In this document: piece after piece, positions 1-64,000 of the stretch
How positions within the stretch are numbered: position 1 is the first letter of the stretch
How the letters are laid out: every line of letters starts with the position of its first letter
DNA from: Medicago truncatula
Lineage: Eukaryota; Streptophyta; Magnoliopsida; Fabales; Fabaceae
Direction of reading: 5' to 3'
Assembly: GCF_003473485.1 (NCBI RefSeq)
Contig: NC_053044.1
Location: 7,204,501-7,268,500, forward strand
DNA: 64,000 nt
Notes under the pieces: model-generated
The model's database searches: none
Told to the model about the DNA's origin: nothing
The model's input: only the letters and a program-made list of their open reading frames with translations
Position numbers and translations under genes: made by a program

Positions 1-1151
1 ACATTATGATTAAAGAGAACTTCAAAACTATTATTTAAAAGTGCTAACCTTTGTTATTTAAAAAGATGTCTTGTTAATGAGTGTCATGATACACTGTAGT
101 TAATTCCTAAAAAAAAAAATTATAGTTAAGACATTATTCATTGAAAAAGTTTAATATTAAGATTTCTGATGAATTGAATGCATAAGTTTTCATTAAAACT
201 TTTTATTTTTTATTTTGAAGGGATAAAGTTTTCATTAAAACATACAATCTAAAGTCTTTAAGGAATGCCTTTAAAACATTTGTTAACATTTATGTTTGTC
301 CCATGTATGACTTTTATAATAAATTATAATTAATATATTAAAACATTCTGTTTAATTTTTATTTAGAAGAAAAATATTAAATTAATTGATTAATGATAAA
401 CGGTTGACTCGTATGAATTATATGTTTTCAGCTACACTTTTAAGTGACTGATCTGCAGATACACGTGATGTTAATAAGATAGTATATTTTTTGTTATAAT
501 ACACATAATATCAATAAGATAGTATAATTGAAAAATGATAATGAATTAACATCCTCCCCTCAAAAAAATTAATTAACATGACATAAAAAATAGAAAGTAA
601 CACAGTTTGGTATAAGCTAGTCACTTGTTTTGGAATGGATCCCATAACATAATTTAAAAGATTAACTTGAGTTAACAAGATATTACCTGAAAGTGTGAGA
701 ACAAACAAACTAAGATCTTTAATTTGTCAAAAAAAAAACCACCACCTGAGATCTGCCAAGGAAAGAGGGTATAAAAAGATTAGAGAAAGATTTAGAAGCA
801 ATATAAAATATGTTGAAGGAGAAATTTACCTGAAAGTGTGTGTGGAACAAAGAAAGTGAAGAACTTGAAAGATCTCCCAAAGAAGGACTTAGAGGAAGCA
901 CAACAAGATATCAATGATGAAGTTTCATATGGAAGAGAAAATAAGATGTAGAAAATGAATGAGATAATGTACCTTTTTTGATCAACTGATTGAACATATA
1001 TGGCCACCTTCCCTCCACTTGCAAGGAAAAAACAAGTTGCCTTTTTCTTCTACGAGTTATTTATTTTTATTATGGGTTTGAATTTGTATAATTAGATGGT
1101 TTTCAATACAATAATATCTCTTAGCATTTCCCATATAATTGTCCTTTATAA
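1..1151. other. AT-rich intergenic DNA, no gene recognised
   Basis: I see no convincing coding region here. Short open frames on the minus strand between 500 and 1010 lack a recognisable domain. A short motif (acctgaaagtgtg) occurs twice, near 686 and 828. On the minus strand it reads as a pyrimidine-rich stretch ending in CAG followed by GT, but I could not build a gene from it. Confidence 0.5.
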
Positions 1152-1160
1152 ATAAATATA

Positions 1161-1609
1161 GGTTTAATTACTCTTTTGATCCTTTTGATCCCTTAACTTA
1201 TTTTTTTGTTTCGTTTTGCTCCCTTAATTATTAAAAGTTTCGTTTTAGTCCCTTAACTTACTTTTTGGTTTTGTTTTGGTCCATTAACTATTAAAAGTTT
1301 CGTTTTTATCATTTAACTTACTTTTTGGTTTCGTTTTGGTCCCTTAACTCTTCCTCCGTCAACCACTTTGGTCCTTTATGTTAGGATGAATGTATTAGAG
1401 TTAAGGGACCAAAATGAAACCAAAAAATAAGTTAAGGGACCAAAACGAAACCAAAAAATAAGTTAAGGGACCAAAACGAAACTTTTAATAGTTAAGGGGC
1501 CAAAAGAATACCCAAAAATAAGTTATGGGACCGAAACGAAACTTTTAATAGTTAAGGAACTTAAACGAAACCAAAAAATAAGTTAAGGGACCAAAAGAGT
1601 AATTAAGCC
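1161..1609. mobile_element. Mutator-like MITE (foldback type)
   Basis: This is a 449-bp element with long inverted arms made of the repeated motif 'gtcccttaactta...ttttggtttcgtttt'. The termini are GGTTTAATTACTCTTTTG on the left and, read inward from the right, GGCTTAATTACTCTTTTG. It is flanked by a perfect 9-bp duplication ATAAATATA at 1152-1160 and 1610-1618. A 9-bp target duplication is the hallmark of Mutator-superfamily elements. There is no coding capacity, and the arms contain internal direct subrepeats, so the element is non-autonomous. Confidence 0.85.
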
Positions 1610-1618
1610 ATAAATATA

Positions 1619-2154
1619 TTCAATATTGATTTATGATATTCCAACACAATTGGTGGAAAATGGAAAGAAAAAAAAAGTTATTACGGACCCCATGATCAAG
1701 TAATTGCATGTGCCCCACACACACTATGTGGTATTGACTATAAACAACAGCGCGTAATTGATTGCATTGATTGCAATATATAAGAATAAAGTATATCAAA
1801 TAAAATAGTTGATGTTAAGTCGTATAATTCAATTAAATCAAGTATATGATTTAAAACATAAATTATGAAATAACTTTATAGACTCGTGAATCCACATGTC
1901 TATTAAAAACTACGAAATAATTGAATAGATTTAGAATATTGAAATGAGAAACTTACAAACAAAAATAAATCATATTTTTATATGATCAACATCTTTAAAC
2001 AAAGCATATTGAATTAAAGGTGTCTCAAGTTTTAATAGACTTGTCGTTGTGTTGTTGGTTTGAAATCTTAAAGTCTCTATTTTAATGGGCTAGTTTACTT
2101 TTTTAAAAAATCTTCAAATGAATTTCATTTTGAGTATATAGCAAGAAGAGTAAA
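1619..2154. other. Intergenic DNA, nothing recognised
   Basis: AT-rich spacer between a MITE and a SINE-like copy. I see no open frame, RNA gene or repeat that I can name. Confidence 0.5.
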
Positions 2155-2164
2155 TAGTTTTTTT

Positions 2165-2322
2165 TTTGTTTGTTAAGTAGCCTAATGGCTAGAATTTATT
2201 TTTTTTAAGGTGAATAAGTGCGGTGTCCGAGGTTCAAATCCGACCCCTGCATATAATAATGCATGTCCCTGTCAACTGAGTTATGCTCACGGGGATAGAA
2301 GATTAAATAATTAAAAAAATTT
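2165..2322 (+). mobile_element. SINE-like copy (tRNA-related head)
   Basis: A box A-like segment (tagcctaatggctag) is followed by a box B-like segment GAGGTTCAAATCC near 2230, then a body with 'gcatgtccctgtcaactgag' and an A-rich tail near 2310. This is the layout of a tRNA-derived SINE transcribed by RNA polymerase III. I could not define a clean target duplication, so the ends are approximate. It is not a functional tRNA, because no cloverleaf can be drawn around the B box. Confidence 0.5.
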
Positions 2323-2950
2323 AATTTAACAGAGCAATAAAAAACTAATTATAAAATTGTCACCTTTGTAAATAAACAGGGCATTCATGCTTTTAGAAAA
2401 AGTGAACTCGTTCAGTATTATAGTTTATCAAATGAATAAAAAAAAAAACATCACATTTTAAGCATTTGATGAGACTTAAATCTCATGATGTACAACAATC
2501 GAAGTTAAATATTTTATATCAAGACTAAAAAGGAAGTTACATTTTTTATTTAAAAACAGTGTCGGATAGCAAATTAAACTGAAATTGAGAACACACACAT
2601 AACTATATAGGATGATCTTTCCATTCTCTTGGATAAATACATAGTCTAGAAATAATACCAGGAAATTTTACTGAAGAGTTAAGATACAAATCATGCGTCA
2701 TTATAACTATTCTAAATGACATAACTTTAATCATTTGTGAAGTTTAATTTGTACCAATATTTGAGATGAGGAAAGAAATAAGTAACCACTTATAAATTTC
2801 TATTCATAAACCATACAGAAAAACGATAAAAAAAGAGGAACTTAAATATGTTTATACTTTTTATGTATATGAGAAGGAACACTTTTATCTACAACAACTC
2901 TATATATCCTAATAAACTTATGGAAATCTGACACAATAAATAGGACTTAC
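2323..2950. other. Intergenic DNA, nothing recognised
   Basis: AT-rich spacer. I looked on the minus strand for further exons of the neighbouring B3-like fragment and found none. Confidence 0.45.
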
Positions 2951-3454
2951 CAAAAGAGATTTGGTGAGAAAAAAAATGCTCCGTTTACTTTGTCGACCAA
3001 TACTTCAAATTTGTTGGACTTAGGATTAGTCAAGATTGCATAGCGTCCAATTTGATCTCCAAAATCACCGCGAAACATGTTTGGCAAGCACACTGCACCT
3101 TAAAAAATAACAAACAGAAACATCACAAACGTTAATAAAATAGAAACAATACAAACATTGATAAAATAGAATGCAGATAATTAAGAATAGGTATATTTCG
3201 CTGCAAACACATACAGCATCAATGTCATATTCAACGATATATGATCTGTATTTCAGTCTCAGCTTGTTGATTACTTTGTCAAGATCATAAACAGGGTTTT
3301 TCACCAACGGACCTACAAAAGATTGAAAGGGATTGAAAGAATGATTTCGAAAGCATGATTTATAGTTTAAACCAGTGTGGAATAGGGAGCATAAGGAATG
3401 ATTACCAGTGAGGCAGTGGTATGACAGCAAAGTCTCAATGTTTCTGGAATCCAT
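2951..3454 (-). pseudogene. Partial B3-like gene, three 5' exons only
   Basis: The minus strand encodes MDSRNIETLLSYHCLT, then after a GT-AG intron a segment around KNPVYDLDKVINKLRLKYRS, then after a second intron a segment around LPNMFRGDFGDQIGRYAIL that runs into KFEVLVDKVNGAFFF and ends at a GTAAGT donor near 2951. The last segment resembles the LP-x-x-F...FG start of plant B3 DNA-binding domains, as in legume-specific B3-like families. That family assignment is from memory and uncertain. No downstream exon completing the domain was found before the SINE-like copy at 2322, so the gene is probably truncated. It could still be a real gene with a very distant next exon. Confidence 0.35.
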
Positions 3455-3661
3455 GTTGATTAAGAAATTTCGGTTTAAGAGAAAGGTATGGGTATTGAAA
3501 AGAGATTTCGGTTTAGGAGAAAGGATTAAATTAGGATGTAGGATTAAGAGATTTGGGTTTTGATAAGTGTTAATTGTAGAAATTGTTTAAGATCAAGGAG
3601 AAAGAGTAGGAATAAGTTGTTTAAGATCAAGGAGAAAGAGTAGGAAGGTGATAAGGGTTAA

Positions 3662-4325
3662 ACAGAAAATATGGAAATCAATTAGATAGGTTTTAGGAGG
3701 AGGGAAATTAGGAAATCATGGTTAGGGTTTGGAGGAGGGGAATTAGGAAATATGGTTAGGTTTTGAAGGAGGGAAAAGTGGTTACAATTTTAGGTTAAAA
3801 TATTAAAATATGGAAATCAATTAGATAGGTTTTAGGAGGAGGGAAATTAGGAAATCATGGTTAGGGTTTGGAGGAGGGGAATTAGGAAATATGGTTAGGT
3901 TTTAAGGGAGGGAAAAGTGGTTACAATTTTAGGTTAAAATATTAAAATATGGAAATCAATTAGATAGGTTTTAGGAGGAGGGAAATTAGAAAATCATGGT
4001 TAGGGTTTGGAGGAGGGGAATTAGGAAATATTTTAGGTTAAAATATTAAAATATGGAAATCAATTAGATAGGTTTTAACAGGAGGGAAATTAGGAAATCA
4101 TGGTTAGGGTTTGGAGGAGGGGAATTAGGAAATATAGTTAGGTTTTGAAGGAGGGAAAAGTGGTTACAATTTTAGGTTAAAATATTAAAATATGGAAATC
4201 AATTAGATAGATTTTAGGAGGAGGGAAATTAGGAAATCATGGTTAGGGTTTGGAGGAGGGGAATTAGGAAATATGGTTAGATTTTGAAGGAGGGAAAAGT
4301 GCTACAATTTTAGGTTAAAATATTA
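3662..4325. repeat. Tandem array, period about 140 bp, five units
   Basis: The unit begins 'atggaaatcaattagatagg' and continues with purine-rich text containing 'ggttagggtttggaggagg', then 'gtggttacaattttaggtta'. Units start near 3669, 3809, 3948, 4053 and 4194. The third unit is about 35 bp shorter because it lacks the 'ggttaggttttgaaggaggg' part. Strand composition is strongly skewed, with G and A on the plus strand. The array lies directly upstream of the partial B3-like gene on the minus strand. Confidence 0.85.
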
Positions 4326-4400
4326 AGTATAATTAGGGCAAGAGTGTTTTGCTTAGGAATAAGAGATAAGAGATGTCACATCAAAAGAAGAAATGAGAAA

Positions 4401-4715
4401 GGTAAAATTCCACTTTTAGTCCTTTAACTTAATTTTAGATAACAATTTGGTTCTTTATCTTTTTTTCATTTCAATTTGGTCCTTTTAGTCCATTTTCATA
4501 TACATTTTCAAGCTTCAAATCTAATATTCTTATACAAACATAGACAAGGATCATAGATTTGAAGACTGAAAGACCATAAGAAAATAAAATCATGAATTTT
4601 AAGCTTTAAAATGTATATGAAAATGGACAAAAAGGATCAAATTGAAATGAAAAAAAGATAAATGACCAAATTGTTATCTAAAATTAAGTTAAGGGACTAA
4701 AAGTGTAATTTTGTC
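4401..4715. mobile_element. Mutator-like MITE
   Basis: A 315-bp palindromic element. The left end GGTAAAATTCCACTTTTAGT matches the right end read inward, GACAAAATTACACTTTTAGT. The arms pair for more than 90 bp, including 'cctttaacttaattttag' and its complement. The flanks are a 9-bp duplication with one mismatch, AATGAGAAA at 4392-4400 and AATGAAAAA at 4716-4724. Size, long arms and a 9-bp duplication indicate a Mutator-type MITE of a family distinct from the one at 1161. Confidence 0.75.
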
Positions 4716-4880
4716 AATGAAAAATTACCACTTAGTCTAAAAAAATAATTGGGGCGATAGTTATTTTGGCCCCTTAATGTATAATGAGACATGAGTAATC
4801 ACAATATTGAAATTTTATAATATTCTTTGATTGTGTATTTGATTGATTAAAATAGTCTTTGACGTTAAAATAATCTATAC

Positions 4881-5430
4881 ATTTTTTTTTGACAAAAACA
4901 AAACGATATTCATTCATTCAAATCGATAGAGTACTTCAGATACAAACATCGCTAAAAACGTAAAGGGTGAATCTGCAAACAAACTCACAGCACCCAAGTT
5001 AATAGCATACAACGGCAAAATGCCTACAAATAATTTGATAAAACATAAGTCACCGAAATACCCATGCTTCCGGATCTGCAGCATTGACGTCCAAATCATT
5101 GGTTGAATTTGTAATTGACTGATGTAGATCTTTCAATAGGAACTGAACAAACACCGTGACAAAACGCGAAATCAAACGCCGCACAAGACGACGAACAATA
5201 CAACGCCGCACTTAGACGACGAAATCACAAAAAACACAAAATGAAAAACTTGATAGATGTGAAACCCACTTATTTAGATTGAAAGAAAAGGGGAAAAAAG
5301 ATGTAGAGGGGTGATTCTAGGTCAAAAAATGACCTAAAATCACCCCTCCTCAGTGAACGAAGGAGAAAGAAAGTTTAGAGAGAAGTTGGAGTTTCTTCCA
5401 CTAGAAAACTAGGGCCGGCTGGGAATATTT
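4881..5430 (-). mobile_element. LINE-like 3' remnant with a strong hairpin
   Basis: The plus strand shows a T-tract at 4882-4890 followed by 'gacaaaaacaaaacgatattc'. Read on the minus strand this is an A-tailed 3' end of the kind seen on plant LINE copies. A hairpin at 5308-5346 has 17-bp arms with one mismatch and an AAAAA loop. The short minus-strand frame at 4914-5099 has no recognisable domain. No target duplication was identified, so the element class and limits are tentative. Confidence 0.35.
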
Positions 5431-5655
5431 GTCATTAACTCTTTTTATATAGAGATTAACATGATGGTACTTATACAATGTGAATACATTTTTTATCCAA
5501 ATTTTCAATCAGTTTCAAACACGGTAGTGACATGTATTATAAAAATGACATAATTTAAAATTATTTAAAACTAAATTCAATGTGTATTTATCTCATACAT
5601 TTAATGATTTAAGACTAAATTCAAGGTGTATTTATCTCTCCTCCTTTTAACATGG

Positions 5656-5663
5656 TATAAATA
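5656..5663 (+). promoter_or_regulatory. TATA box of the broken LTP-like gene
   Basis: TATAAATA lies 53 bp upstream of the ATG at 5716. The following 'acaacccacatctagtctacagagagag' looks like a normal plant transcription start and leader. The promoter therefore appears intact although the coding exon is interrupted. Confidence 0.6.
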
Positions 5664-5882
5664 AGCCCTTAAGCATATACCTACAACCCACATCTAGTCT
5701 ACAGAGAGAGAAAAAATGTTGGGTTCTAATCTCAAATCCATATGGCTATTGGTAATTCTTGCATTGTCTCTATGCCATTTCCAAATGGTGAGTGGAGAGA
5801 ATTGTGAACATGACATTAATGGCATGAATATTGAGTGCATGATTTACATGAACAAGGGTTTGTCTTCACCTATAAACCCTAA

Positions 5883-6226
5883 GGGCCTGTTTGGTTCTAA
5901 GGAAAGAGGGTGGATGGAAAGCAGCAAGGAAAGAAAGTTTATGGAAAATTGTGCTTCCATTGTTTGGATGCTCTGTCAGTAAGGAAAGAAAGTATCATCA
6001 TTTAGCGGGTCCCACATTAAAAACTTTCCTCCAGCAAAGCGAAGAAAGTGTGAGATGAGCTTCCAACATGGTGAAATGACAACATAACCCTTAGTTTTTG
6101 AAGTATTTTTCTTCAATATCATATGTTCATTTTTATCATAAATTTGATAAGAAAATAATTTGCTTCTGACGTCATATACTTAAGGCATGTTCTAAATTTA
6201 ATTACTTTAATATTTATTATGTGTGT

Positions 6227-6266
<40 letters not shown>

Positions 6267-6455
6267 GCAAGGATATTTATGTCATTTAATAAAAATATAT
6301 CTATCTTTCCTTCAACTTTCTTTCCACTTTCTTCGATACCAAACAACTAAATAATCATCTCTCTTTCCATTCACTTTCTACTCACTTTCATTCCTTCAAC
6401 AATCTTTCCTCTTACTATCTTTCCTTTCACTTTCTTTGATCATCCAAACATACCC
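5883..6455. mobile_element. Harbinger-type (Tourist-like) MITE in a coding exon
   Basis: A 573-bp element with termini GGGCCTGTTTGG on the left and, read inward from the right, GGGTATGTTTGG. Both are followed by AAAG-rich inner repeats ('ggaaagaaag' type). It is flanked by a TAA target duplication at 5880-5882 and 6456-6458, the 3-bp TWA duplication typical of PIF/Harbinger elements. It carries an (AT)n run at about 6230-6262 and has no coding capacity. It sits inside the single visible coding exon of the LTP-like gene. Confidence 0.85.
6230..6262. repeat. (AT)n microsatellite
   Basis: About 16 AT units directly after a GTGTGTGTTT run, inside the Harbinger-type MITE. Likely length-variable. 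Confidence 0.9.
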
Positions 6456-6649
6456 TAATGATCGATGTTGTGCTGTCATTAGAAGAGCCAACGTACCATG
6501 TGTATGCAAGAATGGTCTCAGCCAAAAAATAGGCACGTTGATGATTCTTCAACACCTTTTTATACATATATATTTTGATATTAATCTATAATCATTTTAC
6601 ATGTGATCGGGATGAGTCAAAATTAATGTTACGATGTTAATACATTATA

Positions 6650-6961
6650 GGTTTTAATATGTGTTTCGTCCCTGCAATTAGGGATCATTTAAAAATTAGT
6701 CCCTATAATCGTTAATCCTGGCAAATTACCCTTGCAAACTTAAATCATTTAAAATTTCGTCCCTACACCCACTTTAATTACTGCCACGTCATAAAATTAA
6801 CAAAATGACATGGGAATGGACAAAAATACCCTCATCATCCTTCTCCAAAACCCATATTGCAATCTCTCTTCTTCTCTTTCCCTTTCATGTATAATCTGAA
6901 CCAACCTCCATGAAACACTCTTGCTGAGCATCAAACACAACAACCTTAAAAATTAACTTGC
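6650..6961. repeat. Remnant of a 'cgtccctgcaa' class MITE
   Basis: The text 'ttaatatgtgtttcgtccctg' followed by 'agtccctataatcgttaatc' and 'aaaatttcgtccctacacc' is the typical left arm of a common legume foldback element. No matching right arm is present before the Ogre LTR begins at 6967, nor just beyond the Ogre at 23695. It therefore appears truncated rather than split by the Ogre insertion. Confidence 0.4.
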
Positions 6962-6966
6962 CACCT
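6962..6966. repeat. Ogre target site duplication, left copy
   Basis: CACCT immediately before the LTR start TGTCGCG, matching CACCT at 23690-23694 immediately after the other LTR end. A 5-bp duplication is normal for Ty3/gypsy integrases. Confidence 0.95.
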
Positions 6967-7736
6967 TGTCGCGCCACTTTTTTCGGACGTCAAGGCCATT
7001 TGATTAGCTTTTGACTCACTTTTTATCTCACGACTGAACAAATTTTTTTAAAGGGGAAAAAGTTCCAAACCACCCATTTTGAAAAGATTTAGGGTTCGGG
7101 GGTTGGTTATATTTAGGGAAGGTATTAGCACCCTAAATATTCGTAGTACTCTACGAGAACCTCTTGATTTTATTTAACTTTTTGTGCTTAAATTTGCTTG
7201 CTTTTAAAGAGATGAAAATGAAATTGAATGATGAGTTGAAAAAGAAAAGAAAATTGATTTTAATTGAAGAGAAAAAAGAAAAATGTTTTTTAGTTGAAAG
7301 TTGAAAAGAAAAAAAAGAAAGTTGTTTTTTTAATTGATTTGGAAGGACAAGGTCCTCTGCCTACGTACCCGTAAGGGATCAAAACCTCGTAGTTCGGGGT
7401 ATAAATTGACGTTTGATTTGTTGAGTGTTTTTTTATTAGTTTTAAAAAAAGGTTTTGAAAATAAAAAGCCAAGTGGCAAATGAGAATTGATTTGTGTTTT
7501 TTAGATTGAAGAAAATTGACTTGAAGTTGAATTAGAATTGATTGGAAATTTGATTAAGAAAAATAAAATAAGAAGACGGTCACTTGATTTAAGATCAAGG
7601 TTTATTGTGAAAAGTTCTTTTTATGAATTTTTGATATTTGAATGTTTTTGTTGTTTTTGAATAAAAATATGAACATTATATAAGCAGAATGAGAAAAATA
7701 AAGTTAAGCTAAATTGTGAAATTATTTTAACATGGA

Positions 7737-8185
7737 CCAGAATATTCTGGAGAGTAGTTAAGTTAAACAAAAATAAATAAATATTAACATTTAAGTTTGG
7801 ACCAGAGCACTCTAGATTAACAAAAATATAATATTAACAGTTACTTTAGGACCAGAGCACTCTGGATTAATTTAATTAACAATGACCAGAGCACTCTGGA
7901 TTAATTTAATTAACAAGGACCAGAGCACTCTGGAGAATAATTAAATTAAACAAAAATATAATATTAATAGTTAATATAGGACCAGAGCACTCTGGATTAA
8001 TTTAATTAACAAGGACCAGATTGTTCTGGAGAATAACTAAATTAAACAAGAATATAATATTAACAGGTAATTAGGACCAGAGCACTCTGGATTAATTTAA
8101 TTAACAAGGACCAGATTGTTCTGGAGAATAACTAAATTAAACAAGAATATAATATTAACAGGTAATTAGGACCAGAGCACTCTGG
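7737..8185. repeat. Array of ten CCAGA...TCTGG palindromes in the 3' LTR
   Basis: Copies start at 7737, 7802, 7852, 7885, 7920, 7982, 8015, 8077, 8111 and 8172. Most read CCAGAGCACTCTGG; two read CCAGATTGTTCTGG, one reads CCAGAATATTCTGG (a perfect palindrome), and one has a single arm mutation (CCAGAGCACTCTAG). The spacers are 'attaatttaattaacaagga' or a longer 'aataactaaattaaacaaga' type. The same array is in the other LTR at 22016-22464. Confidence 0.9.
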
Positions 8186-8332
8186 ATTAACAGATAGAGC
8201 GAGAATTAAAATGCATGAAAAAGAAATTAGAAAACTGAGATGCTGGGGGTGTGTGAGCAGTAAAGGGGGTGCAGAAAATAAAACGAAAAAAGATGGGCTA
8301 AGAACAAGGTTGGACCTCAGAGATCGAATCTC

Positions 8333-8355
8333 GGCCGTTGATTTGATCAACGGCC
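8333..8355. promoter_or_regulatory. Palindrome GGCCGTTGAT-ttg-ATCAACGGCC upstream of an antisense TATA
   Basis: Two perfect 10-bp inverted arms around a 3-bp centre, 28 bp upstream of the plus-strand TATAAATA at 8383. It is repeated in the other LTR at about 22612-22634. It could be a transcription-factor dyad or simply a hairpin; the sequence does not decide. Confidence 0.5.
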
Positions 8356-8382
8356 TTGATTTAATCTGCCAAATAAAAGGGG

Positions 8383-8927
8383 TATAAATACCCATTCTTT
8401 CCTTCTTTTCTCATTTTTTCCTTTCTCTTCTCTCTCTTCACTCTCTTATTTCTTATTTCTAGAGAGAGAGGCTCTGCCTTCTCTCTAGAATTTCGTCATC
8501 TTCTCCGACGAGGAGAGGCCACCGGAGGTGGTTCCGGCGCGGTGGCCGGTGAGCCACAGCGGCTGCGCCGCCGCGCCGAAGATGAAAGTATGTCCTTTTT
8601 TTTTTTCGCCCTCTCTCCTTCTTTTCCCTCCTTCTTTCCGATTTTTAACTCAAAAATGCTCAAAACCCAACGGTTTGACCTAGATCTAAAAGGAAAGAAA
8701 TATTACTTTTTGGGTCTGAATGTTTTAGTTTAAGATGTTGTGTTTCTGTAACACGGTTTTGAAATTCTGATGTGTGGTTTGGTTACCGGATCTGTGAGTT
8801 TGATTTGTTGATCTTGTGTTAGAGAGGTTCTGGTTTGAAATTTGTGTTTGGTGATTTGCGCTGTTATTTGTGTGATGTTGATTATGTAAAAAAAATGTTT
8901 GTGTTTTGGTTCTGGTTGTGATTGCAG
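8383..8927 (+). promoter_or_regulatory. Antisense promoter, leader and intron-like unit in the 3' LTR
   Basis: On the plus strand, opposite to the element genes, TATAAATA (8383-8390) is followed by a 100-bp pyrimidine-rich leader. A GC-rich stretch follows and ends at a donor-like AAA|GTATGT (GT at 8588-8589). T-rich sequence then runs to an acceptor-like TTGTGATTGCAG|G (AG at 8926-8927). Order and composition are exactly those of a plant gene 5' end with a leader intron of 340 nt. No long ATG-initiated frame follows. The reverse strand offers only TATTTATA at the same place. The function as an antisense promoter is inferred. Confidence 0.45.
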
Positions 8928-9407
8928 GTCAGGAAAAAAAAAGAAGTGGAGTGAAAATTGTTGTATGTGTTCTAACCGTGGAATGTTTTTTTCACGTTGG
9001 GCCCCCTTCTTTTCTTGGCTGCTTGCGTGTTGACTTTATAGAGCTTGAAATGAGCAAAAATTTGTTGCTTGGAGAGGAGATATTACAGCCTGTTTTGAGC
9101 TGTGTGTTTGGATATTATCGGACAAAATTTTGACTTATTTTTGGACATTAAAAATAAAATAAAAGGACTAAGAATAAATAATAAAAAAAGATAAAATAAA
9201 GGTTTAAAAAAAAATGAATTTAAAGTTAATAAAAGATGGAAATTAAATGAAAATTGAGAGAAGAGGGCCCGACTCGGAACCAACTATGAGGTATTTTAAA
9301 ATACCTCCCTGTCGGAATTTCGTCTGAAATAACAAAAATTCTGGTTTTAAAAATACGAATAAAAATTTAGTAAAAATAAAAAAGTGGTCAAAATTTGGGG
9401 TATGACA

Positions 9408-9420
9408 GATGCCCCTATTT
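9408..9420 (-). promoter_or_regulatory. Polypurine tract of the Ogre element
   Basis: On the minus strand the sequence AAATAGGGGCATC abuts the 3' LTR start TGTCATACC. A G-rich purine tract at this point primes plus-strand DNA synthesis in LTR retrotransposons. Confidence 0.8.
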
Positions 9421-9648
9421 AAGTTTCTTTGTCACGGAGATTTAAAAAGAAACTTTTAAATCAACGGGTCGAAGGGACTTAAATATTAAGTACACCAATT
9501 TTGACCGGTTGGAATGCTAAGAACGCAACGCTCCTGAGCTTAATGATATGAATGCATGCAATGCAATTATGAATGCAACACCGACAAAAATAGAACGACT
9601 GAGGACCAAAATGACAAGTATTACTGGGGAGAAAGAAAAACTGCATAT

Positions 9649-10310
9649 TACCTTTAAATTGGTAAAGACGACATTACCAGAAAGTAAACACATGTCCATT
9701 AACTCTAGAGTTTGGTAAAGATGACATCACAAGAAAGATAAACATATGTCTATTACCTTTAGAATTGGTAAAGACGAATCTGGAGGAAATAATCATGCCT
9801 ATTACCGTGAATTAGGTAAAGACGAATATGCAACAGAAAGAAATCCTGCCTATTACCGTGAATTAGGTAAAGACGAATATGCAAAAGAAATCATGCCTAA
9901 TACCGTGAATTAGGTAAAGACGAATATGCAAAAGAAATCATGCCTAATACCGTGAATTAGGTAAAGGCGAATACGCAACAAAGTAAATCATGCCTATTAC
10001 CGTGAATTAGGTAAAGACGAATATTTAAAGAAATCATGCCTATTACCGTGAATTAGGTAAAGACGAATATACAAGGAAAAGATCATGTCTATTACCGTGA
10101 ATTAGGTAAAGACGAATATGCAAAAGAAATCATGCCTAATACCGTGAATTAGGTAAAGGCGAATACGCAACAAAGTAAATCATGCCTATTACCGTGAATT
10201 AGGTAAAGACGAATATTTAAAGAAATCATGCCTATTACCGTGAATTAGGTAAAGACGAATATACAAGGAAAAGATCATGTCTATTACCGTGAATTAGGTA
10301 AAGACGAATG
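9649..10310. repeat. Tandem array (about 48 bp, about 14 units) in the Ogre 3' region
   Basis: The core unit is 'tattaccgtgaattaggtaa' plus 'agacgaatatgcaa' and a variable joiner. The first three units (near 9650, 9701, 9755) are diverged ('accttt-aaattggtaaag'), while later ones are nearly identical. A block of four units is itself duplicated with an offset of about 192 bp (compare 'gtaaaggcgaatacgc' at 9961 and 10153). Each unit contains an imperfect hairpin CCTAAT...ATTAGG. Confidence 0.9.
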
Positions 10311-11297
10311 TTTAGCGGGACCTGCCCCTTGAAATTAACTAGTGGCAAACTTTGAAACATACATATTGAGGACGATACTCTTATGAGATACAAGCGAAAA
10401 AAGACATTGGGTAATAATGCAACCCTGTATGAATGACATTTATATACACGCTATGTATGCATGAATGAATGAATATGACTGATACTCGAATGACAGTATA
10501 GTGTTAAGACTGTTGAGACGAGGTTGGGCAAGTCCAAAAAGAAGTGGCTCAACATCATAGCACAAACACCCATAAATCTTCAACGGGATTACCATTACTA
10601 GAGATGAGTCAAACATTGTCGGGGTAGAACCCTTCAAACCAAACCATTGGGATAAAGCCCAACGATCTTAACACTGATATGGTTTAGCTCCAAAATCCAA
10701 ACACTGGCCGAAGTCGCCATTCCAGAACTGAAACTGAGGTACTTTTGCAAGCCCATGCTTCGAATAGTCATTGTTTTTCTTTTGGTATTTTTCTTCTTCT
10801 TCTTCTTTTTTTTTTTTTTTTTTTTTTAGTAATGACTATGTCCATACAAATGAATCTACATGCTTTTGAATCGAATGTTGACACATGCTTCTATGATACA
10901 TGAATTAAAGATAATATATTTGTCATCATTTTGTTCTTTTCCAAAAGAAAACATAAAGATTTTAAAAGAATTTTCAAAGTTTTTACTTCAAGTTTTAACA
11001 GTAAAAATGGGAGAAAATTTGCACATAGAATAAATATGAATTTCAAATAAAGGGGCACAGGCTCGAATTGATTTAAAAGAAATGGTAACCAGCTAAAGCA
11101 TGGCACCACAGATTACAAAATGTGGACAATGGTAATTAATATGGGGAAGGTACATTGAACATAATAACCGCTACTTTCTCTAACAATTTTGAATTCCACT
11201 GCCTATAATGCTTTGATATCGGAGAAACTTCTGACAGCTAGAGTGCCCCAAGTGAGTGATGTTTCATCTGATGCAGTTACTTTGTCATAATCCTTAA

Positions 11298-11456
11298 CTT
11301 TTGCATAGATCGCCCTTGCGGGTTTCAACCTATCAGGATAATCCCTTTTTTATATGTCTCTAACTTTTGCATGGACCGCCTTTTCGGGTTTTCAGTCCAT
11401 CGAGACGCTCTTTTTTGTTTAGGACGCCCTATCGGGTTTTCGACCTACCGAGCTGT
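11298..11456. repeat. Three degenerate direct repeats after the integrase stop
   Basis: Segments 'gatcgcccttgcgggtttcaa', 'gaccgccttttcgggttttca' and 'gacgccctatcgggttttcga' recur at roughly 60-bp spacing. They lie just beyond the integrase stop on the coding strand. Confidence 0.65.
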
Positions 11457-11472
11457 TCTTTTACATGTATAT

Positions 11473-14400
11473 CTAGACAAAGTATTTCTTGACTGCATCA
11501 GAATTCACAGGACGAGGTAACTCCTCTCCATCCATAGTTGTAAGAATTAAAGCACCACCAGAAAAAGCTCTTTTCACCACATAGGGACCTTCATAATTAG
11601 GTGTCCACTTTCCCCTAGGGTCTGGTTGGAAAGACGTGATACTCTTGACCACCAGGTCACCTTCTTTAAATTCACGGGGACGAACCTTTTTATCGAACGC
11701 TTGTTTCATCCTTGTCTGATATAGCTGTCCATGCCATAGAGCAGCCATGCGTTTTTCCTCAATCAAATTCAACTGATCATACCTATTTTGACACCATTCA
11801 GCCTCTGACAGCTCAGCTTCCATCAAGACCCTCAATGACGGGATTTCAACTTCTACCGGAAGTATCGCTTCCGTCCCATATACCAAAGAAAAAGGGGTTG
11901 CCCCTGTTGAAGTACGTACTGAAGTACGATAACCATACAAAGCGTAGGGTAACATCTCATGCCAGTCTTTATAGGTAACCACCATCTTCTGCACGATCTT
12001 CTTAATATTCTTGTTTGCAGCTTCGACCGCACCATTCATCTGAGGTCTATAAGGAGAAGAGTTATGATGCTCGATCTTGAAGCCATCACATAATTCCTTC
12101 ATCATTTTATTGTTCAAATTTGTGCCATTATCCGTGATGATCTTGTTGGGAACGCCATAACGGCATATGATATTGTTCTTGATAAATCGGACTACTACTT
12201 GTTTGGTCACATTGGCATAAGATGCCGCTTCGACCCATTTGGTGAAGTAGTCAATAGCCACTAGTATGAAACGATGTCCATTGGAAGCTTTTGGTTCGAT
12301 TCGACCAATCATATCAATGCCCCACATAGAGAACGGCCATGGAGAAGAGATAACATTAAGCATAGACGGTGGAACATGAATCTTATTAGCATAAATTTGG
12401 CACTTGTGGCACTTCTTGGCATAATGATGACAGTCAGCATGCATCGTTATCCAGTAGTAGCCTGCTCTCAATGCCTTCTTAGCCATTGAATATCCACTAG
12501 AATGAGTCCCGAACGAGCCTTCGTGTATCTCATGCATTAATAAATCTGCTTCACGTCGGTCCACACATCTGAGCAAAACTGAATCAAAGTTTCTTTTGTA
12601 CAAGACGTCTCCACTCAGGAAGAAATTGCCAGACAGTCTTCTTAGAGTTCTCTTATCTTTACGGGATGCCCCAGGAGGGTACTCTCGAGTTTGAAGAAAC
12701 ACTTTAATATCATGAAACCACGGTTTATCATCGAAAACTGCTTCGGCTACAAACACATAAGCGGGCCTATCAAGGAACTTGACACTGATTAGAGGCACGT
12801 CGTTGCCTCGATTCACCTTGATCATTGAAGATAAAGTTGCTAGGGCATCTGCCATTTGATTCTCATCCCGAGGAATGTGGTGCAACTCCACCTTGTTGAA
12901 GAAAGTTAATAAACATCTTGCATAGTCTCTGTAAGGTATTAATCCCGCATGGTGAGTTTCCCATTTTCCTTTGATCTGGTTAATCACAAGAGCTGAATCT
13001 CCATATATTTCAATATTTTTAATCCTTAAGTCAATGGCTTCTTCAATGCCCATGATGCAAGCTTCATATTCTGCAATATTGTTCGTGCAATCAAACCGGA
13101 GTCTTGCAGTGAAAGGGATGTGAGTACCTTTAGGAGTAAGGATAACTGCCCCTATTCCATTACCAAAGACATTGACGGCTCCATCAAAAATCAAACCCCA
13201 CTTAGAGTCTGGATCAGGACCTTCACCAAACAACGGTTCATCACAATCTTTCATTTTTAAACACATGATCTCTTCATCTGGGAAATCAAACTTGATGGGC
13301 TGATAGTCTTCAATTGGTTGATGAGCCAAATGGTCAGCAAGAACACTACCCTTGATGGCTTTCTGAGTGCGATACACAATATCATATTCAGACAATAACA
13401 TCTGCCAACGAGCAATTCTTCCTGTTAACGCCGGCTTCTCAAAAAGGTACTTGATCGGATCCATTTTGGATATCAACCAAGTAGTGTGGTAAACCATGTA
13501 GTGACGGAGACGCTTAGCGGCCCATGCCAAAGCGCAACAAGTTTTCTCAAGCATAGAATATCGGGACTCACAATCAGTAAACTTCTTACTCAAGTAGTAA
13601 ATGGCATGCTCTTTCTTTCCAGTTTCGTCTTGTTGACCAAGCACGCAGCCCATAGAATCATCCAACACAGTCAAGTACATGATCAAAGGCCTTCCTTCAA
13701 CTGGAGGGACAAGAATCGGAGGTTCTAACAAATACCCTTTGATGCTATCAAAAGCTTTCTGGCAATCTTCCGTCCAAACGATCCCCTGATCTTTACGGAG
13801 TAACTTGAATATCGGTCCACATGTGGTAGTCATATGGGAGATGAATCTGGAGATGTAGTTCAATCTTCCCAAAAAACCTCTAACTTGTTTCTCTGTCTTT
13901 GGAACCGGCATTTCCCTGATAGCTTTGACTTTGTCGGGATCTACTTCAATACCTTTCTGACTAACGATAAAACCCAAGAGCTTGCCAGATCTAATACCGA
14001 AGGTACACTTGTTAGGATTCAACCGGAGTTTGTACTTTCTCAACCGTTGAAACATCTTTAACAAATACTCAGCATGTTCTTCTTCAGTGCCTGACTTGAC
14101 AATCATATCATCCACATATACTTCAATCTCTTTATGTATCATATCATGGAATATTTTAGTCATGCCTCTCTGGTAAGTGGCGCCAGCATTTATCAATCCA
14201 AATGGCATTACTAAGTAGCAGAAAGCGCCCCATGGCGTGATGAAAGACGTCTTTTCTCTATCTTCCGGAGCCATCTTGATCTGGTTATACCCAGAAAACC
14301 CATCCATGAAGGAGAACACCTTGCATCTAGCAGTACTATCAACCAATACATCAATGTGAGGTAGAGGGAAATCATCCTTCGGACTAGCTTTGTTCAAATC

Positions 14401-14938
14401 TTGATAGTCAACACACATTCTGACCTTACCATCTTTCTTCGGAACGGGCACTATGTTGGCCAACCATTGAGGATATTCAGAGGTAATCAAGAAACCTGCG
14501 TCAATTTGCTTTCGCACTTCCTCTTTGATCTTGAGAGCCATATCTGGATGAGATCTTCTTAACTTCTGCTTGACTGGAGGACACTCGGGCTTTAGAGGCA
14601 AACGATGTTCAACAACATCAGGGTCTAACCCCGGCATGTCTTTGTAGGACCACGCAAATATATCATCATACTCTTTGAGAAGCTCAATTATCCTATTCTT
14701 GACAGATGCCTCTAATGACGCTCCAATCTTAATCTCTTTCTTATCTTCCTCAGTACCCAGGTTGATCGATTCTATTTCTTCATTATGAGGCTGAATGGCT
14801 TTTCTTTCTTGTTCTAACATCCATCTGAGCTCATTAGGAATCTCTTCATCCTCCTCTACCCAAGCCTCATAAACAGGGAACTCCCAGTTGGGCGGAAGCA
14901 TAGGGTCACTACGTTCAACGGGCTCACTTATGCTTAGT
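11473..14938 (-). CDS. Ogre pol: reverse transcriptase, two RNase H domains, integrase
   Basis: The open frame from the ATG at 14901 gives 1142 residues. RT spans about residues 110-320 with catalytic YVDD (D264, D265). A degenerate Ty3-type RNase H follows at about 400-520. A second, better preserved RNase H covers about 565-690, with acidic residues D573, E611, D635 and D685. The integrase zinc finger is H793-x6-H800 with C831-x2-C834. The integrase core is D863, D924 and E960 with exactly 35 residues between the last two, followed by a C-terminal SH3-like part to about 1140. The extra archaeal-type RNase H is a Tat/Ogre marker. The exon probably starts at 14938, after a CAG acceptor, and is in frame with the ATG. 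All catalytic residues look intact. It makes cDNA and inserts it. Confidence 0.93.
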
Positions 14939-15225
14939 CTGCATATGATTCATGATTGATTTTTAGCAAAATAGTGGATGCAGACCTTTGAAATTGATTT
15001 TTTTTTTTTTTTTTAAAGAAAAAAAAGAACAAGTTTTTGGTTTTTTGTATTACCATTTTTTAGAAAAAGCACTAAAATAAAATAACGGTCGTGATAGAAA
15101 CGACAATTTTTTATTAATACTGAAAACAACTTAAAGTAAAAACAAACCCTGCAAGATTTCACTTTCGTCTGGGGTAGGATGAAAGGAGTTTTCTTAAAAA
15201 ACAAAAACAAAGACAAACACATTAC
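14939..15225 (-). other. Predicted Ogre intron between protease and RT
   Basis: A donor AA|GTAATG overlaps the last codon of the gag-protease frame (GT at 15225-15224), and an acceptor ATATGCAG|A lies at 14939. Removing the 287 nt joins gag-protease in phase with the pol frame, 12 codons upstream of its first ATG. Ogre elements are known to carry an intron in this place, whose partial splicing sets the Gag:Pol ratio. The exact sites are my prediction. Confidence 0.75.
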
Positions 15226-18200
15226 TTAGAAAAAGGTATCGCAGAAGGGATGTCAACAGCAATCCAGTTGCAGCAGTTTCCATCAGGAGTCACAAAGTCA
15301 GGTGCCACCTCTTCTGATTGATCTTCCAAAATTGCATTAGTCTCAGGTGGTGTATTAATGAATCCGGCACTGTGAAAAGTGCCCCTAGTTGGGTCGAACA
15401 CCACTTGCTTATTGCCAGAGAAACCCAAACCTTCTTTGCGCTTGTTCTCGGGCAACTGTACTAATTGCCCCCAGCCTTCCACTTTCCCTTCTTGGATTAC
15501 TCTCTGAGCATCCCTTAGAGAGGCCATGCATGTTTCACCTTTTGTAGTACCGCTTTCAACCGAGAACCCTTGGAATGACGTTCCATCCGGACTTTCACCA
15601 CCAATGAAGGAAAAGGACGACAAATGGCTAACCAAAAGAGTTGATTCCCCACTCACTGTAACAAGCTTTCCATGACTCACAAACTTTAGCTTTTGGTGAA
15701 GAGTGGATGTTACTGCCCCTGCTTCATGAATCCATGGTCTACCCAGTAAACAGCTGTAGGAAGCTTGAATATCCATTATCTGGAATGTAACTTTAAACTC
15801 TTGGGGCCCAATAGTGATAGGTAAATCTATTTCTCCCCACACCGTCTTCCTGGATCCATCAAATGCCCTTACCGACACGCAACTGGGCCTAATAAATCCG
15901 TCTGAATACGTCAATTTATCAAAGGTTGTCTTTGCCATCACATTGAGGGAAGAACCAGTGTCTATCAAGACATTGGACAGAGAATCTGTTTTGCACATAA
16001 CAGAGATATGTAAGGCCATGTTATGATTTTTCCCCTCCACCGGGAGGTCTTCCTCACTGAAACTCAGGTTGTTGCATGCCGTCACATTTCCAACAATGCT
16101 CCCAAATTGATCCAAAGTCACATCATGGTCTACGTAGGCTTGATTCAATACTTTCATCAAGGCTTCCCTATGAGCATCAGAACTTGTCAATAGTGACATG
16201 ATAGAAATCTTGGATGGAGTCTGTAATAACTGATCCACTATCTTATAATCACTTTTCTTGATCAGTTTCAAAATTTCATCGTTATCAGTTCCACTAGGTT
16301 GACCCACACTTTTACCCTTGCTAGGATCTGCTATTGGTACTGATTCTATCACTGGAGGTTTGTTCTTTGCTTGTACAACAGCCGGAAGAATACGTCCACT
16401 TCTCAGAATTTGACTACTCACAGCAATGTTATCTACTGAAGTTGAAGGACCCAAAAGTACCCCTTTACCATCCTCTATGCCTGTAGATTCGTAGCTATAT
16501 GGAATAGCCTTCTGGGAGAAAAACAGCTTGGGTTTTGGCACACAAATTGCCAAAGGATTGACAATTGTCTTGACATTGTCTTTGAATATCGGAGTAACAA
16601 CACCAATTGGTTTCGTCCTATCCTTAAACACAGGAATTACAACACAAATGTTCTTATCTTCTCTTGTGACAACCAGCTCTCCTTGATCCATTAACCCTTG
16701 TACATCATTTTGAACTTGAATGCACCCGTGGGGATCCGCAGAACACACCTCACAATTGATATGATCGTGGCTAAACATACCTACGTTACACATCTTCACA
16801 TGCATTGGAACCAACGGGGTTCTGACATCTTGAGCGTTGGTGACGAGACCATCTTCCTGATAATTCTCAATCATGTTAACGGTCGGCCCATGAGGTGGCA
16901 GAGGGTTGTTTGGAGCAACAGGGTCAGGGTCGTTGAAGGATAAGTCCTTGTTTTGAATCAATCTTTGGACTGCGTCTTTGAGAGGGTAACAGTGCTCAAT
17001 GTCGTGCCCTGGTGCCCCTTGATGGAATTCACAAGTAAGGTCTGGGCGATACCAATGAGGTAAAGGGTTCGGCACCGGGGGACGTGGTTTAACTTGAACA
17101 AGACCCCTAGCGAGTAGGGAGGGTAACAATCCTCCATACAGCATAGGGATAGGAGGGAATTGATTTCTTGGAGGGCGAGGCTGACGAGGCTGTGGTTGTT
17201 GTGGTGGAGGATGAGGCTGACGAGGCTGTTGTTGTTGTGGTGGAAGGGGATAGTATGGTTGTTGGTAAAACGGTTGTGGCTGATAAGGTTGTGATTGATA
17301 TAGTGGTGGATAATATGGACGGTGGGCTTGAGGCCTTTGTGGTTGATAGTTTGGGTTTTGTGGAGCTGGGATGGGTGATGGAATATTAGCAACATAGGGG
17401 TAGTTGGGGTATACAGGTTGGGATCCGCCATGAGCCACCATGCCGACCTCTTGAGGATTCTTCTTTGGGTACCCATTTCCGAACTTCCTATTACCATTGG
17501 ATGACCCACTTGTCAAACTTCCTGAATAACCACCTGAAGAGGCACCATCTTTACTACCCCGTCCCTTACGGACCCATTCTTCAATACGAACACCTGCGTC
17601 TACCATGTCGGTAAACTTCTGTGAAGCACAAAGAAGCATCTTCTCTGAGTAGAAAGGGCTCAGAGTCTCATAGAACAGATCAGCCACTTCTCTTTCTTCC
17701 AAAGGCGGACGAATTTGAGCAGATTTCTGAATGAAGCGCTGGGCATACTCTTTGAAAGATTCCTTATCACCCTGAGTCATAGCTTGCAGCTCTTTTCGGT
17801 TAGGGGCCAGATAAGAGTTATATTTATACTGCTGGATGAAGGCATTAGCCAATTCCTCAAAAGTAGTGATACCCTTCAAATTCATATACCACGTGAGTGC
17901 GGGACCAGCCAAACTGTCCTGAAAACAGTAGATGAGTAGAGGTTCATTCTTCCTATGAGCCGTCATCCTCCTAACATACATGATTAAGTGCATTTCAGGG
18001 CAAGTATTCCCCGTGTACTTCTCAAAGGTTGGCACTTTAAACTTAGGAGGTATAACCACATCCGCAACCAAGCAGAGGTCATTCAAATTATGGCTAAACA
18101 CTTCCTTACCCCGGATACTCTTCAACTCTTTATGTACTGCATCGTACTTTTCTTCTAAGTTACCCACTCTATCATCACCAGCCACACTATTGGAATGATA

Positions 18201-19013
18201 AACTTGTTCCTCCTCTTGCTGGGCAGCATGCACGAGGGGTCCAGCATAAGTCATAGTAGCCTGAGGAAAAGGCTGGCCGGTCTGGTAGAACGGTGTTTGT
18301 TGCTGGCCAAGAGGGAACTGCATTTCCGGCGCATTATGACGAAGACCTTCATTAGTTGCGAGCGGCATGCCCCACGGGTAGCCTGGCGGCATACAGTACT
18401 GAGGAGGGAAAGAGAAACCGGAAGGTCCAACGGGATGGAAGCCTGAATTGTACATGTCAGTCACCAAAGGTTGTGTAGTACCAACAGCTGCGGTGGAACC
18501 AGTAGGAATTGGTTGTGAAGTATCAGCAGAAGTGGTAGGAATTGGCTGGATTGCAGGAGAACCAGCAGACTGAGAAGCTTCAACATGTGCCTGAGTGGTC
18601 TGAGCATTTTGCGCTTGAGAGGCTTGTGCCTGTGCGGCCATCATGTCAATCATCATTGCGGTTATCTTCTCCATACCTTCCTTGAGGTTACTAACCTCCT
18701 CCCTAAGGTCACTGTTCTCTTGTTCAGCAGTTGCCATCTTCTTCTTGATGTATGCTCGAGTACGGTGAACACGGGTAGGTTTGTACTGAATACGCCGGGC
18801 CACTTTGCTTTTTTCTGAGACAGAAACGAGGAGAGTATGAGACTTGGTTTTGACACTTTTTATGAATGCAATATGATGCATGATGTTATGCAAAAAAACA
18901 TTTTTGTTCATCGAAGGACTTATAAAAGTAATTTCGTAAACATTATAAAAGATAGAGGATACATTGACAAGATAATTCCCTTTCAACAAACTGAGCCAAG
19001 GGATAGACTCCAA
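15222..19013 (-). CDS. Ogre gag-protease
   Basis: The open frame has 1263 codons. The natural start is probably the second candidate ATG at 18737 (MATAEQENSDL), because the 92 residues before it look like translated leader and a coiled coil begins right there. In order it has the coiled coil (about 95-125), a Q/A/T-rich linker, the retrotransposon Gag core (about 320-470, with ALTWYMNLKG and FKEYAQRFIQ), a long P/Q-rich segment (about 540-640), a variant zinc knuckle C-x2-H-x4-GH-x4-C (CEFHQGAPGHDIEHC), and an aspartic protease with LIDTGSS (catalytic D1018). The protein forms the particle and its protease matures it. The stop TAA overlaps the predicted intron donor. Confidence 0.92.
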   Translation of the reverse strand: MESIPWLSLLKGNYLVNVSSIFYNVYEITFISPSMNKNVFLHNIMHHIAFIKSVKTKSHTLLVSVSEKSKVARRIQYKPTRVHRTRAYIKKKMATAEQENSDLREEVSNLKEGMEKITAMMIDMMAAQAQASQAQNAQTTQAHVEASQSAGSPAIQPIPTTSADTSQPIPTGSTAAVGTTQPLVTDMYNSGFHPVGPSGFSFPPQYCMPPGYPWGMPLATNEGLRHNAPEMQFPLGQQQTPFYQTGQPFPQATMTYAGPLVHAAQQEEEQVYHSNSVAGDDRVGNLEEKYDAVHKELKSIRGKEVFSHNLNDLCLVADVVIPPKFKVPTFEKYTGNTCPEMHLIMYVRRMTAHRKNEPLLIYCFQDSLAGPALTWYMNLKGITTFEELANAFIQQYKYNSYLAPNRKELQAMTQGDKESFKEYAQRFIQKSAQIRPPLEEREVADLFYETLSPFYSEKMLLCASQKFTDMVDAGVRIEEWVRKGRGSKDGASSGGYSGSLTSGSSNGNRKFGNGYPKKNPQEVGMVAHGGSQPVYPNYPYVANIPSPIPAPQNPNYQPQRPQAHRPYYPPLYQSQPYQPQPFYQQPYYPLPPQQQQPRQPHPPPQQPQPRQPRPPRNQFPPIPMLYGGLLPSLLARGLVQVKPRPPVPNPLPHWYRPDLTCEFHQGAPGHDIEHCYPLKDAVQRLIQNKDLSFNDPDPVAPNNPLPPHGPTVNMIENYQEDGLVTNAQDVRTPLVPMHVKMCNVGMFSHDHINCEVCSADPHGCIQVQNDVQGLMDQGELVVTREDKNICVVIPVFKDRTKPIGVVTPIFKDNVKTIVNPLAICVPKPKLFFSQKAIPYSYESTGIEDGKGVLLGPSTSVDNIAVSSQILRSGRILPAVVQAKNKPPVIESVPIADPSKGKSVGQPSGTDNDEILKLIKKSDYKIVDQLLQTPSKISIMSLLTSSDAHREALMKVLNQAYVDHDVTLDQFGSIVGNVTACNNLSFSEEDLPVEGKNHNMALHISVMCKTDSLSNVLIDTGSSLNVMAKTTFDKLTYSDGFIRPSCVSVRAFDGSRKTVWGEIDLPITIGPQEFKVTFQIMDIQASYSCLLGRPWIHEAGAVTSTLHQKLKFVSHGKLVTVSGESTLLVSHLSSFSFIGGESPDGTSFQGFSVESGTTKGETCMASLRDAQRVIQEGKVEGWGQLVQLPENKRKEGLGFSGNKQVVFDPTRGTFHSAGFINTPPETNAILEDQSEEVAPDFVTPDGNCCNWIAVDIPSAIPFSK

Positions 19014-19083
19014 AGTACATAAAAGAAAGCGAAAACAGAAAAGATAAGAACATTTTGGGAAATTCTTGAGCCCCTGAAGTAGA

Positions 19084-20502
19084 CTACTCCTCGGAATCTA
19101 AATGTGGACCATTAAAGAGATCCATGCGCCTCTTTTTTCTCCCAGGACAAATCTTGTCAAGAAAATCCTCCTTCTTTTGGATAGAGGCTTTCAGCCTAGA
19201 GTTTTCATTCCTTTCCCTGCGATTGGCTTGAATCTGCTGATCCAGTAGGTTTTTCACCGTATCATACTCTTGCTTCTTTTTGCGGTACTTCACTTCCCAC
19301 ATGGACCTCTCACGCCTTTCAATGTCCAACTGTTTTTGGTACCCTTCCAAGGACTTAGGAGGTAAAGGTAAAGGTATATCTGAAATGGTTGAGGTTACAA
19401 GCCTTTGGCGAGGGTAAGGCATCTTCCATTTATTAGCCCGATCGATGACCCATTGGACATAAACTTCATGGGCGATAACCGACCTCTTTCCTAACAGATT
19501 TCTATCTTTCCTAACAATGGAGCACCAAGCTTTCTCGAATTGTGCTTTTTGATTTGCATCGTCCTCTTTGTAGAGGAAGAAGTCCCTATCTAGGATGAGG
19601 TATACGGGCTTCATTTCCATATAATATCCAAACTGTCGTCTAGCTAGAACTGGGTTGTAACTAATTCCTCCACGCGTACCAAGAAGAGGTACGTTGTTGA
19701 AGTCCCCACAACTGTCAATGACAAACTCAGGGTTACAAGTTGGGTTAAACCAAACTATGTCGTTAGGGGTGAGGGTCATGAGCTTCTTAGACCAAGGGAG
19801 ATACTCTGGTCTAACCTTAGGGCGAGGTAAGTGTGAGGTGATCCAGATGTGGAGTAGAGGTGCACAGCAAATGATGGTTCCACGCTCTTTATCGGTACGC
19901 TCATGGATGGAAACATAAGTGTCGGCAAGCAAGGTAGGAATCGGGTTTTGGGTTAGAAAGATTTGGATGGCATTCATGTCGACAAATTTGTCAATATTCG
20001 GGAAGAGCACAATACCATAGATGAGCAAAGCAAGGATAGCCTCAAAAGTATCGGTCTCGGATCTTTCAAAACAAATGGTGGCTTTTTGGTAGAGGAAGTT
20101 GTAGGGTAGACATTGGAGACCGGCTCTGGTGATGAATTTGTTCTTTATATCAGCTATCTCAAGGTGAAGGGCATTTGCAATGGCTGGGATTTTAGGACCG
20201 GGTTCAAGACCATGGAAGGGTACTTGGTCGAGTACTGGTAAACCGACCCAGTGGGAATATTCTTCAAGTGTGGGAACAAGCTGGTAATCCGGGAATGTAA
20301 AGCAATGATAGAGTGGATCATAGAACTGGACTAAAGTGTTGATGAGCCCCTCATCTACATCCGTCTTGAGAATATTGAGCAGATATTCGTACCGATTTCG
20401 AAAGTGTTCTGGATTCTTCACCATCCCCCCTAGCTTTCTTAAGCTCTTTAAATCTGGTTTCTTGAATTCATACCTGTGAGTTCTCCTTACAGCATTCTCC
20501 AT
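19084..20502 (-). CDS. Ogre extra 5' ORF (DUF7745/plant-mobile-domain-like)
   Basis: 472 residues, 70 nt upstream of the gag frame. The N-terminal two thirds contain FYDPLYHCFTFPDYQLVPTL and EEYSHWVGLP, a pattern I recognise from the uncharacterised ORF1 of Ogre elements and distantly from plant mobile domain proteins. The C-terminal 90 residues are a charged coiled coil (ERRERSMWEVKYRKKKQEYD) ending in a basic patch (PGRKKRRMD) that could be a nuclear localisation signal. Position, length and full openness argue it is under selection in the element. Its molecular role is unknown. Confidence 0.85.
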   Translation of the reverse strand: MENAVRRTHRYEFKKPDLKSLRKLGGMVKNPEHFRNRYEYLLNILKTDVDEGLINTLVQFYDPLYHCFTFPDYQLVPTLEEYSHWVGLPVLDQVPFHGLEPGPKIPAIANALHLEIADIKNKFITRAGLQCLPYNFLYQKATICFERSETDTFEAILALLIYGIVLFPNIDKFVDMNAIQIFLTQNPIPTLLADTYVSIHERTDKERGTIICCAPLLHIWITSHLPRPKVRPEYLPWSKKLMTLTPNDIVWFNPTCNPEFVIDSCGDFNNVPLLGTRGGISYNPVLARRQFGYYMEMKPVYLILDRDFFLYKEDDANQKAQFEKAWCSIVRKDRNLLGKRSVIAHEVYVQWVIDRANKWKMPYPRQRLVTSTISDIPLPLPPKSLEGYQKQLDIERRERSMWEVKYRKKKQEYDTVKNLLDQQIQANRRERNENSRLKASIQKKEDFLDKICPGRKKRRMDLFNGPHLDSEE

Positions 20503-21223
20503 ATCTACGATGTTTACAACAAGGTTATATAAGTCCTTCGATGTTTAATGAATGGGAAAAAATATTTATGCATGTATGCATGTATGTATGTTTATGCTAG
20601 AAAACATGGTGAGGTTGAATCCATAAGGTTGGAGTCAAGGGTACAATGTTATTTGGTAAGGACTATGGTTTAAATTGTACTTGTATCACAGGTTCTACCA
20701 AGTTCCCAAAGTCTACAACCCCCTCCAAATTTCATTGGGTGACGGGACAACACCCGGTCCAACAACGTTCGTAGGAAAGTCTCGTTTGAGTGTAGCATCG
20801 CGTGTCGACTAATTCCAAGACAACACTTGGTTAGCCACCGCACTACGTCCTAAAAGCCAAGATCGGTTAAGGGTTACTAAAGGTCCTTAGCTTCAATGGA
20901 AACTTAAGAGTAATAAAGTCTAAACGTGAAAACACACGCCGACATATATCACTTTAAGCTCCTCCGCTAAGTGTGGCCATATCACATGTTCCAAAACACG
21001 AGAATACTCTCGGAATGTCACTATGATTCCGCCACTCCTATCTTATATTTCCCTCAAGCCCGGGTTGGGACTTATCTCACCACTCACATTTAAGGGAAAA
21101 AAGAAAGAAAAAGGGAAAAACATATATACACATATTTTCATCTTTTATTTGATTTTTTTTTAGCAAGCAATAGCACAAAGAATTAAATAAAGCCAAGTTA
21201 GGCTCAACCCTCTTAGGACATCA
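20503..21223 (-). other. Ogre 5' leader between primer site and ORF1
   Basis: About 720 nt without a coding frame. The plus strand shows a T/A-rich stretch with 'catgtatgcatgtatgtatg' near 20571 and a polypurine run 'aaagaaagaaaaagggaaaa' near 21099. I see no other structure. Confidence 0.6.
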
Positions 21224-21241
21224 TCCCCAGTGAAGTCGCCA
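21224..21241 (-). promoter_or_regulatory. Ogre primer binding site
   Basis: On the minus strand TGGCGACTTCACTGGGGA starts four bases after the 5' LTR end. A TGG start pairs with a tRNA 3' CCA end. Ogre elements are reported to use tRNA-Arg; I could not check the match here. Confidence 0.75.
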
Positions 21242-21245
21242 TTTC

Positions 21246-23689
21246 TGTCGCGCCACTTTTTTCGGACGTCAAGGCCATTTGATTAGCTTTTGACTCACTT
21301 TTTATCTCACGACTGAACAAATTTTTTTAAAGGGGAAAAAGTTCCAAACCACCCATTTTGAAAAGATTTAGGGTTCGGGGGTTGGTTATATTTAGGGAAG
21401 GTATTAGCACCCTAAATATTTGTAGTACTCTACGAGAACCTCTTGATTTTATTTAACTTTTTGTGCTTAAACTTGCTTGCTTTTAAAGAGATGAAAATGA
21501 AATTGAATGATGAGTTGAAAAAGAAAAGAAAATTGATTTTAATTGAAGAGAAAAAAGAAAAATGTTTTTTAGTTGAAAGTTGAAAAGAAAAAAAAGAAAG
21601 TTGTTTTTTTAATTGATTTGGAAGGACAATGTCCTCTGCCTACGTACCCGTGAGGGATCAAAACCTCGTAGTTCGGGGTATAAATTGACGTTTGATTTGT
21701 TGAGTGTTTTTTTATTAGTTTTAAAAAAAGGTTTTGAAAATAAAAAGCCAAGTGGCAAATGAGAATTGATTTGTGTTTTTTAGATTGAAGAAAATTGACT
21801 TGAAGTTGAATTAGAATTGATTGGAAATTTGATTAAGAAAAATAAAATAAGAAGACGGTCACTTGATTTAAGATCAAGGTTTATTGTGAAAAGTTCTTTT
21901 TATGAATTTTTGATATTTGAATGTTTTTGTTGTTTTTGAATAAAAATATGAACATTATATAAGCAGAATGAGAAAAATGAAGTTAAGCTAAATTGTGAAA
22001 TTATTTTAACATGGACCAGAATATTCTAGAGAGTAATTAAGTTAAACAAAAATAAATAAATATTAACATTTAAGTTTGGACCAGAGCACTCTGGATTAAC
22101 AAAAATATAATATTAACAGTTACTTTAGGACCAGAGCACTCTGGATTAATTTAATTAACAATGACCAGAGCACTCTGGATTAATTTAATTAACAAGGACC
22201 AGAGCACTCTGGAGAATAATTAAATTAAACAAAAATATAATATTAATAGTTAATATAGGACCAGAGCACTCTGGATTAATTTAATTAACAAGGACCAGAT
22301 TGTTCTGGAGAATAACTAAATTAAACAAGAATATAATATTAACAGGTAATTAGGACCAGAGCACTCTGGATTAATTTAATTAACAAGGACCAGATTGTTC
22401 TGGAGAATAACTAAATTAAACAAGAATATAATATTAACAGGTAATTAGGACCAGAGCACTCTGGATTAACAGATAGAGCGAGAATTAAAATGCATGAAAA
22501 AGAAATTAGAAAACTGAGATGCTGGGGGTGTGTGAGCAGTAAAGGGGGTGCAGAAAATAAAACGAAAAAAGATGGGCTAAGAACAAGGTTGGACCTCAGA
22601 GATCGAATCTCGGCCGTTGATTTGATCAACGGCCTTGATTTAATCTGCCAAATAAAAGGGGTATAAATACCCATTCTTTCCTTCTTTTCTCATTTTTTCC
22701 TTTCTCTTCTCTCTCTTCACTCTCTTATTTCTTATTTCTAGAGAGAGAGGCTCTGCCTTCTCTCTAGAATTTCGTCATCTTCTCCGACGAGGAGAGGCCA
22801 CCGGAGGTGGTTCCGGCGCGGTGGCCGGTGAGCCACAGCGGCTGCGCCGCCGCGCCGAAGATGAAAGTATGTCCTTTTTTTTTTTCGCCCTCTCTCCTTC
22901 TTTTCCCTCCTTCTTTCCGATTTTTAACTCAAAAATGCTCAAAACCCAACGGTTTGACCTAGATCTAAAAGGAAAGAAATATTACTTTTTGGGTCTGAAT
23001 GTTTTAGTTTAAGATGTTGTGTTTCTGTAACACGGTTTTGAAATTCTGATGTGTGGTTTGGTTACCGGATCTGTGAGTTTGATTTGTTGATCTTGTGTTA
23101 GAGAGGTTCTGGTTTGAAATTTGTGTTTGGTGATTTGCGCTGTTATTTGTGTGATGTTGATTATGTAAAAAAAAATGTTTGTGTTTTGGTTCTGGTTGTG
23201 ATTGCAGGTCAGGAAAAAAAAAGAAGTGGAGTGAAAATTGTTGTATGTGTTCTAACCGTGGAATATTTTTTTCACGTTGGGCCCCCTTCTTTTCTTGGCT
23301 GCTTGCGTGTTGACTTTACAGAGCTTGAAATGAGCAAAAATTTGTTGCTTGGAGAGGAGATATTACAGCCTGTTTTGAGCTGTGTGTTTGGATATTATCG
23401 GACAAAATTTTGACTTATTTTTGGACATTAAAAATAAAATAAAAGGACTAAGAATAAATAATAAAAAAAGATAAAATAAAGGTTTAAAAAAAAAAATGAA
23501 TTTAAAGTTAATAAAAGATGGAAATTAAATGAAAATTGAGAGAAGAGGGCCCGACTCGGAACCAACTATGAGGTATTTTAAAATACCTCCCTGTCGGAAT
23601 TTCGTCTGAAATAACAAAAATTCTGGTTTTAAAAATACGAATAAAAATTTAGTAAAAATAAAAAAGTGGTCAAAATTTGGGGTATGACA
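21246..23689 (-). repeat. Ogre 5' LTR
   Basis: 2444 bp, same order of parts as the other LTR: palindrome array (22016-22464), 10-bp dyad (about 22612), plus-strand TATAAATA (22662-22669), GC-rich segment and intron-like signals (GT at 22867, AG at 23206-23207). The promoter for the element should lie in this LTR on the minus strand. A plus-strand promoter here would fire outward into flanking DNA beyond 23690. Confidence 0.95.
22662..23207 (+). promoter_or_regulatory. Antisense promoter, leader and intron-like unit in the 5' LTR
   Basis: Second copy of the unit described at 8383-8927. TATAAATA, pyrimidine leader, GTATGT donor and GATTGCAG acceptor are all unchanged. The only differences nearby are a poly-A length change and scattered substitutions outside the signals. 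In this copy transcription would leave the element toward 23690. Confidence 0.4.
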
Positions 23690-23694
23690 CACCT
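23690..23694. repeat. Ogre target site duplication, right copy
   Basis: CACCT directly after the LTR end TATGACA, identical to 6962-6966. Confidence 0.95.
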
Positions 23695-24989
23695 CAACTA
23701 CGAACCAGAGAAATATGAAAGGTAGGTGTTATATTGGCTTTCATATTTTTTACTTTCATATGTGATGAAATGTCTCCTTGTATAAGATTTTGCTGTATGT
23801 TTTTTTCCATAATCAAAATATCATTATAAGATTTTTTCTAGTTACTATAATAATTAATTAACATGATTCTTTTGATATGCTTTCTATCCACTAATTGAGT
23901 TTCACAGGATAAAAAGTCTTCACTACTATAATACATTTTTTCTAGAATATTAATGCAGGATCGAGTATTGGTATGGGTTCAAACACACTCACAATCATTT
24001 CTCAACACTATTGTTGTTAAAAGTTAGAATTTAATTTTTTTTTAATACCATTTGTTGGCATCATGTTTCACCATTTAAAAAGCTATTTTTTATAGATAAA
24101 AAATCAAAAACTTAAATTCTTCTTTTTTTATTCAAATACTATAGTGAAGTGACTAAACCCACACACCTAAAGTTAAAGAAGAGATGAATTCATGGTTCAA
24201 ACACGGTCCATGTGCATGTTATTGTCCTTGCATCTATCAGTTGAGTTGTAATTATAGGAAAAACTCAAATTGTTAAAATCATTGATTAATCAATTTCACA
24301 TTTTTACTTATGAGAGTTATATTCGAAAGAGTCAGGATCCGTTGATACCAAATCTCAACCGTTGATTTATTTAATTCAAATGTCTTGAATTGTTTGTACA
24401 ATTTAACTTGGGTGAACCATTCCTCCTCCTCACCACTTGATACTCGTTTGTTTTGCCGCTGCTCATGTTAACACGATAAACTCTCCTCACCGATCTGATC
24501 TCAATTTCACCTGCACCTTCAAAGTCATACCCAATTGTGATTTTTCCATACTGAAAATTGGCCACCAATTCAATTAATTTTTAAGGATTTACGATTCATA
24601 CCCAATTGTGATTCTTCTGTACTCTAAAAATTGGCCACCAAAATTAATTTGAAAATCAATTGATTTTATACATCCATACCATATGTCATGAATCTTGATA
24701 TCTTGCTGTTTTTAATGATTTCAATTGCCATCAATTTCATAGTTTGACATAATACTTGTAAGGGTTGCAATCGATGACTTAATCAAGGGATACAAAAATG
24801 TCGACAACAACGTTGTTGAGAATAAAATAAATTCCAGAAACAAAGAACATATGTATGGTAGGTAACACAACAATGTTTTCAAATTAGGCTGATCGACTTC
24901 TTAAAGAAAAAATTTGACTAATTGATTGAAAACAAAAAAAGTGTGAATGGAACAACAAAAAGGTACAGAGGTATGCTTGGAAATCACAA

Positions 24990-25024
<35 letters not shown>

Positions 25025-26086
25025 CATGAAACAATTTAGGAAATGAAAATCTCAAAAAGACATACTATACTACATGATACGTTTAAGTGGTTAACATGAT
25101 ATTTTAAATGAATAAATATAAGCCTTTGGATCAAAAGAAATCGATTAAGATTTGGTGTCAACGAATCCGTTGACACATGGTGGCAATGGATCATTTTAAA
25201 TAATTTCAGTTATACATGAAAAATTCAAAAATACTATAAAACTTGCTTGATTAAAAAAAAAATCACTTTTTAGGGATGTTTTAAATAACATTTACTACTA
25301 ATTAAAAAAAATTACAACAATTAATCATCTTGCCTAAAAAAGTTTAATAGTCTAATAATTAATTCTATTTTTTAGGGAAATTAATTCTATTCTTTTTTGC
25401 TCTTCAATGTAATTAATGTGACATTTCAAAAACCATAAGAGAACTAAATACTCTCATGGGTGTTTCTTTTATAAGAGTGCTTGAAATACTTTTTTTTTCC
25501 AATACTCACTCTAAAGTTCATTATTTTATTTGATGGAATAATCGTTGTTTTCACACTTTAGAAATAAGATTGATCCATATTTTTATTTCATTCCATACAT
25601 AAGAAGGTGTTCCACTCGATAAAAAAAATGTTCCAAACAATCTTTATTTTTTATCAAATACATTTTCGTTTGTTTTTATTAATTTGTAAAAGTTTTTTTT
25701 AAGTAAATAGGGTGTAGATGGATCTCCAACGTCTTAAGTAGATTAAAAAAAAATGATTACATAGAATTGAGGGCATGAAACCTGACCCAATGATGAAAAA
25801 CAAATGCAGAGCAACCCTAAAAAGTATAGAGCACACATTTTAGTGCAAAACAAACAATCACACTGCTTGCACGAAGTAGTCCCGTTTCCAGAACCAAAAC
25901 TAAATTGAAAAATAAAAAATACCATGTATGAATTGGATAGCATTAAGCACATATCTTTGGTAATGGTGTATGAACCTGACCGTCAACACCGATACAAAGA
26001 AGTTCATCCACCCACTCCTTCTACCACCATAGTATGGAGCATATATTGGATTAGGATTCTATGAAATTTTAAAATATTTTTTAATG
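23695..26086. other. Intergenic DNA with minor repeats
   Basis: No gene recognised. A segment of about 60 bp ('catacccaattgtgatt' ... 'attggccaccaa') is duplicated at about 24530 and 24598. A (GA)n run lies at 24993-25022. The minus-strand frame at 25743-25952 has no domain. Confidence 0.5.
24993..25022. repeat. (GA)n microsatellite
   Basis: About 15 GA units inside intergenic DNA. Confidence 0.9.
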
Positions 26087-26232
26087 ATGAAAAAGTCTTG
26101 TGATATTCAGCGAAGACTCTTTGTAACTTAAAAAAAGTCTTGTGGTATTCAATCAAGACTCTTTGTTATTTTAAAAAGTCTTGAGGTATTCAATCAAGAC
26201 TTTTCATCATTTAAAAAGTCTTGTGGTATTCA
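26087..26232. repeat. Minisatellite, four units of about 40 bp
   Basis: Units read 'aaaagtcttgtggtattcaa' followed by 'tcaagactctttgttatttt' with small differences, starting near 26088, 26129, 26170 and 26210. The following 400 bp repeat 'aatcctttaaaatct' style motifs, which suggests a larger degenerate AT-rich foldback element. Confidence 0.75.
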
Positions 26233-27740
26233 AAATCATTCAAATTTCGAAGAATTATTTACTAAATTGGAATTTGTGGGATTTTCTAGTAAAATTTGAG
26301 CATGAAACAGTCTTTCATGAAAACAGTCTTTTAGGATTGTTTTTCTAAAAGTTTTACTCTCTCTCTCCCTCTCCTCTCTCCCTCTCTATATCTCTAGTAA
26401 AATAAAATTAAAAAAAATAAGAGTATATATTGAGAATATTATGATAGAGGGTGTGTTGTAATTATTTCATTTCAATAAATCCTTAAAATTCATAAAATCT
26501 TTTGAAATTTTATAAATTCACAAAATCATTTCAAATCCTTTAAAATCTTATGATGTAAATCCATTGAAATCCAAATTGTAAATCTTGATAGTCTTTTAAA
26601 ATCATAAAAGTCATTAAAATCCTACAAAGTCTTTTAAAATCCTTGAGACTTTTTTAAGCAAAAATTGTCCTTTAAAATCATAATCAAATACACCCCTCTA
26701 AGTCTCAAAAGCAGTCATTTCTTGCCAAACAATCTAAGGTCAAATAAAAGTTGTCCAAGAGTTATGTCAAAACAGAATCATCAACCAAACGCCATAGAAA
26801 GAAACTATCCACGACGTACCGAAAGCAAGATCTCGTATACCCAACGAAGTTTCAACCAACCAAAGCCGGAAAACCAGATCTTGGCAAAGCTCACTCCGAC
26901 TCCACCTTTTGGAGCCCATTGCCAAGGATATCCACCAACAATCACGACAACGAATACCAACCACCGTCTCATAAGATCCAACCAAAAGAGAACCCAACCA
27001 CCACCGCGCTGTGACAGATCTCCCAGGTTCACACCCAAATAGCAATGACACGAACCAAAAAAGGTTGTTGAGGACCTCCATATTTGTATTGACAATATAT
27101 CCAGTTTAAGAAAAACCATAAGAACAAATCTAGGTCAGATCAAACCTAAGAAAAACCCAACCCCGGGTTCTTTGAGACAACCCGAAACAACTCCGATCAC
27201 CGCCAGACCAAAATAAAACCCAGCAGAATGGACCAAGATGGATCAAAAAAGAGGCATCAATGCATTTTACAAGTGATTGTATTAGTTTATTGATGGTGCC
27301 GACTGCCAACACCCCTATTCATAAAGATTAAGAGCTTACTAGTTGTACAATCACTTTTTGACAACTTTTAAAACAACCCTCTCTATCATACTCACATGCG
27401 TTTTTATTCTCTCTCTATTGTTTTTATCCAATAAGAAAAGAGGAAAAATGATTATCACAAAAGTTGTTCAAGATTTATTGTACAAATATCATTCATCTTA
27501 TTTCTTCATATCTAAGGGTTCTTATAGTTAGGATCTCTCAAGAATCAACGGTTTATAGTATACTAGATCCATCCAAGTGAGTCCACAATCTACAAAACTA
27601 TACAACCACCCACACCATATTTTTCCTCAAGCCGCCCTTATCAACACTCCAAGTCATCATTGACCCATTACCCAAAATATCCACCCCACTTGTAACATTC
27701 TCAACCGTCCGATCAACCACTCTCTCTCCACCATCGACCA
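26233..27740. other. Spacer upstream of the ERD15-like gene
   Basis: Between 26700 and 27300 both strands stay open for about 100 codons in several frames, mainly because the region is rich in ACC/AAC. No domain is visible and I do not call a gene. It may be the relic of a LINE 5' region, but that is a guess. Confidence 0.4.
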
Positions 27741-27755
27741 CTCTCCTCACTTTCC

Positions 27756-27768
27756 ACCCACGTGGTGG
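27756..27768. promoter_or_regulatory. G-box/ABRE-like element upstream of the ERD15-like gene
   Basis: ACCCACGTGGTGG contains a CACGTGG core in a near-palindrome, about 105 bp upstream of a TATATA at 27869. ACGTGG cores bind bZIP factors in ABA- and dehydration-regulated promoters, which fits the gene family. The function is inferred. Confidence 0.45.
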
Positions 27769-27868
27769 GTCCACACCTCAAATAAAGCAAATCCGAACCT
27801 CAGGTTTGGATCACCCGAAGCTAGATTCTGTCTTTTTCTCTTCTTTATCCACTTTCCATTCAACATGT

Positions 27869-27874
27869 TATATA
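27869..27874 (+). promoter_or_regulatory. Probable TATA box of the ERD15-like gene
   Basis: TATATA about 100 bp before a leader-intron donor (AG|GTAACA at 27972-27973). The acceptor TTTGTAG at 29503 gives a leader intron of about 1.53 kb, ending 39 bp before the start codon. A leader intron is common in this gene family. Confidence 0.45.
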
Positions 27875-29542
27875 CCATTTTGCTTTGTTTCAACTCATTC
27901 ATTCACTCTTTGATTGTGATATTTGTTAACAATCATAACATCACTCTGCTAAATACACTCTTGTAGTAATAGGTAACAATGAAACATCATCATATTATGT
28001 TTTTTTTCCTTCTTTATTAGATTAGATGAGTGATGTTTTTGTTCTATATCTTTGTCCCATTTTTGATCTTTTGAAAGAAAAAAAATGATTTTTTGTTCAA
28101 TTTTTATAGCCCATTTGATTGATGCTATTTCTTGTTCAATATCTTTGATCCATTGTAGAAAAAAAATTGTTTTTTACTGTGATCCATGGATATATTTTTT
28201 TTATGATGCTAATATAGTGATATTTTTTTTTTTAAACAAGTTTTTATGTGGATGGTACTAAAAAGATTCAATTTTTATAATTTTTTTTTTCCAAATTTGT
28301 TAGTTCAACACTTTAGCTTTATGATTTCTTCATGCGTGTGAATTTTTTTCTTGGGTCATGTTTTTTCAGTGATTATTTGTTATGCTGTGATTTTTCGTTG
28401 ATTTTTTTTTTCTCACTAGGAATTAATGTGATGGGGTTGATGATTTTCTTTGTGGTGTGTGTATTTTAAAATATAAGGGTAGTACTGTTGTTACTATGTA
28501 GTAAATCTTGGATGGATCATAGTCTTATTAGCTTGATGATGGATGATAACTGTGTTGATATATGAATCTAAGAAAAGATGTAGTGTTTTTGGAGGGGTTG
28601 TGTTTGAGATCAAAACTTTTGATCCAATCAAGTGTTATCTTCTCTAGATCTGAAGAAAGTTTAATTTTTTTTTTTTTATTAATTTGAAGCAAGTATTTCT
28701 AAATAATTAGCATGCTTATTTATTTTTTTTTATTTTTTTCTATATGTGATTTTATTTAGTATTTGACATGATTCCAAAATTTTGATTGTGAGATAGTATA
28801 GTATATTCTATAAGTATCCATTTATTTGTCTTTTTACTCTTTACTAAAAATTTAAGGTATTTTTCAATATGCATATAAAAACAAGAGTTTTATGGATTGT
28901 ACAACACTCATCAAATCAGATTTTAACTTGCTGTCCCTTTGTTGTTTTATTTCCTTAATATCTTAATAAACGTCTACTTGGCAAAGTTTGATTGAATGAT
29001 TGTTTACACAGTCAGTGCATAGTTTTTGATCTCTAAAAAGAAATTTACTTTTTTGTTAGAAAAGATAACCTATTACCAATGATGCAATTTCATTGGTAAT
29101 AGACTATCTTTATATGATTTTTTATTTTTTTTGACAAAATTATCTTTATATGATATATGCCTTTGAATGGTATTGTTAAATAGCATCTATGGTTGCGCTT
29201 GCCGAATTTAAACAAATTGCTTTTGTTTGCGATATCCTATTTAGCGTAAAATGTTGGCCAATAGTGTCACTGTAAATCTGTTGAGTGATACCAGATGAGT
29301 ATCACTGATATCCTATTTCCTCAAATCATTTGCTATTATTGGCAATCTTGTGATCTTAACACATGATTTGAATCACTAAATGAGTTATTTGAATCATAGC
29401 AGTTTAGTATTAAGCACTGTAGCATAGCGTAATTTGAACAAACTGCTATTTTTTCAAGTTCTCATGTAATTATAAACTGATATACTTTATGAACACTTTG
29501 TAGGATTGTGTTTAAGTTATTGCATTTTGCTGACAAGTTCTG

Positions 29543-30764
29543 ATGGCATTGGTAACTGGAAGAAGTTCAGCTCTGAATCCAAATGCACCTCTCTTCATAC
29601 CTGCTGCATTTCGGCAAGTGGAGGATTTTTCACCTCAATGGTGGGAGCTTGTGAAATCTTCGACATGGTTTCATAACTATTGGTTGAGCCAGCATAAGGA
29701 GGAAGATTTTGTCGAAAGTGGCGGAAATGATGCTACAAATGATGATGATATAGAACATATGCTGTCAGAAACTTTTGATCTTGGCATTGAAGAAGATTTC
29801 AACTTTCTAGATAATGAGTTTGAGAAATTGGTGATGTCCGACGAAGCTCAAGAGTGTCCAGTTATGGATGAACCTGTTGAGGAAAAAAAGCCTGTTCATG
29901 GTAAGCATTGAATCTAATTTATTGGAAAATTTTGATTCTGTAACTGTTTATATTTGATCATAACAATACTTTACGATAATATATTTGACAATTTAAGTTT
30001 GTTTCATGCACAATATGCACAAATATTTGAAATTAGGAAACAAAATGAAAACAATGTGATAGTTTATTTCCATGTGTAGAAATAGAAAATGGAAATACTT
30101 TTTTAAACTAAATAGGTCCTTATGCATGTGGTATTACAACATTATATGTTTTGGATTTAATTGATATGCGTCGACAGTGTAATTTGTTTTACACTGTCAA
30201 TCAGTTGTAATCATTGGGTCATTAAAAATATTTTACTTTAAGCATATCTAGTTTAAAAATCATACAAAGGGTTATTTGTGATTGATCAGTGTAAAATGTT
30301 TTACACCGACAGTGTATCAAATTGATCTCATACTTTTCTACTGTATTGTAAAAAATAAGCCTCAACCTAAAGTAGAGGCAATTCATTTAAGTGCTTAATT
30401 ATTTATATTTGAGTTGTGATATTGATTGCATTCTAGTTTATGTAGCAAGCACCAAAAGTTAGAGTAAATGTAATGTATCATTCCTTCGGATGTGTAGCAC
30501 AAGTAGTTGGTGCGCAGTGTGTGTGAGTGTTGTAATTCCTAGAATTTTGAGTTCGATTCCTACTAATCACAAAATATGCAATGTATCACAGTTGATTTAT
30601 TTCTTTAATCAGGTGTTAACAAGGATGCTGCAGCTCTTATCAAGATCTTGTCACCAAAGGAAAGGGGTTCAAAGTCCCCTATCGGGTCTCCAAAGCAATT
30701 TGAGAAGCCAGCACAATATGTTAACCTCAAGTGTGCACCTCAGAGAATTCACCAACCTCGTTAG
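29543..30764 (+). CDS. ERD15: ERD15/CID1-like PAM2-motif protein
   Basis: Two coding exons, 29543-29900 and 30613-30764, give 169 residues, close to the length of Arabidopsis ERD15. The N-terminus carries a PAM2 motif ([18 protein letters not shown]) followed by [11 protein letters not shown], the family signature. PAM2 binds the MLLE domain of poly(A)-binding protein. The middle is very acidic, and the C-terminus has [20 protein letters not shown] and ends near APQRIHQPR. The protein is a small hydrophilic cytoplasmic/nuclear regulator induced by dehydration and modulating ABA responses in Arabidopsis. Intron 29901-30612 has GTAAGC and ATCAG borders and hosts a MITE and a SINE. A G-box lies upstream. 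Confidence 0.9.
30157..30324. mobile_element. MITE in the ERD15-like intron
   Basis: A 168-bp foldback. The left arm 'ttaattgatatgcgtcgaca' with 'gtttacactg'-like text is mirrored at the right by 'ttttacaccgacagtgtatc' and 'aaattga'. The 'acactgtcggtgtaaaa' motif marks a very common legume MITE family. No clear duplication was defined. Confidence 0.7.
30481..30579 (+). mobile_element. Short SINE in the ERD15-like intron
   Basis: A 99-bp insertion with tRNA-like head 'tagcacaagtagttggtgcg', box B 'gagttcgattcc' and an A-rich end, flanked by AATGTATCA at 30472-30480 and 30580-30588. It lies 24 bp upstream of the 3' splice site of the intron. Confidence 0.65.
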
Positions 30765-31444
30765 GAAAAACTTGAAGCTCACAGTGTAGTAGCTTGTTTG
30801 AACTGCAAGTTTCTGACTTGAGTATACAAATCAATGTTGAGATAACTTGTGTACATAGAAGAAGGTGTAGTGTCTTTGTATTTTTCTTGTTGGTTTTCAT
30901 GTAGTGTATTTAATGGTAGGTGAGACTTTCAAGTTTGAACGGCTCAAATCTTGGAATGTTTATGGTTTGATGAATGGTTAATGTCAGTTACATGGCAAAG
31001 TAGAGTCTATGAATTTGATGTTTTAGGTGTGTCCTGTTCAGTTTGGTAATTGGATTGAACTTTTCAGTTTGGTAATTTTACATTTGGAAAGAAAATGGTT
31101 AAGCAGCTGCTTTTTTCTATGCAATTGCATCAGTTTATCAACTTTATTTAAACTTGGAACAATGTGATGATTCCCATTTTATATGTTTATCCATCCCTTA
31201 TCACTATTATTAAATGGTGAACTGCTCTCTAAACCGAAAAAATAAACAAGTCTCTTATGAAGCAATCTCCCAAGTTTTATCTTATGATACAAGATATTTA
31301 AATTGTATGGCTCGTTAGATTTACATATATTATGTCAACTATTTACTTTGAACAAAATGCCGTATCATTTTAATGAAATTTGATTTTTGGCCAGATTTTC
31401 GTTAATAAAATTGTCTTCAACATCAAAAATGAAGATGTCGTATC
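30765..31444. other. 3' region of the ERD15-like gene and spacer
   Basis: The first 300 bp probably form the 3' untranslated region and T-rich termination region of the ERD15-like gene. I see no further gene. Confidence 0.4.
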
Positions 31445-31660
31445 TTTTTAATGGCGTGTGTTTGGTTCCATATCTTTTTACCGCAGCTGCGCGTTCACAA
31501 GGCCTTTTGACTTGATAATGAGAAGCTAACATTTGTTTCTTTGGAAAAACATGCGTTCACAAGGCCTTTTGATTTGATAGAGCGAGGCTAACATTTGTTG
31601 CTTCGAAAAACACGCGTGTCTACGAGGCTTCTCACTGTGGTTCCAAACATAGCTCAAGTC
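31445..31660. mobile_element. MITE-like element with an internal duplication
   Basis: Ends 'gcgtgtgtttggttccata' and, read inward from the right, 'gagctatgtttggaaccaca' are alike. Inside, a unit of about 63 bp ('gcgttcacaaggccttttga' ... 'gctaacatttgtt') is present twice, near 31491 and 31552. The target duplication is unclear. Confidence 0.55.
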
Positions 31661-32272
31661 TTTCAATTTACAGTTTGAAATTTCCCAATTAACTAGGTGT
31701 ACTGTAGGATTTGGAAGAAGAAACTAATTTGTTTTTGGTTTTACATTATTAAAAATCAAGGAATTGGTGATTTTCTAATCCTCTTGTTCAGCAACCTTCG
31801 CTTGAACGTTCCAGCATTGTCTCATTATCCCCAAACAACTGTTGACTACAAAGAATTCGCAGTTTAGGTTGAATCGGTTGTGATACAAGCAAATTATTTG
31901 ATTCAAAGATTAACAACACCCAAATCATTGTTGGAGGTACTCTAATCCAACATTCCTTTCATTTAGATGCAGGAGAAGGCAGTTATAACAGATCATTCAA
32001 ATTTGTTCAGAAGACTAAAACATGCGAACACCTTGCTCAGATTTAGATAGTTGATGTGAACATCTTGTGTAATTCAAATTCAACAAACATTTAAAAGAAT
32101 GCAAAGTAAACTCCTAGCATTTCTCTGTCCAAACAAAATTCCCGGAAAAGGAAAGGGTCCAGGTACAACTACTATTATTTTTCCTATCCCAGGTCTCTGC
32201 TCTATTTTTCTTCGTCTTTTGAGTCAATGAGTTCTGTTCTAATGGAATCAAGCAAAGCTACATGAACCCAAT

Positions 32273-34233
32273 TTAACCAAGGAAATTCATGATCACCAAA
32301 TGGAGCACCACATTGCAGAGAACAAAATCTGCAAAAGCACGCTCAGGAGCAATGTCCTGCATTAAAATGAAATACCAATTATCTGTAAGAATATATCAAA
32401 TGAAGAAAACAATGCAACACATTACTTCTTCATTTCCTTTCTACTTTGTTCAGTCAAGTTAAAGATATATGAAATATTCATAGAGGTTGAGTTTGAAACT
32501 ACATAACATAGTCAGGATAATTAATAAATGACAGAAAACCTATAAATGTTACAGGTTGAGAGTTGCATGAATAATTATAGGTTTTGAATTTGACTCATAT
32601 AAACCAAGTCAAATATCATGATACACAAGAAAGGAATTTTACCTTGAATTCCTTGTTCTCTTTATTCACTTGGATCCGGAGACAAACTGGTCAAAAATAG
32701 AGGATGGTAACATTGATAAGAAAGACAAGAACAGAACTTATGCATATGAACCTAGGTGGATTAGGACTATTGTATTATATCTACACACATGTATCTGAGT
32801 GTACTTCCTTAAAAAAAAAAGTATCTGAGTGTACTGAAATGCATGCGTGTGCATAAATTGCAAAGTTAGCTGCACCGAAAATTTGAAATCAACTTCGTTA
32901 CTTACCAGCCAAAACTGCAGTTCCAACGCAAGAAAGTACTCCCGACAGGAAGGAGTTGAATGGAAATGTTCCCACCAAAGCCATGTAAACTACCTGGTCA
33001 TTAAGAAAATGGAAAAGAAATATAACTTTCAACAAGAGCAACTTATTGTCAAAAAACAAAGAAAAAGAGCAAGTAACTTCAACGTAAACCTATCGGCCAA
33101 CCTTCACAAATATTAATTTCAGTTACACAATGTATTTTCAAAACATTAGATTTGGGAGTTCATTAAACTAGAACCTGGAAGGGTATTGTCAGGCAAAGTA
33201 TGATTTAAAATCTCGAAGCAATTTTTCAATAATGTCTGGATTCTGAAAGGATATTATCCGAAAGTGAGATTACAAATGTTGCGCTGTTCGAGGTAGTTAG
33301 AAAAATGGAAGAGTTCTCTGATATTTACATTCCAGTAAGCTAGCTTCTTTTGGGTTTTTTGTGTTACACATGTTGATGACGGTGTGCATGTTTCTAGTGC
33401 ACTCTGCGGATTTTTGAAGTGATTTATGGACTGCGGCACTTCAGCATAATGTCATGATATATGGAATGAGCTTTCTGTTTGATGTATTGATTTCAGTGTC
33501 TTAAATTGGGGGCAGAACACTGTTTTCTTCCACCCATTCGTGGATTGAGCATTTTCTAAGCATTGAAGCTAGATATAAAAAAGAAATAAAAGAAAAAACC
33601 CAAGTCGGTCCCTGAAATTGTAGGGCTGTATAAACCCAGTCCTCCACTTAATCAATATTCTAAAATGACCCCTAGAGTTATGAACTTCTAATTAAGTTCA
33701 TACCTAACTCTAAATATGTTATCAAATGCATCTCTGACATAATTTATTTTCAAATTCATCTCCTATATTACCAACTTAATGTCATCCAGCAAATACTAAC
33801 ACAAGGACAAATTTGATTAACATTTTGTAATTTCAGAGATCATTTTGCAATATCGGTACAATTTCAAGGATTGAATTGGATATTTAAAATCGAAAGACAC
33901 TATCATATTGGGAGGCATCACAATCATCAAAGACTGATTCACTAATATTTCAGGTTAACATTATTAAACAAAAGTTATAATCAAAGAACAAATCTGTTAG
34001 AAATTGAAGCAAGGTTGGGAAGTACCTGGATGAGGGCAGTGAAGACAGCGAACACAACATAATGATCAATGATCTAAAGGAAAAGCGAAAGTAGGGTTAG
34101 AAAAAAGTACACAATTTTGGAGAAATAGACATGGGAAGAGAGGAGCAACCTTGAGATTTGTAGGGGTTGCGGAATAAGCAGACCAAAGAGTGCGGATAAG
34201 ATCTTGTGCATCCTTAGCAGTAGACTTAACCAT
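32273..34233 (-). CDS. DAD1: DAD1, oligosaccharyltransferase subunit
   Basis: Five coding exons on the minus strand: 34233-34150, 34073-34026, 32993-32906, 32686-32643 and 32356-32273. Together they are 348 nt and give 115 residues, the standard DAD1 length, with every junction GT-AG. The protein starts [20 protein letters not shown], has three hydrophobic segments ([57 protein letters not shown]) and the conserved tail [18 protein letters not shown]1 is a small ER-membrane subunit of the complex that moves the glycan from dolichol onto Asn-X-Ser/Thr, and its loss triggers cell death in animals. The gene is transcribed toward the ERD15-like gene. A leader intron (35424-34256) is likely. Confidence 0.95.
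33595..33960. repeat. Degenerate foldback element in DAD1 intron 2
   Basis: 'gtccctgaaattgtagggct' near 33608 is mirrored by 'gtacaatttcaaggatt' near 33857. The intervening text has other partly complementary 'tcatttt...' pieces. It looks like an old MITE of the 'tccctgaaattgta' class. Confidence 0.35.
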
Positions 34234-34254
34234 TGTCTTCAACTCTTCCTTCTA

Positions 34255-35520
34255 CCTACGCAGTGAAAAAAGAGAAAGAGGTTCACACAAATATGGCTAT
34301 AGATGCTGAAACAGAAGATAATTAAGTCCACTTCAAGTCACAATATTCAGTGCAATAAGCGACATTACTAATTCTTGCATCATATCTTAACATTAAAACA
34401 TGACAAAAAATCACAATATAAAGAGATATAAATACATGATAGATAATGCAGTATCAATATAAGAACTCTAGTAAGAGAGACATATGCATTAATATTATCT
34501 AAAGTAAAAAGTTTGCAAACCTTAGCAAAAGATATTTACAGTCGAACAAAACTAACCCACGACTTCTCTTTACACAAGTAAATAGACTAAAATTAAAAAA
34601 AAAAAATCAAACAATACACTTATCTATCTTTCGGAGCAAAGAATTTCAGTTTACAAGGACATGCAAGATTTAAAAAAAAAAGTCCACTATCACCATCTGG
34701 GTTGCGACATCATGATTTTCATGCCTCTACGACCACAATGTGCACACTATCTGCACCACATTAACTGTACTTGGCCCAGATTTTCCACAATATCAATTAC
34801 AAAAAAGTCCAAGTTTCACATTAAAAAGACATAAGGTCTGAAAAGTGTTTATATCGAGAGTGACACTTCTAACCTTACAAAGTTACAATCAAGTTTTGTA
34901 AGAATGGGTTAAGATATAAAAACCATAATAATATCAAGGATTGCAACGCGACCATGACATCAATTTAAAACCTTGATGACATGGTTTGATCATTTGCAAA
35001 AAACAAAATGCAGCTAGAAAGGGTACATACATAAAAGAGTTATTTAAAATAATTATCAAATTTTCAATTTCAGAGATCTTGATTTGCAAAAACAATTTGC
35101 ATCTCAATTCAATAAAGATACATAAACCATTTATTTGTAAAATGAAGCACGGACACTAACACAGACACCAATAAAATTTTGAGAAAATAACACAATTCAA
35201 TATAATCACAAGAGTCGGTGTCGGACACAACAAGTGTAGACACGGGGATACGACTTCAATCAGAAATGTGATGCAACAACTAAAAAATTGGAAATCTGTA
35301 AGAATATATAACATAAAAAAGAATAAAATTGGAAAATAGGAAAATTAAAATTAAAATCCATAATGCAAATGAATGAATGGTAAATTGAAGCAATTGAATT
35401 GGATCTGAGCGAAGGCGAGGTTACCTTTGGATTCCGATATTCAGACAACTACTACAGACGTGGATCAGCCGCTGGAATTCTTGCGGTACTTCCTGTAAAG
35501 ACTAATTAATTGAAGTTTGT
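34255..35520 (-). promoter_or_regulatory. DAD1 leader region with probable 5' UTR intron
   Basis: On the minus strand, 'gaatccaaag|gtaacctcgcc' (donor at 35424) and 'ctgcgtag|gtagaaggaag' (acceptor at 34256) would remove an 1169-nt intron and leave a short leader before the ATG at 34233. The intron holds a repeat of the 'gacaccgacac' class at about 35140-35250. The splice pair is predicted from sequence only. Confidence 0.45.
35140..35262. repeat. 'Cgacacc/ggtgtcg' repeat, copy 1
   Basis: 'agcacggacactaacacagacacc' ... 'acaagagtcggtgtcggacac' ... 'gacacggggatacgacttcaat' belongs to the same family as the copy at 44007-44160, in DAD1 leader intron DNA. The family is frequent in legumes and is probably a MITE. 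Confidence 0.55.
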
Positions 35521-35767
35521 CTCAGCAGCCCCAGGATCGTCTTTTCACAACTAGTAATTTTTTATAATTTTAAATATTTTCGCAGTTGGTAATTTTAAAA
35601 TTTTCCATACATCTTAAATAGGTGTCTTGCGTTTATTAAAAAAAAAATGATTAACTTTAATGATGAAATGTAATTTATTTACTTTTTTTGATGGAGTAAT
35701 TTATTTACTCTATTGTCCTTATTTATTATATAATTAGTCCTTTTTTTTTTTGAGTAAATAATTAGTT

Positions 35768-36837
35768 TTTTTTTAACAAACAAAAATGGAATATATTAAC
35801 ACTGCTAAAGCAGCCCACTCAACACAAGATGTACCGAAAAGACTACTTAAAACGATACAAGTAGTTTAAAAATACAACAAGTTGTTATCCAATGCCTAAA
35901 CACGACAATGGATTCGATACCCACATCTGATCACCAAACATAAATACAACATTATTGACTTTCAGCCACCACAAAGAATGATACTTTACTTTGTCTAATA
36001 ATTGAACTAAGGAACTTTCTTTTTGCTTAAAAAGCCTGTTATTTCTTTCATTCCATATAACCCGCATCGTGAGTAACCAAATAAGTTGAAGAAAAGATCT
36101 CCTTGATTTCAAACCACCTCTGTAAAATGCAAAATGAGCACCATGAATTGATATATCACAATGATCGACACCATCAAAGCCTATCCAAGACCTCACCAAA
36201 AACCATAAAGAACCAAAGAAACTGCAAGACAAAAATAAATGTCGTGCATCTTCCACGAAACCACATCCTGTCACACAAAAGCATGCCTCTGAATTCAAGA
36301 TACCATGATATGCTAAATTAGACATTGTATGAAGTCTATCTCGAATCAACCTCCAAGCAAAAATAGACACCTTGAGGGGAACATGTTTGTGCCAAACCAA
36401 TTCTTCGCAAAGACCATCCTACTGCACTTCCTGATTGATAAGCATAGCATATGCCCCGCTAACTGTGCAACCTTGACTAGGGTTCGGTTGCCACTGCCAC
36501 ACATCATAGGAAAGAGGCTGCAAAGAAACGTTAGCAAGTAATAACCTACACTCTGCTAGGAGCTCCTCCTCCCACACCCACAATCTCCTACGCCACCACC
36601 ATCCCCCTCCCTCCTCTCCCCATCCTAAAGAAAACATCTCTTTAACAGTAATGGATTTATTTAAAGCTAAATCAAATAACCTTCTAAAAAGAATTCGGAA
36701 TGAGACACCACCACACCACCTCTCATGCCAAAACAAGATATCCTCCCCATCACCCACACACCTAACCACACATCCCTCAAACCAGCTAACACCACCCCCA
36801 CCCTCCCCTTCTCTAATCCTACTAACCTCCTTCCACC
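35768..36837 (-). mobile_element. 5'-truncated LINE with zinc-binding RT domain
   Basis: A 1070-bp copy flanked by a perfect 11-bp duplication AATAATTAGTT at 35757-35767 and 36838-36848. Its poly-A side (T-run at 35768) is at low coordinates, so it reads on the minus strand. The residual ORF is broken by a frameshift near 36410. Upstream it reads VGDGEDILFWHERWCGG and downstream WHKHVPLKVSIFAWRLIRDR with a C-x-C-like zinc-binding stretch and VIWNERNNRLFK. These are the reverse-transcriptase zinc-binding region and tail of plant LINEs. The 5' truncation and target duplication are typical of target-primed insertion. Confidence 0.9.
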
Positions 36838-36848
36838 AATAATTAGTT

Positions 36849-37562
36849 GAGTAGTTAGATACTTGAAATTGACAAAAGTAACAATAGTTTGCCTTAAAAA
36901 AATTGAGGATACTTTTTTTTTTAATAACAATAATTTGCCTAAAAAAAGTTTATATAAAATAAATAATGATGTAAACATATTGTTATATTTTTTGTCAAAA
37001 AAAACATATTGTAATATTTATTAAAAAATTACATAATTTCTCAAAAAAATAATGTTAATAGATTTTTAAAATAATTAATAGTATATTTTAATATATTTTT
37101 TAAGAATTGTTTTTACAAATATATCTTATGAAGATCTTTATCGTTCATTGTCATTATATCTGATTCAAAGATTAACATTTTGAGATTTAAGGATTCGATA
37201 ATCAATTCAGAGATATTGATTGTTGGTATAGAGGCTAAAATGACCATTTTCTATTTTCACTTTAATCTCTATGACACCTCATATGCCATTTTATTGTAAA
37301 ACATGGGACACATCATCAGTTAATAAAATTATTTAATATTATAAATTAAAGTGATAACGAAAATGCAGAGTCAATGAAGTGCAGAGTCTTTGACTTCTTT
37401 GTACAGTAATTTTTAGTCCAAAAATAGTTGTTCAAAAAAGGAAAATGAAAGAAGTAAAACACATATGACTCAAATCACTCCATGATTCATTTTCACTCTC
37501 TTCACTATCACACAACACAGCACTCATTGCTGTTGCGTGTGTAACTTCCTTCAACCACCGCC
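36849..37562. other. Spacer and promoter region of the KOB1-like gene
   Basis: AT-rich spacer. From about 37470 the composition turns C/T-rich ('cactctcttcactatcacac'), as in plant leaders. I could not assign a single TATA box with confidence. Confidence 0.4.
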
Positions 37563-40500
37563 ATGCCAATCACCAGCCACCACAACCACCTCCACACCCC
37601 TCTCCGTCAACCCGCCTCCACTACCTCCTCCTCCTTCACCTCCAAGATCCTCCTCCTCCTCACTCTCCTCCCTGTCTCCCTCGCTACCATTGCTTTCATC
37701 CTTCAATGGCGTGGTGGTATCACCGATCCAGCGACCCTTTTGTCACCTCATGGCGCTCATAACTTCCCTGGCATGGATTCTTCTCCTCTTTCACCTCTTA
37801 CTCATACTACTCATTCTTCTGATTGTCTTAACCTTGGTCGTTCTTCTTCTCCTTCTTTTCCTTATTACCATAATTGGAAACTTGATTTTGGTGACTCACT
37901 TACTCCAAAGGTTTGTTTTTTTGCTTTTTTGAATTGATTTAAATTGTGGGGTGTGCTTGTTTTTTTGTTGTTTTGTTTGATTGTAACTTTCAAGCAAAAG
38001 GGATGGCTTTATGATGATGATTTGTATCCTTTTTTGTGTTTTGTATGTTTTTTGCTGTGATTTGTGTTTTGTATCATTTTGGGTTTGATGATCTGTTTGA
38101 GTTTGGTTTTTAGTCAATTTTGCTAGTGCTGGTGTGTATCAGAAGTCATATGATCTGTGTTTATAAATTTGGCTGATGTAGAAATTTATTGTTGATTAGT
38201 TTGAGTTGGGCCTAGGTGGTTTGAGCGTGTAAAGAGAAGACTTGTAGATGTTGTAGTGAGTGGATAGGATGGAGAGTAGTCAAATCACTAGAAGCAGAGG
38301 AAGATCAAGGAAAACTATAAGAGAAACCATTTATTCTGAAGTAACACCAATTGAATGAATGTAATGACTTCATAGTACAGAGAAGACTTGTAGATTTTGT
38401 AGTAAGGAGAGTAGATCAAATCACTAGAGGCAGAGGAAGAAGACCTAGAGAAACTATAAGAGATTAAAAAAGATCTAGAGATTAATGAGTTGGATAGAAT
38501 ATGGTATATGATATAGATCATTATGGCGTCATTTGATCAATGTAGCCGACTCCTTTTAGTGGGATAAGGCTTAGTTGTTATTATTTGATTGCAACTTTTA
38601 TTATAAGGGGTTGCTTCATATTGGGGATTTTCATTTTGGGTTTGATGATCTGTGTTGAGCTTGGGTTTTAGTCAATTTTGCTAGTTCTGGTGTATCATAA
38701 CTCATAAGTTATGTGATCTGTGTTTTTAAATGGGGTTGATATAGAAATTTTATTGGTGTTTCTGAAAATATTGTTTTTTTGTGTTGCTTTGAAATTTATG
38801 TTGTGCCTATTTTTTATTGTTTTTTATGGGTGTAATTTTGAAGCAAAAGTGCTGGCTTCATTGTGGGGTTTGAATTTATTTTCACTTTTTCTTTCAATTG
38901 TGTTAGTTTTGATGTTTGTGAATGGGGTTATTGTAGAAATTTTGTTGGCGATTAGTTTATGAGGATAATGAAGGATGTTTCAAAAATATTGTTTGCATTG
39001 CTGTTCTTGTGTTTTAGAGTAATTCGATAAGAAAAATATCTTCTATTTTAAAAAAAATAATTCTTTCCTAAGTTTAGAGAAGTTTTATTTAAGGTTTAGC
39101 CTTGGATGGATTAAACTTTGAGTAGTTTATGTTATTACTGGAGTAAATTATTTTGACTAGTTCTGATGTTTGAAGCCATGTGATCTGTGTTTATGAATGG
39201 GGTTGATGTAGAAATTTTGTCGGTGATTAGTATACGAGGATAATGAAGTTTGTTTCTGTAAGTATTGTTTGTTTGTGTTGCTGTTATTGTTTTCGAGCAA
39301 TTTTATTAGTGAAGTGTATTTCTTTACTATATCTTCTAATCTTATAGTAATTTTGGTTTAAGGTTTAGTCCTAGCTCAGTTGAGCTTTGAGTAAATTATA
39401 TTACTAGTACTGGAGTTTAGTTCATGTGATCTATGTTTTATTGGTTTTCTATGATGTGTTTGCAAATTTAGGTAGTTTTGTTGAAGATTATCTCAGAGAT
39501 TTTTACTGTTCTTAGGTTTAAGCTATTCTATACATGGAAAGCCTTTTCCGCCCTTCATTTTTTTTTTTTTTTGTAGATTTACTTCATCTTTATAAATTTT
39601 ATTAAGTGTATGCGTCTCTTTCGGATATCAATTGAATCCATATTTTCCTCTTGATGTGCAGATTTGTGTCACAAGTAGTACCTCAGCAGGGCTCGAGCAG
39701 ATTCTTCCCTGGATGTTTTATCACAAAGTCATTGGAGTGACAAACTTTTTTCTCTTTGTGGAGGGGAAGGCTGCTACTCCTGAAGTATCAAAGGTCTTGG
39801 AATCAATTCCTGTAAGTAGACACAAACTCAGCATGCGTTTGGTTCTACAGTAGCAAAAATTGATTTTGATTGAATTAATTTTAGTTAAAACAAGTTTAAG
39901 GTATACAAAGTAATAATTTATGTTTGGATACGTTAGGGTGAAAGTGAGTTGAACAATAAATTTCAGTGTTCTATCAGTATTAGGATTCAATTCTGTTAAT
40001 TCATTTCACGTTCCTTCTTTCTCTTCCCTAATGCTATTATTCTAATTTGGTTTATGTTATTTAACTAGGGTGTAAAGGTTATATATAGAACAAGTCAGCT
40101 GGAAGAACAACAAGCTAAGAGGTTAATCATTTTTACCATTTTATTATTGAATCTCATCCTTTTTAATTGATTTTGCAATTTTCAATTGGTTATAGTGTTC
40201 TTCAGATTTTACCAATTTGAATTTAGATATGCTTTCATGATAATAGTTTGACAATTTTGTGTCCACGACAACTCTGTTAGTAAACATGGCATCCATAGGT
40301 GAAAAGAAAACAAAAAGTCTAAAACTGCATTATATTGATGAATGTAAAATGATAGAATTGACAAAAGTTATCCTTAAGTTCGGTACCTACATCCTACATG
40401 TTGAAAACTAACTGCTAACTAGGTACTACCTTATTACTAACTATTGATATCTCTTATACCCTGCTGCAAGCTGGAAGGTGTTCGCAGCACTTCCAGCTTG

Positions 40501-43500
40501 GGATGACGAGCAATAGAAAGCTGCATATCAAATAAAAAAAATTCAACGACAAATGCTGGGATATGTCAGTCGTAACGACAATCCAAGGGCAATTATCAAT
40601 GCTCAGTCACAATAAAGAAGAAACACAAATCATCAAAGCCAACCAAGGACAAAATTTTATCCATTAAATAGAAGCCACAACTCAATGCTCAACACCATAA
40701 GGCTACTATGCTCATTGTCATAAAATTTTATTGCTTTTCCTTGTCAGTGTTATACTTTTTATATGACATGGTGATATTCTTGCATTCTCCTGTCTTCAGG
40801 ATACATGTATTTATTTTTATTCTAATTCTAGTTCCTTAGTTTTTATGAGTGGGATTTTTCATACTGATCATATAAGTTGTTGGTTGCATCAGCCGTATTT
40901 GGAACGAGACATGGCTGGCAAGCTTCTTTTACAAGCCATGCAATTACGAACTTTTTGTAAAGCAATCCCTCAATATGGAGATGGCTATTGTTATGGCAAG
41001 GGTATGGCAAATTGTTTAATTGTGAAATTCTCATTTATTATATTATTGTTTTCTGCATAATTTGGTTGATCAACGCAATTTTCTGCATGTTGTATCATCA
41101 GGATTCTGGTATGGACTGGATTCTTCATCTTGATACAGATGAATTAATACACCCGGCTGGTGCTCGGGAGTACTCTTTAAGGCAGTTGCTTCTTGATGTT
41201 CCAGGAAATGTTGATATGGTCATATTTCCGAACTATGTGAGTACAATCTGCAAATTCTTCGTAATTGCATGATTTTCATTTATAAGTCATGGAACTGGAA
41301 GAGAAATGGCTATATTGTTAAGCTTCACTTCTGTAACTAATTCTATCACTCTTCTTTTTCTAGGAGAGCAGTGTTGAGCGAGATGATATCAAAGAACCAT
41401 TTAGTGAGGTAAGTCTTGAAAGCTTTACAGAGTCTTTCCTTAAAGTGTGCAACTTATTTACAGAGAACATGAAAAGAACCGGCTTATCATATAATTATAC
41501 GAGACTCGTTAGTTATACGTATGTAGATATTTTGAAGATGCTATTCCTTTTCTTCTACCAAGTGTGATGATAATATTAAATTTATCTTTAATTTGATTTA
41601 GCCTTTAATGAATTTTTCGTTAAAGCATAAGTTTATTGACGGTAAAGTTAAGTCTCTAATATATATATATGGTACTAGTTTTGTGCTTCAGTTGACATAT
41701 ATGTCATTGAGTTTAGAGTTTTAGATTCATCACGCAAACTGGTGCATCAGGTCACTTTAGAGTGAACAAGTCGATGAAGGTTGAGATGTTGTGATGGCAA
41801 GCATTTCTTGTTGGGTTGAGCATCATATATGAGTATTTTAGCTTACTTAGCTGAGTAGGATAGAGAACTGTACTGAATTAATTTAAAAATTGAAATTGTT
41901 AACAAAAGAAGACAGATGCAAGGACTTGAAGTTAATAATAAATGATGGTGCATTACTAGGCATCGAAACACAACAAATACTCCATGTCATGTAGGCTCTA
42001 ATACCAAGAAATTAATTGCACTTAACCACCTTCCTTAATAAGTGAGAGTAGGTATTTTTGTTTGTAATTAAGTCCGGATGGAGTATCATTTAGCTAAAAG
42101 AAAAACTGTCGAATCCAATTTTATTTACAGTAAAGCAAGTATTGGATTTGTGGTCAGCACATGGGAACGTAAACGTGGCGTTGGAGCCTTGGAGGCTAGC
42201 ACAACATTACTTAGCCAAAGTTATAACAGATATACCATAATAAACCTTCTCGTCTGTTCACCTAACCGCTGAAGTTTTTGGGATTGTTTGTACATGACAT
42301 GATATTAGAGCCTTTATGAATAACTTATCCAGAGTTTGATTCTTTTTGCCCCATTCTTTTGATTAAAGAAAATTGAATTTTAGATTAAGGTTGCTGAGCC
42401 TGTGCATAGTCTATACTTTAAATCCAAAGGTCTACTGCTTGAAACCAAGTGATTAGGCTCAAGTGGATAATGAGCTTCACCAAAGGACGAATTGTTCCGG
42501 AGAACCGAGTTCGATTCCTGGGTGGAACAATTCTTGACTAGGCTATACTTACCTCATGGCTGAATGCTGGATTACCAGGGCACTCTTCCCCTTGGAATCA
42601 GTGGGTTAACACGAAAAAAAAGTCTACTACTTGATGGGATTGTTAAAGATATGATATAAAAACTATTCACATGTCTTCACCTATTGATATAATCTTTGGG
42701 ATACTTTGTTGATGACAAACGTATACCAATTGTGTGCCATGAAAAGAGCATTAGGTTTTGTATGACTTTGTACGCTTATTTAATATGCTAGGATGAGTAT
42801 ATCAATGGTCTTTGTTTCTTGGTTGCCTCGGTTAAACAAGATTTGTATTTGTGGGGTTGAAAATCTCGTGGACATCTCAATGATTCTAAATGTCATTTGA
42901 TTGAGGGATATACAGTTAGTAGTCTCAGCTAGGATAAAAAACTGTAGTAGTCAAAACTGATGCTATGATGAACACCTCGGCCACTCTTATACTTTGATTG
43001 TTTACCAGAATGAAATGCGATTAGATTTATCTTTTGACATGAAAGGAATTGTAAGTTAATAAATTTATAAACCTATGTTCATTCATTTACATTTGTTGAT
43101 TTCTTAAAACTTTTTTCTTCCCCTTTGGCTCGTTGTTTGATTTGATTGGGCACTATATTGTAAAAAAAAAACTGTAATGGAATTGGATGCAATTATTTTC
43201 TTATTTGTGTATTGTGTTTTGGCTGAATTGGGAGGATTTTTCTGTGGTTCTGGTTTGAAGTTTGCATGTTTTGTTATTTACAGTTCTACATCCCTCTTTC
43301 TCTTTTGATCTGTCAAAGCAGGTGACGATGTTCAAGAAGAATTATGATCATCTTCCAAAGGATACATACTTTGGCATGTACAAAGATTCTGTGCGCGGCA
43401 ATCCAAACTATTTCCTGACTTATGGAAACGGAAAATCAGTTGCACGGGTACAAGATCACCTTCGGCCTAATGGTGCACACAGATGGCATAATTATATGAA

Positions 43501-45284
43501 AACCCCGAAGTATAATAACATCATCAATATATAAAGCATTTTTATGTATGATATTTTAAATAGTATTGTGATGATTCTTCTGAATTATGCCAGTGAAATC
43601 AAATTGGAAGAGGCTGCTGTTTTACATTACACATACGCCAAATTCTCAGATTTAACTTCTAGACGTGATCGTTGTGGTTGCAAACCTACAAAAGAAGATG
43701 TCAAAAGATGCTTCATGTTGGAATTTGACAGATCAGTAAGTTTAAGTTTTTCTTTCTTTCTTTCTTTCTTATTTTGCTGCCTTCTCTCCAATTCAGTTTT
43801 TCATTTGGATTGCATATCAGAAAACCGGATCTATTCAGCTGGTGTATTATTATTTTACTATAAGGTTTAGGTATTTTTTAGTAAATTTTCTTAGAATTTC
43901 TTTTATTTTGAGTGAAGAGTACAATATTTGCGTGATGTTGGGAGCCTCATATACTTAAGCTATCCTTTCTCTATTTTTTTGGTGTGAGAATGAAGTGTTA
44001 ACCTACAGAACACTTATTTAGACACCACACATGACAATGACACTGACACGTAGACACCGGTAATAATTTAAAAACAGAAGCAATTTGATGAAATCACATG
44101 TGTCGGTGTCGTGACACGTGTCATAGGACACAACTTCAATCTGAAGTTGCGGTGTTACATAGCTGTTAACTATATATTTCAAAATATTTGTTGTCGGTAA
44201 TCACTCATTGGTGATAACTGATAAGTAGACCTTTTCGATTCTAGGCATTCATTATTTATTTCATTTATGCTAAGTAGACTTTATCAATTTCAGGCATTCA
44301 TCATTGCTTCAACTGCAACTGAAGAAGAAATGTTGAAGTGGTATGCTAGCTTCAATTCCTATTCATTTATGACCTCTTCCTCTTTGATTTCTTGACCATT
44401 ATGTTATTAATCTTCCTGAACATGTGGTCTTTGCTTCTTGTTGTAGGTATAATGAGCATGTTGTGTGGGGTGATAAAGAGGTGAAGATTAAACTGTTGAG
44501 AAAAGGGATATTGACTCGCATATACACTCCCATGGTAAGTGAATAAAGAAAACCAAGGTCGCTAATTTGTAAACTGAAAAATATTACGTATATGATGTAT
44601 TACGATTCAAAACTCTATTCATGCTCATAATGGTATGGACACAAACAAGATACTAACACCCTTCATGGAGTAAAAGTTGTCCCAACTCCCAACAATTCAA
44701 CTTGTTGGAGTCATAGCGCTATAACATAGTGGAATTTAAACAAAACACTATTGTTATGGGATATGCTATTTAGCACAGAATGTTGTCAAATAGTTGATAT
44801 AACGGCACTATAACACCGTTGCATTGTAGAATCTGAACAAACTTCTATTCTTTGCAATCAGTGATTGAAAAAACTGTCAGAGATTGATCCAATTGGAACA
44901 GTTACTATCTAGAAAATTATCCATTTCTACATATTTTACTTTTTATTTTATTTTATTTTCCATAGCTTCAATCTTATTTCTTGATGAATTTGTCTTCAGG
45001 TCATAATACAAAGTTTGAGGGAATCTGGAGTATTCAGTTCTGTCATTGCATCAGCCCCATCACTTTCCAAAGAAAAGTTTTTGCATTCAATTGACAGTAG
45101 CAATTCAACAAGAGCTATCGCCTCTTTATCTCTCCCATCTAGAAAGGTTGGAAGAACCAAAGAATCTCAAGCTACTGCAAGGAAGGTTTTGGATCTTGAA
45201 TCTTCTGTATTTCAAGAACTGGCTGTACCGCCGCAGTCTCCACCAGGAGTAGTAGAAGATAGTAACCTCATTTCACATTCATGA
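37563..45284 (+). CDS. KOB1: KOBITO1/ELD1/ABI8-like glycosyltransferase-like protein
   Basis: Eleven coding exons: 37563-37910, 39662-39811, 40069-40121, 40893-41001, 41102-41236, 41364-41408, 43322-43509, 43594-43735, 44294-44340, 44447-44534 and 45000-45284. The total of 1590 nt gives 529 residues, near Arabidopsis KOB1, with all junctions GT-AG and in phase. A short cytosolic N-terminus precedes one membrane segment (residues 29-48, [20 protein letters not shown]), giving type II topology. The lumenal/extracellular domain has [20 protein letters not shown], a DxD motif at D231-D233 ([10 protein letters not shown]), and a cysteine-bearing [18 protein letters not shown]. In Arabidopsis the protein is needed for cellulose deposition, ABA/sugar responses and plasmodesmal permeability. 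Enzyme activity is not established. Introns 1, 2, 6, 8 and 10 host mobile-element debris. Confidence 0.93.
38225..38575 (+). mobile_element. RTE-like LINE 3' relic, partly duplicated, in KOB1 intron 1
   Basis: Two tandem pieces encode versions of the same tail: [20 protein letters not shown] near 38268 and [20 protein letters not shown] near 38384. The second piece continues through [10 protein letters not shown] to a degenerate '[12 protein letters not shown]'-like end in shifting frames. This C-terminus (RGRP-R-KTI-E-I-KDLE) is typical of legume RTE LINE relics. It has several stops and frameshifts and is non-functional. Confidence 0.6.
39826..39985. repeat. MITE arm in KOB1 intron 2
   Basis: 'atgcgtttggttctacagta' followed by 'aaaattgattttgattgaat', then 'tatgtttggatac' and 'aaagtgagttgaacaa'. 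The order of motifs matches, on the opposite strand, the segment at 62960-63172 near the Harbinger locus. Confidence 0.5.
41800..42300. other. Unassigned part of KOB1 intron 6
   Basis: The plus-strand frame at 42078-42272 ([20 protein letters not shown] and on) is open but has no recognised domain. I treat it as chance or an unrecognised relic. Confidence 0.3.
42443..42621 (+). mobile_element. Full-length SINE in KOB1 intron 6
   Basis: A 179-bp insertion with box A 'ttaggctcaagtggataatg', box B 'cgagttcgattcctgg' and an A8 tail, flanked by GTCTACTGCTTGA at 42430-42442 and GTCTACTACTTGA at 42622-42634 (one mismatch in 13). It is a textbook tRNA-derived SINE copy in the sense orientation of the gene. 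Confidence 0.85.
44007..44160. repeat. 'Cgacacc/ggtgtcg' repeat, copy 2, in KOB1 intron 8
   Basis: 'gacactgacacgtagacacc' ... 'cacatgtgtcggtgtcgtga' ... 'aggacacaacttcaatctga' has the same order of motifs as 35140-35262. Confidence 0.55.
44690..44850. repeat. 'Tagcgctataac' repeat in KOB1 intron 10
   Basis: 'catagcgctataacatagtg' with 'gatatgctatttagcacaga' and 'gttgtcaaatag' and 'gcactataacaccgttgc'. A related diverged copy occurs in the ERD15 leader intron ('gatatcctatttagcgtaaa' near 29232). Probably a MITE family. Confidence 0.5.
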
Positions 45285-46762
45285 TCAGTTTCAAAACCAC
45301 CTTTTCTTTACTTTCCATAGGTTGATATGCCATATCTTGTTTTTGTCATTTTTTCTGTATAGAATGCTACTAATGTGAATTCTATTTTATGTAATTTTCA
45401 CAATATGAAGATATTCAACAAACAAACATGATATGCTATATTAGTGAGTGTAAATTAATAGTTGCTTCATGTAATAAAATACATTTTTTTCTTAGGCATA
45501 AAAAGACTAATTGTTACTATAATATATTTTTTCTACAAGTACATGAGAAAAATTTGTGAAGTGAAAAAAATAATTGAGATTTGCCAATGTAGGTTGATAC
45601 AATTTTTAAGGAATCAGCTTAGAACCTACAAAGACCTCAGTTTTAATTGGCTCTTGAGATTCTCGTTTGTAGGTAATTTGGCTCTTATATGAGATTGATG
45701 GGTAATATATAAATACATTTATAAGCAATCTTTGAAGTTTGATACTTGGATCTTAGTGAGTCTTTAGTTTCCAACTCTTCAAAACTTTTCTTCATTCAAA
45801 AAAGAGATTTGATCATGTAGTTGTTTTTATGGCATTTATCTCACTAAAAAAAAAAAAAAACTAAAACACCTAGTTTTGCTTGTAATGAGTGGGGATGGAG
45901 TCTTGGAGATGAAACACATAGGCTGCCAAAGTAACATGACCGAGTTTGTTAATCACCCTCCTTCCCTCCTTCAAGATCTAAATGTTAGATACTTTTTTTT
46001 TTAGGATAACTTAGATTTGATTTAATCCATCAAATCTTGTATTTTATTCAATAGTTTAATCTTTGAATATCTTTAGTTAATTAATTTAGTTATTTGATAT
46101 ATTGTTCGTTAGTTAGCAATTTAGTTTGGTCTACAAAATTATCTAAAAAAATAGTTGCACAAAAAATAATAATTTTGTTTCTCTCTCACATTTCTCAAAA
46201 CCTGTTTGAATTTTAAAACCATGGGTGTTAGAAACACCCTTAAAAAACATTCAAAATAGCTTATAAGAATGTGTGTTTTTTTTTTTTTTTGCTAACTTCT
46301 AAGAGTGTGTTTGTTTTTGTTTTTTATTTTATGAAAACGCTTTTTTTTTTTTTTTTTTTTTTTAACTTTTTACATGAAAAATAATCTATAGACACTCAAA
46401 CACTCATTCTATATCTTAATAGAAAAAGAAATAGAAAAAAATGATGTGATATGCATGTTTATGATATGATAGAAAAAGAGATAAAAAATCAATAAAAGTT
46501 GGTTTCGTGGTAAAAAATTCGCCGGTGAGTTTAACTGACAATATGAATACTATATTTATTTTCTTGAAACTCAACTCATCTAATTTCATTTATTTTATAA
46601 GAAAAAATGGGGTTAGATTTTAGTTACATGTTTGACACATTTAGACCAGAAATAACGGTTTATCCCAAAATGATAACAGTACAACAACAACAACAGTAAC
46701 ATTAAAAAACAAAAACAATTCATCATCCACACTACACAAATAGATTACACTGTAATCCATCC
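45285..46762. other. Spacer between the KOB1-like and HCF153-like genes
   Basis: The first 150 bp are probably the KOB1-like 3' UTR. The rest is AT-rich with long A and T runs (45848-45860, 46278-46290, 46339-46362). From 46690 'caacaacaacaacagtaac' looks like the leader of the next gene. Confidence 0.45.
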
Positions 46763-48561
46763 ATGGCGACGTTATTTCCACTCTTTAATCCAATTTCTCA
46801 TTCCTTCACATTCCCTTCCTTGAGGGCCCCACCTTCACGCAACTCTTCGCCTCTTCTCCTCACCGGCTGCCGGAGACCGAGACCCGCGACGGTGGTCACA
46901 CGTGCTGGCGCAAGTACAAGTAGCTATGCCTTCGCGATTGCGCTTCCTCTTTCTCTCCTCGGTATAACTGTTTTCACTGCTCTTCGGATTGGTCAGAAGC
47001 TTGACCAAGATTTCTATGAAGAGGTAATGCCACAAACTAATGTTGAGTTTTTCTCAGTAATGTGATTCTTTGTTTGTGCTGGTTGTTGAAAATTTTGTGA
47101 TTTATTTTTGTGTCTTCCATGTGTTTGATGAAATTCCTCAACTGGGTTTTGCGCAGTTGTATAGTTGCAATCACTTACATACAAGTAGTGTTGCCTTATA
47201 GGGGAGTTGGGTAGCACACTTGGTTGAGCTAAAGAATTAAAGGAGCGAAAGAGTTAAAGGTCCAAAGTTCAAATACACTAAATAGTTAACAACTAACATT
47301 TGTCACTAAAAAAAGTAGTGTTGCCATCTGGTTGAATGAGTATGGTAGTGATTTTTTTGTATTTTTACAAAATTGAAAGTAAACAAATTTACATTGTTTT
47401 GTTTTGCGGTGACAAAAATTGATTTTGTGAAATTGATTTTAAAAGTGAGTGGAACTATAAATTTGAGTGTAAATATTAATTCTGGAGTAAAAAAATTCTA
47501 ATTTCTAACTTTTAGTTAGAATCAATATTGGAGGCAAAATTTATTCTACCCAAGAGCAATCAAACATGTCAAAATAAATTTTATATCCTCGATTTGAAGT
47601 TTGCGAATAAGTTCTCTTTTTTAGAGTTGCTTAGTGGATTTTTCTTTTCCAATTACTGTAATTTAGATTTCTATATACCAAATTAAGCCTTTTGAGTTGG
47701 TTGATCTTCCCTTTGGCATGCGCCTATGTCTGTTAACACTTGTTAAATTGACAGAAAATAGATGCATGAGTCTCTGAAGTGCTATGGTGCATGACTTAGA
47801 ATATGTTTAACATATACACTCAGAAATATAGGACAAAAACAAGTTTACCTTACACTCAATTAACGTTGATATGCGCAAAAAATAAAGACGTTCCATAAAG
47901 AAATTTCTAACATGACCTGTGCAACTTTAGCTATGTGATGTCTACCTTAAGAAATTTTCCAGATTGTAGAGATGTGATATATTTAGCATCATATCTTTAC
48001 ATCTTTAAAAATAAATCTTTGGAGTCTAGAGTTAAGAAGATAGTTGATGGTTTTTCATCATAACTTGAGAGATGGTTGAAAATTTCTCTTATGTTTTGGT
48101 AAACAGAGAATTGTTTGATTGTTCCTTTAATCCATGCACATGTCTTATCAGTTACCTCAATAAATATTTAATATACCTGCATTTACACTCATATAAGCCG
48201 AAACAGTTGACTCACTAATTTCTGGCACATTTGTAATATGTGCAAGTGTATGCGATTATAATTACCAGCTCAATAAGGAATTTCTAATCTTCATGTGCCT
48301 CTATTCGCAAATTTCTAATTTTTAATCTTCATGTGACTCTTAACTACCCTCTTTTGGAAATATTTGTCGGTTGTTTTTTGTTTTCCCTGTTTTTGTGACA
48401 TGTTTTTTTTTTAATACCAGATGGCGAAGAACGAAGCTATCATGGAAATTGATGAAGAGGAAGAAGAGGATAATGATGATGATGATGTGGAAACTTATTC
48501 ACAAGAAGAACAAGAACCTGTCCTTCCACGTGGCCGCAACAGGCCTAAAAGGGAAGCTTAA
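46763..48561 (+). CDS. HCF153: HCF153-like plastid membrane protein
   Basis: Two exons, 46763-47023 and 48421-48561, give 133 residues. Residues 1-48 are rich in Ser/Pro/Arg with few acidic residues, as in a plastid transit peptide. A single membrane segment (YAFAIALPLSLLGITVFTAL) is followed by RIGQKLDQDFYEE. The second exon gives an acidic tail (MEIDEEEEEDNDDDD) ending LPRGRNRPKREA. Length, the single helix and the PR-RNRPKREA end match what I remember of HIGH CHLOROPHYLL FLUORESCENCE 153, a thylakoid protein needed for cytochrome b6f biogenesis. The orthology is from memory. Intron borders are GTAATG and ACCAG. The intron contains a SINE and a MITE. Confidence 0.7.
47195..47312 (+). mobile_element. 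Short SINE in the HCF153-like intron
   Basis: A 118-bp insertion between perfect 13-bp duplications AAGTAGTGTTGCC (47182-47194 and 47313-47325). It has box A 'tagcacacttggttgagcta', box B 'aaagttcaaatac' and an A-run at the end. Confidence 0.8.
47405..47582. mobile_element. MITE-like element in the HCF153-like intron
   Basis: The left part 'gcggtgacaaaaattgattt' with 'aaaagtgagtggaac' and the right part, read inward, 'tgacatgtttgattgctctt' with 'gggtagaataaattttgcct', form imperfect arms. It is related to the 'aaaattgattttg' family at 39826 and 62960. Confidence 0.5.
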
Positions 48562-49194
48562 ATTTGAGGTGATCTTCAGTAAACTTGCAAATGAGTAGGG
48601 AGGAATAAGGGAGGTGTTTATCTATAGGCTCTAAGTTTCTCTTAGTTCATGTTCCATTGGTTATCTGCTATCATTCTCTCTGCTTAAGCGACAATCATGT
48701 AATATGATCTGATATGTAAGCTTATAAAGGGTTTATAATGTAAGGAATAATTTATTTCTCCAATGTAGATAAAAAATTACTACGTATTCAGAGAAATACC
48801 AATTAAATTCTTAAATGAAAAGGTGAATGCAGTGATGTATTATATTTTCATAATTTTCTTACGAACATGTAAAAATGGAATTTTATAGTACTCTTGATTT
48901 TAACAACAACTCCTGTGGAGCTACCCTGCAAGAGTTCCCTACTTTCAAAATCTTTCATTATATGAAACTTTGAACTGTCAAATAACCTTATGTCAATTGT
49001 TATTTGTTTAAAAAATCTTTCAGGAATGCATTTCATCTTCTAAAACAAATAGATAACAAATAATTTTGTTGATGTTTTTGTCTGGTTTTTCCGCTTTTAC
49101 TCCTTAATTTTCTGTGTACTCTAATCTGCCTTTCCTTTTCTATTCGTTCTTTCCTCGTTAAAATCTGGGCTAATAATCAACACGATCATCATCA
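48562..49194. other. 3' region of the HCF153-like gene and spacer
   Basis: Probable 3' UTR to about 48760, then AT-rich spacer. The small minus frame at 48848-49036 has no domain. Confidence 0.4.
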
Positions 49195-49515
49195 CATAAA
49201 ATCTAGGTTGGATAAACTTCTAGCCACTAGTGGTTGGATTTCCTCCTCTCTTAATTACTCAAATACTCATATTCTTAGATATACCTCGAATCATTGTCTC
49301 AGAATTGTCTACTAACATTTTATGCAGGAATCAACATTTTCTTGGTAAATTTTTTGAGCAAGTTTGCTAAGGGATGATGCATACATTCCAACTGTTCAAA
49401 ATATTTGTACTTGTGATACTGGGACTATTGACACGAGACTTCATCGCACTCTGAGTAACCTTCACTCTTGGCGTCAGCAGAGATTTGGTGTTTTTCCTAA
49501 AAATTATGTTAGTGA
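49195..49515 (+). mobile_element. Relic of L1-type LINE ORF2 (endonuclease end)
   Basis: The plus strand encodes SRLDKLLATSGWISSSLNYS followed by ILRYTSNHCLRIV, matching the conserved 'RLDR-LA--W---FP-----HL-R--SDH-PIL' end of the LINE endonuclease domain. It is followed, after stops and a frame change, by LSNLHSWRQQRFGVFPK, which fits the 'L--WSK--FGN-PK' linker before RT. No RT follows, so it is a decayed fragment, in the opposite orientation to the next LINE. Confidence 0.6.
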
Positions 49516-49825
49516 GAGATTAGTAAGATTAATTTTGATAAGTGAACCTCGCTAGTGAGTTTCACTAAGAGAAATGATATTTGAACATTCATTTTATGAC
49601 AACTTCTGTAATAACTTTTTCTCTCTTACTCACATTATTTTTTTACTTTATTTCTCTATTGCTTTGATTTTCGTGCAAATACATATTTTTTCATTGTAAA
49701 TTATGGTTGTCCCATAAGTTGTCAACCAAATGGTTGTTCAAATAACACTCCTCTTCCACTAATCCTCCACATTGATAAAAAGAAAACACATGGCAACCAA
49801 AAGGATCATTGCAAATTTAGATTTT

Positions 49826-50720
49826 TTTTTTTTGACGGAAAGAAGCTTATAGCTTTTCATTATTGATCAAAGAAGAAATACAATGTGGAATGTTAAGACG
49901 AATGTGGAGACTAGCGTGGTGTAGTGCTTCCTTAGCTAAACTATGAGCCACACCATTGACTTGTCTCCTAATGAACTTCACATCAGAGTTCACTAAATTG
50001 GTACTCAACAAGTGTCTACAATCATTGATTATTGCCATGAAATCAGAGACACCCTCCTTGCCATATATTCTATCAGCCACAACTTTTGAGTTTGTTTCAA
50101 AGTCCATATGCACCATGTTTAACTCTTTTACCCACTTCAATGCACAGCTAAAAGACCCATAGCCTCCCCCATATTGACATCAAGTAGAAGGGTCGTCCAA
50201 GCAGTTCTTGCTATCACAAAATTTCCTTCGGCATCACGAATACAAGCTCCAAATCCAACTTTGTTAAGGGTAGTGGAAAAGGATGCGTCAACATTACACT
50301 TGAACCTCCCTGGACTCGGTTTTTCCCAAGAGTCAATCACACCATGTGTGTTTCTGTTGGTGTTCTGATTCCTCACGTCTTGAGCATTCTTCCAACTGCT
50401 CAAAAAATTCATGGCGCGTTCACCTGTTTGTTGAGCCGTTTCCGTGACGTTATTCCAAACTTTGTTATTTCTATGTTTCCATAGACTCCAGAGAATAACC
50501 GCGAACAGCTGTTGTTGGGGAATATCAGCGCAGGAAGATGTGGGTAACCGTACCTGTTGGATTGTATGCCAAAGACCAACCTGTTGCCAGCACACAACAC
50601 TCTTGCTGCACTCGAAGAACAGATGTTTAGCATCTTCGTCGCAAATATCGCAGATAGCAAAGGAGGTAGGACAGTTCACCCCTTTATATAGTGGAATTCG
50701 AACCCTCTTCATTTCTTAAA
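49826..50720 (-). mobile_element. 5'-truncated LINE with zf-RVT and RNase H domains
   Basis: The T-run at 49821-49833 on the plus strand marks the A-tail, so the copy reads on the minus strand. ORF pieces give VRIPLYKGVNCPTSFAICDI (zinc-binding: CDICDEDAKHLFFEC), then an RNase H-like domain from FKCNVDASFSTTLNKVGFGA to GVAHSLAKEALHHAS. A frameshift near 50140 separates RNase H into two frames. The D of NVDAS is kept. I did not find a clean target duplication, but an end near 50720 is likely because homology stops there. Confidence 0.8.
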
Positions 50721-51590
50721 TAGATGTAAACGCAATAAATGATGGATCCCAGCATCACTAATTTTTTTACATTTTTCTTTTTAAACTTTTTTGCTTTTAT
50801 CTTCTTTTTTTAATTGGTAGAAATATATATCACTTATTAATTACAGATGAGGAAGGCCAGCATCACGAATTAGCCTTCCTCACTTTTTATCTTCTTTTTT
50901 TAACAACAAAAAAAAAAGTCATAGTTACACGCAGAGGATACATGATAATTTTTTTTTTTTTTTTTAACTTTGCATGTTATTTTTTAAAAATAGAGATCAT
51001 ATCCCTATTAGTGAATTAATTTAGTTTCATTTATCGCATTCGACATGTTGATATCCAACTATAATCTCTATAAAAAATTGATAATATTTTAAAATTGAGG
51101 AAGACTGGCAAATCATGTGGGTCCTATGTAACTTTAACCGATCAAAAAAAATGTTAGAAAAAATATGTATTAGAACGTGTGTTGTTAGTTTTTGTTTTCA
51201 AATGTATTCATTGAAACAAATCATATATATTAGTTAAAAATTATGATGGAAATAAGTTTTGGAAATAAAAATGACATATTGTTAATATAAAACAGAGGAT
51301 CAACTATCTACCCTCTCTATCCCACATAAGCGTTGAGTTGCAGACAGCCTGATTCCCGTTGTTAAAGCGCCGCTCGTCACCGTGATGCCAAGAGCGAGTG
51401 AGTTTGCCATCGCCTTGTCTAGGTATGCTCCACTCTCATTTCTACTACTTTTAATTCTCAGCACGAAAATTCAAATTCTGATCCCATTCAATCAATTTAT
51501 GTCTTTATAATAATTATGTAATGCTCTCTTTAAAACGAGCTTCTGAAATTATAGCTATGAAATTGATGTTATGAATCATTTTAAATTTTG
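50721..51590. other. Spacer, AT-rich
   Basis: Contains a small inverted repeat 'gatgaggaaggccagcatca' / 'gaattagccttcctcac' near 50847-50884 and T-runs. No gene is seen. A segment 'gtgatgccaagagcgagtga' near 51380 resembles 'gtgatgccaagagtgaggtt' near 51886, on either side of a MITE, suggesting a local duplication. Confidence 0.45.
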
Positions 51591-51775
51591 GGGCCGTTTA
51601 GATTGGCTTATTTCGGACTAGCTTATGCAAATAAATAAGTTTTTTTTTTTGTTAATTCATAAGTTTTCATTATTGACAAGCTTATGAATTGTAGTTGTTT
51701 ACCTTGACAACCTTATGAACAATATATAAAAACTTCTTTTATTAAGCTAAAACATAAGTCAATTCAAACGAGCCA
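51591..51775. mobile_element. MITE with GGCCGTTTAGATTG-type termini
   Basis: The left end 'ggccgtttagattggcttat' corresponds to the right end read inward, 'ggctcgtttgaattgactta'. Inner arms pair through 'gcttatg' and 'cataag' motifs. About 185 bp, no coding capacity. The target duplication is not clear. Confidence 0.65.
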
Positions 51776-52496
51776 CAGATTGCAGTCCGACCAGTGACCC
51801 GAGGTTATAACCGGGTCGATCACCATGTCTGAGTTTTAAAACACTGCTTGCTTAAATCTTAAAAAATGTGTGGTTTTGAGGTTGTGATGCCAAGAGTGAG
51901 GTTGTCATCGCTGCACTGTTTTGTCTTGGTACACTGAACCTATCTTCTTCCCCATCCATTTCCATTTATTCTTTCATGGTAACTTGCTCTTCATTTGTAC
52001 CAGTTTTACTACTTTCAATTGACGACGAGAAATTCAATTTTTTTCTCAGGTTTAATGAAAAAAGGGAAAAAAAAACATTTCTCCATTTCTCTCTCTTAAA
52101 TTGTCAATGCAGAAAATTTAATTGATTTGTATTTCACATTGACATTCCATATTAAACAGGTTTCATGAAATGGAAATGGAAATGGAAATGGAGCCGCTGC
52201 TAATCAATTTATGAACTGCTGCACTTAGTCTGATTTGTAGGTCAGCTGTCGTTATTATGGTTTGAGGAGGCATCAGATTCAGATCACACATTCCATACGT
52301 TTCCGACAATCTTCAGTTTTGTTTTGTCATCAGTAACTACCCCACCCAACAGCTTCATACACGTGACATTCTTAATTTCTATCACCAAAATATAAACACC
52401 AATTTGCTGAGCCTTGAGGCTTGCCCTGACCCTGGCGAGGCTGAAAGTTCAACTTATCTAAACTTTTACGGACCAGAAAAACAATAGCAACACCAA
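51776..52496. other. Upstream region of the PPR gene
   Basis: No gene. The stretch 52040-52480 has plant-leader-like composition, but I cannot place a transcription start. A triple 'ggaaat' repeat lies at 52170-52189. Confidence 0.4.
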
Positions 52497-54692
52497 TTGC
52501 CACCAACAAAACAAAATAAAATGCCTCCTCAAACACCAACCCCACCAAACAAATTCTACTTCTTCTACGGTCACCGCAAACCTTCTCAAAACCGTCCTAC
52601 TGTACGCGGTGGCCTCTTTTCCAATCGCAAAACTCTCACTCCTCCGAAACCTAAATCCACAAAACCAACCAACAGTTTCCAAATCCAAAAGTGGGACCCA
52701 CACTTCCTTTCCCAACCAAACTCCCCATCACCATCCCCATCCCCATCCCCGGAGGCCACATTCTCTGCCTCCCTCCGTCTCTCCCCGATTGCCCGTTTCA
52801 TCCTTGATGCCTTCCGCAAAAACAATAACAACTGGGGCCCACCCGTTGTAACTGAACTCAATAAACTCCGCAGAGTTACTCCCACCCTAGTTGCTGAGGT
52901 TCTTAAAGTTCAAACTAACCCTACGCTAGCTTTCAAGTTTTTCCATTGGGTAGAGAAACAAAAAGGTTATCACCATAATTTTGCCTCTTACAACGCCTTC
53001 ACTTATTGCCTTAACCGTGCTAACCATTTCCGTGCAGCCGATCAGCTCCCTGAGCTGATGGACGCTCAGGGAAAGCCTCCGTCGGAGAAGCAATTTGAGA
53101 TTTTAATTCGGATGCATTCTGATGCTGGTAGAGGTCTTAGGGTTTATCATGTTTATGATAAGATGAGGAATAAGTTTGGTGTGAAACCTAGGGTGTTTTT
53201 GTATAATAGGATTATGGATGCTTTGGTTAAGACTGGGCATTTGGATTTGGCGTTGTCGGTTTATAATGATTTTAGGGAAGATGGATTGGTTGAAGAGAGT
53301 GTTACTTTTATGATTTTGATAAAGGGATTGTGTAAAGGTGGGAAAATTGATGAGATGTTAGAGGTTTTGGGAAGGATGAGGGAGAAATTGTGTAAGCCGG
53401 ATGTGTTTGCGTATACCGCGTTGGTTCGGATTATGGTTAAAGAGGGAAATTTGGATGGTTGTTTGAGGGTTTGGAAGGAAATGAAGAGAGATAGAGTCGA
53501 TCCGGATGTCATGGCATATGGTACTATCATTGGTGGTTTGGCGAAAGGGGGAAGGGTTTCGGAGGGTTATGAGTTGTTCAAAGAGATGAAGAGTAAGGGT
53601 CATTTGATAGATAGAGCGATATATGGATCGTTGGTTGAGTCGTTTGTGGCGGGGAATAAGGTTGGTTTGGCTTTTGATTTGTTGAAGGATTTGGTGAGCT
53701 CGGGATACCGTGCTGATTTGGGGATGTATAATAACCTTATTGAAGGTTTGTGCAATTTGAATAAGGTTGAGAAGGCTTACAAGCTTTTCCAAGTCACTAT
53801 TCAGGAGGGCCTTGAGCCGGACTTCTTGTCTGTAAAACCGTTATTGTTGGCCTATGCCGAAGCAAAACGAATGGAAGAATTTTTTATGTTGCTAGAGAAG
53901 ATGAAGAAGTTGGGATTTCCAGTTATTGATGACCTCTCAAAATTCTTTTCCCATCTGGTTGAGAAGAAAGGACCAGAAATGGCACTAGAGATATTTACAC
54001 ACTTGAAAGAAAAAAGCTACGTTAGCGTTGAAATTTACAATATTTTTATGGAATCTCTTCACTTGAGTGGTAAGGTGGAAAAAGCATTATCACTCTTTGA
54101 TGAAATAAAGGGCTCAGACTTGGAGCCCGACTCATCCACATATAACATAGCAATTCTTTGCCTTGTTGATCACGGTCAAATTAAGGAGGCATGTGAATGT
54201 CATAATAAGATAATTGAGATGTCTTCCATTCCTTCTGTGGCTGCTTATAATTGCCTTGCTAAAGGTCTTTGCAACATTGGAGAGATTGACGAAGCCATGC
54301 TGCTTGTTAGAGATTGCTTAGGCAATGTTACAAGTGGACCTATGGAGTTTAAGTATTGTCTTACCATTATTCGCATGTGCAAGTCAAATGTTGCAGAAAA
54401 GTTGATTGATGTATTGAATGAGATGATGCAAGAAGGTTGCTCTTTAGACAATGTTGTATGTTCTGCAATCATCTCTGGCATGTGCAAGTATGGAACAATT
54501 GAAGAGGCTAGAAAGGTTTTCTCAATTTTGAGGGAGCGCAAATTGTTGACAGAATCTGACACAATTGTTTACGACGAATTACTAATTGATCACATGAAGA
54601 AAAAAACAGCAGACTTGGTAATATCAGGATTGAAATTCTTTGGTCTAGAATCTAAATTGAAGTCAAAGGGTTGTAAACTGTTACCAGATTGA
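52497..54692 (+). CDS. P-class PPR protein, EMB3131/At4g20740-like
   Basis: A single uninterrupted exon of 731 residues. The ATG at 52521 (MPPQTPTPPNKFYFFYGHRK) is an equally likely start, because conservation as I remember it begins around NKFYFFYGHRKPSQ. The N-terminal 100 residues are Pro/Ser/Lys-rich with almost no acidic residues, fitting an organelle-targeting peptide. After a helical lead-in, about twelve 35-residue PPR motifs run from about residue 225 to 710, for example VFLYNRIMDALVKTGHLDLA, VTFMILIKGLCKGGKIDEML and VFAYTALVRIMVKEGNLDGC. There is no E or DYW extension. P-class PPR proteins bind organelle RNA to stabilise, process or translate it. The target is unknown. Confidence 0.9.
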   Translation: MPPTKQNKMPPQTPTPPNKFYFFYGHRKPSQNRPTVRGGLFSNRKTLTPPKPKSTKPTNSFQIQKWDPHFLSQPNSPSPSPSPSPEATFSASLRLSPIARFILDAFRKNNNNWGPPVVTELNKLRRVTPTLVAEVLKVQTNPTLAFKFFHWVEKQKGYHHNFASYNAFTYCLNRANHFRAADQLPELMDAQGKPPSEKQFEILIRMHSDAGRGLRVYHVYDKMRNKFGVKPRVFLYNRIMDALVKTGHLDLALSVYNDFREDGLVEESVTFMILIKGLCKGGKIDEMLEVLGRMREKLCKPDVFAYTALVRIMVKEGNLDGCLRVWKEMKRDRVDPDVMAYGTIIGGLAKGGRVSEGYELFKEMKSKGHLIDRAIYGSLVESFVAGNKVGLAFDLLKDLVSSGYRADLGMYNNLIEGLCNLNKVEKAYKLFQVTIQEGLEPDFLSVKPLLLAYAEAKRMEEFFMLLEKMKKLGFPVIDDLSKFFSHLVEKKGPEMALEIFTHLKEKSYVSVEIYNIFMESLHLSGKVEKALSLFDEIKGSDLEPDSSTYNIAILCLVDHGQIKEACECHNKIIEMSSIPSVAAYNCLAKGLCNIGEIDEAMLLVRDCLGNVTSGPMEFKYCLTIIRMCKSNVAEKLIDVLNEMMQEGCSLDNVVCSAIISGMCKYGTIEEARKVFSILRERKLLTESDTIVYDELLIDHMKKKTADLVISGLKFFGLESKLKSKGCKLLPD

Positions 54693-56134
54693 AAACTGGT
54701 ATGGAGACAGATTAATTTTTTCTTTGTGAACATGTATCATCATGATGCTGCCAGAAAAGCATTTGACATTTGGGAGAAGTTTGTCATTGCTTTTATTTCT
54801 CGAGCATTTCCATCCGGTATCTGATATGTTTAACCCGTGGCTGCGAACACTTGACTTATTACATAGAATTAGACACTAGTCGCTGGACCTCGTTGCATAC
54901 TCTATACCATTGGATAGCTGCACTATGGAGGTTACTTATTGGATCTGGATTGCACGGATGTATCATGTAAAGGACAATGTCACTTGACATCATATTATAG
55001 CATGATCTCATGCTTGCTTCGTCGAGGTATTTGGAATTATGAGTATCATTTTCTAGTGTTGTCTGCATAAATTTATTGTGAAATGAAAAGTGAAATACAG
55101 ATCTCTTACTCTATATCTTTTATCTGATAATAAAGTATACAATGGAGAGTATTGATGTGATATTAACATTTAAAATCTTTTTATGGTGTTTCATGCTTTT
55201 GAAGTTTTGCATATAAAGCAATGAGAACAACTTTTATTGTTTTCCATACAAATTTGAAAACAGGAAACTGTTTATTTTTGGCCTGCTCTGACATGATTTA
55301 TTTAATAAGTTAAATCTAGCTGAAGCTTCAGTGAAATATAAATGAGTAAAAAAAGACTTCTAGAATACATATTTAACTTCAGCATCGTCTTTCTTTTCAT
55401 GATAGATTTGTGATGATTTGCTGATTGATTATACGCCAAACTGATTGATTTTGCAGTTGTCTTATATTTGTTATACACAAAATAATTGCAAAGGTACTCT
55501 GTATGCACACATTAGATGTTTGCTACAGATTTATAAATTTACTAATTTACAAATCCAAAACAACTTAAAAGTAATGGAAGTTGTCTTGGTAGTTTATATT
55601 TTTTGAGATTTGTTACATATTTAACCCCCTTTGTATGGTAGTTATGCTATTTAGATTTCCTTGTTTATAGTTGTGTAAATGTGTTTTTGCTTAAACTTTA
55701 GTCGAATAGTTTCTTCTACAATTGTATTTTACACACACAAGCTTCTCAATATATCCTCTGATAGCAGTCTCGACTTAGTGTATAAGAGGATTTTAGATTC
55801 TAGATTCCTAGCTAGTTTAAACATATATGCGATGAGAAATTGTTGACTATGCGTTTTGTTCTATATCATTCCTTATGTAAATAGCAGAGAAAGAAATGCA
55901 AGTTCATGGTGATCTGATTAATCATATTTGATTGCTTGTTGGTTTTTGAAGCCACATCCTCTCTCATTAAAATCCTCTCTAAGGGTGAACTCTGATTATA
56001 CTTGTTGATGTTGTTCATTTTTTAAATCCTTTCTGATGTTCATGGTGATCTGATCATACTTGCTGTTGCAGTTTGTTTTTTTAAGCCATGTATGAATTTT
56101 ATGTATTAGGACAATAAAAGAATCACTAATTTGG
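54693..56134. other. 3' region of the PPR gene and spacer
   Basis: Probable 3' UTR to about 55140 ('ataataaagtatacaatgg'), then spacer without recognised genes. Confidence 0.4.
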
Positions 56135-56357
56135 AGCTAGCACTGGTAATAATGATGGAACTGAAACGAGAAAGGGGGTTACTGTGAAGGACTGTTTGGC
56201 TGAGTAACTAAGGCCTAGTGAAGAAGACAATGCACTCTCTAAGGTGATTTCAGAAGCTTTTCATAAAGGGAAAGAAGAGCCATTGAAAAAAGAGGATGGA
56301 AAATTGGGTAGTGAGAATGAGAAGTCAGAGAAAGTGTGTGAAGAGAGCTATGTGTAA
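56135..56357 (+). pseudogene. Fragment of an LTI65/RD29-like (CAP160) gene
   Basis: The plus-strand frame reads ASTGNNDGTETRKG, VTVKDCLAE, a TAA stop, then LRPSEEDNALSKVISEAFHK and a charged tail KEEPLKKEDGKLGS to a stop at 56357. KDYLxEKLxPGEEDxALSEVISEALHKRKEE is the repeated motif of low-temperature-induced 65-kDa/RD29B proteins. Here the K of 'EKL' is replaced by the in-frame stop. No upstream part of the gene is present in the window, so this is a 3'-end fragment. Family assignment is by memory of the motif. Confidence 0.65.
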
Positions 56358-57379
56358 ATAGTCCAGAAAAAGGTGTGAATAGTCAATCACGGCATTTATA
56401 AAACATTGGACAAAGCATTCATATATAAATCATTATTCATCGGCAAATCATAATCAGAGACCTCCATTCAAGGTGATACCAGTGGTAGGACAGCCTGTGA
56501 ATAGTTAAACCAAAGCTCTGAAATTTGTTGTATTGGCATTAAAAAAGGATATGAATACACTGATCATGGTTTGAATGTGTTTCTCTTTGGGGGTAAAGTG
56601 GCCATTTTGGCTTAAGAATATGCCATCTGATTTCATGGTTGGACTTGTTGTCATAAAAGTTGCATCTGAAGAATCCTTCTTGGCAAATATCCTTTCAAGT
56701 TTGTTGATGATGATGATAATATAATTGCATACACTGATCATCATGATCCGTAGTAGCAATACCATTCATGATTTCAAGTTTCAACAACTGGTAATGAAGA
56801 TCAATGTTGATGTCACTCTTATATCAAATTAAGAGTGTCATTTTTTGAAAGCAAGAAAACACAAGCTCTGTTTGTATCTATGTAAAAAGAATGAGTTTTG
56901 GTTGCTTTAACTTGCTTCTTTGCCTTCAGACATCACGCTGCTCCTACCTTAATCCTAAAAAACTGTTGTTCTTAGTTGCCCATTTTCTGCTTTTTCGTTA
57001 CTTCTTTGTGTGTGTGTGTGTTATTTTTATGGGTTGTTTTTATTGATGTTGCTGTTCCATATGGTTCCTTGAAGGTGATTTCTTTTTGTTTTGCTTTGCT
57101 TATATGTTAGGTTTTCTTTTTTTCTTCGTTTTTGATTTTTTTTATGAAGTAATTATTGAAATGGTCATTTGTACCAAAAATAAAATAAAAATTATTGAAA
57201 TGGTCATTGATTTGTTAGGCCTAATCTCAAATCCTTGATCAAATGCAATTATAAGATCTGCGTAAATGCAATTATAAAATCAAAGCTTTGTCCTCATCTT
57301 CAATGTTTCAACTAAATGTTCACCAAGTCATTTAGTATCTTGTTAAATTATGTCAATTGCTATGTTTAGACTATACCAT
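56358..57379. other. Spacer
   Basis: AT-rich DNA with a short (GT)n at about 57007-57022. Small open frames have no domain. Confidence 0.45.
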
Positions 57380-57745
57380 CATAAATAAGTAGAGTTGTTA
57401 TTTCAAAAACAGTTTATGAGTCAAATGTTTTGCCGTATATAATAACTCCAACCTTATCCACATTGACGCTCTGGTAGCATCCCTTGAAATATCCCTCAAA
57501 ACCTTATCTCCGAGGCATAACACAACAACACTCTTTGCCTTGTCTGTCACCTTGAGCTTCTTTGCTTTTGTCAACTTAGCTGACATCACAACTCAACCCT
57601 TCAATGCCTCTGCACACTTCTGTTATGTCAAAATTGTTTGCATCTTTACCTTCAACATGCAAAATCATTGCTTGCAGTGAACTTTTTGATGACCCAATTT
57701 GAACCCATGATGTCCACTTTACCAAATTACTCATTTTCCCCACAA
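57380..57745 (-). mobile_element. Ty1/copia gag relic
   Basis: The minus strand reads KVTDKAKSVVVLCLGDKVLR, then DISRDATRASMWIRLELLYT and AKHLTHKLFLK. This is the conserved UBN2-type Gag stretch (KA-SAIVLCLGDKVLREV...TTAASMW-KLE-LYMTKSLAHRQFLK) of Copia elements. Sequence upstream on the minus strand to about 57740 continues the N-terminus in another frame (CRGIEGLSCDVS). There are no LTRs, protease or pol nearby, so it is a degenerate fragment. Confidence 0.7.
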
Positions 57746-58243
57746 TGGGCATCAATTGTTGTGAATTCGAAAATCAAATCACACCAATAAACTTAGGTGT
57801 ATGTGACAAATTTCAACGACAACTAAAATTAAAGTAGTCTCAATCAACAATAACAACAACATACCTAATAACTAAGCAAATAAAATCCACAAGCATAATC
57901 AAAACATAAAGATAAAAGAGTAGAATTTTTTTTCAAAAATATGTAGAAAAATAACACACCAATATTGTTTACTTAGTTCGACTCCAGTACACTATATAAT
58001 GATGATACAAAAATGTTACGAGAAATTAGATCCACTAGCTCACAATGAACAAACCCTAATTTCTAGTTATCACAATGAACAAACCCCAATTTCCATCCAT
58101 TTTTCAAGTCAATCAAATCCACATGGAGATCTTAAGAGAGAACAAGAGAGCAAACTTTTGATCATTCCTCTAACGAGTTCTCACCATCTAAAGTATTTAT
58201 AAAGTATTTTCCAACCCAACAATCTCAACCCTTAACCTCTAAG

Positions 58244-58415
58244 TACGTGTTTGGTTACACGGTCAAAAACGGAAAACGTGCTTCCATCTGTTCAAAAGCA
58301 CTTTGAGGATGTTTGGCTTTCCATAATCCTTCTGCCGCCGCCTTGCTTTTGACAACTAGAATCGATTTTGAAAGAAGCTGCTATTCCTAGCTTCTACAAA
58401 TCGATTTCCTACACC
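58244..58415. repeat. MITE-like terminus 'gtacgtgtttggttacacgg'
   Basis: 'acgtgtttggttacacggtc' and 'gatgtttggctttcc' are the kind of text found at ends of legume Harbinger/hAT elements. Read against the segment ending at 63172 ('ggcgtgtgtttgattgtgtg' on the minus strand), it could be the distant left end of the Harbinger locus, but the match is imperfect and no shared target duplication is clear. Confidence 0.35.
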
Positions 58416-58418
58416 TTA

Positions 58419-59274
58419 GACCATTTACAATGGTAAAACAAATTCAACAACCCTCAACACCCACTTTTTCAATTTCCAACACTCTACATCATTTTCTCTC
58501 TCTTAATTCAACACTCTACCCCACCACCTTTTATTTCTTATTCTTATTTAATTTTATATTTTTGTTTTTATAATTACATAAAATTACAATTATCGATTAT
58601 AATTAAATTAAAATGAAGAAACACTTAACAATTTTTTTTTTTTTTTGTAAAAACAAAATTTATTTAAATAATTTATTTTTATTTTCTTAACTTAAAATGC
58701 AATACAACAAACTAAGCACGGGTCACACAAATAGCTTAAAACGCAAGACAAGAAACAAGCACACAACACACAAGTAATTTATTTAGTACGATACAAATCA
58801 TCTTCAATCACGAAACATTCCAAACTTCAAAAGAAAAGTTAATAGAAAGCTAATAATAAGATTAAGAGAGTGAAAAACTTGGTTTTTTTTTTCTTTTTCT
58901 GTATCCAAATCAAATGATCCAAGTCTCTATTTATAGAGAAAAAAAATCACGAATTTTGGTAAAAAAAAAAAAAGTTATTTGTAATGAAATAATTGAGTCC
59001 AAAATATTAAGATGATAAAAATCCAAGCAGCCAATCAAACCCAGCCACGTGTCCTCACTTTTTCCATTTAACTTTCTCTCTCCGGAACTCCCTCCAGCTC
59101 ACGCGCCTACTTCAGCCAGCGAAAACGCGCCACGTGGCCCTCGCGTCAGAATTCAACATATTTAATTCTTTCATATGCTCTCACCTCCACATCATTTTTT
59201 TACCATTTTCAACACCCACATACAATGGTTTCAACATGTTGAAGCTTGGTTTCAACAAGCCATTGCACTTGGTC
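58419..59274. mobile_element. Harbinger-type non-autonomous element
   Basis: 856 bp with termini GACCATTTACAATGG and, read inward from the right, GACCAAGTGCAATGG (12 of 15 identical), flanked by TTA at 58416-58418 and 59275-59277. Subterminal 'caacacccacttttt' / 'caacacccacatac' repeats are shared by both ends. A TTA/TAA duplication is the Harbinger signature. It has no transposase frame and differs in its termini from the MITE at 5883. Confidence 0.75.
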
Positions 59275-59277
59275 TTA

Positions 59278-60605
59278 GGTTTGGTTTCTCTCAATTTCTC
59301 TTTTTTGCCCTTACCTTCACCGCCATAAATCCATGTTGATCTGAATTTTTCAAAAAAAAATTCAAACATTGAAGGCAAAGTTTTTTTCACCTGTATAATA
59401 ACTCTATGCTTATCTAAATTTACTAATCTCTTGTCAAACATTGAAGACAAAGATGTTTCTTCACCTAAATCATAAATTCATTAAACTCAAATTCCTTAAT
59501 GGAAATATGATCCACTTTGTATCAAGGGCGGCCTTCCACATTTTCATTAATTCTTCACAACTTGTAGAAATCGGTCACCAACCTCATAGTTTCATTAACT
59601 ATGTAGTTACTCTCTGTTCATACAAACTTCTATATATAGGTTGGCTCATTTGTCACTCTTTCATTCTTAAACAAGCAAATAGCCAAATAGCTGCAGTGTT
59701 TGGTACTCAAGGGTAAGCTCAAACACTCATCTTCTGTCTATTAATTCAATTTTGATAACATTGCATTTGATGTGTTTGATAAAATGCCTAAATAAAAAAC
59801 AATCTATTTCTTTTGTTTTCCTTGACCTTAGTTATGGTTGTTTATGTTTTTTTTTTGCCTGAAATATTAATGATATTGATGGAGTTTGAAAATAGCTTCT
59901 ATGTTTTTCATCAAATGATACTAATGAATATTATTTGCATTGTATGAGTGCTTTAGATTGAGTTATGTTCTATACCATTTATCACTATAGTTTCAACTTT
60001 GTTGGCAGAAGGAATGTTCATACGTGGCTTTTCATTTTTTTTTCTATCTTTTGTCAACTCTAGAAAATAAAGGAAGAGCTATCTATGGTGTTCATATGTG
60101 GTTTTATAATTTCTTTTTACCAAATTTTCTCTTAAACACATGTATTATATCTGAAGTTACAAGTTTCGAAGGATAATATCTAAATAATCTGTCAACCTTG
60201 ATGATGAAGACCTTCAATAGTTTAGGACCATGGATCTTGAAATAGTTACAAGAAGAGAAAGCTCTCAAGCACAAATGCCACTAATTCATGTTTGTTATTT
60301 AATACTATTTACTTTTGACAAGGTTTTAGATGTTTGTGTTTTTTAGTAGAGAATATGTCTTTATTTTACTGGTGTTTTGGTTCAGTTTTGCTACTATTTT
60401 GGTTTTGTTTTTCTGTATGATGATACAAACAGTCTCAATAAGCTCTTCAAATGATAATGACAATAAAGTCTCTCTTTGTTTGCTTCTTTGTTTTACTTGT
60501 TGAACTCAGAATGATTTTTGTTTACCAATTTCACCTCATTAGATAAGTGGTTATTCGAATATAGGTTTGATTCAAATAGATTAAATTTAACCTTGTTTAC
60601 ATAGA
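59278..60605. other. Sequence between MITE and Harbinger ORFs
   Basis: No recognised domain. An open frame at 59441-59716 (FVSRAAFHIFINSSQLVEIG) is unexplained. This may be 5' noncoding DNA of the Harbinger element. Confidence 0.35.
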
Positions 60606-60896
60606 ATGGTGAATACCAAGAAAAATGTTGTGCATTCCTCCTCACCTAATGATGGGGGGCAAAAAACAAAAGCTAATTGGGATTATAAGTCAACTGAAAA
60701 CTTTGTGAAAGCATGTTTGGAGCAAGTTTTCAAGAGAGAACGTGTTGGTACGAGCTTTACAAAAAAAGGGTGGAACAATATTAAGGCCCAATTTCATAAT
60801 TTAACCGGAATGAAGTATGAGAACGATCAATTAAAGAATAGGTATGACAGTCTGAGAAAGACCAAACAGCCTTCTCATACTTCAGTATATGGCTGA
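60606..60896 (+). pseudogene. Truncated Harbinger Myb/SANT-like protein (ORF1)
   Basis: 96 residues, containing NWDYKSTENFVKACLEQVFK, RVGTSFTKKGWNNIKAQFHN and LKNRYDSLRK. This is the trihelix-like Myb/SANT DNA-binding domain (Myb_DNA-bind_3) that PIF/Harbinger elements encode next to the transposase. In those elements the Myb partner brings transposase to the nucleus and to the element ends. Normal partners are about 250-350 residues, so this one stops directly after the domain and is probably truncated. It lies 246 bp upstream of the transposase frame on the same strand. Confidence 0.8.
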
Positions 60897-61142
60897 AAGG
60901 ATAATTAATTTCTTCTACAAAGCTCATGCACTATATTTGTCTATAATTCAAATGCCATGATTTCTGATTGTTCTGATCATTGTTATGTTTCTTATGATTT
61001 CTTATGTTTAATATCATGTTTTAGATTGTGTGACATTCAAGATAGCTCCTGATATAATAAATTAACTTTTTTTTTTTTGTTTTTCTTGCTAATTGTTTAC
61101 CTTTAACAGTAGCCAAATCTCATTGCAAAATGGACTATTGTA

Positions 61143-62419
61143 ATGAAGAATCAAATGAAGACGATGATTTTTTTGAACAAAGCTTCTTTAGTGGGTGCAC
61201 TAATGGGTGAGTATGCTGTGAAACATTTATGTAAAGAGCCATGTAGAACTAGTGAGCTAACAGGGCATGCATGGGTGAAAGAAGTATTGCAAGGAAATCC
61301 CACTCGTTGTTATGAGATGTTTCGAATGGAAAAACATATTTTTCATAAACTTTGCACTAAATTAGTTGATCATGGTTTAAAGTCCACTAATCACATAGGG
61401 GTAGAAGAGATGGTTGCAATGTTCTTACTTGTTGTTGGACATGGAGTGGGTAATAAAATGATTCAAGAAAGGTTCCAACACTCAGGAGAAACTGTGAGTA
61501 GACGTTTTCATGATGTGTTAGTTGCTTGCTTGAGTTTGTCCATCGAATATATAAAGCCTCAAGATCCTTTGTTCCGTGATAGTCATGCAAAAATTCAAAG
61601 TGATCCACGATATTGGCCATTTTTTAAGAATGCCATAGGAGCAATCGATGGTACGCATATTCCCTGTGTGGTTAGTGCCAATGACCAAACTAGATTTATT
61701 GGACGAAAGGGATATCCGACACAAAATGTAATGGCTGTATGTGATTGGAACATTTGCTTTACTTTGTTTTAGCTGGATGGGAAGGTAGTGCCCATGATGC
61801 TCGTGTTTTTGACCATGCTCTCACAAATGCAAATCTAAATTTTCCACATCCTCCTCCAGGTATTAATATTATCTTTTACAACTTATTTATTAGTATTATT
61901 CTTTACAATTTATAATTTAATTTGTTTTTAGGTATGTATTATTTGGTGGATGCCGGTTATCCAACACCGATGGGATATCTTGGTCCATACAGATGTGAAT
62001 GTTATCACCTCCCTGATTTTCGGTGTTCTCATGGGTTTGAAAATAACAACGAGGTATTCAATTATTATCACTCAAGTTTAAGGTGCACAATAGAAAGAAC
62101 TTTTGGTGTATGGAAGAATAGATTTGCAATTCTACGACGCATGCCTAAATTCACAATTAAGATACAAGTTGAAGTCGTTGTTGCAACGATGGCTATACAT
62201 AACTTTATTAGAAGGAATGTTGATATGGACGTCGATTTCAATCGGTATGAGGATGAAGACTTAACCCTTGATCATGATGATTATCGTAGACCAGTTAATT
62301 AGGATTTATCTCAAAATTTAAATTTAGCTTTCTCATCTGAGATGAATCATGTTCGAAACTCGGTTCGAGATCAAATTATAGAGTTCAACAAAAATCATTA
62401 TTATTGTAGTAATGTTTAA
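61143..62419 (+). pseudogene. PIF/Harbinger transposase, damaged
   Basis: The first frame (61143-61772) carries LCKEPCRTSELTGHAWVKEV, the helix-turn-helix region EEMVAMFLLVVGHGVGNKMI and the first catalytic Asp in AIGAIDGTHIPC. A one-base deletion in 'actttgtttt' near 61763 breaks the frame; the next frame continues AGWEGSAHDARVF with the second Asp. A GT-AG intron (61860-61931) leads to YYLVDAGYPTPMGYLGPYRC and the catalytic Glu in IERTFGVWKNRFAILRRMP. An in-frame TAG at 62300 precedes a plausible C-terminus (SEMNHVRNSVRDQIIEFNKN) ending at 62419. The DDE triad is present, but the frameshift and the early stop make this copy inactive unless these are sequencing errors. Confidence 0.88.
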
Positions 62420-62428
62420 TTTTAAAAG

Positions 62429-62607
62429 ACCATCAGAGATGAGATAGCAGGATGCACTGAGAAGGCATATGACTATCTTGCAAAGAAACACCCTCTCTGC
62501 AACTCATCAACCAAACACTTAGTTATGCTAAGGAGATGGAGAAGATTGTCTCAAAAGAAATGGATGCAATGGATTTTGTGTTTTCCAAGATTGCTAATAT
62601 TGTCTAA
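62429..62607 (+). pseudogene. Deleted fragment of a 26S proteasome RPN12 gene
   Basis: The plus strand reads TIRDEIAGCTEKAYDYL, then after an internal deletion and frame change SLQLINQTLSYAKEMEKIVS and KEMDAMDFVFSKIANIV followed by a stop. These are the near-C-terminal and C-terminal parts of the 26S proteasome lid subunit RPN12 (PSMD8), normally separated by about 50 residues including the 'MLLF' region. No intron is seen across the fragment, so a reverse-transcribed or captured copy is likely. It starts 10 bp after the Harbinger transposase stop on the same strand. Confidence 0.75.
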
Positions 62608-62959
62608 TGAAATTGTTTACTTCTGATTCAATGTGGAACTGTGAAATGATTCTATCTCTTTATTATGTTCATCTAGGTGTTGTATTGTTGCATAGTGTAC
62701 CCTTTTCTTTCTTCTTTACAGTGCTCAAAATCATTATATACTTGTGTTGACTACTATATCGTAAGAATTGGACAAATTGATGAATTTCAAATCCATTGGA
62801 AGGTTCATATTAAAAAAAATTATATATATTCCCTATATGCATTTTTATTTGAATATTGTGTGATTAACAATTATATTAATCTAGTAATTTTATTGTCAGT
62901 TAATCAAAAATAAATGAAGGATGAAAAATCAAATAAATGAAGGATGAAAAATCAAATAA
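62608..62959. other. Spacer with a short duplication
   Basis: 'caaataaatgaaggatgaaaaat' occurs twice in tandem near 62907-62955. No gene. Confidence 0.5.
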
Positions 62960-63172
62960 ATATACAAACACACTCACATTTTAAAGTCCATTTTGGTCTT
63001 TTACACATCTAAAAGTAATTCACTCAAAACATCCAAACAAATTTTTTTATACAAATCACTTTTCTTTTGAAGGTATCCAAACATAAATCACTTTACATTC
63101 AACTCACTTTTAACCAAAATCAATTCTACCAAAATTAATTTTTTCCACCACACAATCAAACACACGCCAAAT
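62960..63172 (-). repeat. Terminal segment of a MITE/Harbinger-like element
   Basis: On the minus strand it starts 'ggcgtgtgtttgattgtgtg' and continues 'aattgattttggttaaaagt', 'gagttgaatgtaaagtgatt' and 'tatgtttggatacc'. The same succession of motifs is seen at 39826-39985. It may be the right end of the Harbinger locus or an independent MITE. Confidence 0.5.
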
Positions 63173-63570
63173 TCTATAAAATTTCTTTCGTTAAATGTAA
63201 AAAAATTAACTAACAAACAAGTCAAACAACACTTATGAAAAACCGCCTCACGATTTACACAAATCGTGCCGCAATACAAGTTACCGTTGGGATAGGCATG
63301 AAGATGGTGCAACGATCCATTATCATTGTGCCAAAATCACGAAACTTGGAGTCACACTACAGTTTTAGTAATAAGTTTGGAACTGAATCTACGTAATTAC
63401 CTCAAATTCTTTCCACTTACTCTCTTATAACATTTTGCTTTTGTATAGGTGATAAAGTTTTCTTTTTTGTATAGGTGATTAAGTTCAAATTATATTTTTT
63501 AACAAATTAAAATATCATTAAGATATTTTTCCTTCCAATATATGATCATCTATCCATATTTTGAGAAAGG
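63173..63570. other. Spacer, nothing recognised
   Basis: AT-rich. A minus-strand frame at 63088-63312 has no domain. Confidence 0.45.
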
Positions 63571-63893
63571 GTTAATATATGTTTATCCTTGTAATATTAG
63601 CGATTTTCGGTTTCCCTGTAAAAAAATTGTTTAGATTTCAATTCTATAATTTGAAGATTATTTGATTTTGGACTTTCATGGTATCAAATTACAAAATTTA
63701 AGATACTTTCGCCCCATGTAATTTGAGAGAATTTAGATTTACCCCCTGCCATGTCATCGATTTTGCACAATCAAAATTTATGAAGATCCAAAACCAAAGA
63801 ATCTTCAAATTACAGAATTGAAATTTAAACAATTATTTTCACAGGGGGTAAACTGAAAATCACTAATATTACAGAGGATAAACATGTATTAAT
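63571..63893. mobile_element. MITE-like foldback element
   Basis: The left arm 'gttaatatatgtttatcctt' plus 'gtaatattagcgattttcgg' is mirrored at the right by 'cactaatattacagaggata' and 'aacatgtattaatatt'. The middle has a second pair, 'tttgaagattatttgatttt' and 'caaagaatcttcaaattaca'. About 323 bp, non-coding. The target duplication is not exact. Confidence 0.7.
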
Positions 63894-64000
63894 ATTTTTG
63901 ACAATATGAATACTAACAACACTCTCTTTTAAACCTTCTTTCTAACATTTGCTTTTTTATTATATGAAATCATTGAATGTCCCACCATTTTACGTATGTT

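Follow-up and report, generated by a model that had tools for sequence, protein, structure and literature searches.

Several plant retrotransposons carry promoters directed against gag-pol, described in AtRE1 of Arabidopsis and Mdoryco1-1 of apple, and antisense RNA has been proposed as a silencer of plant elements acting through double-stranded RNA (PMC7264820). Among viruses, HTLV-1 (with HBZ) and HIV-1 are transcribed in antisense from the 3′ LTR; these RNAs extend into the provirus and can encode protein, and interference between the sense and antisense promoters that share one LTR is discussed for both (PMC10186651). Antisense ORFs are also described in the retrotransposons Grande, RIRE2 and Retand, where the antisense units encode protein and sit in the interval from pol to the LTR; in Grande a promoter is located upstream of gene23 (PMC7264820, PMC11963269). 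The rice element Retrosat2, in turn, has an LTR of over 3.2 kb that combines a short U3 bearing a TATA box with a very long R region (PMC3485330).

Within the window, the whole 64,000-nucleotide stretch of Medicago truncatula DNA analysed here, an Ogre-type element on the minus strand shares features with each of these systems. As in AtRE1 and Mdoryco1-1, whose promoter location that account does not state (PMC7264820), a promoter directed against gag-pol appears to be present, here in the LTR; the putative Ogre promoter differs in its canonical TATA box, kept in nearly all LTRs compared and facing a sense TATA box, with poly(A)-like signals ahead of the LTR edge. Sense and antisense promoters would occupy one LTR as in HTLV-1 and HIV-1, but the Ogre antisense RNA would lack a conserved ORF, to judge from the pieces read, and probably stops before leaving the LTR. 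As in Grande, RIRE2 and Retand, the antisense unit would belong to a Ty3/gypsy element and lie towards its 3′ LTR, whereas no ORF of their kind is seen in the Ogre element (PMC7264820, PMC11963269). The resemblance to Retrosat2 lies in the short U3 with its TATA box and the very long R region; the word "antisense" is absent from the main text of that report (PMC3485330).

The element comprises the following parts, the coding features being taken from the ORF list and Pfam:

6967..9407, minus strand: 3′ LTR (left), 99.5% identical to 21246–23689, with TG...CA ends
11473..20544, minus strand: coding region of the Ogre-type element
14949–11473, minus strand: ORF for reverse transcriptase (RT), RNase H, a second RNase H-like domain and integrase
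19097–15222, minus strand: gag ORF, in which Pfam names gag and no protease
20544–19084, minus strand: ORF1, matching DUF7745 (E 5.2e-128)
21246..23689, minus strand: 5′ LTR (right) of the same element

A 5-bp target duplication, CACCT, flanks the element on both sides (6962–6966 and 23690–23694). The Pfam order in pol (RVT_1, RT_RNaseH, RVT_3, Integrase_H2C2, rve) is the gypsy order expected of Ogre, a member of the Tat group of Ty3/gypsy elements, and an extra ORF, ORF1 with its DUF7745 match, stands upstream of gag, a mark of Ogre. A protease-like DTGSS motif is visible in the translated gag ORF, and the break between ORFs at 15222/14949 fits, as judged from ORF positions, the intron between protease and RT in Ogre.

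A preliminary description of this DNA had read the plus strand of both LTRs as a gene-like 5′ end, and the signals it named do lie where it placed them, on the strand that is antisense because gag-pol is on the minus strand. The features relevant to this reading, and to the opposing sense promoter, are:

8383..8390, plus strand: antisense TATA box TATAAATA in the left LTR
8394..8490, plus strand: pyrimidine-rich leader, defined by composition
8412..8413, plus strand: CA, the likely antisense start judged from the sequence, about 30 nt past the TATA box
8536..8577, plus strand: GC-rich patch, predicted to be able to form a strong hairpin
8588..8593, plus strand: proposed splice donor GTATGT, present in the window and not conserved
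8920..8927, plus strand: proposed acceptor GATTGCAG, its position not conserved and its TTGYAG motif recurrent
9034..9040, minus strand: sense TATA box, towards gag-pol
9153..9233, plus strand: six AATAAA motifs that may act as poly(A) signals for the antisense RNA
22662..22669, plus strand: antisense TATA box in the right LTR, TATAAATA as in the left

The preliminary description had noted that both copies preserve every signal, which is no evidence for this reading: LTRs are identical at insertion, and near-identity of the pair is expected in a young element. Since presence in both LTRs is uninformative, we turned to other Ogre LTRs of the same genome. In a search with 8383–8927 as query, 40 of 484 candidates were scored and yielded 44 matches, and 38 loci were fetched; with 12 second LTRs dropped, the main set consisted of 27 LTRs (the window and 26 others) aligned from about 8300 to 9150. 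Thirteen further LTRs were gathered with queries lacking the TATA box, eight through 8436–8600 and five through a U5 query (6980–7420), so that 52 loci were considered (that of the window, the 38 and these 13) among hundreds of candidates. All copies are related and come from one genome, so the counts below are not counts of independent events.

The alignment shows the antisense TATA box to be kept beyond chance while its flanks turn over. Every one of the 27 LTRs has a plus-strand TATAWAW in the 60 nt that precede the aligned start, located at −31/−32 in 24 and at −42 in three (L037, L039 and L041); in dinucleotide shuffles the chance of finding one at −46 to −20 averages 0.0038 per LTR. At 60% identity the flanks of the 27 boxes fall into six context clusters, one holding 15 LTRs; some of the small clusters overlap in part, and by eye the number of clearly distinct ones is perhaps four. 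Once the three −42 LTRs are excluded, seven of the eight columns of 8383–8390 are invariant and the neighbouring columns vary; of 843 overlapping 8-mers, 7 reach this degree of invariance, 8383–8390 included. The motif is strand-specific, minus-strand TATAWAW being absent from the same 60-nt segment in 22 of the 27. It recurs in all 12 second LTRs left out of the main count and in 12 of the 13 further LTRs (8/8 from the 8436–8600 query, 4/5 from the U5 query), and each of these last 12 has a CA 29–39 nt from the start of the TATA box with 70–92% pyrimidines behind it. The exception, L055 from the U5 query, has TATAWAW solely inside a TA simple repeat readable on both strands and a GA repeat in place of the pyrimidine-rich leader; its sense TATA box is present (piece 1–620). 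The part of the earlier interpretation that finds support is an antisense core promoter, kept in the family through turnover of its surroundings; an intron as a family feature and a captured host promoter, both discussed below, find none among the loci compared.

The sense TATA box, which did not figure in the preliminary description, lies on the opposite strand at 9040–9034, so that the two promoters would be convergent. All 27 LTRs have a minus-strand TATAWA in this stretch, where shuffles would give 2.7, and so do all 12 second LTRs; in the further set, where boxes were chosen by place and context, TATAWAW is found in 13 of 13. Its position puts the sense start near 9010 and would give a U3 of about 400 bp. 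The facing boxes are some 650 bp apart in the window and 533–703 bp apart in 12 further LTRs. Another candidate for the sense promoter, at 7676–7684 on the minus strand (TTATATAATG), was dropped because, unlike the TATA box at 9040–9034, it is not kept across LTRs. In the right (5′) LTR the sense TATA box at 23314–23320 differs by one substitution from that at 9034–9040 in the left, and the 5′ LTR of this copy may therefore be a weak sense promoter.

Candidate end signals for the antisense RNA cluster in U3. In the stretch 150–300 nt inside the outer LTR edge, all 25 scored LTRs carry three to seven plus-strand AATAAA motifs, 115 in total against 47 expected from dinucleotide-keeping shuffles, compared with none to two per LTR on the minus strand; taken LTR by LTR, the count alone is unremarkable in 12 of the 25 (shuffle fraction above 0.05). 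Along the LTR, plus-strand AATAAA peaks in the bin 9150–9249 (84 motifs) and is also frequent at 7550–7949 (19–30 per 100 bp) and 8250–8349 (22). The excess could reflect an A-rich stretch retained for another reason. Given the U3 cluster, an antisense RNA starting at 8413 would be about 0.75–0.85 kb long and end inside the LTR. The suggestion that it runs into the element from the left LTR and into flanking DNA from the right one is weakened, since the AATAAA clusters precede the outer edge of the LTR; transcription may continue into element or flank, but nothing requires it to.

Such an RNA is most likely non-coding, to judge from its unspliced reading frames. Among the 27 LTR pieces (679–831 nt), no conserved ORF was seen in the antisense unit read without splicing, the longest ATG-initiated ORF per piece ranging from 29 to 107 amino acids and lying at differing places. 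On the plus strand from the LTR to the end of pol, stop codons leave no open stretch longer than 82 codons, and no antisense ORF of the Grande or Retand type was found between pol and the 3′ LTR in the unspliced reading; within the LTR the longest open stretches are 118 codons (8377–8733) and 83 codons (8882–9133).

These LTRs contain both TATA boxes, retained and convergent, together with the AATAAA cluster, and the pieces read show no conserved ORF; from this we infer promoter use and the places where the RNA would start and end. The explanation that we judge probable is that the Ogre LTR contains an antisense unit, driven by its TATA box against the sense promoter, whose non-coding RNA ends within the LTR. 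Each LTR would then possess a second Pol II promoter, made up of the antisense TATA box, the CA start and the pyrimidine-rich leader and opposed to the sense promoter some 530–700 bp away; its RNA would cross the sense start site and the sense TATA box before terminating at the U3 poly(A) signals, still within the LTR. Sense transcription might thereby be lowered or timed, either through polymerase collision or through double-stranded RNA that gives rise to small RNAs and methylation.

That the unit constitutes a complete, self-terminating antisense non-coding gene laid over the sense promoter, and so a built-in brake on Ogre, is a more tentative proposal, possible rather than probable. Were it true, each new copy would add antisense RNA across the start site of all copies, and copy number would be limited or expression timed. 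If nearly every LTR bears a promoter aimed at its own sense start, the family itself would supply one half of the double-stranded RNA needed for silencing, and solo LTRs would remain sources of antisense RNA. Double-stranded RNA is a route that plants use for silencing, and Ogre elements make up a large share of some legume genomes. Transcription of Ogre was reportedly treated by Neumann et al. in 2003; a literature search covering titles and the openings of abstracts, with subscription papers mostly outside it, turned up no description of antisense promoters or start sites for Ogre LTRs. What would be new is a TATA-driven antisense unit, opposed to the sense promoter and equipped with its own end signals, that nearly all examined LTRs retain in a strand-specific manner.

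The alternative that survives best, unlikely as we find it, is that there is no antisense unit: the conserved blocks would serve either the sense promoter or the sense RNA, the latter as parts of a long R–U5 leader with a GC hairpin, and the antisense TATA box would be a leftover. The blocks sit downstream of the sense TATA box and hence within the sense RNA, and those at 8565–8580 and 8678–8689 have no known promoter meaning. The GC-rich patch, which lies at about 8500–8580 on the plus strand as first described, is part of a region that folds on either strand: 8414–8600 is predicted to fold more stably than shuffled sequence with z of −6.5 on the plus and −5.5 on the minus strand. RNA structure as the reason for the patch was nonetheless set aside, since the strong fold has no support from covariation. 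Its GC helix is paired in 94.6% of cells across the alignment, with no pair changed on both sides among the aligned LTRs; of five measures, the share of paired cells alone is slightly above shuffles (85.4% against 84.7%, a value matched by 24 of 500), and neither changed-pair counts nor the covariation score of the whole structure exceed them. Wobble changes in the stem were also used as a strand test: C>T outnumbers G>A by 8 to 1 across 17 pairs and by 4 to 0 within the 11-pair core, compared with 71 to 62 outside. This result was discarded because the events are few and the pairs were picked from the plus-strand fold. No Rfam family reaches its gathering score in 6900–9500. The patch is a conserved GC-rich palindrome and not a proven RNA structure. 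Against a purely sense role for the segment stand the strand specificity of the antisense box and its retention while the flanks change.

Also unlikely, and a little more doubtful, is a spliced antisense RNA, as the preliminary description had it, with exon 1 extending to 8587, an intron at 8588–8927 and then exon 2. GTATGT and TTGCAG are both present in the window, and the supposed intron body is the most variable part of the region, with identities of 0.20–0.28 at 8860–8939. The donor is not a conserved one: of 27 LTRs, 9 have GT at 8588–8589 and 4 have GTNNG, and pairwise identity in columns 8588–8592 is 0.33–0.52 against 0.93–1.0 at 8578–8581, so that the lowest identities between two conserved blocks coincide with the donor itself. 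Behind the hairpin arm, the GT expected at the donor place is absent in all eight readable cases among 12 further LTRs, and no alternative donor shared by the 27 LTRs was found with a donor score built on assumed frequencies. The acceptor fares differently: its aligned position is not kept (mean identity 0.21 over 8920–8939), but TTGYAG recurs on the plus strand between 8720 and 8990 in 19 of 27 LTRs against 4.4 expected, in at least five contexts by eye, several of them unrelated, and on the other strand in 3 of 27. This recurrence leaves room for splicing in subfamilies with changing donors.

Far less probable is an origin of the segment by capture of a host gene promoter together with its first exon and intron. 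The order of its signals is gene-like, but all 38 fetched loci (from 40 scored of 484 candidates, and by the alignment test alone) align to the window LTR beyond the query segment, 37 of them over most of the LTR length, the other being L018, which aligns between 8403 and 9320 only and probably pairs with L026 as the LTRs of a single element; moreover, the upstream modules differ between subfamilies, so no single host source is visible. The least credible reading of all, given the short open stretches and shifting ORF places reported above, is that the antisense RNA serves as messenger for an extra antisense ORF of the kind known from the related lineages of Grande and Retand (PMC7264820, PMC11963269).

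Repeats accompany the element and its surroundings. Both LTRs contain a tandem minisatellite (7720–8190 and 21999–22469) whose units measure about 34, 50 and 95 bp and are based on the near-palindrome CCAGAGCACTCTGG; it lies upstream of the antisense TATA box, and many related LTRs give overlapping matches to it. Between pol and the 3′ LTR lies a 47/96-bp tandem array (9657–10309); 3′ tandem arrays are known in Tat-group elements. Retand, for one, is described with tandem repeats before its 3′ LTR (PMC11963269). Elsewhere in the genome, at G000:C8:22354940-22397249, four same-strand U5 matches are spaced by about 14.0, 13.9 and 14.0 kb, which resembles a head-to-tail array of elements sharing LTRs. 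Outside the element, a 139-bp tandem array of about 4.8 copies occupies 3665–4326, and two arrays of 31/60-bp units, at 1183–1349 and 1399–1596, are apparent reverse complements of each other (GGTCCCTTAACT and AGTTAAGGGACC) and possibly form a large hairpin.
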